A stretch of 64,000 nucleotides of DNA from Clavelina lepadiformis. Lineage: Eukaryota > Chordata > Ascidiacea > Aplousobranchia > Clavelinidae. Position 1 is the stretch's first letter, and the number at the start of each line of letters is the position of its first letter. The DNA lies in NCBI RefSeq assembly GCF_947623445.1, contig NC_135241.1, forward strand, positions 126,501-190,500. The letters are read 5' to 3'. Shown piece after piece: positions 1 through 64,000 of the stretch. The translations under genes were made by a program, and so were the position numbers. The notes below the pieces were generated by a model. The model did no database searches and was not told the DNA's origin. It was given only the letters and a program-made list of their open reading frames with translations.

Positions 1-188
1 AGCTCAGCAAATTTTGCTTGCAGTTCAGCAGGAGGTGGCATGGGTAGAGTGGCTTCAGTCATCGGGTGAGACATTAAATGGTCAGTCGTTGTATCCAGTT
101 CTATCTCTGGCGGCTCGTCAGTTGCCCCAAAACATCCACAAAATAACCCACTCCCCCCACCACCCCCCTTTCTTCTCTTTCGAACCAT
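1..188 (-). CDS. DAAM: DAAM-type formin, N-terminal coding exon (partial)
   Basis: Reading the minus strand from an ATG at 188 gives 62 residues with no stop, running off the window edge. The segment ending MPPPAELQAKFAEL matches the conserved start of Dishevelled-associated activators of morphogenesis (human DAAM1 has ALPMPPVEELDVMFSELV at the same place), preceded by a basic MVRKRRK start, a glycine run and Cys residues. DAAM proteins are diaphanous-related formins that nucleate linear actin downstream of Dishevelled and Rho in planar cell polarity. The GBD/FH3, FH1 and FH2 regions would lie outside the window to the left. The promoter and 5' UTR must lie to the right of 188. Recognition rests on one short block, but the position (start of protein) and motif agree well. 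Confidence 0.85.
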   Translation of the reverse strand, partial: MVRKRRKGGGGGSGLFCGCFGATDEPPEIELDTTTDHLMSHPMTEATLPMPPPAELQAKFAE

Positions 189-1762
189 CGTTAATTTATT
201 AGGAAAACGTCAAATTATTCCAAGAAATTAAAAATCTTTCCAGTAGCTGAGTTACATCAATCACTTTTCTTACTTAACAAACATATTGTTCTAAAAATCA
301 CAGTTAATACAGCTGAGTGGATGGGCAGGTTCAACAGTTAATAATTATGATCCTACCAAGCCAAAAGCAAATTAGGCCTATTATTTTTTTGGCCAAAAAT
401 TAAGATATAGGCCTACTCTTCTGCAAATATAAATGCCTGGTGACCGCTCAATCACGAGCAAGTATGCCATGCCTAGGCTAGTTTTAAAGTAATGGAATAA
501 TATCAGTGTGTTTATGGCCAGTACACCAATATGCAGCTCACTTGATTAACATATATTCTGCATGTGAAAGTGATTTGGGATCTAGTATACAAGTGCACAA
601 CCTGATGACGTCACAATTTAAGTAGCTGGGGTTTAGAATACAAAGGCATGTTGTGGTTGTGTACTTGCATACTTATCATTTATTTATAAACTAAATACAT
701 GATAATAAACAAAATAACAGAAAGATTAAAAAACCTAGAACTAGCGACTAGGGACAGGCAACCACACCTGCCTTGTAACGTAAAGTTTGCTCCAATAAAC
801 AACATTGCATGATGCAACTCAATCAAATAATTGGATCTTCATTCATGGCAAACCCACTACCTTGCTACCTCGGCCTAATTACTATCTAGGCTTGCCGCTG
901 TGAAGTAGAACGTTGCGGTTCTGCTTTGTAACTGTCCAACGTTTAAGACCCCAAGTCCCAACATGGTAGAGAATCAAAACAAGATTTTTAGCCAATTACG
1001 CAACGAACACAAACTAAGCTGATAACGCAAACAACCCTGCGACCCACTCCAGCATTTAAGCTCTAGCAGCTTGTTGCGGCCACTCCTTCCAACGACCTGC
1101 GCCAATGCGGAGAAAACGCTTCGCTCAGCATGACGTCATCTTTTTCGTAATATACTGCTCTTCGTCGCCCACGTGCGGATGAATAAAATAAACTTTTCAG
1201 CACACAAAGAATTTTTTGTAGTGGTTTTATGACGTCATCATTAACTTAGTACAGATAAACTGAAATCTATTCTAGAATCCAGGTGTCGTTGCTCATTAGA
1301 GCATGTTGGCCTCGACACGTGACCTTAGGTGGCTCACACGCTTCAGACAAATCCAATAACATAAGTGTTTAATGAAAATCATTCCGCCAATCAAATCAAG
1401 ACACGGCATATACGTCATAACAAACAATGCTACGTCATAGGAACATTAATATTGCACAATGTGACGTCAAACAAAAATTACAGAGTTACATTTCAACAAC
1501 TGGCTGCAAAGAATTTTCTTGGTAATTTGCTGAATACGAGAATAATAGTTGGGCGATATATGTACAAAGTCAGATACAATTTGCTTATGCAGGCCCCATA
1601 TAGGTGATGATAATATAGTGATCATGGGAAATTATATGACTTATCATCGTACATATCAAAGCTGCGAAGTGTCATCATAATCAGAAGCATCTTTACTGCA
1701 TCCCAGCTCACTGCCATTCATAGAAATCTTATGGTAAAAGAATATGTCACTGAAAGTCCAAT
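189..1762. other. Intergenic: upstream of DAAM, downstream of SNX gene
   Basis: No convincing coding sequence. Holds the presumed DAAM promoter (transcribed leftwards) and the SNX 3' flank. It contains at least four copies of the palindrome TGACGTCA (near 606, 1132, 1230 and 1462). A stretch at about 585-665 resembles 24975-25060, both sharing GACGTCACAATTT and a following AGTAGCTGG block, so it is a dispersed repeat. Confidence 0.5.
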
Positions 1763-4700
1763 TCACATTTGTTCGATTGTGGAGATGCAACTTTTCAACA
1801 CCTGCACCATTGCCTGCAAATAGCTACACCATTATGATGCCATCCAAAGTTTTATGACGTCATCAACTATTTTCAGCACAAAAATTTAAACCTTTCATCA
1901 GACATCATAAATTTTATGAAACCACCTTGGAATGCTTGAGCTGCAGTTCTCCGAGCTCGATCAAATTTTTGCGAAAAGCCGTCACTCTCCGTCCCTTGAA
2001 ATCGGTCAGCTCCTTCCGTCCAACTTCGGAGAGACTTTCAAACTTATCTCGCTGAGTTTTTTGATTCTCTTCAGCCTTAACAGTCAAATTGAAACAATCA
2101 CTTTAAACCGCATTCAAGTTTTTGTGACTCCACTGAATGAAGAATCGAACCTGGTGGACATTCTTGCCACGAGCCCTCGATCTATCAAGTTCCTTGTTTG
2201 CATGTTCATAGTTGGCCAAACTCCTCGCTCTCCGATAGAGCAAGTCCTTGCATGCCTGAGCGTCGTGGTAATAATATCGCAGCAGGTCGCCCAGCTTCAG
2301 GTCAATGTCAGAAGCCGATCGTGCATCCAGTTTCTGCGGAAAACATTCGAGGTAAGTTCAAATAAAAATTTAGAAGAATAAATTCATTCCATAAATACTT
2401 CACAACATTTAAAACGAAATTTCTAGCAAACGACAAACCCGAATTTTTTCGATGCATTCGTGAACTTTAACAAGAGACCTGCAAGAAAATTTGCCGATAT
2501 CACAAAATGATTCATAAACATAACATAAACACCAAACTTACCATGCGTGGTTGTAACACCTCTGTCTAGCGGCGTGGAAATAAAGATATAACAAGACTTT
2601 ATAGAAGGCTGACACGCTAACCAATTATTTGCCGACTCTGTATTATAAGAGTGATTCGATGTGGATCAACAAACCTGTCCAATCCAGCTTCATGACTTGA
2701 TGCAATCGAGTTTTCCACGGTAGCAAGTGATTTCAATTGGATGGAAATATTTGAATACGTACTTGCACATTCTATGAATTAATAGTACGAAGTTAATCAA
2801 TTTTCATGGCTGGACCAGAATACCTAAAATATCAAAAAGCATAAAACTCACGTTTATGATTTCTCGTCACTTTGTCCATCTTAGTCATCGCATCTTTGAC
2901 CCTTGTGTGGTATTCCCCCATAAATGACCTCTCATGGTCGAAAAACTCATCACTATCCTGGTGTCAACAACATTGGAAATTATTTCAACTTTGAGAAAAA
3001 ACTGCCAAGTTTGGGACAGATACAATCGGCACGAATCAGTCCAAAATCAATTGTAACTTAATAACGTGAGAACTAACCAACCATATTTTTTAATTAAACT
3101 TTAACAAGCTGACATAAATTTTTGATTAGAAATAAAATTCACAAAATTCAAACCTTTTGGCCCGACAATAAGATTGACTCATCCGCAGATTTTGTAATAT
3201 TTTTAAAAAACCCCGTCAACTTTTCCTTCTTGTTCTTCCCACGAACATTCAACTGCGTTTACAAATAATTTCATCAACAAGGTTCATCTTTGAGATAAAT
3301 TTTGGTGAATAAGTTTAAAATGAAAATCTGATGTGAAAGTTGAAAATTGTGAGAAAACACAAACTTCTTTTTCGTATTCGAGAAAGACTCTGAAGTTGTG
3401 ATTGTTCCTCAGTGTGGGATGAGATGCGAGACGTGAGAGGAACAATTCGTGCATCGCGACTGTCTTCTTGAAGATGGAAAGATACTCTCTGCAATGAGAA
3501 GTTGTTAAAAAGTATCTTGCTGTGCTCGGACTCGCAGCAACTCACGCCTCAAGCTCCTGCTTCATCCTAGAAAACTCCTCCTTGGTCATGGAGCCATCTC
3601 CTTCGCTTAACTTGGCGAGCTTGTCACGGGACGCATCGAAGTCTGGTCGAGCCGGTGTTGGTGGAATCTAAGCGAATGAACATTTTCAAGAGCAAGAGCA
3701 TTCATACAAATTGACAGCAGCTCAACTTCAATTGCGGCACATTATATAAAGAACTAAAATTTAACCAGTTAAAAAACTTAAAACACACCGCGATACTGCG
3801 GTGCCGAACCCGCGGTGCTTATCTCGGTACTGGTACCGTCAGTACTTTGTCTAAAAAAGCTGAATTACTTTTCAAGAAATATAAATCAGTTCCGGTACTC
3901 GGTACTTTTAAAATAATTACTTCAAAGTTTTGAGAAGTACGTTTTCAGTTTTGAGTCGTAATATCGGCAAAAACTGCACTTGCAACAGGATCCGCTTTAC
4001 AAAAAGTATCGGTACCGACTACCCGCAAAGCACTGGACTATGTTTTTGAAATAGCGCCAATTATCGATACCGTCGCTACATTCTTTGCCAAGTGCCAGTT
4101 CCATTGCCTACGACACTTTCAAAGCACCGACCACATCCGGTTTAGAACCACGGTCGAAAATTTATTAAATGGCAAATGATCATGGTAAGTCGGTAAGATT
4201 ACTTAGATTGTGAAGGTCAACACACGTTGCATAACTGGTTGATGTGAATTTGCATGCTGTACACCTGAATACCACAGCATCAGATTTTAGTGGGTGTCTC
4301 GGTACCATGGCAACCAAATTTTGAAATGGGCATCCAACATTGAGCCGAATGGATGCCAAATGGGCACCCATCGTTTTTCTATGGATTCTAAGCACAATGA
4401 GGTTGCCCATGTGACTGATGTCTGGATGATGCCATTGTGTAAGGTGTGCTCTGTGCCACACTACGCTATGCGCACAGCACAAAGAGATTTGAAGAGTATG
4501 AAGAGATGTAGTTGCAAGAAATGACTCTGGCAATTGTGACCTGACCATTGGGGAGAAAGAGCAGAGCTTTTGTGAAATTTCAGGCCTAAAACAACTGCAT
4601 TGTTGATTGTGTCTGTTGGCAGATTAAGCTAAGATTGCCAGAGCTGAGCATCTAACTCTTTCGAGGGGCATTTATTGCCCTGCCCATTTTTGCAAAGCCA

Positions 4701-7284
4701 GATGCCCAGGGGTGTCCACTAAAAATAGATTTAGGTATTCACTGGACTATAGTATAGCAAATAGTGGACTCTATTGTAGAAAATCCAAGGTAAGATATAA
4801 CTAGCATAAAATTACACTTAACTTACATAGCATAGCAGTCTTATCATTACTAACTTGGACCTTGATGGCACTCTGCCCTAAACACAACTGAGGGTCCGCT
4901 GGTTATAACAGATTATTTCTAAGCACATAAAAGTGATTATGTGTTTCTGCCTCTACACATGCCATTGACAACTTACCAAGATGCCGGCGTATCTTTCGTC
5001 ATCAACATACGAGTCATGAAGCCAGACAAACTCCTCATGGTGACGAACAACAGAGAACTCGTTCGACTTGAACTCTTTCATCGTGGTCTGAACAAAATAT
5101 TTGGTCAAATTGAGAGATTTTTAAAGAGAAGACGGTCGCAGCACTCACCTTGGTGTGGACCGTAAACTTGACCTTGTCTTTCTCGCTTAAAGCATCAGAG
5201 ATATCAACCATCAACGACGTGTCAGTAAGGTCAACACTCACTGACCTATGACCTTTGCTGTCCTCGGCAAGAAGGTCAGGGCTGTCATCAAGTCCGTCCT
5301 AAAATAATTTTTAAAACGTCATAATGGAACAATCTGTTGTTTCAAGGAGTTGATAAAAAATAATTGATATTATTACATCTCAACGTTTAAACCAAAACAG
5401 TGACGGGTTTGCAGCTTTGTATAATCTAAAGTATTCAGATCAATGCACCCCTGACCGTGACACATGCCAGAGGCATCAAAATCTTTAACTTCAAACGGAG
5501 GAGGACCTTACTTGGAGGCCACTTGTGTTGCATGTAACTGACAATAATCACAAAAACCACAGAACTGAGCTGCTGTTACGAACGTTTTGTACAAATACTG
5601 TTATTACGCAACCTATGTTTTGGGAATATTTCATGCACACAAGACATCAATAACTAGCTCTTTATCTGTCAGCATCTACTATGTTAAGGCAATTGAAATG
5701 CACTATCTGCACCCGGCTCTTGGCCAACATTGCGTTTTCGAAACCAAGCAATAGCAGACAACAATGTTTGTAATGTGACGTAATAACCATCCTTTGGTAA
5801 CTATTGCTACGACTATAAATCGAGTATGGAAAGTATGGCAGTGACACCACAAAACTGTTAAGGTGATGTCACACTGCACAACGAACATTGCTTTCGCATC
5901 TCGTGCAAGATTACACAATACGTCAATAGAGTTAAGAATTTAATTAATGACTAATTAAATTTTATTTACATTTAACTTGCCTTTAACATAAAACAAAAAT
6001 AAATCAAAAAATGCTTTCTTAGAATAGACAACCTTTTTTTGAAGACATCTAGTGGCTGCCTTAAAAAAGAAACCCAAATTTTGCGTAACTGAAAGTCAAC
6101 AATAAGCAATTAGCTAGTGTTAACAACCTGCTTTGCCAAGAAACTACAATGATACAGTATTTCTACAACATAAGGCCACATCTATTTTACCAGCTGCCAT
6201 TTACCAAAGTTGGAAAATACGAATACGTTGAACGAAAGTCAGTGAATTAAAATGTGTGATAATTTTTAATTTAGAACAATGTACTAACTTTTTTCCAAAG
6301 TGTAAATTAACCTAAAACTAATCCCTCTGATACAAACTCTCACTTCTCATAAATAAATTGAGAAAAAGAATTCAAACACTAATAAGACTCAAACTTGAGA
6401 CCTCCAGCATATGCACCCCATCTTTAACCACTGTGCCACTGCATTGCTTTAAATTTAAAACTTATGACCTCCGACCCAAATTCCAACCCGGGACCTCCAG
6501 CTTACCAGCCCTATCATTAACCCCTGCAACACCGCATTGCTTTCTTCCCCTTATCCACTTATTGATGAACCCATCAGTAATGATCTGCTGGTCATCGTAT
6601 TGTGATTCAGCAACTTCGGTAAATGCACACCGGCAAAACCGTCACTTTGATAAAATAATGCGCTCGGTAGTAGGAAAAATTATGCAATTACTTACGACCA
6701 CGTGCCACTTAAATTACGTAATTAAATTTTGAGTTATGCGCAACACTAGTGGCCACCTTCATTGATTGTTTATTGCTTATATTCATTTTTCAGTTTTCTT
6801 CAACTTGCTCGGTGTTGCTGGAAAGTTTACAAAATCAGGAGCAGGAGATAATGCAGATTTTTAAAGTTCCTAAAAGCTAAAATGCTAAAGTCCCAAGTAA
6901 CTTGCATTGTTTATGCATTCAACACAAATCATACTTATCAGTTCTTTTATCAGTCTTTCCTTGGCTATAGTTCTGTAGTCTGCAGTTTACTAACCCGTGT
7001 GGAAAGAAAGCGTTGGGTACCGGAATGTCCAAAATGGGTCAGAAAGCTATTTTTACGTTAAGTAATTACCAAACAAGGACATCTGCTGCATATTGGCGCA
7101 TACCGGTGCACACTTTTTCTTGCCAACTTCCTACCTACTTTGAAAATTACGCTGTCTGGTGCACAAAAAAACTTACATTCCTTATACTGGTTCACCAAGT
7201 TCAGTTGCCATTTGTGATAGGCTGTCTTGTTCATTATCACAACGCAATTAAAGAATAAAACCATAATTCCATACTCACCATCAT
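1763..7284 (-). CDS. SNX6: SNX5/SNX6-type sorting nexin (PX-BAR)
   Basis: Twelve coding exons on the minus strand join without frame conflict into 412 aa (human SNX5/6 are 404-406): 7279-7284, 5149-5298, 4977-5087, 3546-3667, 3365-3488, 3154-3252, 2852-2957, 2675-2771, 2439-2478, 2151-2333, 1926-2075, 1763-1813. Landmarks: [20 protein letters not shown] and [18 protein letters not shown] (PX domain, residues ~20-150), [31 protein letters not shown], then the BAR domain with [10 protein letters not shown] and [23 protein letters not shown]5/6 pair with SNX1/2 as the membrane-bending ESCPE-1/retromer subcomplex on early endosomes. The family cannot be resolved between SNX5, SNX6 and SNX32. The first coding exon is only two Met codons (ATGATG) before a donor, followed by a 1.98-kb intron; it is placed by analogy to the vertebrate start and is the least certain exon. 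Confidence 0.93.
5299..7278 (-). other. First coding intron of the SNX gene (about 2 kb)
   Basis: No exon recognised inside. It is mostly AT-rich unique sequence, with one tRNA-like repeated segment at about 6390-6545 listed separately. Short open frames here show no similarity I can name. Confidence 0.5.
6390..6545 (-). repeat. Possible tRNA-derived SINE fragment, two half-copies
   Basis: Two similar segments about 85 bp apart share GACCTCCAGC...CATTGCTTT. The minus strand reads like a tRNA-derived sequence, with a GGTCCCGGGTTGGAAT block resembling a degenerate B box. There is no complete tRNA fold. Could be a decayed SINE dimer inside the SNX intron. Confidence 0.3.
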
Positions 7285-10007
7285 CTTGACAATGTTCAGA
7301 TAATATCGGTAAAATGATGCCAAATACAAATTAAGTCTCCCTTGTCTACTGTGAGCTGAACGTGAGCACTTCACACTAGATCCGGTCGCCGACTGGTACC
7401 AAAACTGGTTCTTGAAAGGTGGCGTTTTCAGTGTAACCTGGCGTTTGAATGGTGGCTTTGTTTATTAAAACAAGGTGCAGTGAGAATGCAAATAACACAA
7501 ACTACATACAGTTGAAGGTAAAGTTTTATTATTTCAACCATATTATGATATCGATGTAGCGTACGCCAACTTGACCGCTACATGGCGGCAGGACACCACG
7601 TTTACGTGCAAAAAGATTAATGTGTTCTTTATTTTTCAAAATTTCTCTTTAGTAGCAAATCGCCTTTTTTGCCAAGAAACGTCTCCAAAAAAGGTTTGCG
7701 CGTCTCAATGTGTAAATTGCTACAAAATACAAACTGTGAAAAAATTAAGAACACGATTACCTTTTTTGGCTAATCAATGTGGTGTCTTGCCGCTACTTGA
7801 GCTGTTATGATGAAGAACGTTACTGTGTAACATCACATGGCATTTCTTAATACAAATTATGATGACACTTATAAAGCGCCAGGTTTACGTTTTCACTGAT
7901 TGGCGATCAGATAGAGTACTCGACCACGATAGAACGAAAAAAATTGAGTTTGGCCACAGAGCCAAACGGTTTTAATTTCAATTTTTGACAAATTCCGCCT
8001 GTTTAATGACTTGGCATCACCACAACGTCATGAAACATCATCACAACGTCATAAAGTATTGTGACAACCACACCACGTGACTCTATGTCACGTCATAGCC
8101 TACGTGCGAAAAAACATCTGCATCAGAAATGATAATGGGAAGACCTTGATTGAACTGGTTCGGAAATTGGAAAACAAATACGTCAGAGGTCAAACTTGGT
8201 CAAGATGATGCAACTTTTGAAGAAAAACAACGAACGGACAAAAAAGATTTATGCTACAAAAGAATGGGATGGTTTTTTTTGCGAGTCTAAGAGGGTTGAT
8301 TGAGATACAGTGAAACGAGTGCATTAAAACGTGGTTATCTCAATTACATTTGTTGGGCGACTGAAGGCTATAAATAAAAGTGTATTCTGTTGCTGCCGAG
8401 GTATTCATTTTTTTGCAGGCGATTTATCAATAAGGCCTAAGTGTACGTTAAATAACATTTACATATTGATGTAAACCGAAAAATCAAACTTCACGGTCAG
8501 AAATGAGAGGGACTCATATGCCAACCAAGACGATAGCTAAGTCAAATACAGCTATCCATTGTGACGAAACCTAAACGTCATAGTATCAATATACATTCAA
8601 GTCTTCTGGTTGCTTACTGGGTAGAAAATACCAACGCGTTTCCAAGTCCAAGATTCCTTTTATCCGGGGAATTGTTCCAAAACTTCTCCTTTCACTCATT
8701 GTGTAGTGTAGTCAGTTACGTTTAAGATTTACTTCACTGTAACGGACCACTCTATCACCTCGAAGTTGGAACCACACAAATATAAACCGCACAATAACCG
8801 TTGTATATGCATTAAATGAACACTTAGTCGCGTCCCAACAAAAGTATAAGGCTGAAGGTTGTTTACATTCTCTTTGGAGAAAAAATTGCGGATTTTATTA
8901 GAAGGGGAAAGCAAAAAAAACCAGTAGAATGCAAAATTAATCAATCATAAATTTCTAAATAAGATAAAAAAGAAAAGCTAAACGGGAATTCAACAAACCG
9001 GAATATAAAGAAGAAAATTAAAGAATTAGCCAAACTCTAAAGGAAGCGGGTTATTGCTAAATAAACAAATTTAAGTTTGAAACCGGAAAATAACAAACAC
9101 AAAATAAAAATTTTAGATGATTTGTTTTCCTGAAATTCTTTTGTTGTATTTTCTCGGCTTCTTAAAAGTGTTGTCTGATCGACCAATTGGCTACAATAGG
9201 TAAATACAATAAGTAAATAAAAGTAAAATATAAAAACAAGCAAGCACTCCGCCAGTACCAGTAGCATGATTTAAGTTTGGTATATCTGACAAGTTTGTAC
9301 GAAACTGAATTCTATCTCTTTGAAAAATATTCTATCATAAACCTGAATACATAAGAAACCTTCAAAGAAACCGAATTTGTCACAAAAAACTTCTCATTTT
9401 AACGTCACTTGTGAGCTTTAAGCTGTTGCTGGATCCCAATAATTTTACCTTGTGGGAGAGTTTGAGCTTCAGGTCATGAAACGTCATAATAATGTCATGA
9501 AGCATCACCACAATGTCATGAAACATCATGAAGCATCATTATGAAGCATCACCACAATGTCATGAAACATCTTCCTACGAACCTTGCAAAAATTCGTTTG
9601 AAGAGACTGCCCCGCTTTTATTTTACATTTAACGTGACCTTTTTCAATTTGGATAATGACGTCATTATGTATAAGATTTATCTAAGCGATATCACAAGAA
9701 ATACATTACGACGTCATAATTAAAGCCCGAGTATGTGATTAAAGTTTGGTTTCAGGTATCTCCGTTTTATCGGTTTGCAAGAAGCTCTAATAAGAATCGA
9801 AAATCATGAAAATATTGAAACTTATTTTGTCACGGCAAAAGCTTTCGTGAGTGACAAATTAAAAGTAGATGACGACGCGGACCGGCGAGTGACACAAACA
9901 GGTCTGCGTCATAAGTGGAACTAGAATACGCTTGGATTGTTCGATCTCTCTACAAGATTCGTGTTTATTCTACAAAATCACATAATTACAAGTATTCGCG
10001 CGCAACT
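7285..10007. other. Intergenic: SNX upstream region and 3' flank of kinase-sushi gene
   Basis: No gene recognised. Contains the SNX promoter (the gene reads leftwards) and small islands of the same 21-bp repeat that forms the big array to the right, at about 8020-8062 and 9472-9572. Otherwise AT-rich sequence without structure that I can name. Confidence 0.45.
9472..9572. repeat. Short satellite island of the 21-bp GTCATGAAACATCA family
   Basis: About four to five imperfect units of the same 21-bp repeat as the array at 10249-11778, roughly 700 bp away across the last exon of the kinase-sushi gene. A two-unit trace also lies at 8020-8062. Suggests spread of the repeat over 3.7 kb. Confidence 0.75.
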
Positions 10008-10012
10008 TTATT
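10007..10012 (-). promoter_or_regulatory. AATAAA poly(A) signal overlapping the stop codon
   Basis: On the minus strand the last codons read TGC AAA TAA AGT; the hexamer AATAAA contains the TAA stop of the kinase-sushi gene, implying a very short 3' UTR. Confidence 0.6.
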
Positions 10013-13000
10013 TGCATCTGGCTGGCGCAGCGTCGATGTCACATGGCTCGGTGTAAAAGCCACTGGCGACGTAGGTTCTCAATAACTTGGCAAGGGCGTG
10101 AGTGCAGGCGACTCTCCTGGTGAGGAAATCGTTGCAGATTATCTCCTGGCCCTTCGACGCGTCACTGCACGTGCAGTCGTAGTTGATGAACCAGATGTCG
10201 ACGTCACTCTCGCATGTGATCTTGTGTTCTCCATACGTGATCTACGACAAAATCATTGAAACATCACCACAAAGTCATGAAACATCACCACAACGTCGTA
10301 AAACATCATTACAACGTCATGAAGTATCATCATAACGTTATAAAGTATCACAACAGCGTCATGAAACATCATTGGAACGTCATGAAACATCATTATAACG
10401 TCATGAAACATATTTACAACGTCATGAAACATCGCCCTCAATGTCATGAAACATCAACAAAACGTCATGAAGCATCATTACAACGTCACGAAACATCACC
10501 ACAACGTCGTAAAACATCATTACAACGTCATGAAGCATCACCACAGTGTCATGAAACATCATTACAATGTCATGAAACATCATTACAACGTCGTAAAACA
10601 TCATTACAACGTCATGAAGTATCATCATAACGTTATAAAGTATCACAACAGCGTCATGAAACATCATTGGAACGTCATGAAACATCATTACAACGTCATG
10701 AAACATATTCACAACGTCATGAAACATCGCCCTCAATGTCATGAAACATCAACAAAACGTCATGAAGCATCACCACAACGTCACGAAACATCACCACAAC
10801 GTCGTAAAACATCATTACAACGTCATGAAGCATCACCACAGTGTCATGAAACATCATTACAATGTCATGAAACATCATTACAACGTCGTAAAACATCATT
10901 ACAACGTCGTAAAACATCATTACAACGTCATGAAGTATCATCATAACGTTATAAAGTATCACAACAGCGTCATGAAACATCATTGGAACGTCATGAAACA
11001 TCATTACAACGTCATGAAACATATTTACAACGTCATGAAACATCGCCCTCAATGTCATGAAACATCAACAAAACGTCATGAAGCATCATCACAACGTCAC
11101 GAAACATCACCACAACGTCGTAAAACATCATTACAACGTCATGAAGCATCACCACAGTGTCATGAAACATCATTACAATGTCATGAAACATCATTACAAC
11201 GTCATGAAACATCATTACAACGTCATGAAACATCGCCCTTAATGTCATGATACATCATTATAATGTCATGAAGCATCACCACAACGTCATGAAACATCAC
11301 CACAACGTCATGAAACATCATAACAACGTCATGAAGCATCACCACAGTGTCATGAAACATCATTACAATGTCATGAAACATCATTACAACGTCATGAAAC
11401 ATCGCCCTTAATGTCATGAAACATCATTACAATGTCATGAAACATCACCACAACGTCATGAAGCATCACCACAACGTCATGAAACATCGCCCTTAATGTC
11501 ATGATACATCATTATAATGTCATGAAACACCACCACAACGTCATGAAGCATCACCCTCAATGTCATGAAACATCATAACAACGTCATGAAACAACGCCCT
11601 TAATGTCATGAAACATCATCACAACATCATGAAGCATCATTATAACGTCATGAAACATCACCACAATGTCATGAAACATCACCAAAACGTCATGAAACAT
11701 CACCTTCAAAGTTATACAGCATCACCACAACGTCATAAGGCATCATCGCAACGTCACAAAGCACCACTACAGCGTCATGCTTGCTCATAGAGTTTGTGCT
11801 TCAACTGGTTCCTACCGACACTGGCTTGCTGTCCTTGGATATTTTGTCGACCGCCGTTTTCATCGATTGCCAGGTCAGCTTCTCATCGCAGTTCGGACCG
11901 CCCATACATCCGGGACACTTACACGTGGGAAACGAATTGCTCCAGCTGCCCGATGAAAGGCATTGCCGGGTATTGTCCGTCTGCTGCAGAGAAAAGAACG
12001 TTTCAGTGACTTCGAACCTAACCACTACGGTTTGCGTTGAACGGAGGTTACCTGAAGGACTTCGTGACCATTGGAGCATCTATAGGTGCAGGTAGACCCT
12101 TCGCGAAAGTTGTCTGAGCAAGTCTGCACCAGCTCGACCGGCACTGGTTCGTATTGACAAACTAAACGCAAAGCTCAGGGTTGAAACAAAAGAATCCAAC
12201 AATGTCCGACAAATATATTGAAAGCAACCACTTACGCTTCTTGCACTGTGAGACACCTTGTGGCGACCACGTAGCATCGGCTTGACATATGATTGAGCTC
12301 GGTCCTACAACGTCATATCCGCGGTAGCAAGTGACAGTACAGCTTGAACCGGAAGTTACCTCATCTTCGATTACGTCATCATTGCATTTTACTTGTGCGT
12401 TAGACACCAGAGGAATCCTACAGCCTAAAATTTTTAATAAAAAGCTGAAATTTTGTTTCAAGGCGTGATCTATAGCTGTTATATCAAAGTAACTAATTAA
12501 CAATTAAGATTCGTACTCTCCGATCAGGGTAATCCCCAATTAACCGACCATCGCTCGAACACGTGAAAGAGAAAAACCAATCAAGAAGTCCAAGTACCTT
12601 TGCTGGTTTTCACCGGGAAGCAATCGCCCGAACCTCTGATGGAAATTTCGCCATCGACACAATCTATTCTTACTTCGTCACCTTCGAACTTGAACCCAGG
12701 TAAGCATGACCACGTGCATGTCATTGTGACGTTTCCTAACCCATCACGCCAGCATCGAGCTTCCATATTTAGGTGCCCTGGAACCGTTTGCGAGCAGAGA
12801 GGACGCATTCCTGGCTTCCATGGCAACACTGAAAGAGCTGCTCAGAAGTCAGTTCCAATTCAAAGCATTATAACATCAGAATAGAAGGAAAAAAGCAACA
12901 AAGATGGTTCAAACCTGCGTCACAGGATCTGTTCAAGAAGCACAAGCTGTTACCGGATGTGACGTACATGGCTACAAAGATGGCGACCGCTGCGACCAGG

Positions 13001-16000
13001 ATGAAAGATGCTGATATGAGCACGACACACTTCTTCTTATGGCGGCATCTCAGCCCTGCTAAAATGCAAACATAGTTAAAACATTCATCCAAGGCTGGGC
13101 CGCTTCAAATTAACGCAGCTCGGTGGAACTCATCGAAGCAGATTCATTATTTACTTTTCCGAGATTCAGGCCGTATCAAGGCCTCGTTTGGCGACGAATC
13201 GATCTCTGGGAAGCTGTTCACGTGATCATCCCGTTGAAGGCTTCCGCAGTCAGCTCTGTTGCCATGGTTGCTTGCACTACGAATTTTCTTGGGAAAGGTG
13301 ACGTCATCAGAATTTGGGGTTGTGAAGGATTGTGACGCGGTGCTGCTCCAAACTCCAGAATCCATGTTTCGCGAGATGGGGGCGCTTGATTGAGGTTGGA
13401 CGTCAGGAGTGACGTCACTGCTCAAAATACTTTGCTTGCTTCCAAGCTCGAGCCACTTGGAGCGACTATCCCCCATTCTAGAACGACACAACGCCTCTCT
13501 TGCTCTTCTGGCCACTACTGATGACGCCGTCTGCTGATGAATCAATGATGTATCACTCGATGCTGACGTAATTATTTCGTCACTATGACGTGTTGAGACG
13601 TCTACATTGATTGAATCCAGCTGCATCCATCGACTTTGTGTCTCGTGGGTTCTAGATCGCGCCAAAGCTTCCCTTGCTCTTTGGTCGAATCGAGAAAAAT
13701 GGTCGTTTGATGCAGAGGAGATCTCTAGTTCGACATCAGCGATCATTTCCGAGTCCTGAACATAAAGCGTCATTGAAGATCATAGCTAGGCCTATAATGA
13801 AGTGTCGGCACTTACCATAGGAGCGATCTTGTGCAGAGCAAAAATGATATTGTCTCTTGCCTGCGGAAACAAACTCCTCATCGTTGCCACCTCGGCACCG
13901 CAGCTCTCATGGAGATCTTATAACATCAAAATAATTGTGTCAGAGCATGCAAGGTTGCCATTGCATGTGGGGCAGTGAAATGAGGATATTACCTTGGAAG
14001 GAAGGTCTTGCATCTTCTTCTTGCGCGTAACTCTGTAACATCATACAGCGCAAGAAGTCAGGAGCATCTTCCGGGATGGAGTGCGGATCAGGGCGCTTGC
14101 CCTCAGCGACTGATTTGATGATCACATTTGCATTTGCTCCTGAGAATCAAGAAAGAACTTCATCTTTTTATCTTGGCCTCATATTGACCTCTTCTTAATC
14201 TCATCTTCACCTCATCTTTAACTCATCTTCAGTTCATCTTCATCTCATCTTCACCTCATCTTTAACTCATCTTCAGTACATCTTCATCTCATCTTTCAAT
14301 AAAACTTGAAACTCACCCATGTATGGCGACTGACACGTCATCATCTCCCAGAGGAATATTCCAAAACTAAAATCAAGAGTCGTAAGTTTTAATACGTTCG
14401 TTTGACATAAGGACAAGCAATCGATGTTGGACGCTTATTTTCGATTGTCCAATTCCTTAAAAGTCAGCCAGATCACCTGTAAACGTCGGTTTTGATGCTG
14501 GGTTTAGCGTTGGGGTCAAGAAGGCGCTCTGGGGGGATGTGAGTAATGGTTCCCCCGCCCCCAAGCTTCTGATTTGCTCCTTCAACAAACCGATAAACTC
14601 AACAGGCAACGAGAAAATTATATAAAGTTTATCCTGGACTTATGCATTTGTAAAGTTTATCCTGGACTTAATTGCAATCGTCCTCAAATATTGACCATTA
14701 TACAAAATTCTTTACAAATGCTTTTGTCAGATTTAGCTTCGCTACCTGCAACACTTTCTTCGCTCTCCACGAAACAAGTTCTGCTCCTTGAGAGCAAAGT
14801 GAAGGTCTGCATCAGGGAAAGTCCAAAATCACAAACCTGAGCAAGAAGAAAATCCAAATATTTCCACAAAAACATGTGAAAGTTTTGCTAAAGTATCTCT
14901 AACTACTGTAGAACAACTTCAGCGAAAGAGTGAAGTTTTCTTTGCATTAAATGAGAAGTTTGCATTCACCTTCGCATTAAGTTCTCTGTCCAGCAGCACG
15001 TTGGCAGCTTTCAAATCCAGATGAAGAACTTTTTTAGGCCTTTGACCGTGAAGAAATCTCATTGCCTCTATCACCTGGAAAGAAGTTTTTGTCAATTGAG
15101 TTGTTGTTACGACAATTTACGTCACAGAACAATAAAGCCGCAAACCAAATGAAGTACGTCAAAGAATTAAAGGGAGGTTTCACCTGCAGCGCAACCCTGC
15201 TTTTTATCAGCCACATTGAGAGCCTGTCAACGTCTTTGAGCTGCAGATCAAGAAAAAATTCAAAGCAGGAACCATTCGACGCGTACTCCAGCACAATACT
15301 AAAGCTGTCTTCACTGAAGTAAAGTCCCTCGAGTGAAACTATGAAAGGGTACTTCAACTTCCATAAAATGTTTGCCTCCATTTGAAGACGAAGTATGTCT
15401 CTGCATAGACACAAAATATTTCAAATACAATGGATCCCCGATAACAAAACCCCATTTATTTAGTCCCGGGTTCCTTTTGCATGCGATCGAGTCTTGAATA
15501 ACTTAATCGGACTGCGACCGCAATTTTCAGCCCAAATGCTCATAATCAATTAGACCAATAGACATAATTAGACCAATATTAGACAACTTTTTGTCTCTAA
15601 TATCATAGATATACATATAATATTAATAATATTGTATATTATAGCATTATTATAGAAAGCCATGAAGCTATCATCAGTATGAAAATTCCCCTCAGTTATA
15701 AAATAACGCTTGTTGTTATCTAAAGCACAGTCAACCGATGATCAGCAAGTTGTTTACAGCTTTAGATCACAAGACACTGAGAGCAGTAAACATGTGATCG
15801 CATCGATACTTCATCGACGGAACATTTTGTTTGATGTTGCTGTAACGGAAAAAAAATTTCATTATTGCTTCTTGAACAACCAAGTTTAAAGGATCTCGAT
15901 AAAAACATGGCGTCGATTTGCTGAGAGGAGCAGCCTATGCCTGCGGAGAACAGAACCGTTCAAGACTGGTGGAATGTTTTCTTTCATAACTCGTTCATTG

Positions 16001-17040
16001 TGACCATTCACCACCTTAATTTTATTGTCACATCTCATTTCATTTGTTTGGTGTTGCGTCATACCTCGCTATATTTGGCTTTTTATTCATCGTGGGGGGC
16101 GATGGAGAGAAAATATGTCCAAATATTTGCTCCTAGCTTAAATTTTAAACATCAGATAAAGTGCGGGTTGAGAAAATGACACTTAAACTTCCTCTGCTCA
16201 AACCGCACAGAGCAAACAATAAAGTCGCTTTAAATTCCATGATCAAAACGAGTGAAACTGTTTCAACACACAGCGATGTTTGTTGTGACGTCACCTAGCA
16301 CGAATAAACGGGAGCGACTTCGTCGAAAACACTTGATGCTAATTTTTTGTTTGCAGCGGATTAGCGGCGATTAGTGTTGCGTCAGCGTTTTCACAATTGA
16401 GTACACAATGGACTTCCTATGTCATTTCGCCAATCACAACAACAAAAGCCGACACAGTGCAGCCCTGTGAGGAAATAAGAACCATTTATAACAACTTATT
16501 TTGATTAGAAAAGACTTAAACTGTCTTAGGCTTCGGCCTAAGCGTGTTTTTTTCTCTGGCATCGATGACATGGAATTGTTGAAACCATGACTTCCATGTT
16601 TTTATTTCCAACGTTTTTGTGGTTTTCATCTAAACTCTTTATCGCGCGTCTTTATTATCGCGCGTCTTTATTATCGCGCGTCTTTATTACAGCTACTTGA
16701 AAAAGAACTGACAAAAATGTCCAAAGTATCATATCATGAAGCCACAAACAAATATTTTCACCAACTCCTCAAGCATGAATTAAATTAGCTTAAAGTTTAT
16801 TCACAAAACATTTAAAAGGTTTTACCGGACAGATGACGTCACATACCTGTCGCGAAGTCCTCCATTTAGAAGACGTTTGAGGACGACCTCCTTGCTGGTC
16901 ACCTGCCCTTTCCCCTCCCTCCTGTATTGATAGAGGAAGACTTCTCCGAACCCCCCGCTACCGATCTTTCTTATTTTCTCCAACTCCTTGTCATAAAAGC
17001 GTGGAATTTCACTTGAAAACGCCTTCAGTTGTGAAGTCAT
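10008..17040 (-). CDS. RIPK4-like kinase fused to TM segment and sushi ectodomain (predicted type II membrane kinase)
   Basis: Fifteen exons join in frame (2685 nt, 894 aa): 16847-17040, 15184-15400, 14970-15074, 14746-14836, 14477-14579, 14317-14366, 13993-14139, 13816-13916, 13155-13755, 12915-13058, 12598-12828, 12236-12424, 12052-12161, 11816-11983, 10008-10241. Residues ~20-310 are a TKL/RIPK-type kinase: GSGGFG loop (27-32), VVLK lysine 55, helix C Glu73, catalytic HLDLKAAN (Asp157; HLD as in RIPK4), DFG at 175, IPPE at 217, DVYSFG. So it should be active. Residues 337-536 are a Ser-rich linker with two RAREAL repeats. RHKKKC precedes a ~22-residue hydrophobic helix (548-569); basic residues on the N-terminal side predict kinase inside, C-terminus outside. 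Three CCP/sushi domains follow (~595-653, 663-722, 726-783), then a Cys-rich tail. The fusion junction (donor GTAAAT at 13154, phase 1) is inferred; without it the kinase stops at 13147. Kinase and sushi parts are each sure; the single-gene model is likely, not proven. Confidence 0.72.
10249..11778. repeat. 21-bp minisatellite with ~295-bp higher-order repeat, in last intron of the kinase-sushi gene
   Basis: About 70 units of a 21-bp repeat (consensus CATCATTACAACGTCATGAA plus A). A higher-order block of about 14 units recurs: the junction ATGTCATGAAACATCAACAA starts at 10441, 10736 and 11052, spacings of 295 and 316 (one unit longer). As 21 is a multiple of 3, all frames stay open and give spurious MKHHYNV-like or MFHDVVM-like frames. 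It fills nearly all of the intron 10242-11815. Confidence 0.95.
14205..14296. repeat. Two-copy CATCTT-rich direct repeat in a kinase intron
   Basis: A roughly 43-bp unit made of CATCTT/CATCTC words occurs twice in tandem within the intron between 14140 and 14316. Simple-sequence expansion; no other function visible. Confidence 0.6.
16641..16688. repeat. Three perfect 16-bp tandem repeats
   Basis: ATCGCGCGTCTTTATT occurs three times head to tail in the first intron (15401-16846) of the kinase-sushi gene. The GC-rich CGCGCG core is unusual against this AT-rich intron. Confidence 0.9.
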
Positions 17041-18178
17041 AATGAAATAGTGTAGCTCAAGCTTTTTGCCTCGTCTTTTAAAGACAAAAATCCAATGTGA
17101 AAGTTTGATGCGGCGTCAACACTCATGATCTACTTCCTCATATTAGGCGTTCATCTTGTGCTGCAGCTCCACCTAGCGGCCATGTCGAAATACACAAGTT
17201 TCCGACAGTTTCCGAATTGAACTTTCGAGCCATGCTGCCTTGCATTTAATCTAGACTTTTTATTGTATAGGATTGAGTTAGATAGCTCTGTATGCGAAAC
17301 ACAGAACAAGGAACGTTACTTGGAATCGAAAGAATATCCAGATCATCACCACAATATCTTCCACCAGTTTCGCTGTTTTCTTGCTGAAGTAACACTTACC
17401 GGTTTTAGATTTAAGCTCGGAACGTTGCAACTAGCTTAATTATCGTGTGTTAAAACGTGAACAGAATTTCCAATGAATGCCTTCACTTGTAAGCATGTTC
17501 GTTGCCATTTGTAGCCACGGTGCCTACTGAGAGACAGGGTGTTGGAGTATTCTATTACAGCACGCAAGAACTATAGCATTAAGTCCTTTTAGCAAGTTAA
17601 ATTATCACAGAAAACGTTTGTGTCTCAAAACAACCTCTTCAGAGTTGGCACCGCAAAGATGTTTGTTTAAAACGCATCTTTGTGAAATAAACGCACGATG
17701 AGAATCTTGGAGTGCAGACAAATAATGATATGGAGTGATGACGTTCATCCTTGGAGTAAGAAAGTCTTTGAACGACCTAAGCCCAGCGGTGATTTGTCAT
17801 TGCTTGAGCTCCCATTACCGAGCTTGTCTTTGGGCAAGTTCCGACGCACACATTTCCATTTGTTTTCTTTTATTTTTATTCGTTTTGCACGAATTTACAA
17901 TTATTCATCAACACCATGGAACAGTGCAAAGCATCGACAATGGTTGTCCACAGATTTCATGAAATTAGGCCTCGTGACAAAGGGGGCCATGCACACTCAG
18001 TCAAGCATGAAATATTCCTAACTTACCATTTTATCAGAAAATTTGATTGAACCTTCCAAATCGTACGATAAGCGAATAATATCACCTTATTAAGTTGTTG
18101 TGCACAGCGTTTCAAAACTGTATTGGCATAAATTGGGAAATTTCTTGCTAAAATTATTGAAATAGAGGGTGCAGGTTC
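17041..18178. other. Upstream region of the kinase-sushi gene
   Basis: No coding sequence recognised. It should contain the kinase-sushi promoter and any non-coding first exon. The open frames at 17698-18021 have no recognisable domain and atypical composition for a protein, so they are not called. Confidence 0.45.
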
Positions 18179-18186
18179 GTTTACAT

Positions 18187-18514
18187 CAGTGGTTCTCAAA
18201 CTGTGGTACGCGTACCACTAGTGGTACGCGAGATCTTTTTAAGTGGTACCGCGTACCGCTGAACATGATTTTCGCTGTGCTGTGAGTAATGTGCTGCCCC
18301 GGATAGACAAGCTTGTGCAGAAGAAACAGTTGCATCTATCAAATTAAATTGTGTTTTCTTGCTATTCATTGGTGTTATGGTATAGTAATAACGGTAATAA
18401 CTATAAATACCGGTACATTTGAATAAAATAAGTCATTCAGGAGCCAGGTGGTACGCAGTGTAGCAAAAAAAACGAATGAGTGGTACGCGATCGCAAAAAG
18501 TTTGAGAAACACTG
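18187..18514. mobile_element. hAT-type MITE, copy 1 of an abutting pair
   Basis: 328 bp, non-autonomous. Left end CAGTGGTTCTCAAACTGTGG, right end in reverse complement CAGTGTTTCTCAAACTTTTT; both match hAT terminal inverted repeats. Flanked by the 8-bp duplication GTTTACAT (18179-18186 and 18515-18522), the size expected for hAT. No transposase coding. Confidence 0.93.
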
Positions 18515-18522
18515 GTTTACAT

Positions 18523-18877
18523 CAACGGTTCTCAAACTGGGGTCCGCGGACCAACTGGGGTTCGTAAAGTAGTTTCAGAGGGTCTCCAATGAGAATTAGT
18601 CTTTAAAGCTTTAAAGCAGTTTCAGAGGGTGGATGTAGTACACGACATGAGAATTGTGCTATCTAAAACCAAACCAAACATTGGTGAGTTAATTGCAGCA
18701 AAACAAGTGCACCCATCCCATTAAACGCCGTATTTGATAGTTTTTGCTTTTTCTTTCATCGTTGTGGTTTTCGCATTTTTTCTATAGCATTCTTTGATGT
18801 TTATAGGGCCGCAAAATATCAAAATAATTGCAAAGGGTCCACCAGGCAAAATTTTTAGAAAAGTTTGGGAACCGCTG
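18523..18877. mobile_element. hAT-type MITE, copy 2 of an abutting pair
   Basis: 355 bp. Left end CAACGGTTCTCAAACTGGGG, right end in reverse complement CAGCGGTTCCCAAACTTTTC. Flanked by GTTTACAT at 18515-18522 and 18878-18885, the first of which is also the right duplication of copy 1. The interior differs from copy 1, so it is another subfamily and not a tandem duplicate. Confidence 0.93.
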
Positions 18878-19549
18878 GTTTACATTAATCTGTGATAATA
18901 TTATAAATTAATGTAATATAAGATTGTGTAAGACATAGAATTTTCGTCTATCGAATCAGCGAGGCATAACAATGCGTGACGTAATCGATTACTTCCTGCT
19001 TATTGTGTGTGCATTATGAGTTAATTATCAGTCTTCTTGTTATTACGATCAACGCCCCAACATGTACGTCTTTATGCTGTTGCTGTACCAATGTTTTATC
19101 TAAATGCATTCGTTTAAATAAGCTTCAATATAATCAATATATACAGTTGTAATGTTTGTGTAACAATTGTGAATTCAACTTGAAGAACTTCAGTATCTAG
19201 ATAGACAAATTTGTCATTATCTTCAAGACAATTAAGTCCAAGATTGAGAAAAGCATACAAGGACCTTTAAAGACTCATATATCATCGAGCGCAATAAACA
19301 ATTCAATTACCAAATATTGTAGTGAAATGGATCAACCTTACAGGTTAAGGTACGACATATACAACCATTTCATTACAAATCCAATTGTTTGAAACATGGT
19401 ATAGGGGGAGTAGGGCACATTAGTTAGTTTATTATGTTAAGAAACATTTCATTAAATCGCATTTTAAACGTATTTAAACGCAACACACAAGGAGGTCTTG
19501 ATTGTGACTTAACAAAGCGTTGTTATTCCACTTTTTTCAGTTATCTTAC

Positions 19550-20075
19550 GACATTATGACAAATTAATAATTCGCTTGTGCACTACTCGTGTGAGGTATT
19601 ACACAACAAACATATCTGTCACAAAGACCGCGTATGCTGGCGGTAATTGTTTGAATATGAGTGAGGACGATAGATGGTTGATAACTTGTTTTACTTCTGC
19701 TTCGGTGATATGAGTTCTCATTTCTCAAATTTGCGTGACTATGCTGTTAGTTGCTTGATTCTGTCTATACAAATTACTTAATTATAAAGTTCCCATTTTA
19801 TTTATTATAACACAAAGGCTTTTGCCTTTGGGCAAATCTTGCTGAATGTTACATAGCGCTGTAGTAACCAGTGAAATCAATCACGTAAAAAGGAAGATGG
19901 TAAACATTACAACGGTATTTATATGTGGCAAATCAGTTCAAGCGAGGAAATCATCTGACGTCATTAAGGAAAACTCAAGGCTGGTAAACAACTGAAATAC
20001 AATATCCTAAATTAAATTCCAAACATCTCAAAAACAACTCGTGAGTCGTGACGTAGGCTAATCGTCACAACATAA
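19550..20075. repeat. Dispersed repeat, uninterrupted copy A
   Basis: Diverged copy of the sequence found at 51490-51606 and 53343-53735: shared words include GTATTACACAACAAACATAT, GATATGAGTTC, AAAGTTCCCATTTTATTTAT and GTTCAAGCGAGG. No open reading frame is conserved between the copies. Family unknown; the ends are not clear. Confidence 0.75.
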
Positions 20076-20729
20076 GCAATGAGTAGACTACTGTAGCTGC
20101 GTCGCATATCAACATGCCAAGATAAAACACAGAAACATACTATAGCCTGCTGTGTTTCACCGCATAAATTGCTATCTAGCAGAGAAAAATGATTTTATGA
20201 AATTTACCGTAGATTTAAATATAAAAACTCACTTCGAGGCTTTTGTGAGCAGGCTGCGGAGGGTAAAGTTGCAAAATTTTTAAACTGCTCTCTTCAACGC
20301 AACACCAAATAAAGTTTAGCGCATTAAGTAAGAATCAAATAAAACCCAATTTTTGTCTATCCTAGCGGGGCATAATTAATTGGCCCCGCAAAATACAGCA
20401 ACGGTAGAGATACTGATGGAAATCGAATGCAGGTTGCATTGTTGCTGAGTGATCCACGTAAACACGCAAAGTCCCATCCAAAACTGAAACTAAGATGTTT
20501 ATGAGCAATTGAAAGTGTCTTGGGGGAATAACCACCAGTGGTGTTGGGAATTGTACTCGCTTACTTCAGTCTTAGGCTCTTAGCAGGCAACCTAAGCAAG
20601 ATATAAGTTTGTAAAGAACAGTGTTTGGCTGGCTATTGTCAATCAAATTTTTAATACAGCTAAACGTTGCTTAACTTAATTCGCCATTGTCTTAGTGTGT
20701 TATCATCAGAATACCGACCTTCAGTGATA

Positions 20730-22913
20730 ATGAATGAAGAACAAAACGGTGTTTACCAGCACAACTACAAAGGTGACGTCAGAATGGTGCCTGTATGGAA
20801 AGTTTGTATGATACGCCAGAGATCTCCGGCGTGGCGAAGGGGCAAATATCGTTATGCCGCTGGCGTAAATATCAGCTTCGACCTTTTTTCTGTGGCGTCA
20901 TAAAATCGTTTCATAAAATGTCACAAGAAACACCTAGATGCAAAGATTGCAAGCGCTGGGAAATTTAGTTTCATCTTTTTACAGTAACTTGACAATGGCA
21001 TTGGCAGGTCGAAACCAACAATCTTAGAATCGGCAAATTTATTAAGAAAGGAATTTTTTGCAGCTGAAAATAATTAGAGTTTTAATAGTGGCGTAAAACA
21101 AAGACCCATTAATTTTTTCGGCGTAATTCTCCCGTAATTACTAAAATACAAGCTTTCCATACGGGGAGTGATGTTTATTGCTTTCTCTTCATGATTGTTG
21201 GTTGAGTGGTCGAAAACTTGCACATTAAGTTTAGCCGGTTTGATGATTCGTCCTCAGCAAATAATTTGAATATTTTAACAGAAATGAATCTTGAAGATCT
21301 GAAAAAACTTTTAGAAAGTTGTGAAATTTCAAAAAATCAGAAGAAAAAAATTCTGAAGCAGATCAAATGGATTGAGAGCGCTGATAGTCGAAGGTGATAT
21401 TTAGCAGTGACTAGAATTTCTTCCTTTTTCAATTTATTGCCTTTTAGTTTGCGATTGGTTCATTTGATCTTTACTGCAAGATATTTTTATGGAAGGGAAT
21501 TGAGAAAGAAGAGGAAGCAGAGATACAAGGAAATGACAAAACAGAGCATCAAGGACGGGACTTACAGCAAGCGACAAAAACTTGAGAAAATAACAACCAG
21601 AGATAATTTCGATGAACTTCACCACATCGCAGTTGATCTGTCCTTCGACAAACTTATGACCAACAAGGACCTTCGGAAACTGGGGAAACAACTCGGGTGG
21701 TGTTACAAGGAAAATCGAAGATCCCAACATCCCGTGCAAGTGAGGTTCTGCTCGTCACTAAGCTTGCTTGTGCTCGATACTAAACAAAATTGATGTTCAG
21801 TTCCACATCTGTGGGTTGCAAGATCGGATGAGGTCACATCTTGACCCATCTTCCACCAACTGGGATGTTCATTTTGATGGGAATGTGTTTGAGAGTTTTC
21901 CAAAAGAAAAGTTGACGTACTTGACAGCTGAATCTGGAAATGTATTGGAAGAATTGCAACACGGGATGGTTTATGTCATAGGTGGGCTGGTGGACCACAA
22001 CCATAAGAAGGTATTTTTGTGATGATTGATATTCACCAAACTTCATTATTCTACTTAAATTGCGTCCTGTGTCTTGGGCAATAAACCGGGCATCTTTATT
22101 TGACAGGGAGTCTGTCACAATCTTGCCGAAGAAAATAAAATCTCGACCGCCCGTCTCCCGCTTGCAGAGAACGTGGACCTGCAGGGGAGGAAGGTCCTCA
22201 CAGTGAACCACGGTAAGAACTAGGGCTGGGAATTTAGCCGGATTAGCCATTAGCTGGCGGTTAACTGCCATAGCCGCTAATTGTCATGTCACATTGTTAA
22301 TCGCAAGCAAAACTGCAATTTATTATTAAGAAATGTGATGAAAAGAGTTTATTTGCAATTAATGTCATGTTAGACCACAAAGTTTATCAGGAAAACAAAG
22401 TATTCAAGCATTAGAATGACTAAAAAACAGCAAATTTCCTTGAATCAATGGCTTACCAAAAATTTTGCTCCAAATTCTATCCTACATGTGCGCTTTTGGT
22501 TAATAGCTGACAAAACCTTTAGTGGCTAAAAGCTCTTAACCATTAGCAGCTATTAGCCTGCCAAATTTTTCTAGCCCTAGTAAAAACCCTGCCGCATCAC
22601 CTAGTGGCGTTTGGTTTGTAACCTTGCATCTGAGAATTCGATGTCACCTTTAACAAGTGATCTGCCTAGGTTTGTGATCTCTAGCGCCATGCTGTGACAA
22701 CCTGTTTTGTTTTAAGTTTTCGAGATAATTCTCGCCTTCTGCGAATGCCGAAACTGGAGGGACGCTGTCTTGAAAATTCTCCCGCCCAAGAAGTTATCTA
22801 GTAATGACGTCACAAGCAAAACGAACGAAAACCATTGTGACGAAGTCCAGAAATCATTAGAGCATGTCGATGAAGATTTTTCAAACAAACTTTTGACAAA
22901 GGATTTGCCTTGA
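20730..22913 (+). CDS. TRMT10: tRNA (guanine-9-N1)-methyltransferase, TRMT10 family
   Basis: SPOUT-family enzyme that methylates G9 of tRNAs using S-adenosylmethionine. Exons: 20730-20772 (tentative), 21207-21393, 21481-21739, 21801-22010, 22107-22212, 22717-22913; total 333 aa (human TRMT10A 339). Recognised by a Lys-rich N-terminal region (RELRKKRKQRYKE), then LSFDKLMTNKDLRKLGKQL, CYKENRRSQHPVQ, YLTAESGNVLEEL, the hallmark YVIGGLVDHNHKKG, ARLPLAENV and RKVLTVNHVFEIILAF. The best-supported part starts at 21207; an alternative start is the ATG at 21284. The 20730 exon (MNEEQNG...) fits in phase but has no homology support. Residues after the domain are Ser/Asp/Lys-rich and unconserved, as in TRMT10A. 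A MITE sits in its 22213-22716 intron. Choice between TRMT10A and TRMT10B is not made. Confidence 0.92.
22221..22579. mobile_element. hAT-like MITE in a TRMT10 intron
   Basis: 359 bp with inverted ends TAGGGCTGGGAATTT / AAATTTTTCTAGCCCTA. Flanked by GTAAGAAC (22213-22220) and GTAAAAAC (22580-22587), an 8-bp target duplication with one mismatch. The left duplication is the 5' splice site of the intron. Interior rich in GGCTAATAGC-type words; no coding. Confidence 0.85.
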
Positions 22914-23279
22914 GTCGACCTTTGTGAGGGAATTATTACGTCACTTTGGGAAATGTTGGTCGCACAGCACCAGCAGTGGAAGCTATGGCAGTGACCTTGG
23001 GCCAAGTTCAAATAAAATAAACATAAAATGGCAGAACCGACAGATTTGTTGCTAGTTCTAAGCTTACATCCACCAAGCAAACTACAACCTTATAAATAAA
23101 ATGTCAGTAATATAATCTTTTAATTTACTCGTGAACGGACGGTGAGTCGTTTCACATCGTCTTCCTGTTATTACGTAGCCTTAACCCATTATTACGTAGC
23201 TTTGTCTCTCTATTAGTTACGCAAGAGAAGTAAATAGCAGGGAGCGGCGACTGAGCACATTGTTGCGCAATAAAGCAAG

Positions 23280-23285
23280 TTTATT
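23280..23285 (-). promoter_or_regulatory. AATAAA poly(A) signal overlapping the TSSK stop codon
   Basis: The minus strand ends AGT GAA TAA ACT, so the stop codon lies inside the hexamer AATAAA, as in the kinase-sushi gene. Confidence 0.5.
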
Positions 23286-24216
23286 CACTCGAACTGACGG
23301 TTACGTCGGAACCACCGCTGATAATTCCGGAATCCGTCAAAGTTAAACTTGAAGTCTGGTCAACTTTCGGTGATGACGTCATCCAATCGTGATTTCTGAT
23401 ATCATTAAGACGTAATCTTTTGCTTATGTCGTAATAAAGGATTTTTGACACAAGGTCGCGATATTTTGGGTTCATTTTCTTCTGATCCGGAAATTGCAGA
23501 GAAGACGTTTTTTGATCTTTCAATAATCTTCCAATGCTGGAATCCCTGAAAGGCATCAAAGCAAAGAACATGATGAACAAAATAACGCCCAAACTCCACA
23601 GGTCCGGAACAAAAGCTTCATACGCGACGCCTCTCAAAATTTCAGGAGCCGCGTAAGCAGCGCTGCCACAGAATGTCTCGCTCAAATCGCCTTCGTTCAT
23701 TCTCCTCGCAAATCCAAAGTCGGCAATTTTTATGCAGTTTGACTGGGTCAGCAATACGTTTTCACATTTCAAGTCCCGATGGACGATATTGTTTGTGTGG
23801 AGATAGTCGATGCCCTGGCACATTTGGCTGAAGTATTTGTGCGTTTCTACCTCGTTAAGGGCTCCCTTCGTCAGCACCCTCTCTAGCAGGTCGCCGTGGG
23901 CAGCCTTTTCAAGACACATGTAAATTTTGTTGCCTTCAGTAAAAACCTCATACATTTTTATAATGTTGTCATGAACCATCGCTCCCATTAATTCGGCTTC
24001 ACGCGGCCAAAACCTTTCCAGAAAATTCTTGGGTGCGGTTGTTCTATTGATTATTTTGATTGCAACCGGCAGCTCTTCCGAAGTTCCGGGCTTTTTCCAT
24101 ATCGCTGATTTTACTTTGGAAAAACTGCCCTCGCCGATAACTCTGTCCAACTTGAAGCCTTTTTCTTGTAAAATATTTTCATCAGATAAAACTATGGAGT
24201 TATTTATTTTTCCCAT
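23281..24216 (-). CDS. TSSK: Testis-specific serine kinase (TSSK)-like, single exon
   Basis: Intronless 311-aa Ser/Thr kinase from the Met at 24216 (MGKINNSIVL); the frame stays open 28 codons further to a Met at 24300, but the inner Met fits the family. Kinase motifs: GEGSFSKVK loop, VAIK lysine, HRDLKCENVLL catalytic loop, DFGFAR, AAYAAPEIL, DLWSLGVILF. The order and the wording FCGSAAYAAPE and HRDLKCEN are typical of TSSKs in the CAMK group, which are usually intronless and act in spermatid differentiation. The P+1/helix F linker reads GVAYEAFVPDLWS where most TSSKs have a Tyr-Asp/Pro-Lys-type sequence. The C-terminal ~25 residues are Ser/Thr-rich. Which TSSK paralogue it is cannot be told by eye. 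Confidence 0.9.
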   Translation of the reverse strand: MGKINNSIVLSDENILQEKGFKLDRVIGEGSFSKVKSAIWKKPGTSEELPVAIKIINRTTAPKNFLERFWPREAELMGAMVHDNIIKMYEVFTEGNKIYMCLEKAAHGDLLERVLTKGALNEVETHKYFSQMCQGIDYLHTNNIVHRDLKCENVLLTQSNCIKIADFGFARRMNEGDLSETFCGSAAYAAPEILRGVAYEAFVPDLWSLGVILFIMFFALMPFRDSSIGRLLKDQKTSSLQFPDQKKMNPKYRDLVSKILYYDISKRLRLNDIRNHDWMTSSPKVDQTSSLTLTDSGIISGGSDVTVSSSE

Positions 24217-24639
24217 TAGCAAGGTTGAAATTTTTAATAAAATATCAAGATTAAAATATTTACCAGAAAGGTATCTAAGCAAATCTTTGTGACGAAACAA
24301 ATGATATTATTTCCCAGCTTGCCGGATGCCATATTTCATCCTGACGTTCGTATATGACGTCATTGTTTATGCATCTAAATTTCTGGGCTGGGCGATTTTT
24401 TCCAACTTGCCTTGAATTGAAAAAGTTTCTTGAAGCTTCATAAGTTTACATTTTATACAAAAGATTTTGATTTGAGCCGTGCGTTGTGCCCTCGTACCTG
24501 GTCGCCAGCCAGTTAGGAGTGCGCTGTATGTGAGTGAAGTGGACATCTGCAAGGAAGAACGCCATGCAGCCAGTTTTCAGTTGTCAGCATGTTTGAAGGC
24601 AAAAGCGGACAATACCGGTCGGTCATGTTGTAAATGGGG

Positions 24640-24870
24640 CCCCGACGTAATCTATCCTAGTTCTTCGTTGACAAGTTTCTTCTATCGGATCGAGACATGT
24701 CAAAACTTGTGCCAACATAGCGAGCTCATTGTCGGCTCGGCTCCAGCACTTGTCTTGCTATAATGCGGCCTGTGTTCCATGTTCGATACCCAGTGGCGCT
24801 ATACCATTGTAATACCCTTGGGCAAGGCATTAACGACACTTGCACCTTGTGAACAGTTCTAAATTCGGGC
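24640..24870 (+). repeat. Probable SINE (tRNA-like head, L2-type tail)
   Basis: Holds a B-box-like GTTCGATACCC near 24781, followed about 50 bp later by CCCTTGGGCAAGGCATTAAC, the tail motif typical of many animal SINEs that borrow an L2/CR1-type LINE 3' end. No clear A box or target duplication found, so the ends are approximate. Confidence 0.45.
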
Positions 24871-24884
24871 AATATGCAAAATAA

Positions 24885-25205
24885 AAAGGCTGCCAGTATT
24901 TCACCGAAAAAAATTTGAAGCTATTTTTTGCAGTTTCAGGTTAACCTAACTTTAATGTTGTAACGGGCTTAATGTAGAAGTGCACGACCAAATGACGTCA
25001 CAATTTGAGTAGCTGGAGTTTAGTATACAAATGTATCCTGTGGTTGTGCACTGCTCCACTATATAATAAATCCAACTGCAATAGAACCTTAAATGGCTAA
25101 AATCAACTTTTTGCAAGTTACCCTTTCTAACCTACCCGACTCTCTTTGACAACAGGCTGCGTGACCAACATACTGTGGAATAGTCACTCTCTATAAAACA
25201 AAAAA
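24885..25205 (+). repeat. Dispersed repeat, plus-oriented copy
   Basis: Begins near GGCTGCCAGTATTTCACCG and includes GTTAACCTAACTTTAATG, AAAATCAACTTTTTGC and GGCTGCGTGACC. The same blocks appear at 48835-49000 in the same orientation and at 62280-62720 in reverse, so this is a family of at least three copies in the window. No coding. Confidence 0.65.
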
Positions 25206-26448
25206 AAAATTTTTTGTCACGTTCCGAATTTGTACTGCGACTAAGCCTAGAAGGGGGAATCATAGTCGAGTTTATCGAGAAAAGACTTTACTCAGCCCAA
25301 CAGCGAAGGTTATGACATCAAGTACCTGTAGTTTGTCGTCATAAAGCATGGAATGACGCAACTTTGATGGATTTTACAAAGTTTTGAACTCTCAGTGCTC
25401 TGAGTATTAATGATGTTTTCTGAAATTTCTGCATATCATTCTAGTCAACACAGTAACATGAGATTTTGACTTTACCACACCCTGGGAAGTTTGCAACTGT
25501 TGAAAATCGTGTCACCCACGCCTACATGAACATTTTAGATCCCAGCCTAGTAGCTGATTAACTCCTGGTAGTGATTTTAACTTGGAAGAGTTGGTCACAT
25601 GCACACTTTGTTTTTCAGTTCCTGGCAGTTTATGTAACTATCATTAAAATCTAAGACATGAAAGATGTTTTTATTAAACTGGTAGACCACGGTGTTATTT
25701 TTATTTGAAAGCAAAACACAATAGTTGTTTACTTTTAATATTACAAGTGTGGCCACTTTTGGTAGTGAAGACCTGGAATATAAATGCATCACGTAGTTGT
25801 ACATTTCTGCACTAGACCATAAATTTACTGTTTTACAACCGCGCTTAATTTGACATGTAAGTTGTAACAATGGTTTGAAAAGATGTTTCGTATGGTATAT
25901 CATTAAATTTAGTTTTAATATATGGCAAATAGCAGTGGGAGGTATTACATTTAGAAGCAAAATTTGGTTTCAGAATCTTTGATTTGAAGATAAACCCGTC
26001 ATCCAGGTAAAAATTCGTCAAAACCTTTAAACCGAACCAAATATATTTGTTTGGAAGAAAATGAGCATAAGGCAGCATTATTTACAACATTACACGTTGT
26101 GTTTCTGACCGGTCTGCCTGTATGGCGGAAAAGAGATGGTTTAAGCATAGGTCAGGGGCAGTTAAATATCTTTGAAATTAATGTGGCCATGAACTTGATG
26201 GTTGCCTGTGCACCACGATGGAAAGTTTGCAAAATGTGCCAAGGATTTTAGATTTATCATCACTTTGTTATAAATAATGATCCTTGTGTGGGGAATTTCT
26301 CCATAAACGCCGTAAATTTTCCAAACTGTTCAATCTGACATAAACTAACTATCAATTCACTGCATTTTTAGTTAATTTCTTCTAGCGTAATTTTATGATC
26401 AGGTTGTAAAATTTTATCGAATAATGTGTTGATTGTTGCATAATAATC

Positions 26449-29400
26449 ATGGATAGAGAGCCAATTTCGCCACTTTCACCAAATTCCCAAATCAGCAACG
26501 ACTTGCAGTCTCTTGACTTGGCCGACAACCTCCAGTTTTATTTTCAAGTTGGATTCTTTCGAGAAACCGTGATTGTTCCCCGCAACCAACTCACCATCGT
26601 CGCCCTGAAGGAGCTTGCCTGTGCTATCCTGGAGAAGCAGGTAGGGTGCCTAGGTATGGCTTGCTGCTCTACTTCAGCTATGCCCAGCCCTGGTTAGAAG
26701 TTTATGTTACTGTGTATGCCCAGTAGTGAGCCCAACTAAAAACTTTTAATGAGCAGCAAACAGTTGTCAAGAATACATTGGCATTTTGCATTGTAGTGAT
26801 TGGGCTTGCCTGCTACTCAATAATAACAACCAAGGAGATGTGGTCAATTTGTAACTGAATAGTTATTCAAACATTTCTGAGTAGCATAGACTTTACATTT
26901 GTGGTATATACTTTTCAGAAATGTGGTGGTTCGGGTTAAACAATCTCATTCTTTTGTCAGAGTTTGGTATTTTTATTTCTATGTGTCAAATACATCTAAG
27001 GAAAGGTTTTATTTTATTTTGAAAACAGTTCTGACTTCAGTTTTCCATTTTGAATTAACAATTCCTTGTAGCAGCGGTAGATTTGCCTCAATGCAGCTGA
27101 GTGAATGTCGGGGTAGCGTTGAGGAAGTGTCTGACAAGAATTATTGCTTTTTGTGAAGTAAATGCCTTTGGCAAGCGAGCTTATAAGCGATCAGCTTACT
27201 GCCACTGCAATCAACATATCATATTTCATCTTGTAGTTTCTTATGCAATGCATGAGCTGACATGGTCTTGTGTAAAATAATTTTGTAGCAAAAGTTGAAT
27301 AAATTGGAACAGAATTTAGTTTTGAATGGCAACATTTTCAACTCAAGTTTTGTTTATCTTGTGTAGTTTAGGTAACATAGAATGCTCTTATGAATGGAAT
27401 AAGATTGTTCTGAGATAACTGTGCTGTGATATTTTATAAGTTTTTTGCAACTGGACAGTGACCAATTGCGTGTGTCTATTTTTAGTTTCCTCAAGCACAA
27501 ATCTGCGTTCGTTTAGCCGACAAGATTCATCTTTTCCAACATGACACAAGCTCGGAGAATGTTCTCAAATTGCTTCACAGTGTGGATGATCTGAGGCACC
27601 GAGCACTGGTGGAGATCGTGCTTTCATGTGAGATCCGCTTCATCGTGTTTGTGTTTTGTGCCTTTTGTTTACACAAACGTCAGTCACACTGCTATCTATG
27701 ACTCATTTTGTGATTAACACAATGCTTGTGTAGTCTTTGTGCTGCTCTATGTGCAACTTATAAAATCATCACCTCGTGGCTTTTACATATCTGTCCAACA
27801 CCAGTGTTTCATTGTGTTAACATCTTCAATATAATAATGATGTGAAAACATTTTTGTAGCTGAGTTTGGTGGCGAAAGCATACAAATTTGTCCACATGAC
27901 TTGAGCGTTCATTCCTACCACACGCCTGCATTTTGTGATTTCTGTGGCGAGATGTTGTGGGGAATAATTCGGCAAGGACTACGGTGCAAAGGTGAGTTAT
28001 TTCTGTGACAAATGTTTGCGGAACGTTGAACTAAGTTCCTGGTGCGCAGGTTGCGGGCAGAATTACCACAAGAGGTGCGCATATAAGATTCCTAACGACT
28101 GCAGTTTGGCTCGCAAGAGAAAGGCGTCGTCGACGAGCTCGTTGCAGAATGGAGCAGTCACTCCACAGGAGTCCGTCCCCACGGTTCGTTTGCAATACAA
28201 TAGAAATATAACTCAACTGTGTTATTATAAATTGCTTTAGACCAGTCACTCTCGTACTGGGATTGCCATTATTTCAAAAACTGTTTTCCACTATTTACAT
28301 TCTGCTTAAAAAACTTGTCATGAATGAACATTTACCACAGTGCTGTGGAATGCTTGTATGTCCAAGCCCAGTAGTGTTGGTGATACACATGCAGACAACC
28401 TAAAGGCTCCAGTACTTAAATATCAACGTCATCTTAATTCCTTTTCAACAAACCTGATCTAATTCACTTTTCTTTCTCCTTTTTGTTTTTAAGGCGATGC
28501 ACCACTTGTGTGGAAATATGTCTTCTTTAAGAAAGCAAATATTTGAAAACATGACATCAGCATAGATTAGTTGATGACATTCAGCGAATAATTCATGCTT
28601 TCTCTTTTTAAAGACTCTTGATAATAATAATTCGTTGTAAGATGTGTTAAGACGATTTTTGCTGATTTGTAGATTCATTGTTGATATTGTGCAATGTTGT
28701 TGCCGTTGAAGCAGCATAAATATTAAGTGGGTGCCCGATTGCTCTGCCGGTTGTGGGTCAGCAAATAGCCATTTGTTAGGTTTAGTCGCATGGATGACGC
28801 GCGCTTACTTTCGTCGAAATTTCACAATTATTATAACATTATTGACATCCCTCACTAGCAAGGCAGTAATCGTTGTCTTTCATTCATCTGAAAAATAATG
28901 CTGCAGAAAAACTTGAAATTTTTTTGGTACCAAACTTTTGCAATTACTTCAACAAGTGAAGAGACGCATGTGCATGAACATTCCCCGGCAATTGTTTTCT
29001 TTGTGCAGGTCAATCTGAAGAGCCACGGAAGTCGAACTTACTCGTGCCGACCTCTGTGGCAGGAAGGACTCCAGAAGATAAAGATCCCACACAGCTTTGA
29101 AGTATATCACTATATCTATATCACTATATCAAGTATATCTTCGACTCGAAGTATATCACTCATGTTGCAGTAAAACTTTCATTGTTAGATTCACACGTTC
29201 ACGCGACCCACTGTCTGCGGCCATTGCAAGAAGCTCTTGGTCGGTTTGTACAAGCAGGGAAAGCAGTGCAAGGGTGAGAGAATACTTTCTATTTTGTTCA
29301 GGTTAAATATTTTAACTCTGCTTGCCATGTAGATTGCAAGTTCAACATCCACTCGAAGAAGTGTGAAGCAGAAGTCCCCGACAACTGTCCTGGCGAGGAC

Positions 29401-32400
29401 CGCTACGGTGAGCCTCCTTGCTCTTGGAATCCTTTGTGTAGTTTTTATGATATTAAATATTTATATTTTGTGCCAACGCCATAAATTATGTAATGAAAGT
29501 GTGTTGGTTCTCTGCTACGAATTAGCAAAGCAAGTGCCCCGCCTGCTGTTTAGTGACAAGATTTCCGTCGAGCAAAATAATTCAAACAAAGTTTGTGATC
29601 CATCTGGCTCATGATTATTCACATATTTGTCGTTGAAATATGATTGGATGCCATTCAATGCTTAGCTTGCCGTCATAGATAATCTCAACTTCAATGTGAA
29701 CTCTTAACGTTGTTCGTTACGAGTCGGGTGAAGTCAGTTGCAGTGTCTTGCCATGATACTGAGCAGCCCCCTGTCCACTCTGTGGCTGCTGAAGACCGAT
29801 TTGTCTGCAACTTTCTTCGAATATATTTATCTCCACAAAGCAGATAAGAATTTGAACACACAAAGCCCAGCATGTTGACATAACAAGCCATGAATCCTGC
29901 AACACGCTACTCATTGCGTTGAACTATTTCTCAAAATATTTTTCAGCTGAATCTGAGGCCGACACTGAAGTAACGGAGATGGACATTGACCAGAGCGACG
30001 AGCTTGAGTCGTCCATCAACAGTGAAGAGCTAGAAGACCACAACGCCGTTGTGGACCCAGAGTACGTCCATTGATTTGTTGCACTTGGGTCATCGTGGTC
30101 ATGAGATTTGTCTCTTTAGGTCCGAAGTTCAGAACATTCGATTGATGCGCGTCGTGCAGTCGGTCAAGCACACCAAGAAGAGATCCAACTCCGTCATCAA
30201 GGAGGGGTGGCTCATTCATTTCACCAACAAAGACCAAATGGTTCGTTCATAGAAGCCATATTTTATTGATAGATCATAGCAGCTGAAGTCATGCCAGGTC
30301 AAACATTGAGTATCACTTAATGCTGTGCTGTATATTTCATGGTGCTTATGATAAATACAGTTGAAACTTTCCAGCCATCACAGCATGGCCGCGTGGTAAT
30401 AATCCCATCTTTAACATGGTGCTTATGTTATTGTGAGCCTGGACATTAGAGCAGTTGTTCAATGTTTCAGCGCAAATGTCACTTCTGGAGGTTGGATTCA
30501 AAGTCAATAACAATGTACCAGCGGGAAACTGGCGTCAATTATTACAAGGTAACTCGTCATAAGCGCGCTGTCGCCCCGGGGCACGGACGATTGCATAATA
30601 ACCAACTTGATGAATACTTCAATGTTCAGGAAATTTCTTTGAGTGAAATCTTGAGCATCGTTCTCGTCTCGCAAGCGGAGCCGGGGCTTCCCCCGCACTT
30701 TTTTAAAATATTGACGTCAGGCCTCGAACTTCTTGTGAGTGACGACAGCGGGGAAAGGTAATTGCGTCGGTTGGACGGTTGTTACCTCACAATGTATTTT
30801 CTTAAAATTGTTTGATGTCAGATCCCAGAACGTAGTAGAGTGGCACAACCTCATATTCCAGGCGCTCAACCCCGTAGATAGACCGGCCGGAGTGAAGAGA
30901 AGTAAGAATTTGTTAAATATGATGTCTATGTGGTTGTCAATTCCTTAATCGGGGGAATATTTTCTTTACCTTAGAAGTCTCGGTGATGATCTCGCTCACC
31001 AAAGACCCAGAAGAAGAAAAGGCGACAGATATAAGCCAGGTTTGTGACGTCATAATTTAAATGAGGACGTAATAAATTCCATAACGTGTCGTTGTGCGTC
31101 AGCTGTACCAAGTCTTCCCGGACGAGGTCTTGGGGTCAGGGCAGTTCGGAATCGTCTACGGCGGCAAACACAGGAAGCGCGGCTTCGACGTCGCCATCAA
31201 AGTTGTCGATAAGAAGCGCTTCCAGCACAAGGAAGAGAGCCAACTCCGACACGAGGTTCAAATACTGGAGGTAGGTTCCTATGTAGTCATCAGCTCATAT
31301 TCACATGTCTCGCGTGTTGACAACTTGCGATGCGTCAATAATCATAAAACGTTCCAGTGCTTGAACCAACCGGGCATAGTGAAGCTCTACAACATGTTTG
31401 AGACTCCGGAGCAGGTGTTCGTGGTGATGGAGAAGTTGAGAGGAGACATGCTTGAGATGATCCTCTCTAGCGAGAGGGGAAGACTCCCAGAGAGGATCAC
31501 CAAGTTCCTCATCTCCCAGGTCTGTACGATTTTTTCTCCGCGTTAAATCCTGAGTTCTTCGTTTAACCTCAACAGCTCGCTTTGTGCAGATTCTTCTCGC
31601 CCTGCGATACCTTCACAAGCAGAACGTCGTCCACTGCGACCTGAAGCCGGAGAATGTCCTCCTTGCATCGGACGACCCTCTACCGCAGGTGATGCTTTAT
31701 GTGGCTCGTTCACATGGAATTGGATCAAAACCGAAATCAATTTGACTCTCAATCATGAACAAACTCATGGGCGCCCTCCTGTGTTGGCGCTTGCTCCCCC
31801 TTAAATGGTCGGATATCACCTTCCATGACCCGCCTTGTTTGTTCTCACGAATCTCAACCTTGAATATTAATCTACTTTGCTCGAAGTAGAAAATCCAAAG
31901 CAAGTGGATCGACTTTCCGCTGCTATGCCCGACCATTAGCAGAGCGGTTGTGAGAGAGTTTTAAGCAACAGACCGATCGATATCTTACGCGATGACAAGT
32001 TAAGATTTCTTTCCTGTCAAGTTCTGTCGCGAAGCCGTGGTAGCAGACTCAGTCCACAACAACTTTCATAAGATTGTTACGTGAGCTTCGAAATAACATG
32101 AAAAATATTAACTAAGCTTTGATTTATAAAAATTAACTTATAAATAAAAACGCCTGTGAACCGCTTCCCTTGTAACAGTCGTGCTTTCTTCATTCATGTT
32201 CATCCGTTGTTCTCGCAGTAGAGCGCCGTAACTGATGCCTCGTTCGTAGCTCGAGCCACTGCTCCTGTTGCTAGCAGCGGCACGTTTTCATCATGGTGCG
32301 CCAATGGCAATAAATGACCAAACGTTCAAAGTTTCATGGTTAAATCCACTTTGATCCGGGGCGAGAATTAATCGATACTTATCACCGGCAAAATCGATTA

Positions 32401-33275
32401 CAATTCAAGTTACAGCAAATTTTGTCGCGAATAAATTCAACACTTTTGATGTCGGTGTCGAACGAGTTCTTATTTAATCAATTACTAAAGAGAAATCTTC
32501 GATGTAGGTCTGTGTTAGATTTAACCTGAGCGTTATTTTTATTTTCAGCTCAAACTCTGTGACTTTGGATTCGCCCGAATCATCGGACAGAAATCTTTTC
32601 GGCGCTCCGTGGTCGGGACGCCCGCCTACCTCGCCCCCGAGGTACTTCGGAAGGAGGTGACATATATGGTCATGCGAGCATCCTGCTTCTGAAGTTAACC
32701 GACGCAAAAATGATGACCGTTAATTTTTAGAATTACAACCGTTCGCTCGATATGTGGTCGGTGGGAGTGATCATCTACGTCAGCCTGTCGGGGACTTTCC
32801 CGTTTAACGAGGACGAAGACATTAACCAGCAGATCCAGAACGCCGACTTCATGTACCCGCCCACCCCGTGGAGGGAGATGAGCCCGAAATGTAGGCTCAC
32901 TTTGTTCATCTTGTTAATTGTGATAATCGCGTTGATTGAATACTGATAAAAATTTAATTCTGGCAGCGATAGAGCTGATCAGTTCCTTGCTTCAAGTAAA
33001 GAAGCGAAAACGACCGAGCGTGGACAAAGCTCTTTGCCATGAGTGGCTCCAGGTAATGTGTGTGATTAAATAAACATCTGATCAAGCTTAAACATCTCGT
33101 CCAAAATCAACTGTTTCAGGACTACCAGACCTGGGTTGACTTGCGCCATCTAGAGACTGTTGTGGGCAAGCGATATTTAACACACGAGAGTGATGATGAG
33201 CGTTGGGAAGCTTATCGACGAGCGCACGACCTTGAAATGGTCGCTGAACAACAACACTTGTCAGCTAGCAGTTAA
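26449..33275 (+). CDS. PRKD: Protein kinase D (PRKD/PKD)
   Basis: Twenty exons join in frame to 792 aa: 26449-26640, 27486-27627, 27860-27991, 28050-28183, 29009-29101, 29189-29273, 29333-29407, 29947-30061, 30120-30240, 30471-30548, 30630-30757, 30822-30901, 30975-31039, 31103-31270, 31358-31519, 31590-31688, 32549-32656, 32731-32890, 32967-33052, 33120-33275. Order: ubiquitin-like N-terminus ([11 protein letters not shown]), two DAG-binding C1 domains ([32 protein letters not shown]), an acidic linker, PH domain ([26 protein letters not shown]), then the CAMK-type kinase (GSGQFG; Lys513; HCDLKPEN with Asp607; DFG at 628). The activation loop [17 protein letters not shown] keeps both PKC-phosphorylated serines (639, 643). 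PKD links DAG/PKC signals to Golgi vesicle fission and nuclear targets. The tail ends LSASS, without the PDZ-binding VSIL-type end of vertebrate PRKD1/2. It is probably the single invertebrate orthologue of PRKD1-3. Confidence 0.97.
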
Positions 33276-33380
33276 AACTCTCACTGTCTCTCCCTTGTAC
33301 AGCTGCAATGCAGTAGTTTCGCTTTCTTATTGTGCAATCTGTAATTTTGAACTAACGGCTTGTGCCTTTTTTTGGTGGCA

Positions 33381-33386
33381 AATAAA
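33381..33386 (+). promoter_or_regulatory. AATAAA poly(A) signal of PRKD
   Basis: Canonical hexamer 105 bp after the PRKD stop and just before the convergent GINS1 gene, which leaves only about 125 bp between the two stop codons. Confidence 0.75.
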
Positions 33387-33401
33387 CGTGTAGAAAAGCT
33401 T

Positions 33402-34310
33402 TCATGCGACTTGTTTTAATATTCCTTGTCTGATGAAGCGCTCACACTGAGACCTCGGCAGAAAATGCATCGAGTTTTTCTTGAGTAAGATTCTTGACCC
33501 GTCATCGAGTTCAATCTCACCTCGATCTTCGACGCATCGGACTTCAATGAACACGTTTTGTGGAGGCTTTAGATCCTGAAGACAAAAATACAACAGAACC
33601 CAACACTAGAGGGTGAAAGTCAAAGCACCTACCTGAGTTAAATCCAAGCCCCTTGGTCCAATTGATCTCATGTACGACGAGAGTGACCTGTTGTAGTTGG
33701 AGAACCATTGCCCCTAAAAAGTCATGTTTAGTGGATTGCTTGGGAAGTGTAAAGGAACAGGTTTCTTATAAACACCTCTTTCTCTGACATATTCCCTCGG
33801 ATGTCGGGAGGTAGAACGCTTCCAAATTCCCACCTCATGTCTCGAATCTTCATCAATCTGTTGTACCTGGGCAACACGCAAGTAATGAATGAGACATGTC
33901 ATCTGCTCACAATCCATGCAGAAGACCATACAAGTAGGCGAGAAGACATCTCTTGTTTCGCTGCAAACTGTCGTGTCGGACCTGGATCGCCGTCAGTGAG
34001 CTTTGATCCGAGTCGTTCTGAACAACCTGGGCCCTGCAAAACAACGATCACTGCTGAGCTGTCTGATGTACGTGAGGTCATCACTCTACTCATACACATC
34101 TTCTTGATTTGCTTCATAAAGAATCTGCATCTCCTCCAGGATCTGACGGACCACATCCTCCTGCAAAAGCATAAAAATCTTATTCTTCTTCCAAAGATCC
34201 CATGGCAGCCACAAATTTTATTTTCCTCCACCTACGTTGTATGGACCTAAAGTTCCATCCCTGCTTCTATGCAATTCCCGAATCAGATCGATTGCTTTTT
34301 CACCAAACAT
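33402..34310 (-). CDS. GINS1: GINS complex subunit PSF1
   Basis: Six exons give 197 aa (human 196): 34236-34310, 34090-34160, 33932-34033, 33776-33866, 33633-33713, 33402-33575. Matches PSF1 over its whole length: start [15 protein letters not shown], then [83 protein letters not shown] and the C-terminal B domain ([30 protein letters not shown]). GINS joins Cdc45 and MCM2-7 in the CMG replicative helicase in the nucleus. The acidic spacer after LYEANQ differs from the vertebrate one, as expected. Convergent with PRKD. All exon phases agree and there are no odd changes. Confidence 0.96.
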
Positions 34311-37300
34311 GACCTTATCATAGCAGTTGGCACAAAACCATCTGTGAAATATGTTTGCAGTTTAACAAATATCAACCTTCAAGTTGGAATGCATTGTTCA
34401 CAACTAAGTACCACCTCAACGTAATATACGCTTGATCCACATACTATGAAGTTTGAGGATATAATAACTTTCCATAGACAGAGCTGTCAAATCAGAGACT
34501 AAAAGCATTTTCTATATCACTCAAATCAATAATATAATAGGCCGACTTTGGACAAGTTTTAAGGCCAACTTTTTTTGACTTGCCCCTCACTTTATACTTC
34601 ATAGGACCCTGACTGGTGACAAACCAGTGTTGCAATTTTGATATTCAGATTTGAGAGCCCCCTAGTAACATAACATCTGCGATCGATTCATGAACTCTTC
34701 ATTTTCTCATCAACATGGCTTGGTGAGATGATTTGCGAGCTAGTCAACTAAAAACAAAGTAGTCGGTGTTGGTCCCGATATAAATTAAGGACCGGCCACC
34801 ACTTTGTGTATCGACTCCACAGTCCTGTCGATACTCATGAGAATTTAGGGAGTGTTTATGGTTGATGTTTTTCAATAAATCACGAGAAGAATGCTCCGAC
34901 CAGGATGAGGAGACTCAAGATCACTTATTTAATGCGGAGAGGTGAAAGAGCGTTCTAGGATGATTATGACATCACAATCTCCCTGTCACCGGCCAACAGC
35001 TACAAGATGCCTGACTTCACAGGTTAAGTGGGCGTGAGGGAACATTTTTTATTGGAAAACGAATCTGTTTGGTCAAAATTGTTATTCAGTGGGCAATTCA
35101 TTGGCCTGTGTGTGACGTATCTAGTCTTTGCACATGACGCTTGTCACAACAGATTCGTAGCAACATTGTGGGGTTGCTTCACGCTCTATGGAAGACTTAA
35201 TTCAAATATGTTCATTGTTTGCTATTATGCGCCGGTCATTTGTCAGAGCCAAGTTGCTTGTTCATAACAGATATAAATTTGAGTGAATGCTGAGCAGCTG
35301 AATATGAGAATGGAGAGTGCCGCATTATCCTAACGAACATTATGTGCTGACTTGGTTGCAAAAATTTGTCAAGTTATTATCACAGAACAATCTGCTCTAT
35401 GTGGCCACCTTGGGACCAGACAAATCATTTTGCCAACGCAGTATCATAATAACCGCAATTGTTGTGGTGTGCATGACAAATTGCCGAAAATGTGATGGAA
35501 TGCTATTTTCACACACATACCCTACAGCGGAAAGTGTGACATCTGTACGCACTAGATATTGTAATAAAAGTGGGTATATTTTACCTTTGCCTGAAAGGTT
35601 TACCCACTTACACTACAAAGTCTGTTTCCTTGTGTATATCTTAACAGTGAACTTTGATAGACTTCAGCAGTAATGACTACTGTATAATCTGATTATATTT
35701 GAAGCTTCTTTGAACGAATACATCAAGATAGAACATTATAACAGCCACAGCACAGAGACATGTTGCGGCGTTGAACGTACGACTGAAAAAAGACTGAGTA
35801 AAACAAAATGCACGCACAAGGGAACAATCGATTACGTCACGCAGTGTTATGCTTCACTGATTCCATAGATGAGAATTCTATGTAGTAAACAATTTTATAT
35901 TACATTAAGTGATATATTTATCACAATATCACCGTGCATTCCAAACTATTTTATCTTCACACCAATTTATAACAAATAAACAAAAACTGATAGTTTGAAA
36001 TTTGAATGCCAGTTTGTGAGAAATAAATAAAAAACTGTGCCTTCAACGCAGATCATCAGCCAATATTGAGTTTTTTGCACACATGATTTCTCGTCGAAAG
36101 CTGCCGTAAAAACTGTAACGTACATTCAAACAAGTCCAGTGTGTAGGGTTCAATGCTAAGGAAGCAAATGAAAACGAAGCAAAATTTTTGTCACGTAAAA
36201 AATGGACATTAGGCCTGTACTGCATTATGAGTAGACCTATGACATTGACTTGAAAAGTGTCTACTGCATTGGAATGAATTACAATGTGAATAAAATGAAC
36301 ATTTCTACCGACACCCCAATTATGTTGACGAGTCAATGTATGGCCAATCTGCCGATAGGACTTTGTGGTACCGGTATATTTAATTAAATATTAGGTTAGC
36401 CTAATAGCCTATCACTTAGCTAAAGACTGCAGAGTTTGGTATTGGCTAATAGGCTCTACTGCTTTCCATGAGCTTCAGTGCCGCAGTTAATGAGCTATAT
36501 TTTGCACTTAATGACTTGGAACTTCTGTGCAGTGAATTTTGAACTGAATTAAAGGTTAATTAATTCAAACTGTGGACATTTCTGTGTAATCACGCACTTA
36601 CATTGAGTCTGAGCATTTTTGCAAAACGCACTTGTCATTTTTGGTTGTTTGCTGGCGCATGCGAGATCACGCTGGAAACGGTCACACTCTGCAGCCCAGT
36701 AGCATAACCCCGCATGCCCTTAGCTCTAACCCGGAACCACAACTTCATTAACTGTGCAGTGCAATTGAGCGTGATCTACGAGAACTGCAGGTAATAATGA
36801 CACCTTAACATAATCCGAAAAATCTACGACCAAGCTATAATTTCAGGGGTGCAAGTCCATTCCCAATTTCCCATGGTTCTTGCGTATTTTGATCAGATAA
36901 GAATTTGCAGTATTTGGCGGCAATTTCTTACATAGATATCAAATATTTATTATCTGGCAAGTGTGCTGCTCCTGGGTAGAAAGATTTCGAACCAATGAAA
37001 GTGGTATTCAAGTCTATACAGAGCTTGATAGTAGTGAAAATGTTCGTAAGACATTCGTAGCATTACATTCTAGTGCAAGAAGTTGTAAAAATGGTGAACG
37101 GTGATTTCCAAAAGTCGTCTTTAAAAAGTGAAAAATTCTTTGCGAAATCACTTGGAGAAAACTTCTTATTTTGGGGACTTTCCACTGCAAATGTTTTTCA
37201 CTTTGAAATATTTCGAAACAGCTTTTGCAGTGCAATGTAATTTATTAGCAACACATAAAACAACTTTATTTGGCAGTAAGTGCGGTCAGGGAACATACGT

Positions 37301-37523
37301 GATAGAAAATATTAAGTGCGTTCGGATTTATCGAGACAATTTGAAAGTTACACGCTGGAACAAGGGCAATATGACAAACCAACTGCATATTAAATGAACT
37401 CAAATTATATGAAATACTGACTCTAATAAAGGCATTAAAGTGCTAAAGAAAAAATGTAACAATAACCTTTAATATGTTTGGCTCGATCGGCAGCAAAAGC
37501 AAACACGAAGAAAAAAAATTCTC
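34311..37523. other. Intergenic between GINS1 and the HHIPL1-like gene
   Basis: No gene recognised in 3.2 kb. The GINS1 promoter should lie at the left end. A stretch at about 35925-36025 resembles 56530-56610 (shared TATCTTCAC...AATAAACA...ACTGAT blocks), so it is a dispersed repeat. The open frames at 35028-35267 and 35317-35673 have no domain that I know. Confidence 0.45.
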
Positions 37524-40691
<3,168 letters not shown>

Positions 40692-41036
40692 AGTGTTCCT
40701 AGGAAAATAGTAAACATAAAAATATAACATTTTTATAAAACAATTAGAAAAATATTATTGTCATATTATATGTTGCAGTTCAAGCATGCAGACGATAAAC
40801 ACAAGCGTCATACTGAGATTACAAATTCAAAAGAATACAGCATATATTCTTTCTAGAACCAGAATGTTACTGCTTGCAGCTCGTTAGTCATCACTCATCA
40901 CATGTTACTCCTTTTTATGACAATTATTTGCGGATGAAAGCCATCTCATACATCAACATATTATAAAGTTCTAGTATTTGAAAAATTACGTGCTCATAAA
41001 CAGAAGGCTCTTTCTGGGAAGAGCATGCAACGATCT

Positions 41037-43199
41037 TCATTTAATTCCATATTTTTTCGCCAGTTTTGGCAACGTCACTTTTGACCCGAGTAAATCTGCG
41101 CTATTTATCGGGGAAATCCCATCATCAGATGTCTTCACGTCACTCAGATCGGACGTTCTAATATCGGCGAGCTCCGATGTCCGAATATCGCTGATGTCTG
41201 AGATATGAAAAGAGCTCTCTGAACTCTTCTTAAATTTGCGGTTGACACGTTCTAACGAAGACGAATGAGAAATGGTCGGGGGATGAGGTCGATGTGTCCC
41301 GGGGGAAGATCGCAGAGATCGGATCACGGGAGAGTCCGATGAAGGGGCAGGCACGGGAAGTTTTGCTGGAAGAGTCGTGACAATTGATGCAGAATCGTCT
41401 GAGGTCATTGGTTGCGCTTTCACTACTTCATCGCGAAGTGAAGAAGAGATCTTGGTTGTGTCTGGATCATGCGTCCTATCCTCCTCTGCCTCTTTTTCCT
41501 TTTCTGGCTCCTCTGGGATCGAATCACGAGGAGTAAATCCAAAAGAAGTACTTGGAGAAACTTCGGATGTGGTCGGATGAAGAGAGGCATCAACCACCAA
41601 GCGTTGAGGTGATTGGCTCATTTCTCTTGACATGTCATAGGGGGTGGGCTGCCTGGATGAATCAAGGGTCGTTGTTGTCATCCCTGAAGGAGTTCTCTCA
41701 TACGACCAGGAACGCTCGTCATCGAAATCATCCGAGTATTTGTATCCATCGATGGAGATACTCGAGTCTTCGGAAATCTCATCAGGTTCAGCCGTTGGAA
41801 CTCGGATCTCGATGCTCTGTCTGCTCGTCGCTCGAGGAGAGCCAACATCCGGAACAGGGGACAGATCATCCACAGTTTTCAAATTCATTTCAGAAAAGTT
41901 GAGTTCAACTGATCCATGGTCACTTTCATCACTGCTTTCCATGCTTCCCATGCTAATATCCGATGCACTTGAAAGCCTTTCCGACATCAACTCAACTTGC
42001 ACAGATTTAGTCGCCTGTTGTTTCTTTTCAGAAGTTTTTTGTTTCTTTTGTGTCGGCTTTTTAACTTTTTTGCGACGATCCTTCCCAGCCTGCTTGTTCT
42101 GTGCAACTCGCAGCAAGTGGGATTTTGTGAGACCATACTTCAGCGGAAATTTCTTTTTGTCAAAATTTTTATCTTTGCTTTCGGAAGAAGTTTTCTTTGT
42201 TAGTGTCATGTTAAACTGTGAAGCAACTGGCATTGTATTGGTTGAAGCTTGTGCCTTCACCCCACTCCGCTGAAGTGGTTTTACCTCGTCAACTTGAGAG
42301 ACAAAGTGTTCTGAAGTATTTAAAGATGACGGGTTTAACCCAAGCTCTAAAACTTCTTTCATTAAAGCTTGAAGAACTGGGAATTGGTTGAGATAATTCA
42401 TGTCGGTTTGAGTGGATTCAGACTTCTGCTGATAGGAAAATATCGCGGAAGTAAAATCTTCTGCTCTCATCTCCTTTAGGATTTTCTCTCGTTTTTTATG
42501 AAAGTTTGTTTCAGAACAACTCTGCTCCTCTTCTTTACATTTTGCCTGAGCTACTTTTGATTCAGACCTGGTTAATCTTTCACTGGGATCTTTCTTCGCT
42601 TCGTAATACAACGCAGGTGGGCAAAGAACGTTATCTTCGTTTGCAAGTTTATTGACATCATACTTTGGGATTTCAAGTGTTGGCCTCAATGAAGTTTTCT
42701 CCTCTTTAACTACGGGCAAATGAGCCAGCATGGAATGTCCCAGACTGGTTAATTTGTACGCAACGTCGATAGAGCCCACACTACTTTGCATGAAATTGAT
42801 TATGTTAAGTGTAGTGATGGATCCATGACACGAAGTCTTATGAACCCCATTGCTTTGTAGATCGCCGATAATTTTCCGGATGGTTTCTTTCAAACTTTCA
42901 CTGCACGTGCCAATTATGAAGTTCTTTTTATGTTCATTCAGCTTTTCGTCCATTACAACCACGTTTAATGGAGTCACCAACAACTGCTCATAGAGTTTAG
43001 TTGGACTCATTTTAAACAAACACGACTTTCCTTTTTGGAATCTGTACACGTTCTCTTTTTGATGCTTCGACGGCTCAAAGTGAATTACTATCGTTGGAAA
43101 GTCAAGAAACGAAATTGCAACAAAGGGAATATCACATTTTACTCGTGGGAACAGATTCAACACATCAACCGCAACTTCTAAACAAAAAACGGAATCCAT
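41037..43199 (-). CDS. MAP10: Microtubule-associated protein 10 (MAP10), intronless
   Basis: One uninterrupted frame of 720 aa from the Met at 43199 (MDSVFCLEVAVDVLNLFPR). The frame extends 34 codons upstream, but this Met lines up with the family start. Matches vertebrate MAP10 (MTR120), also intronless: FLDFPTIVIHFEP, FQKGKSCLFKM, YEQLLVTPLNVVVMD, a GSIDVAYKLTSLGHSMLAHL block ending the N-terminal domain, the short CPPALYYEAK motif, LNQFPVLQALMKEVL, a basic GLTKSHLLRVAQNK region and acidic YKYSDDFDD. Vertebrate MAP10 stabilises microtubules at the spindle midzone and midbody. The middle and end (residues ~250-720) are Ser/Lys-rich and probably disordered, with a final cluster of SDISDIRTSELADIRTSD-type repeats near 41130-41200. 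There is no TM segment or known enzyme domain. Confidence 0.88.
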   Translation of the reverse strand: MDSVFCLEVAVDVLNLFPRVKCDIPFVAISFLDFPTIVIHFEPSKHQKENVYRFQKGKSCLFKMSPTKLYEQLLVTPLNVVVMDEKLNEHKKNFIIGTCSESLKETIRKIIGDLQSNGVHKTSCHGSITTLNIINFMQSSVGSIDVAYKLTSLGHSMLAHLPVVKEEKTSLRPTLEIPKYDVNKLANEDNVLCPPALYYEAKKDPSERLTRSESKVAQAKCKEEEQSCSETNFHKKREKILKEMRAEDFTSAIFSYQQKSESTQTDMNYLNQFPVLQALMKEVLELGLNPSSLNTSEHFVSQVDEVKPLQRSGVKAQASTNTMPVASQFNMTLTKKTSSESKDKNFDKKKFPLKYGLTKSHLLRVAQNKQAGKDRRKKVKKPTQKKQKTSEKKQQATKSVQVELMSERLSSASDISMGSMESSDESDHGSVELNFSEMNLKTVDDLSPVPDVGSPRATSRQSIEIRVPTAEPDEISEDSSISIDGYKYSDDFDDERSWSYERTPSGMTTTTLDSSRQPTPYDMSREMSQSPQRLVVDASLHPTTSEVSPSTSFGFTPRDSIPEEPEKEKEAEEDRTHDPDTTKISSSLRDEVVKAQPMTSDDSASIVTTLPAKLPVPAPSSDSPVIRSLRSSPGTHRPHPPTISHSSSLERVNRKFKKSSESSFHISDISDIRTSELADIRTSDLSDVKTSDDGISPINSADLLGSKVTLPKLAKKYGIK

Positions 43200-43810
43200 T
43201 CTATACAAGCAACATTTATTGCAACGGTTAGCTTTTAAACTTGCGACATAAAACGCCTCTAGCCACTCTAGTGCTGTCGGTTGCGTTAGATAAAGGATCA
43301 AAATTTCAACGAAAATTCGTCACTTTGTGCAATGAAGCAGAACATAAAAACATTATCTACGCTTGAGTGATCACAAAGAAATCGTATTTCATCGAGTCAT
43401 TTCAAAAGTTTGCTTTTATAATTAATAATACTTGAAGAAAAAGATGACTTCCAGGAAAGTTGGTCGCAGTTATTTCTCTGAAAAATTAAATAACAATTTA
43501 AATAAAAGTCGCTAAAAAGGAAAAATTAAAAAAGAATTGTCAAAATTATAGGATTTAATTTTGAATATTTCTATTCAATACAGTATTATGAGGAGCAGTA
43601 TCTTAAACAATCGGTAGTATTATAGCACAGAGCTTCATAAATTGCGATCACAATATTTTCAAAGGGTCGAAACGTTTTTGTGGTGATCGCGCAGACTTTA
43701 AATCAGGTGTGGAACCAATTTGCTTTACTTCTTGAAACGGTTTAATTCTCACAGAAGTGTGCTCATTATAGATTACTTCCCAATTTTTCACTGTTTAGCT
43801 CAGATTATAC

Positions 43811-43899
43811 AAGAAGAAGAATAAAAGCAATAAAGAGAAAAGGAGAGAGGAAGAGAAGGAGAGAGAGAGAGAAGGAAAGAGAGAGAGAAGGAAAGAGCA
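43811..43899 (+). repeat. GA-rich simple repeat
   Basis: About 90 bp of almost pure purine (AAGAAGAA, GAGAGAGAGA, GGAAAGAGAG) on the plus strand, upstream of MAP10. Confidence 0.9.
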
Positions 43900-43992
43900 A
43901 GTAAACTAGCCAGACTCCTTTTTTTCAACACTGTGTTATCTTCTAGCTAAGAAATGTGCCATTTAAAACATTCGGAAATGATTTTTGTAGAT

Positions 43993-44521
43993 CAGTGGTT
44001 CCCAACCGCGGCTCTTAGAGCCGCATGCGGCTCCAAGCTACCTTTCTTGCGGCTCTCAATGACCCCTGAAAATCCCACAAAAAAATAAAAAATCTATTTG
44101 TAATAATTAGGGCGATTATTTTTTGACTTGTCAAAAAAAGTATAAAATTGGTCAAATTTTATAGCGTTAGGTCAAAATTGTTTACAAATGTTTCATTTTA
44201 CATCTTACAGCACCACCTTGTAGTCTACTTTATACTGTTGTGAATGGTCCATTGTCTAATTATTGTGAATCATAAACCGCCTCCTGAATCCTAAACCACA
44301 ATTTCGCCTCGCTTTGACAAAGTTGTTAAAGCTCAAAGCCAATGCCAAGTTGGACATTAAATTGATTTGTGTTATTTTTCTTGTTAGTGTTGCTATTCGT
44401 TGGTACATGATTTCATGCTTTAAAATTTTCGTTAAAATTACTTGAGTGTTTTCATGCGGCTCCATACGTACTATGAAGTTTGAAATTCGGCCCCAACACC
44501 AAAAAAGGTTGGGAACCACTG
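43993..44521. mobile_element. hAT-type MITE with TTGTAGAT target duplication
   Basis: 529 bp. Ends CAGTGGTTCCCAACCGCGG and, in reverse complement, CAGTGGTTCCCAACCTTTTT. Perfect 8-bp duplication TTGTAGAT at 43985-43992 and 44522-44529. Interior includes GAGCCGCATGCGGCTC, a palindrome. No transposase frame. Confidence 0.95.
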
Positions 44522-44663
44522 TTGTAGATGATGAGTTTGATGATTGATGTTTGATGTGAAATGTTAAAAATAGCTTTGCTGGGCTTTACTATGACGCGCG
44601 TGTTGAAGTATTTTTAAGTGGTAGCGGTGTAGTACAACTTCAACCGACAAATAATTGAAATGT

Positions 44664-47600
44664 TCATGATTGCTTGTTAGCATTCCTCTGCTGACCTAAT
44701 GGCAAGCAGTTCCGGTCATCCGGTGCCAGTTCAAATCCGGCTGGACACGAGCACCTGATCGACTTCCCAAAGTATTCGGTGCAAATCTGGGCGCAACCTC
44801 CATTGTTCTGCAAGAAAATGCTGATCGTGACGTCAACAAGTCATGAAAGTGCAAACACAAAGAGCTGACCTTTGAGCAGGTTTTATGCTCTTCTAGCTTG
44901 GTCCTCACTGGCCCAACTACCACTTCCTGGTACGACTCAAATTCTTCGTCCAGTACGTCACTGCCTTCGTCATCGCAACCCTGCGCCGAAGAATATTCAT
45001 TTCGTTACGTCAATATTTAGTTACAAATTAAATGATGACGTAACCTTTGCTTCGCAGTTCCCCCCTGGATCGCATAGACGGACTTTGCAGATGACGTAAA
45101 TTTCCTGCTGGATGTCACCCCCCCCACTGGAAGGCGGGGAAAGTGAAGAGGAGGGTGTCGGGATCCTCGTATGACGCAAGCACCGATTGAAGATCAACCG
45201 CGCATCTATGACGTCAATAATAACCTGTTGTGAGCTATTATTCGTTATGAGACGCCAACATAAGTGACGTAGGCACTCACTGGTTTATGATAACCTCGAT
45301 GTAGGCGTCCAGGTTGACTGGATATGTGTTGGACAGGACACAGATTGGAACCTTAAAGTGAGGTCATTTCAAAGATTGCCACGTCAATATAAAACAAACA
45401 CTTACCAGCAGCATCAAGTGGCTGGATTCTGAATAAATATCAACGTAGATGCTTCGGGGAACAGCCAGGGTTGGGGCATTCCCCGAGTACGTGGTGGTGA
45501 TTGGTTCGTTGAAGTCGGGGTCACGGAACAAGGATATATGGACCACGTGATCATCTTCGCCCAACTCATCGCGAACATCAAACTTCCTGGAGATGAAATT
45601 AAACCGTTCTCTGTATCTGGTCATTCTAAGGCAGGGGCGGGCAACATACGGCCCGCGGGCCGGACCCGGCCCGCAGACAGTTTCCGGTCTTACATGATAA
45701 TGTGCCCGCAGGCCACATTATTCTGCTATTGAAATACATTATTCGTTAATAAATTCATTAAATACTGTTTTTGGTCTTTATGCTTAAAACTTAAAGTTTA
45801 CATTAAATACGATGTATTCCTTGCATAGGTGGATAAATACACGATTAATGTATCGATTCAGGAATCCGGCCCCCCAAGTACTTCATTTTCTCATATCAGG
45901 CCCGCCGACCGAAGAAGTTGCCCGCCCCTGTTCTAAGGCAATGACAGGAAAAAGCAATTTTGCTCGCCCGGTTAAATCCTGGTGCCCTGTGTTTGTGACG
46001 TCATCCAACAAGTAAGTGCAACTGAATTCGTACTCGATGTCATCTCCTACGTCATCATCTGTAAATATGTCGTCACGAACCGTGCGAATCTCGTAAAAGT
46101 AAGTGACGTGGGTTTCGTTTTGCTGAAAAATTTCATATTATGACGTAGGTGTTGTTGCTTTACAGAAGCCTTTACGTGACAGAAACTGATTTGCACGTCA
46201 TAAATAATCACTTCAACGATGGCACCGCATTGGTCCAGGTTTCCTTCGATCGTGTAAAGAACATCCTCTAAACCCGGAAGTGAATAGAAGTGAGGTTCAC
46301 ATTCTTCTGGGGATTCCTGCAGTGTCGACCTGTTCGCTTTCCTGTCCCCGATCAAGAATTCCTCCAAGAAATCGAACCCGAAGTTTATGAGCGCACATCG
46401 CGATATTCTGGAACCAAACCATGACATGATTGTCCAATCCATCTGCCTTTATGACGTCATATAAGCACCTGAGGTTTATCTGGTTGGGGAGGCATTCAAT
46501 CCTAGGGTCGAGCACCTCGTCGGGGTGCGCTACCTCTTCAGCGCCGTAAGTGGCAGGTTGACAAACTGGATCAGTAACTGTAAACACAAGAGGGCACAAA
46601 AGAGTTGAACAGTTCACGTGTAAACGAAAAATCAGAAATTAAGAATCCATAAACCCAACCTGGCCGCAGATTTACGCCACACAAATCTGACCTGGCTTCA
46701 GATTAGAGGCAGTCATCGACGATCTTGCAAACGGACGAGCCAGCTCCGATTTTGACGTCACCATACTTCCAAGCCTCGTCGACCAACAATCGTCACAATC
46801 GAGTTGTTCCGATTCGAATTGGTATTTTTGCAGACTACCGGCCACGCTGAGCAAGTTGGTGCAGGTGCAAGTCCTAACGTGTTCAACAATATACCGAGGT
46901 CAACTCAATTAACAGGACTCTACCGGAAAGAAACACGATCACGCGTACGGGCATATGATGTCATGCTGTAGTGCGTCTATGACGTCATCAGCATATAGTA
47001 TAGTGTCATCAGTTGAGTCACGAAGCGCAGACGGATAATCGGCGTCAGATTCCACTTTGTTGAGGAAGTCACGTGGGACGACCGTGGGGCAGGCGCCGTC
47101 GTCAGATGCCAGTTCGCTGTGATTCGATGGAAAGAGGGGACCTTGGCAACATTTTGGTCACTCACATTCACTTGTATTGTGAGCATATAATGATGCAATT
47201 ATTGCATCATAGAAGGAATGGCACCAACCTGTGTAATCTTTTCCAGTGATCATCTTAGAGTACGCGATGATGCAGGATTTCGCCTCATTAAGAACCGGAG
47301 ACTGCGCTGAGATGACGTCATTGATCTGTTGCAGCCAGCACTGCACCGAGTCGAGGCCTAAACTCGGTCTGGTGGAGAAAAAAGTTAACATGTGTCGCAA
47401 TAGTTGAAGCATTATGACGTAAGCACTCACGAGCAAGCTTCCGATGCCTCGCTGTACCAGGATGAATGTTTGATGACGAAATCTACTGGTCCCTCCCAGT
47501 TGATGTTGCGCTGAGAGCTGCCAGAGAAGCAGCCGGGGAAGAACGACTGAACATCCGGGGTATTTGGTGGTTCGACCGCCCTCTTGTGTCTGCCATGATA

Positions 47601-48207
47601 GGGCGAGTGACAGCCTGCTCCAAAGTACAACGAAGTTGAACTTAAATCAAGCGGTAATAACATGAGATCATTGAATTTAACAGACATCGTATTATTAATT
47701 TATAGTAATGCCCATCGTCGAAAGATGGAAAAGTAATAAATGGAGAAAGCATTGATCAATATCCGATGGTCTGTGAATAAGACACCGGTTGATTCATTTC
47801 CTTTCATTGAATTTATAACTAGTTTAGCTCGTCTCTGCTTTTCACTGAGATAGCAGCGTTGAATTGTCGCTTTTTCATCATTTAACCAACTCGCTTTTGA
47901 CAACATTCAAGATCGTTGCTAACTCCCCTTATATATGCCCGGGCGTGACGTCATCTAATTTGCCACTCCTGCTGCTTCCTGATCGCCTGTCTATGACTTT
48001 ATAACTACAAGCTTTCTTATTAATTCATTATCATCCGACCACAAATCACGACTCGAACTGACAGCTGCACCTACCTGGATGACTCAGCAAGAAGTTGTGT
48101 AATTTAAACTCATTTCAACCCACAAACCTACCCTCGATCGCACTCAGGCGAAAAGTAGCGGCAAGGAACAGAGCAAGGATCGCGTTGGATCGCGCAGAAG
48201 AATTCAT
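44664..48207 (-). CDS. Secreted ZP-domain protein with C-terminal EGF-like module; apparent frameshift
   Basis: Thirteen exons: 48132-48207, 47431-47614, 47229-47368, 46949-47141, 46692-46873, 46469-46577, 46212-46407, 46010-46122, 45406-45625, 45281-45351, 45045-45205, 44870-44980, 44664-44807; about 632 aa. Signal peptide (ILALFLAATF), then ~230 residues with paired Cys that I do not recognise, with a basic HGRHKR site early. The ZP module starts near IECLPNQINLRISRC (ZP-N, with DQCGAIVE and THVTYFYEIRTV, EYEFSCTY) and continues as ZP-C (SIYVDIYSESSHLMLLVPIC, CAVDLQSVLASYEDPDTLLF, EIYVICKVRLC). Last comes an EGF-like domain (NNGGCAQICTEYFGKSIRCS). No membrane anchor is seen after it. ZP modules polymerise into extracellular coats; egg coat, tunic or gut matrix are all possible. 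Exon 45045-45205 has eight G (45118-45125) where seven keep the frame. A hAT MITE sits in the 45626-46009 intron. Confidence 0.85.
45632..45930. mobile_element. hAT-type MITE at a splice acceptor of the ZP gene
   Basis: 299 bp. Ends CAGGGGCGGGCAAC and, in reverse complement, CAGGGGCGGGCAAC, identical over 14 bp. Perfect 8-bp target duplication TTCTAAGG at 45624-45631 and 45931-45938. On the gene strand this duplication reads CCTTAGAA and contains the intron's AG acceptor. GC-rich ends (GGCCCGCGGGCC palindrome). Confidence 0.96.
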
Positions 48208-51200
48208 TTCAGCAACCACAAATATTTGATCACGATATTCTAAAAATATTCCTTGTTAATTAGTAAAAAAAATTGTTATCTTCAACTTGGATCGAAATAT
48301 AAAAGCAACTATATCAACTCTATTACGTCATAAAACATCGCGTTTTAGATTATTTTAGTATTTCGATTTCTTTCAAGAACAATCCTGCATCGGTGCCAAT
48401 TTCCTGAAAGTTCGTGCGGAACTGACAAAATATTTTGAAGTTGTTTTAAACTTGAGCCAAAGTCAACGTGATATTGTATATTAAGCTGTATCCTGGGCAT
48501 CACGGCACTGTGTGTGTTCAATCAATTTAACGTTTTCTGATTAACCACATTCGGCTCAAACCACTCGCCAATATCTGTCTGCTAACGCTTAATGTACCTC
48601 ACAGGGCTCGGCTGCTTACAACCAAGCATTATGAGATCACATCGAGCTAAATCGGCAGAAACGCACAGTGCAACATAGACACAACATGACAAACCTAATA
48701 TTATGAAAAGTGCTTGTTAGAGCGAAGTATGCCAGCACGACTGTATAAAGCCTGACACGTTTAAGAATTTTCAAACAAAAATTATTTATTTTCAAATCAT
48801 GTTTTTTAACCGCCATTGTTTCACGGGAAAACGTCATATGTTTGAAGTTATATTTTGCAGTTCCTTGTTAACCCAACTTAAATGCTATAACATAGTTATC
48901 TAAATCTACCTTCTAATCTTAATCTAACTCCACTAAAACCCTAAGTAACTAAAATCAACTTTTTACACGGCCTTTCTCCTCATCTAAGCGCCTCGCTTTA
49001 GCAACGTGTGCAAATAACGAAGTTATTTATTCATGAAGAGCATTAAATGACCTCGGATTGTTTATGGACCAGTGTCTTTGTGATTCTTGCGCAGCATTTG
49101 TTGGTTTAGGAAACTATCGATGTGAAAATAAGCAAAAGGTGAAGGATTCCTGGAAGCTTAAGCCAAACGTTTCTCATAAGAAAATGAACAACTCCAACGT
49201 AATCATTATGTGCTCATAATGATGTCTTGTGCGTGTTTCTGCGGAAAAGCAAAACTACTTCAGCTCTCACAAACGACTTGTTAGTCCAAAGATATTTTCT
49301 TGCCAAGTTTATGCGCGATAATGTTTATGCGACCATTCTGCATTTGCTGCATATACGAAAGTATCAAAACCCCTGACACTGCGCATGCGCAAGGACAAGA
49401 AAAAAATGAAGAATAACAACATCCAGAAAGATTTTATTAACAGGTGAAACGATGAACGCCAAGAAGAATAAAATTAACATTTTATTCGGTTTAAAACCAA
49501 ATCACGTTAATTAACCCGTAATGGTATAATCGTCCCATTCTTTTCCTTCATTCATCTATTCTCTATTGCTAAAGCATAGGTAAGCTTACCCTGTATAAGA
49601 AGCGAAAAACATAAATTTTTCACAAGACTAAACAACTTATGTACATAAGCGCTTAACTTCGCTCAGCAGGTCGACAGCCTATATGCAAGGACATAGCTGG
49701 CTGATGCTCATTGTGTTGGTCACGCATCATTATATGGGATAACCTCGCCTGGAATTTCTCAATAACTTTGATTTGGCCAAATTTAAGCGAAATTTAGCTT
49801 CCTCAAAGACAGGCACAGAAATAATGGGGTTAAATTGACCCAAATTATCCGCTTGTTATTCTATTTACTTCCAGAGATTTTCGTAATTTATTAGCAGGCA
49901 TATTTCTAACATTTTGCTGTTGCTCCTAAACTTTATGTTATTTCTTTGTATTTTTAGTTTTGCTCTTTAAAATTTTGAACATTGCAGGTCGACCAAGTTA
50001 AAACTCACAAACTCGGCTTTTAAAGAATAAAAGAAATCTTGCAAACTTACAGGAAAACCACTTTGTTGTTCCTCATCAACAAACTTACGCTGATTCACAC
50101 GATATTTTACGTCACAATATTTGGCATGTCACCGAAAGTGAGTTGAGAAATCATCAGCGAGATTTTTTGTTTAAGAGTTTTCGGTATAATACTGTATATA
50201 TATATATTGTATATTTGTATAGATTTCTGTATTTGGCTGTAAACCGTAGAACTCAGTATCAGAAAATTGCGTAACCGAAAATATATTCAGGCTAAAAGAT
50301 TTTTCCCGGCTATATTCAACATCAATTTCCGAAGTTTGGTTAACGAACATGTGATTACAGAAACGCGAACCCATAACTTCTGTCGCCAGACAAAATAGCT
50401 GTCAGTCTTATTGTCTGCGGCAGAGTTGAATCTACGAGAAAACTCAAAACTGTTAAGTCAAAATTGTGCCGGCAGTAGCACAACAGGCTCTAATTCAACC
50501 ACATTGGATTTGACGATTTTCTCGATAATGCTATTATAGCTTGGATTTAATCGTCGATGAAAAATAACATGTTCGAGTGAGTTATATTTGTCGTTAACTT
50601 GTTTATTTATACGGGACTGAAACTTTTTAACAGAAAATCCAAACTTGTCTCGATCGACGTAGACCCAGTATTGTAATGAATCGAGTAAATTCCTAAATGA
50701 CTCGAGTCACGTTATAGCGATTGAGAAAGCCAAAAAGAAGACTTTATGTCACAAAAACGGAGCATTTTCAACAAAATTACAATTCTTCATAAAAATATCG
50801 TTTTGCTCTGCTCTCCTTCGCCCTCATCTGGCGGGGATGACCACGGTGCCACCACGCGGTGATTCTGTATTTGGGACGTATCAATTTAAATCATCTCTGC
50901 GTTGATTACTACTATGCGTGGTATTTCATCCTAAATATATAGATGGTGCCAGCGTGTTGTTCGAGCAGACGAGATCAACAATAAAAGTTGGGTTTTAGAG
51001 TTGGAATTGTTTGAAGTAGGTTACGCTCGGGACGGCTCGTGCTCACTGGGAATGAACGCAACTTTCCTTACTCGTTATCATGGAGTCATAACTTTCCGAT
51101 CGCCGAACAACTCTTCGTAAAAGGTATCAAACAAACTAATTTGCAGACAGTCATGACTCATGACGACTTGACTCGATTCACAACTTAAATTGACTCGACT

Positions 51201-51489
51201 TGACTCGAGTCAGAAAAACATCACGTGGTTACAGCCCTCAGTAGACCTATAACTGGTTTTCCCTTTTTCGTTTTACCGAATGTCTGAAAGCTTACTTGGT
51301 CAACGGGAAAAATTCGTGGTAGACTCTAAAATCAATGAAAACATCCTGAGAAAAAATATCTCTCCATTATCTATTCAATTTTGCAAGAACGGTTTACTTT
51401 CATTCAAGTGCTAAAGCAAAATTTGCGCAAACAAAAATAATTACAAAATGCTCAGTTTTTGATATTTTACCCGAAAAGTGGTTATACAA
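48208..51489. other. Gene-poor stretch upstream of the ZP gene
   Basis: No gene recognised. Contains the ZP promoter at the left end, a copy of the dispersed repeat also seen at 24885 and 62280 (about 48835-49000) and a short TA-rich run near 50195. Reading frames are short and have no domains. Confidence 0.45.
48835..49000 (+). repeat. Dispersed repeat, second plus-oriented copy
   Basis: Shares TTTTGCAGTT, GTTAACCCAACTTAAATG, and AACTAAAATCAACTTTTT with the copy at 24885-25205, and the reverse complement with 62280-62720. Confidence 0.6.
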
Positions 51490-51764
51490 TATGAATTATG
51501 ACAAATAATAATTCGTTGCTGTATTACTTGTGTGAAGTATTACACAACAAACATATTCGCCAAAAAGACCGCGTACACTGGCGGCTATTGTTACAATATG
51601 AGCAAGGTACTGTGATAATAATGTGATAATAACCAAAATTAATATACAGATTATGTACGATTTACAATTCTAATACTAATGTGTTGTTTTAGCAAAGAGT
51701 AACACGAGCCACAATCATTTCCTGTATTATTGTTGTGACGTAATATTTGTGCCTTTCGGTGGTC

Positions 51765-51892
51765 GGACGATTCAACCCACGGACGATTCAACCCCGGACA
51801 ATTCAACCCACGGACGATTCAACCCCGGACTATTCAACCCACGGACGATTCAACCCACGGACGATTCAACCCACGGACGATTCAACCCGTTT
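51765..51892 (+). repeat. 16-bp minisatellite, forward array (about 8 units)
   Basis: Unit CGGACGATTCAACCCA, repeated head to tail with small changes; some units are one or two bases shorter (CCCCGGA variants). Confidence 0.95.
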
Positions 51893-52440
51893 ATAAAAAC
51901 GTCTACGCAGTCAATGTGTCAATTTGGTCAATCAATATGGTCAATTTTTTTTAACCTGCTCAGAATGCTATCACAAAACAAATTTCAGTCTTGTGCGACG
52001 TGTAGTACAGAAGTTATTAGGCCAATATAAAGTCAATTGTTTCGTTAGGTCAAGACACGGTCAATTGTGTCTTTTAGGTCAAAATCTATTAAACTTGTAA
52101 TTTTGTAATATTATTCTTCCGTTTTTCTCTATTCTTGTACCGCAAACAATTCCAGTGCCCCAAATTAAAGGCCTACTTAGAACCAAAGCCACCAAGAGAG
52201 GGAAGGCCTTTACGCAAAGTACTGTATAGGGCAAAATAACAATATTCATGGTTTTACTGGAAAGCAGAAAACAATAAGTGTTTTGATGTACAACCAATGC
52301 TAACAAGAAGTGGTAAAAGAAAAAAAAGGAAACACAAAAAGCTTTATATTAGCTTAGGCCTATATATTAGCTTTATTTAGCTTACATAATATTGGCTACA
52401 AAGTAACTTGGTGATAACCTAAGCCAATAGTACGTGAAAG

Positions 52441-52853
52441 GTCCGTGGGTTGAATCGTCCGCGGGTTGAATCGTCCGCAGGTTGAATCGTCCTGGGTTGA
52501 ATGGTCCTGGGTTGAATCGTCCGCGGGTTGAATCGTCCTGGGTTGAATCGTCCGGGGTTGAATCGTCCGTGGGTTGAATCGTCCGCGGGTTGAATAGTCC
52601 GGGGTTGAATCGTCCTGGGTTGAATCGTCCGTGGGTTGAAAGGTCCGTGGGTTGAATCGTCCGCGAGTTGAATCGTCCGCGGGTTGAATCGTCCGCGGGT
52701 TGAATCGTCAGTGGGTTGAATCGTCCGCGGGTTGAATGGTCCGCGGGTTGAATCGTCCGCGGGTTGAATCGTCCGGGGTTGAATCGTCCGGGGTTGAATC
52801 GTCCGTGGGTTGAATCGTCCGGGGTTGAATCGTCCGTGGGTTGAATCGACCTG
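52441..52853 (-). repeat. 16-bp minisatellite, reverse array (about 26 units)
   Basis: Reverse complement of the forward unit: GGTTGAATCGTCCGTG and variants with CGCG, CCTG or CGGG joints. Longer and more varied than its inverted partner about 550 bp to the left. Confidence 0.95.
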
Positions 52854-54701
52854 GAACCGTGCCTTTCTTGCACGCGTTCAGTTTGTTAAAAATAAGTTTG
52901 TTAGCGTATGGCAGTACAAATTAACAAGTTTGGGAATAATTAGCAATCAGCAATTTAATGCAGTTGAATATAGCTAAGCCAAAATGCTATTACATTGACT
53001 GTTGAATGAAGTGCTGTTGATGTGCCAATGTTCTGTCAATTTGTAATCGTATAACGAAAAAACAATATAACCAGTTTATACAATCAACAAATTTGTGCAA
53101 ACTACTGAACAGTACAACTTAAGATAAGCTCAGTGTTAAGTTAGACAACTCTGCTTGTCGGCTTCACAAGACAATCAGCTTTTAGCTGAACAATCGAGTC
53201 TAGGATTGATTAAGCAAACAACGACCTTGAGGCTCATTATATCGAAGACAATAAACATTCAGACAATCAAAGATTGTATTGGAGTGACTGGTACAGTCAA
53301 GTTCAACAACAATAACCAATCATTCCATTACAGTACTATTGAAGACGATAACTTGTTTTGCTTCAGATTCGATGATATGAGTTCCCATTTTTCAAACGGC
53401 GTGACTATGCTGTTTAGTTGCTTAATTCTGTCTATGCATATTACTAAATGATAAAGTTCCCATTTTATTTATTAATTATCAGACAAAGGCTTTCACCTTC
53501 GGGCAAAGCTTACTGAATGTTACATTGCGTTTGGTAACAAGAGAAAAAGGTAAAAGGAAAGATTGTAAACATTACACCGGTATTTATTTGTGGCACACCA
53601 GTTCAAGCGAGGTAATTTATCTGAACGTCATTAAGGAGAATTTAAGCTTGGTCAACAACTGAATTGCAAAATCCCAAAATAAAATTTCAGTATTTACAAA
53701 ACAACCCATGACTCGTGACGCAACCGTCACAGAATAAATGGCGGTTAGATAAATGTACAAACACATTCCATAAGTTCATAACATACATACGTATACTGTA
53801 TTTACTGTATAATGTACAGCAAATGTATGTAAAATTACGTTTTCGAGATATCTATGAACCTGCCAATTTTTAGCCTTTTTGGTAAACGCCACGCCAAAAG
53901 TTTTAGAAAAGCAAAACTCATTTACGTACAAGCCTAGAAGAGGATATGCTGGGATTGTTTTTTGTGTTTGTTTGTTGTATTACATAAATCTCAGTTTTAA
54001 AGTAACACCAGCAAGTAAGGTAGAATAAATAAATGCTATTGTTTTCGAAACTTGACTTGAGTTGAGTAGGCTAAGTTTGCAAAATTTGTCGATTTTAAAA
54101 CGTTACCAAACGAAATGACTGACTACGACCAAAATCGTGCATGCACAAACACATGCAAGGAGTAGGCCTATCTCCAATGCTTCAAGCTAGGCCTACGGCT
54201 GTTTTACCGCAAAAAGCCCCTAACTTCGGTTTTGAAAGTTGTGTAACCAGGAAAGAACGTTATTGGTTATCCGATTCAGCTTCAGAACTTATACGACATT
54301 AGGTAATCGAACATCTGAGAAACACAAAAGCTACACTTAAATAGGCCAACAGTAAAAATATTTTCCATGCTAATTGTCTCGCTACGCTTATGCCTATAGC
54401 CTATTGATAGGTTAGGCTAGAGTAGGGTTACCATATTTGATAATTCACAATCCCTTACAAATTTACCTCAGTTGCCTTGACTAACTTTAGAATATTACCA
54501 AAGTACATTGCCGCCATTGCTTTTTTGTGATAAACATGAAACAATGCAGAAACAGCAAAGAAATGTTGCATTGCAATACACGAATGCAAGTTTTCTTTTA
54601 AACAGTAACATTTATGAAAACGAAAATTAGCACAGAATTTTACAAAATACGCTCCACGGTAATTACAAGTAATGAACGAATAGCAGTTTATAAACAATAC
54701 T

Positions 54702-54989
54702 CTACTCTCCCTCATACCAATCGTTCTTTTCTGAAGATCTTAAAATTCCTTTCATTGTTTCAATGGTCATCTTATTTCTTTCTTTTGTCCACTGACTCTG
54801 CATCAATGAAAACACCCGCTCAACATTTGCGTTGTATGGCACCACAGCAAAGAAAATCTGGGCAACCCTTAGTAATTCTGAGTGACGTTCAGCGTTTTTT
54901 GACTTTTGAAAATACCTGCACCATTTCTTATGTGCTGGCATTGCAGTAAATTCTTCGTCACTGATGCAACATTCCATAAACGACTTCAA
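54702..54989 (-). pseudogene. hAT transposase C-terminal (dimerisation) domain remnant
   Basis: An open frame of 95 codons contains VPYNANVERVFSLMQSQWTK followed by ERNKMTIETMKGIL, the hAT C-terminal dimerisation motif (N-x-x-VER-x-FS). Preceding residues HKKWCRYFQKSKNAERHSEL also fit this region of hAT transposases. No zinc finger or catalytic region was found in the flanks, so it is a fragment of an autonomous hAT element or of a gene derived from one. No terminal repeats identified nearby. Confidence 0.75.
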
Positions 54990-56209
54990 CGACTAGAATA
55001 AGCCAAACCTTAATGCTGTTCATCTAAAAAGGTAGTAAACAACTTACGTCATAAACGAGTTGCAGACAGATTTAAAGCTGACAGTTTTGACGAGCTGAGA
55101 ATGTTCGCGACCTAGAAAAAGTTGGAAAAAAGGTGGCAACCTAGAAAAACTTGGACTAAAAGACAATTTTAAAAAATTCCGGACTTTTAAGCACTTTTCA
55201 GCATTTCTCCCTGACGCAGATTTGAACACTAAATTCCCAGACATGTCAGGGAAAATCCTGACGTATTTGTACCATCACATGCAGAATTTCATCCTGCATA
55301 ATATACTTCTAAACTGTGTCATTCAGCCAAAAACGTTTCAAGAGATTTTAACTTTTTTGTATTGTACTCAGTTATCCCTGGAATGGAAACAGTCAACAAA
55401 TTTTTGTCAGTGTATGAAAAAGCTTTGTCAGTTTTTGGACGTACTTATGCTGAATTTGCCGTTTTCTGATTGGTGGGTTTTTAAACGTAGACATCAGATG
55501 TTTTTAGTATTAAATTTTAATGGTAAAAGACGGCAAAAGGTAAATAAGAGTAGGGAGGTAAATGTGGTCGCTAAATATTTTATTTTGATATGTATTTGAT
55601 TTAAATCGGTATATAAATATATTTTTTAACATATTCAGTATCGTAGTTTATTTTTCAATAGATATCGAGAAACATTAATTTGCTGGTGATAACAATGAAT
55701 TTCCCATAGTCGATATTTTTCCTACTCTGGTTCCGCCACGAAATTCAGACCCAAACAGAAAAAAGTAGTAGAAAATGAAACTTTAAGAAAAGAAAGCTCC
55801 GCAAAAATTTAAAGAAACATAGAAGAGGAATTAATGTGCAAGTGTGCGAAAAAAGGACTAACTCTTTTCTTTCATGAGATATTACAGTTTATGGGCTGGA
55901 CATGGAAATTTAATTTTCGGCTGGAAAATCCGATTTTTTTGAGTTGGGTTAGTTTAATGCAATGGAACTTAAAAATTAAACACTTAAAATTTGGTTAGCG
56001 CAATTAGAAGAGGAATTTTGCTTAATACCTGCAAAAACTTCATTTAATAGAACCAAAATTAATATTAAAATAGTGATATTTTGGTAAAATTCGGACACTG
56101 GTTACTTTCATTGGCTGGCTACACGACCTTACTTAACAATGGAAATTGTGGACCGGCTTTGATTGTTTTAAATTTCAAGCACTTTGGATCAGATTCCAAA
56201 GATCTTGCT

Positions 56210-56868
56210 CTGGTGAGTTGGCCTAGCATACAACTTTCTTTACACGATGAAGAAAAAACATTGAAACTATGTTGCCTGGTGTTTATCTTACAATCCTACG
56301 CACTAACTGGCTGGACTTGTTCGACATGACGTCTAGATACGTGGTGAGCATAACAAGCGATGTGAAATGCACATAAATTCTAGTGTTATCTGCGGCGCGT
56401 TACAAAATCTAAATTTGTTTTGCATGTCAAGTAAGTTCTAAAATAATCAACTTGAAGTGAATTGAAACTAAACCACAACCGACAGTAGAATGTGTGGCAC
56501 CTGCACGCACGAGGTTCATCGAAGCGCACGCCAAACTTTTGTATCTTCACGCTGATATATAATCAATAAACAGGGAATAACTGATTGCTTAAACGTCAGT
56601 TTACATAAATAAGAATTGAGGTTACAATGCACACAAAAAACAGCCGTACTTTCCAGTCGAGATTACTACATTCACATGTGCCACAGATACCACACAAGTT
56701 CTTACACATTTCAGGTTGCATGCTGCATTGACCACGTATCTAGACGTTATATCAAACAAGTCAGTAGGTAGGATTCAAACCACTGTAAAATAAGAACTAG
56801 GCAATATATTTTCGATATTCTTTATCATGTAAAGGAATTCATCTGCAACTCACCTGAACGAAATTTTC
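56210..56868. repeat. Diverged inverted repeat with about 140-bp arms
   Basis: Arms at about 56210-56350 and 56728-56868 share, in opposite orientation, GGTGAGTTG, a TTTACA-GAT block, AATCCTAC and ACGTCTAGATACGTGG (the last nearly perfect). Could be two copies of one dispersed repeat in opposite orientation or the arms of a decayed element. Confidence 0.5.
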
Positions 56869-57576
56869 ACAATCCACTGCCAGGAATTTATTAAAGGACC
56901 AAAGTGGTTTCCATTGTTAAGTGTAAGTATATGACCAAAGTGGTTAAGTGTAGGCGATCAAAAAAATCTTGCCGCCCCAAAAAATGGCGGTCATGACCGG
57001 GAAAAGGTCTATTTGTTTTCAAAGTTTCTTGCTAACTTAATCTAAATAGCCTATTATAACATAGGCTTGGTAACCTAAATTTAACTAACTTTTTAATTTA
57101 ACTTGAAATAAACTCTAAATAAACAAAATCAGCCTATCTTTAACAACGGACTGTGAATGTCTTCAATGTTTATAGATGTAAATATTTACACTTAACTTGA
57201 TCTGAAACCGGGTGGATGAGTTGTCACCACTTTTTGAATTTTCTCTTAAAACTCGGATTGTTATTGATTGCCCCGCTTGACAATTCATTTATTTGCATAG
57301 ACAGGCAGTTTGTTGTCACGGCAACAGAATGTCAAATAAAACAGGACAAAATGTGTTCATTCTGTAGAAGAATCCCCGAGGTTAAAATAAAAATCAAGAT
57401 TTAACGACTTAGTCCTTAAACTAGCTGCAAGTTTAAATGGAGTCAAAATTTTGCAACGAGCCCCACATAGTTGTTGCTTGTCATGCTTGTCATGCTTGTC
57501 ATGCTTGCACAGAATATAAATGTACTTTGTTTTGTCATACTTTTCATTTTTGAGTTTATTTAAAAATTTAAAATAA

Positions 57577-57583
57577 TTTTCAG
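57577..57583 (+). promoter_or_regulatory. Splice-acceptor-like TTTTCAG before the AP2A start
   Basis: A good 3' splice site (AT-rich tract then TTTTCAG) lies 43 bp before the start codon. It could end a 5' UTR intron or be a spliced-leader trans-splice site, both of which are known in tunicates. It is the only splicing signal associated with this intronless gene. Confidence 0.4.
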
Positions 57584-57626
57584 ATTGTTAGAGATATTGA
57601 AGTGTTTGTGACACAATAAATAGAAA

Positions 57627-60428
57627 ATGCCAGCAGTGTCGAGAGGGGACGCGATGAGGGGCTTGGCTGTCTTCATCGCTGACATCCGCAACTGCAAGAG
57701 CAAGGAGGCAGAGAGCAAGAGAATTAATAAGGAGTTGGCAAACATCAGGTCAAAGTTCAAAGGTGACAAGACCTTGGATGGTTATAGCAAGAAGAAATAC
57801 GTCTGCAAACTTCTCTTCATATTTTTGCTCGGTCATGACATCGATTTTGGCCACATGGAGGCGGTAAATTTATTGAGTTCCAACAAGTACACGGAAAAGC
57901 AAATAGGTTATCTTTTTATTTCTGTTCTGGTTAGTTCCAATTCTGACCTGATGAAGCTGATCATCCAGAACATCAAGAACGACATTTCCTCACCAAAGCC
58001 GATCCACGTGAACCTCGCCCTGCACTGCATCGCCAACATCGGATCGCTCGAGATGGCAGAAGCATTCGGCTCAGAAGTTCCAAAGCTCCTCGTGTCTGCC
58101 CAGGCCAGTGAATCCGTCAAGCAAAGTGCTGCTCTGTGTCTGCTCAGGCTTTTTCGCACCATGCCTGAGTCAACGACTTACGCAGAGTGGGCATCCAGGG
58201 TCATTCACTTATTGAATGACCAGCACATGGGAGTCGTGACCGCAGCATCAAGTCTGATCCATGCACTGGCTCAGCACAGTCCTGCAGATTATAAAGGTTG
58301 TGTGTCTCTGGCTGTTTCAAGGTTGAGTCGAATTGTCACCTCCATATACACTGATCTGCAGGATTACACGTACTATTTTGTCCCAGCTCCATGGTTAAGT
58401 GTCAAGCTCCTTCGACTTCTGCAGTGTTACCCGGTCCCGGAAGAACCAGCTGTCAGGGGCCGCTTGGTCGAATGTCTTGAAACCATTTTAAATAAATGCC
58501 AGGAACCTCCCAAGTCAAAGAAAGTTCAACATTCAAATTCCAAAAATGCTGTCTTGTTTGAAGCCATCAACCTGATCATCCACATTGACAGTGAGCCCAA
58601 CCTTTTGGTGCGAGCCTGCAACCAGCTGGGCCAGTTTCTTCAACACAGAGAGACCAATCTTCGTTACCTCGCACTGGAAAGCATGTGCTTGCTCGCTGGC
58701 TCAGAGTTTTCTGCTGACGCTGTAAAGAAACATCGTGAGACGGTGATCAATGCTTTGAAGACTGAGAGGGATGTGAGCGTCCGGCAGCGTGCCGTGGATC
58801 TTCTCTACGCCATGTGCGACAAGAGCAATGCAGAGGAGATTGTTGCTGAGATGCTCACCTACCTGAAGAAAGCTGATTACGCCATTCGCGAAGAAATGGT
58901 CTTAAAGGTTGCCATCCTGTCTGAGAAATACGCTTCAGATTACACTTGGTATGTGGACACCATCCTCCAGCTGATCCGTGTGGCCGGGGATTACGTCTCA
59001 GAAGAAGTTTGGCATCGAGTGATTCAGATCGTCATCAATCGTGATGACGTCCAGGGATACGCTGCAAAGACAGTCTTTGAAAATCTCCAAGCACCAGCTT
59101 GCCATGAAAACATGGTCAAGGTAGGAGGCTATATTCTCGGAGAGTTTGGGAACTTGATCGCAGGTGATTCTCGTTCCTCGCCGCTGATCCAGTTCAATTT
59201 GCTCCATTCAAAATTTCATCTCTGCTCTGCGGCCACAAGAGCTCTCTTGCTCTCGACCTACATCAAGTTCATCAACCTCTTCCCCGAGATCAAGGGAACC
59301 ATCCAGAGCGTTCTCCAGAACAACAACCAGCTGCGGAACGCTGACGTTGAGCTGCAGCAGAGGTCGTTGGAATATTCCCAGCTTAGCTCGATCACGTCAC
59401 AGGACGTTCTGGCCACGGTGTTAGAAGAGATGCCTCCCTTCCCGGAGCGAGAGTCGTCCATCCTCGCTAAGCTGAAGAAGAAGAAACCCGCCACTGTGCA
59501 AGCCCTTGAGAAGGATGACGAAAAACACAAGGTGGCGCCTGCGAGCACTGAGAACCACATTGAGAGCAAAGCGGACGTCCCCGCCGCACCTGCATCTGCT
59601 CCTGCAAACTCCATCGATCTTCTTGGTCTCGGTGCAGCCGAAGTTGCTCCACCTTCATCCAACTCCCTCCTCGTCGATGTGTTCGGAGGATCCTCTGCGA
59701 CGGAGGAGCTGGTTGACGTCAACCTGCAGAAGTTCTTGTTTAAGAACAGCGGCGTGCTCTACGAGAACGACTTGATCCAGATCGGGGTGAAGTGTGAGTT
59801 CAAGGAGCACTACGGCCGCATCGGCCTCTTCTTCGGCAACAAAACGCCCTCTCAGTTGGTCAATTTCTCGGCATCAGTCCAAGCCGATGACGTAAATGGT
59901 GAGGTGGTTGTGACAACACAGAAGGAGGCTCCTGCTCAGATAGACGGAGGTGCTCAAGTGCAGCATTTCATCAACCTCGAGTGTGTGGCGTTATTTTCCG
60001 ACCCGCCAGCATTGACGCTAACTTACAACCACAATGGTACCCCCCACTCTATTTCTCTCAAGCTCCCCCTACTGGTCAACAAATTTTTCTCTCCGGTTGA
60101 GATGACAGCGGCCGACTTCTTCTCAAGATGGAAACAACTCGGACAGCCAGCCCAGGAGTGCCAGAAAATTTTCCAAGCAAAATTTCCGATCGAAACTGAA
60201 GCAACAAAACTCAAACTGGCCGGGTTTGGGCTCGCTTGCCTGCTCAACATCGACCCGAACCCCGATAATTTGGTGGGAACTGGAATCCTGAAGACGAAGA
60301 GTGCTCAGGTTGGATGTCTTCTTCGCCTTGAGCCCAACAAGCAAGCCAAGATGTACAGACTCACGATAAGAAGCAGCAACACCCAGCTTTCACCTCTGCT
60401 CTGCGAACTGCTGGAAAACCAGTTCTAG
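57627..60428 (+). CDS. AP2A1: AP-2 complex alpha subunit (alpha-adaptin), intronless
   Basis: A single 933-codon frame covers the whole protein (human AP2A1/2 are 939-977 aa). Start [20 protein letters not shown] and [40 protein letters not shown] are nearly invariant in alpha-adaptins; the armadillo-like trunk runs to about residue 600 ([49 protein letters not shown]). A Pro/Ala/Lys hinge (~625-690) holds a SIDLLGLG clathrin-box-like motif. The C-terminal ear has the beta-sandwich ([10 protein letters not shown]) and platform ([28 protein letters not shown]) subdomains. With beta2, mu2 and sigma2 it forms AP-2, which binds PIP2 and cargo to begin clathrin-mediated endocytosis at the plasma membrane. 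Basic PIP2-binding residues near the N-terminus are kept. The striking feature is the absence of any intron in a 2.8-kb CDS, while nearby multi-domain genes have 10-20. Confidence 0.97.
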
Positions 60429-63400
60429 AACCCGATTGGAAATTGCTTTGAATGGCAACTTGACGTCGTACTATATGATATAGCAGCTCCATCAACATTT
60501 TCATCTCGTCAATCAGTTTTGTGTGTGAAAGCAATTTTGCAGACATGTTATACATCAAGATGTCACCTGTCTTTGCTAATTTAATGACATAAACCAACAA
60601 ACCATGTGACTACATCCAGGAAGCTTGCCTCACATTTGGCCATGCTGGCTTTAAAATACATTTTAATGGTTGATTCTGTTCATTGGGATCGGACATATTT
60701 GACCTATCCAGTATTATTAAGATCTGCCTCTGCCTGGTTTCTTCCATGTCTTGTGCAAAGTGATATAAGATATGTTGGTGGCACAATATAACTTGTTCAT
60801 TTTTCTTCATACTTGCAATTTATGTTCACTTAACGTTAATGAATATTCGGTGAAATATAACACTGCATTTGCTGATAGCATTCCCACTAAAGTAACCACT
60901 TTAATTGTCGTGTGTTTATTTCAAAAGCTCCCTTGTGTTTAAAACTTCATGTTTAAGACTCCTAAAGGTTTTAAGTTGCCGTTGTATTGTCGTTAATAAT
61001 AATATCAAGTTCCACAATTTGCAATTGGTGTTTATGGCTTTAATCTGCTTGATTGATGTTTTTTGTGATTTATTTTGAGAGAAACTTAATGATGTGCCAA
61101 CAGGAAACAAATCTGCTTCAAACTCGTGGAAACCAGATTATCACTCCTGCATTTCCTGTGGAGGGCGTACATGTTACAAAGTTGCACGTTAATTGGCATA
61201 AATAAGCAGCTACTGGTCGCATATTGCATTCTCTTCGATCATGTCGTGCAATTGCACTATGTTTCACTTAGCTGGCTTCATCTGCTTATTTGCCCCTTGT
61301 CTGATTTGCAGAAATCTTGAGTGGGGAACTTCATATCAGCAGTTTGTGTTTCAATCATAACGAGTAAATAGTTCTAATATTTATCTTTGTTGCTTGCTGG
61401 TGTTTGGGCCGAATGCTGAATAATTTTGCATTGTCAATGCCTTTATTCAAATATTTAGTGTCTCGTACAAATTTATATTCTGTTGTGTTGTGTCATATCC
61501 TGTATATGCCATAGGTTGAGAATATTGTCATTGCTCTCAGCCATCTCCGTGCTCATTGTAACCTCGGCCACTTCTCATTTATTACTGACATTCTTTTAAT
61601 ATCTATCTAGCAATTTATATAATCTATGTCTCCGTATATTGTAGGTTCATGTAGGCAGGGTAATGGGTTGAAACTGTTTTGGAAACTCGTCTCATGGAAA
61701 CCAAGGTGCAAGGTGGGATGCCTGGTGCAAAGTTGAACCATGGTCATGCTCCATGTGGTCACGTGCTGTGCAGGAAACAAAGCTTGTTGTGAAATGCTTT
61801 GTCATAATTAACAATGCTCTTTATACATTTGGTCTGTACAGTAAAAGGTCAAATAACTTGAAGCAGACGTTAACTCAAAGTTCTCCACCTAAGTAGCTTG
61901 TCTTGAAGTGTTTTTGTAGTTTCCGGGCATGGCTGGCACTCATTGTTTTCGAAATAGTTTAAAATCAGTCGTTGCAGTAACGCTGGTGATTTGCTTCAAT
62001 AATGGATGGTTACAGGCTGTGTTGTAAAGAACTGCTTTCAAATCAAACAAGATCTCCAAAAAGACTAATTTCTCGAAATGCATTTAATTATCCCCAAGTC
62101 ACATTTTAATCTATGATCAAAAGTAACCTTTGAAATAGTCAGAAGTGAGCAAGTAATATAGCAGCTGACATGTAGTAGTGTTACTATAATGGTCTGGAAT
62201 CGAAAATTTCCTGTTCCGAAAAATAAATGTCGACATTTGTAAAATTTTGTTAGTTTACATTCATAAAAGGTAGGTCCTAAGTAGGATGCAGACTGTAAGT
62301 GCCCCCACTTAATTTGGAGAGTGACTATTTTGTCGGATGTAGGTCACGCAGCCCGTCGTTAAAGATAGGCAGTTAGGTTAGGAGAATGGACCTGCGAAAT
62401 ATCGATTTAAGCTATTTAGAGTTTTATTGCGATTTATATTAAAAGGTAGAGTCAGCTTACTATGTAATAACATTCAAATTAGGGGAAAAAGAAACCATGA
62501 AACAAAGCTTTGAACGTTGGATTAGTGGCAGCCAAAAGATAGTTGGTAATGTGGAAAGCCATGCAAGTGTTGATTTAAGATTTGATAGGAGTTAAATTTA
62601 GATTAGAAGGAAGGTTTAGTTTACTATGTTACAACATTTACAGTAAGTTAGGTTAATACAAATCCATGGAAAATATCTTTGAACGTGCAGTTTTTTCCGG
62701 TGAAATAGTGGCAGCCTTTAGTTTGGCATCTTTCTCTCCAGTGCCTTGTGCAGAGAACTTAACGCTCGCCAAGGAGTTAAAAGAGAAAAACGAGCTCAAG
62801 AATTAACCAGCAAACCTTGCGTTATTAATCAGCGTGGCTAACCTACAAGAAGGGGGGGAATGTGACGTGACTTGAATTAAATTTCTTTCCAAGATCCTCC
62901 GAATATGTCTTGATTCATCCTGAGACAGAGACCTGCTGCAAAGTTTCAACAGTTCGTGATTGAACTGACACTTTCAGACACATTTGTTTCCCGGACTTAA
63001 AAATCTTTGAAAAAAATTAAATTCTTATTGAAGGAGTTTTACAGGAAAAGGTTTTATTTTATGAAAAGAAAGTAGAAAATGTTTATCTGGTACCAATTAT
63101 CAGCCTTCTGTCAAATTCTGTCACCATTGAAACAGAATTTATGAGCCTCCTAAAATTCAAATGGCCTGAAACTTGGAATTTCTTCCTTTTGTAATATATG
63201 GCACTTTTTAACAGTTGTACAGGAAAGTTTGAGAAGTGCCATGAACAAAGCTCCATGATATTTTCACATGGAATGACCCAGTTTAGAAACTTATGTTCAA
63301 AATAAATCAGAAAACGAACAGCAATTACACGACACTAAAATATTTAAATTCTCGGAATTTTTAGAGCCCCTAGGTTATGCCAGCCATACTTCTCTTCCTG

Positions 63401-64000
63401 ATCTGACAGAGCTTTTGAAAAGACGTGTTAGAGCCTGGGACCATGTTCGTAGAAATCTCACTTTTTGACCAATATGAAGAGTATTTGGATTGTCTCCGTG
63501 TTTTATTCTTTAATTGCTCGCAGGTTACATCTTGTGCTTTCTCTCACAGATTTGTGATTTGTTTTAAAGTTAATGTAAAGTTTGCAGGAAAAATGGCAGC
63601 AACCAGACGTCTGCAGAAGGTTTGTTTAGATGCAGTTTGTGAACAATGGTTTGTAGACAAATGATAATGTGATAAAGTTTTATAATAATTTTTGTTGAAA
63701 AATTTTCGAAATATTTTATGAAGAATTTTTGTTTTAAAGAGCCAATAACCCTTGTAAAGAGCGCTAATTTCCTTATTTGTTTTATTATAGAGTGAAATTA
63801 CTTAAAATAAACTTAAATGTCCCCCTCATTGGGCTCTCTGTAATTTTAGTACGCCTTAGATCTCCAACTCTTACAACAGCCCAAAAGTCAAAATTCATCA
63901 ATTTTCAGTCACATTTCAGGCCTAAACATGCGACCTGCAATTTTTAATGCGCTATTTGCTACGGTAATTCCCGTAATGAAAAACATCGTTGGCCTCTGAT
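60429..64000. other. AP2A 3' UTR and intergenic DNA
   Basis: No gene recognised in the last 3.6 kb. The AP2A 3' UTR starts here; the first clear AATAAA that I noticed on the plus strand is at 62222-62227, which would make a long UTR, so an earlier variant signal is likely. A dispersed repeat is at 62280-62720. The open frame at 63425-63664 has no recognisable domain. Confidence 0.45.
62280..62720 (-). repeat. Dispersed repeat, minus-oriented, partly doubled
   Basis: Reverse complement of the family at 24885-25205 and 48835-49000 (GGTCACGCAGCC, TTAGGTTAA, TTTGAACGT, GTGGCAGCC blocks). The TTTGAACGT...GTGGCAGCC end occurs twice, near 62510-62535 and 62680-62717, so two copies lie close together. 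Confidence 0.6.

Follow-up and report, generated by a model that had tools for sequence, protein, structure and literature searches.

Animal receptor Ser/Thr and Tyr kinases, such as the TGF-beta receptors and EGFR, are type I proteins in which a signal peptide and ectodomain are N-terminal and the kinase is C-terminal. RIPKs are cytosolic and have RHIM/death, CARD or ankyrin C-termini, and in PASTA kinases the kinase is N-terminal. For the bacterial PASTA kinases PknB and PrkC, the excerpted source gives an intracellular kinase, a single TM segment and extracytoplasmic ligand-binding repeats (PMC3145798). Tunicate sushi/CCP proteins, according to excerpts of two papers, include fester and FcoR of Botryllus, which are multigene and linked to allorecognition, and a CCP-domain individuality marker of Ciona (PMC12065747, PMC5465252). 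The excerpt of the first paper describes both as type I proteins that have a signal sequence and Ig domains; in it the FcoR tails carry tyrosine motifs and no kinase domain is named (PMC12065747). A TNFR-caspase hybrid of amphioxus, an effector enzyme fused to an ectodomain, is presented in the excerpted text as a cDNA-validated 'shortcut' receptor (PMC2575513). An earlier reading of the present locus, made from sequence only, was aware of no described protein with a kinase-TM-sushi order. Our limited literature search agrees for animals, with no published kinase-TM-sushi protein or reversed animal receptor kinase among the matches listed (best 15 of 37, 15 of 114 and 12 of 101; weak evidence of absence), but bacterial PASTA kinases, as far as the excerpt describes them, have the same topology.

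The locus lies in a window of 64,000 nucleotides of Clavelina lepadiformis (NC_135241.1, positions 126,501 to 190,500) and is probably real, a receptor-kinase variant whose predicted order is reversed relative to known animal receptor kinases. The rebuilt minus-strand model has 15 exons, 2694 nt and 897 aa, and runs from a RIPK-type kinase through a linker of ∼240 aa and one TM helix to three sushi domains and a Cys-rich C-terminal exon. Its features are:

16847..17040, minus strand: exon 1, with the start codon, glycine-rich loop and VVLK lysine (Pfam kinase at residues 21-306)
13816..15400, minus strand: exons 2-8 (15400-15184, 15074-14970, 14836-14746, 14579-14477, 14366-14317, 14139-13993, 13916-13816), the remaining kinase including HLDLKAAN and CDFG
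13155..13755, minus strand: exon 9, a Ser-rich linker, predicted to be cytosolic, that continues the kinase frame; no Pfam match
13059..13154, minus strand: 96-nt phase 1 intron between the kinase part and the TM exon; the unspliced frame stops at 13147
12915..13058, minus strand: exon 10, a basic RCRHKKK flank and the single TM helix (residues 547-569, about 13029-12961); similar TM exons occur in paralogues
12598..12837, minus strand: exon 11, first sushi-like domain
12236..12424, minus strand: exon 12, second sushi domain, with the best Pfam stretch (residues 666-725)
11816..12161, minus strand: exons 13 and 14 (12161-12052, 11983-11816), an intron-split third sushi domain and then a Cys-rich stretch, CPGCMGGPNC
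10257..11756, no strand assigned: 21-bp tandem repeat, about 71 copies with a higher-order 295-bp unit, occupying most of intron 14
10008..10241, minus strand: exon 15 and stop, encoding the Cys-rich C-terminal domain (CxC...CxH), an exon present at 18 genome loci
9964..10012, minus strand: two AATAAA signals, at 10012 (overlapping the stop) and 9969

All 15 exons are open and every intron is GT-AG; an alternative exon-5 acceptor (14597 versus 14579) adds 18 nt in frame. The kinase, TM and sushi exons are where the sequence-only reading had put them. Its count of 15 exons stands, but its total of 2685 nt does not, and its inventory, correct for the kinase, TM helix and three sushi domains, had overlooked the Cys-rich last exon. 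Pfam finds in the whole protein a kinase (7.2e–41) and sushi (2e–14) and nothing else up to E = 1.

The kinase is complete, as had been claimed, and all its catalytic motifs were located: GSGGFG from residue 27, VVLK with Lys55, HLDLKAAN with Asp157 and CDFG with Asp175. Among solved kinase chains it matches RIPK1 best (2e–35), followed by RIPK2 (1.1e–29), RIPK3 (1.4e–24) and RIPK4 (1.7e–22), so that 'RIPK-type' is more apt than the initial label 'RIPK4-like', and RIPK4 is dropped as the nearest kin.

Whether kinase and ectodomain belong to one protein depends on the join. The proposed GTAAAT donor and AG acceptor are found (AAAA/GTAAAT after 13155, TTTTAG before 13058), and their removal of the 96-nt phase 1 intron leaves the frame open. 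A stop lies directly past the exon-9 donor, as it would if two adjacent genes on the same strand were present, namely one for a soluble RIPK-type kinase that stops at 13147 and one for the TM-sushi part, begun by an unseen exon, by a promoter within exon 9 or by trans-splicing. Such an arrangement would also be in line with a kinase-less sibling described below, which suggests that linker, TM and sushi parts can stand as a gene of their own. However, the TM-exon frame has no Met ahead of the helix, so the TM-sushi exons require an upstream exon, and no AATAAA separates the two parts, as the sequence-only reading had stated: on the minus strand of 9700-17040 intron 1 contains eight of these signals, the last at 15460, and the remaining two, at 10012 and 9969, lie at the 3' end of the gene, while the variant ATTAAA (14393 and 12438) is not at the join. 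Given also the recurrence of the same order in paralogues, we consider two separate genes unlikely. The single gene that we prefer may have more than one product, since the weak donor and the unspliced stop 8 nt into the intron make a soluble kinase isoform possible, and in-frame Met codons in exon 9 could let an internal promoter yield a kinase-less form. The same exon contains, by eye, two copies of a RAREALxRSR...SRW/SKW motif.

The C-terminal exon is found at 18 loci of the genome, and at 8 of them it is preceded by a kinase on the same strand. The paralogue at C5:21.25 Mb is intact from start to stop (12 exons, 670 aa), with kinase, linker, TM, sushi and C-terminal parts in that order (Pfam kinase 5e–44, sushi 2.4e–6); that its frame is open through the kinase, both linker exons and the TM exon speaks against two genes. 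Three more copies share 97–99% identity with it in the main kinase exon. The clusters at C5:21.2-21.6 include 7 further loci on the plus strand and 3 on the minus strand. A second paralogue, at C2:8.7 Mb, was modelled from start to stop in 16 exons with one in-frame TGA within the kinase, and its exon start phases from the TM exon to the last (1,1,1,1,0,0) are identical to those of the window gene. The linker-to-TM junction is in phase 1 in all four models, three with kinase and one partial and kinase-less. A chance joining of a kinase gene and a sushi gene was rejected as the main reading, given that diverged paralogues repeat the order and the phase with other intron lengths and linkers.

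A head-to-head paralogue keeps linker, TM and ectodomain, and no kinase match was seen in its 3.7 kb and no signal peptide among the exons seen. The MAQTKPIELIQLP... stretch of the kinase-less sibling resembles the linker of a kinase gene and is followed by the TM part; the start codon of this gene was picked by eye, and a phase 1 acceptor right before it leaves room for an upstream exon not seen. The same-strand order in diverged paralogues, together with this linker-TM paralogue, supports the core claim that one gene encodes an inner kinase, a TM helix and outer sushi domains.

It could be argued that the fusion is ancestral but that the window gene, or the family as a whole, has started to decay and has lost its receptor function. 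The TGA in C2:8.7 would fit, as would a degenerate C-terminal exon in C5:20.635 and the C5:20.617 copy, in which no kinase match was found; in the C5:20.629 copy no TM exon was recognised. We give this little credence for a window gene with 897 open codons and its catalytic motifs, in a family that includes the intact C5:21.25 gene and its three close copies.

The window gene is predicted to be type II, with a cytosolic N-terminus and an extracellular ectodomain. Its protein has one strong hydrophobic helix (KD 2.94) and no other hydrophobic stretch above 1.6, none being N-terminal. Seven Lys/Arg precede the helix within 15 residues and one follows it, and Cys is concentrated beyond it (30 of 328 residues, against 9 of 546 before). 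The basic flank from which a cytosolic N-terminus had been deduced is thus clear at the window helix but not in the three paralogues measured, where Lys/Arg before and after are 5/4 (C2:8.7), 1/0 (C5:21.25) and 3/2 (kinase-less). This weak bias is what could be said for a single gene inserted the other way, with the kinase outside. Such an orientation is very improbable, however, in view of the basic RCRHKKK before the window helix, the presence in every modelled protein of just one hydrophobic stretch, never N-terminal, and the position of the Cys residues, as sushi domains require disulphides.

The sushi assignment is well above the Pfam cut-off (54.1 bits versus 20.7), and the ectodomain piece searched alone gives three sushi stretches. 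The last exon has a CxCx(20)CxH pattern, invariant among the aligned copies, and further invariant Cys. It recalls the SWIM zinc finger (CxCx(n)CxH) but differs from it in the additional Cys, in its predicted extracellular position and in having no Pfam match up to E = 10, the SWIM profile included. Against PDB the best E of the C-terminal domain profile is 0.0055, with top stretches confined to columns 1-74 of 133, a part that is mostly sushi; a single-sequence fold of the exon (pLDDT 42.9) is unusable.

A single clade uniting the family's kinases was rejected (AU P-value = 0.00583), in a test that left out one long branch (L055) and used a group defined after the first tree was known; the tree has 18 rows out of many kinases, several of them BLAST-derived pieces, and long branches. 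Two SH2-containing kinases (L041, L047) that join the window pair in it are regarded as outgroup rather than kin. With no single clade for the family kinases, an exchange of kinase heads is possible, but the clade would also be broken without exchange if kinases such as the C4 array, related ones outside the family, had lost TM and ectodomain. In the 2.3 kb downstream of one C4-array kinase no sushi-like exon was seen; hydrophobic stretches there (KD 1.97 and 2.39) overlap apparent intron ends, so a TM helix is possible and the array is not called TM-free. A tree of the ectodomain, built from 7 rows and 83 columns, with a length of 4.33 for the window branch and support of 38/28 for the window with C2:8.7, has no usable resolution. 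Two tandem copies keep linker, TM and C-terminal exons in frame and the linker-TM splice sites; they differ at 10 of 177 linker sites, 9 of 336 intron sites plus one gap column, 0 of 96 sites of the TM exon and 13 of 252 of the C-terminal exon. Their linkers show 9 amino-acid changes in 58 (NG86 dN 0.077, dS 0), and all 172 codons give dN 0.051 and dS 0.028. Diversifying selection between them is not significant (linker versus intron, P-value = 0.14; C-terminal exon versus intron, 0.13; 10 of 10 changes nonsynonymous, 0.056).

With a probability of roughly 0.7, then, the locus would encode a single protein in which a cytosolic kinase of RIPK type, at the N-terminus, is followed by a long, Ser-rich juxtamembrane linker, one signal-anchor TM helix and, extracellularly, three sushi domains and the Cys-rich CxC/CxH part. 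It would belong to a Clavelina type II family whose members have TM and ectodomain in common but differ in the kinase, which is of RIPK type, of a second type or apparently absent. In the likeliest mode of action the receptor, spliced in vivo as modelled and placed at the cell surface, might be clustered by a ligand of its sushi/C-terminal region; if active, the crowded cytosolic kinases would trans-phosphorylate, like crowded RIPKs, and could set off a response of the stress, NF-kB or cell-death type. Kinase-less siblings may then be competing decoys or paired co-receptors, and the system might serve innate recognition, as the sequence-only reading had suggested. The odds seem even that this is an unreported, reversed (type II) class of animal receptor kinase: a tunicate multigene family with one TM-sushi-CxC/CxH ectodomain and two kinase lineages or none, laid out as repeats of a unit in which two apparently kinase-less genes flank one kinase gene, and a candidate for self/non-self or pathogen recognition wired directly to RIPK-type signalling. 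The mix of different kinase heads on one ectodomain, and of genes with a kinase next to siblings apparently lacking one, is reminiscent of paired immune receptors, and the family offers concrete recognition candidates in an ascidian of the Aplousobranchia, away from the much-studied Botryllus.

The window protein shares with RIPK1-4 the kinase domain and differs in its C-terminus, which is TM-sushi-Cys-rich and shows no RHIM/death, CARD or ankyrin module (Pfam up to E = 1); given its strong helix it would not be a soluble cytosolic protein, if the spliced model holds. RIPK-type kinases would thereby gain a direct extracellular input, for which vertebrates use separate receptors and adaptors. 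Like other animal receptor kinases it has a single TM between ectodomain and protein kinase, but with the kinase N-terminal, the ectodomain C-terminal and no signal peptide-like start. As with fester and FcoR it is tunicate and sushi-bearing, though without an Ig match or an N-terminal hydrophobic stretch. The amphioxus hybrid, as excerpted, likewise joins an effector enzyme directly to an ectodomain, caspase and TNFR there, kinase and sushi in the predicted window protein. PASTA kinases differ in being bacterial and in their repeats, which have no Pfam match in the sushi-bearing window protein, and there is no sign of common ectodomain ancestry. Yet a cytosolic N-terminal kinase, one TM and external C-terminal repeats are shared with the window protein by prediction only, and if the prediction is true, the layout of PASTA kinases arose in animals too, in a kinase-first tunicate family.

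The rebuilt minus-strand model of the receptor gene has 15 exons, GT-AG introns and a single terminal stop, and encodes 897 residues in 2694 nt; the open 15-exon frame of the sequence-only reading thus stands, although its total of 2685 nt does not. In the whole protein Pfam finds a kinase at residues 21-306 (7.2e-41) and sushi (2e-14); scanned by pieces, the ectodomain has three sushi stretches, as had been read, and the linker and last exon lack any match. GSGGFG at 27, VVLK at 52 (Lys55), HLDLKAAN at 155 (Asp157) and CDFG at 174 (Asp175) confirm a complete RIPK-type kinase. The label 'RIPK4-like' is less apt, since among solved structures RIPK1 (2e-35) is best, followed by RIPK2 (1.1e-29), RIPK3 (1.4e-24) and, lower, RIPK4 (1.7e-22). 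Complement receptors 1 and 2 are the top solved relatives of the ectodomain. The donor following 13155 (AAAA/GTAAAT) is weak, and retention of the 96-nt intron that joins the kinase side to the TM exon would yield a soluble kinase ending at 13147. No Met precedes the helix in the TM-exon frame, and after the end of intron 1 (15460) AATAAA does not recur until the gene's 3' end (10012), in agreement with the earlier claim for the kinase-sushi interval; its variant ATTAAA is present at two sites, 14393 and 12438, within introns other than the join. Judged on these features of the window, the join is plausible but unproven.

An independent test comes from the paralogues, found by searching the 209 Mb genome (G000; C1 to C9, contigs) with the TM-sushi part and the C-terminal exon. 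The latter occurs at 18 loci at E up to 1 (window 0.006; C2:17.47 Mb 0.15), eight of which have same-strand kinase exons upstream:

Kinase-bearing loci
Window gene (window: G000:C2:126501-190500); C2:8.7 Mb
C5:20.625 and 20.630 Mb (C-terminal exons): kinases at 20.629 and 20.635 Mb
C5:21.231, 21.247, 21.267 and 21.636 Mb: kinases ~3 kb upstream

Eight plus-strand loci in the same C5 clusters have no adjoining plus-strand kinase match among the matches listed, and none was found upstream of C5:20.617; C2:17.47 is the remaining locus of the 18. At C5:21.2-21.6 Mb four kinase genes are each flanked by two plus-strand loci, and both of these share the kinase gene's C-terminal exon.

Repeated three-gene units
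G000:C5:21.227-21.275 and 21.634-21.644 Mb: minus-strand kinase gene, two plus-strand loci; four units, by coordinates

Two paralogues were modelled start to stop. C5:21.25 has 12 exons (2013 nt, 670 aa, single terminal stop) in the order kinase, two linker exons, TM, two sushi, C-terminal exon (Pfam: kinase 5e-44, sushi 2.4e-6). C2:8.7 has 16 exons with one GC-AG intron and is 31% identical to the window protein across the alignment; it may be disabled, because its kinase C-lobe contains one in-frame TGA. From TM to last exon, start phases are 1,1,1,1,0,0 in both C2:8.7 and the window gene, and phase 1 also marks the linker-to-TM junction of the three kinase genes and of a partial kinase-less model. 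In C5:20.635, which was read in pieces, the kinase is followed by a TM exon, then by three split sushi domains and finally by a degenerate C-terminal exon, with relative phases consistent with the family; its linker exon is apparently tandem-duplicated (G000:C5:20632729-20633394, minus strand; both copies phase 1-1 by eye). At C5:20.629 kinase, one sushi and C-terminal exons are recognised and no TM exon was seen. The same order and phase-1 junction in the diverged C5:21.25 and C2:8.7 support the proposal that kinase, TM and sushi form one gene. The sequence itself shows the order of the domains, the open frames, a junction phase that is conserved, catalytic motifs that are intact and one TM. 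We put the probability of a single gene in kinase-TM-sushi order at about 0.88.

Family siblings exist both with and without a kinase match. Contiguous and head-to-head with C5:21.25, on the plus strand, one sibling reads MAQTKPIELIQLPRNKKQQ..., similar to the C5:21.25 linker GQIELTQLPREDNQQ, and then TM, sushi and C-terminal exon; across its 3.7 kb the best kinase match is no stronger than E=3.4, and the exons recognised so far lack anything like a signal peptide. This arrangement links linker and TM within one polypeptide and speaks for type II insertion. This picture comes from one of eight plus-strand loci and a model extending to the second sushi, with the first in-frame Met as start; the preceding CAG may be the phase-1 acceptor of an unseen upstream exon. 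The window protein has one helix (547-569, KD 2.94), with seven Lys/Arg among the 15 residues on its N-terminal side and one on the other, and Cys at 30/328 residues after the helix against 9/546 before. Flanking charges (before versus after) are 5 versus 4 in C2:8.7, 1 versus 0 in C5:21.25 and 3 versus 2 in the sibling, so the basic flank invoked earlier for a cytosolic N-terminus is clear in the window protein only. Type II topology is predicted with considerable confidence.

In a tree of 18 rows the kinases of the window gene and C2:8.7 cluster (99/96), as do the two C5 kinases with one from a C4 array (91/92). A single clade of the four receptor kinases was rejected (AU p=0.0058), a value to be read with few rows, several BLAST-derived pieces, long branches, a clade chosen with the first tree in view, locus L055 excluded for its long branch, and SH2-containing kinases (L041, L047), which join the window pair, acting as outgroup. 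Among solved chains the C5:21.25 kinase matches a 'Tyrosine-protein kinase' (name only, 5.3e-25), then RIPK3 (2e-24), CTR1, ULK3 and JAK1 (6.7e-22); that of C2:8.7 matches RIPK1 (3e-23). We favour one or more exchanges of the kinase head on a TM-ectodomain that was itself conserved; alternatively, related kinases may have lost TM and ectodomain. Kinases of the C4 array (G000:C4:21.66-24.37 Mb) share ~44-51% identity with the exon of the C5:21.25 receptor kinase, and one copy has short similar exons downstream, e.g. VTEIKPKSEPPDGA.

In the last exon CxC, CxH and further Cys are invariant among aligned copies, the pattern being lost in the degenerate C5:20.630 copy. The spacing is reminiscent of SWIM zinc fingers; because there is no Pfam match up to E=10 and the domain is predicted to lie outside the cell, we class it simply as Cys-rich. 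Between the tandem copies C5:21.25 and 21.636 the reading frame is preserved in the linker, TM and C-terminal exons, as are the linker-TM splice sites; linker and C-terminal exon differ more than the intron, but not significantly (p=0.14, 0.13). Several other loci were noticed:

Window 57624-60428, plus: full alpha-adaptin, intronless 934-aa frame (Adaptin_N 1.7e-150, Alpha_adaptin_C 9.2e-41), possibly an intact retrocopy
Window 23281-24306, minus: single-exon protein kinase distinct from the receptor kinase (Pkinase 2.2e-62), TSSK-like by eye
Window 41037-43319, minus: MAP10 N-terminal domain protein, single-exon 760-aa frame (9.1e-16)
Window 10257-11756: 21-bp minisatellite occupying most of receptor-gene intron 14; isolated copies past the gene's 3' end (outliers 8031, 9498, 9542)
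G000:C1:28.63-28.64 Mb, plus: apparent giant single-exon sushi protein, 3801-aa frame, many matches to sushi queries

If the join is spliced in vivo and the protein displayed at the surface, ligand could drive receptor clustering, clustered kinases would trans-phosphorylate and a RIPK-like output would follow, with kinase-less siblings as decoys or co-receptors; a recognition receptor of this sort is a tentative candidate role. Among the matches listed from open-licence papers there was no reversed animal receptor kinase and no tunicate kinase-sushi protein. A proposed marker of individuality in Ciona is a CCP protein (retrieved text of PMC5465252), and amphioxus has a TNFR-caspase hybrid validated by cDNA (retrieved text of PMC2575513). 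Botryllus fester and FcoR, as described in the retrieved part of PMC12065747, belong to type I and carry both Ig and sushi domains, whereas the window protein is predicted to be type II. The idea that no protein of this order has been described holds for animals among these matches, but the layout as such is known from bacteria: PASTA kinases such as PknB, in the retrieved portion of PMC3145798, have the topology predicted for the Clavelina receptor.
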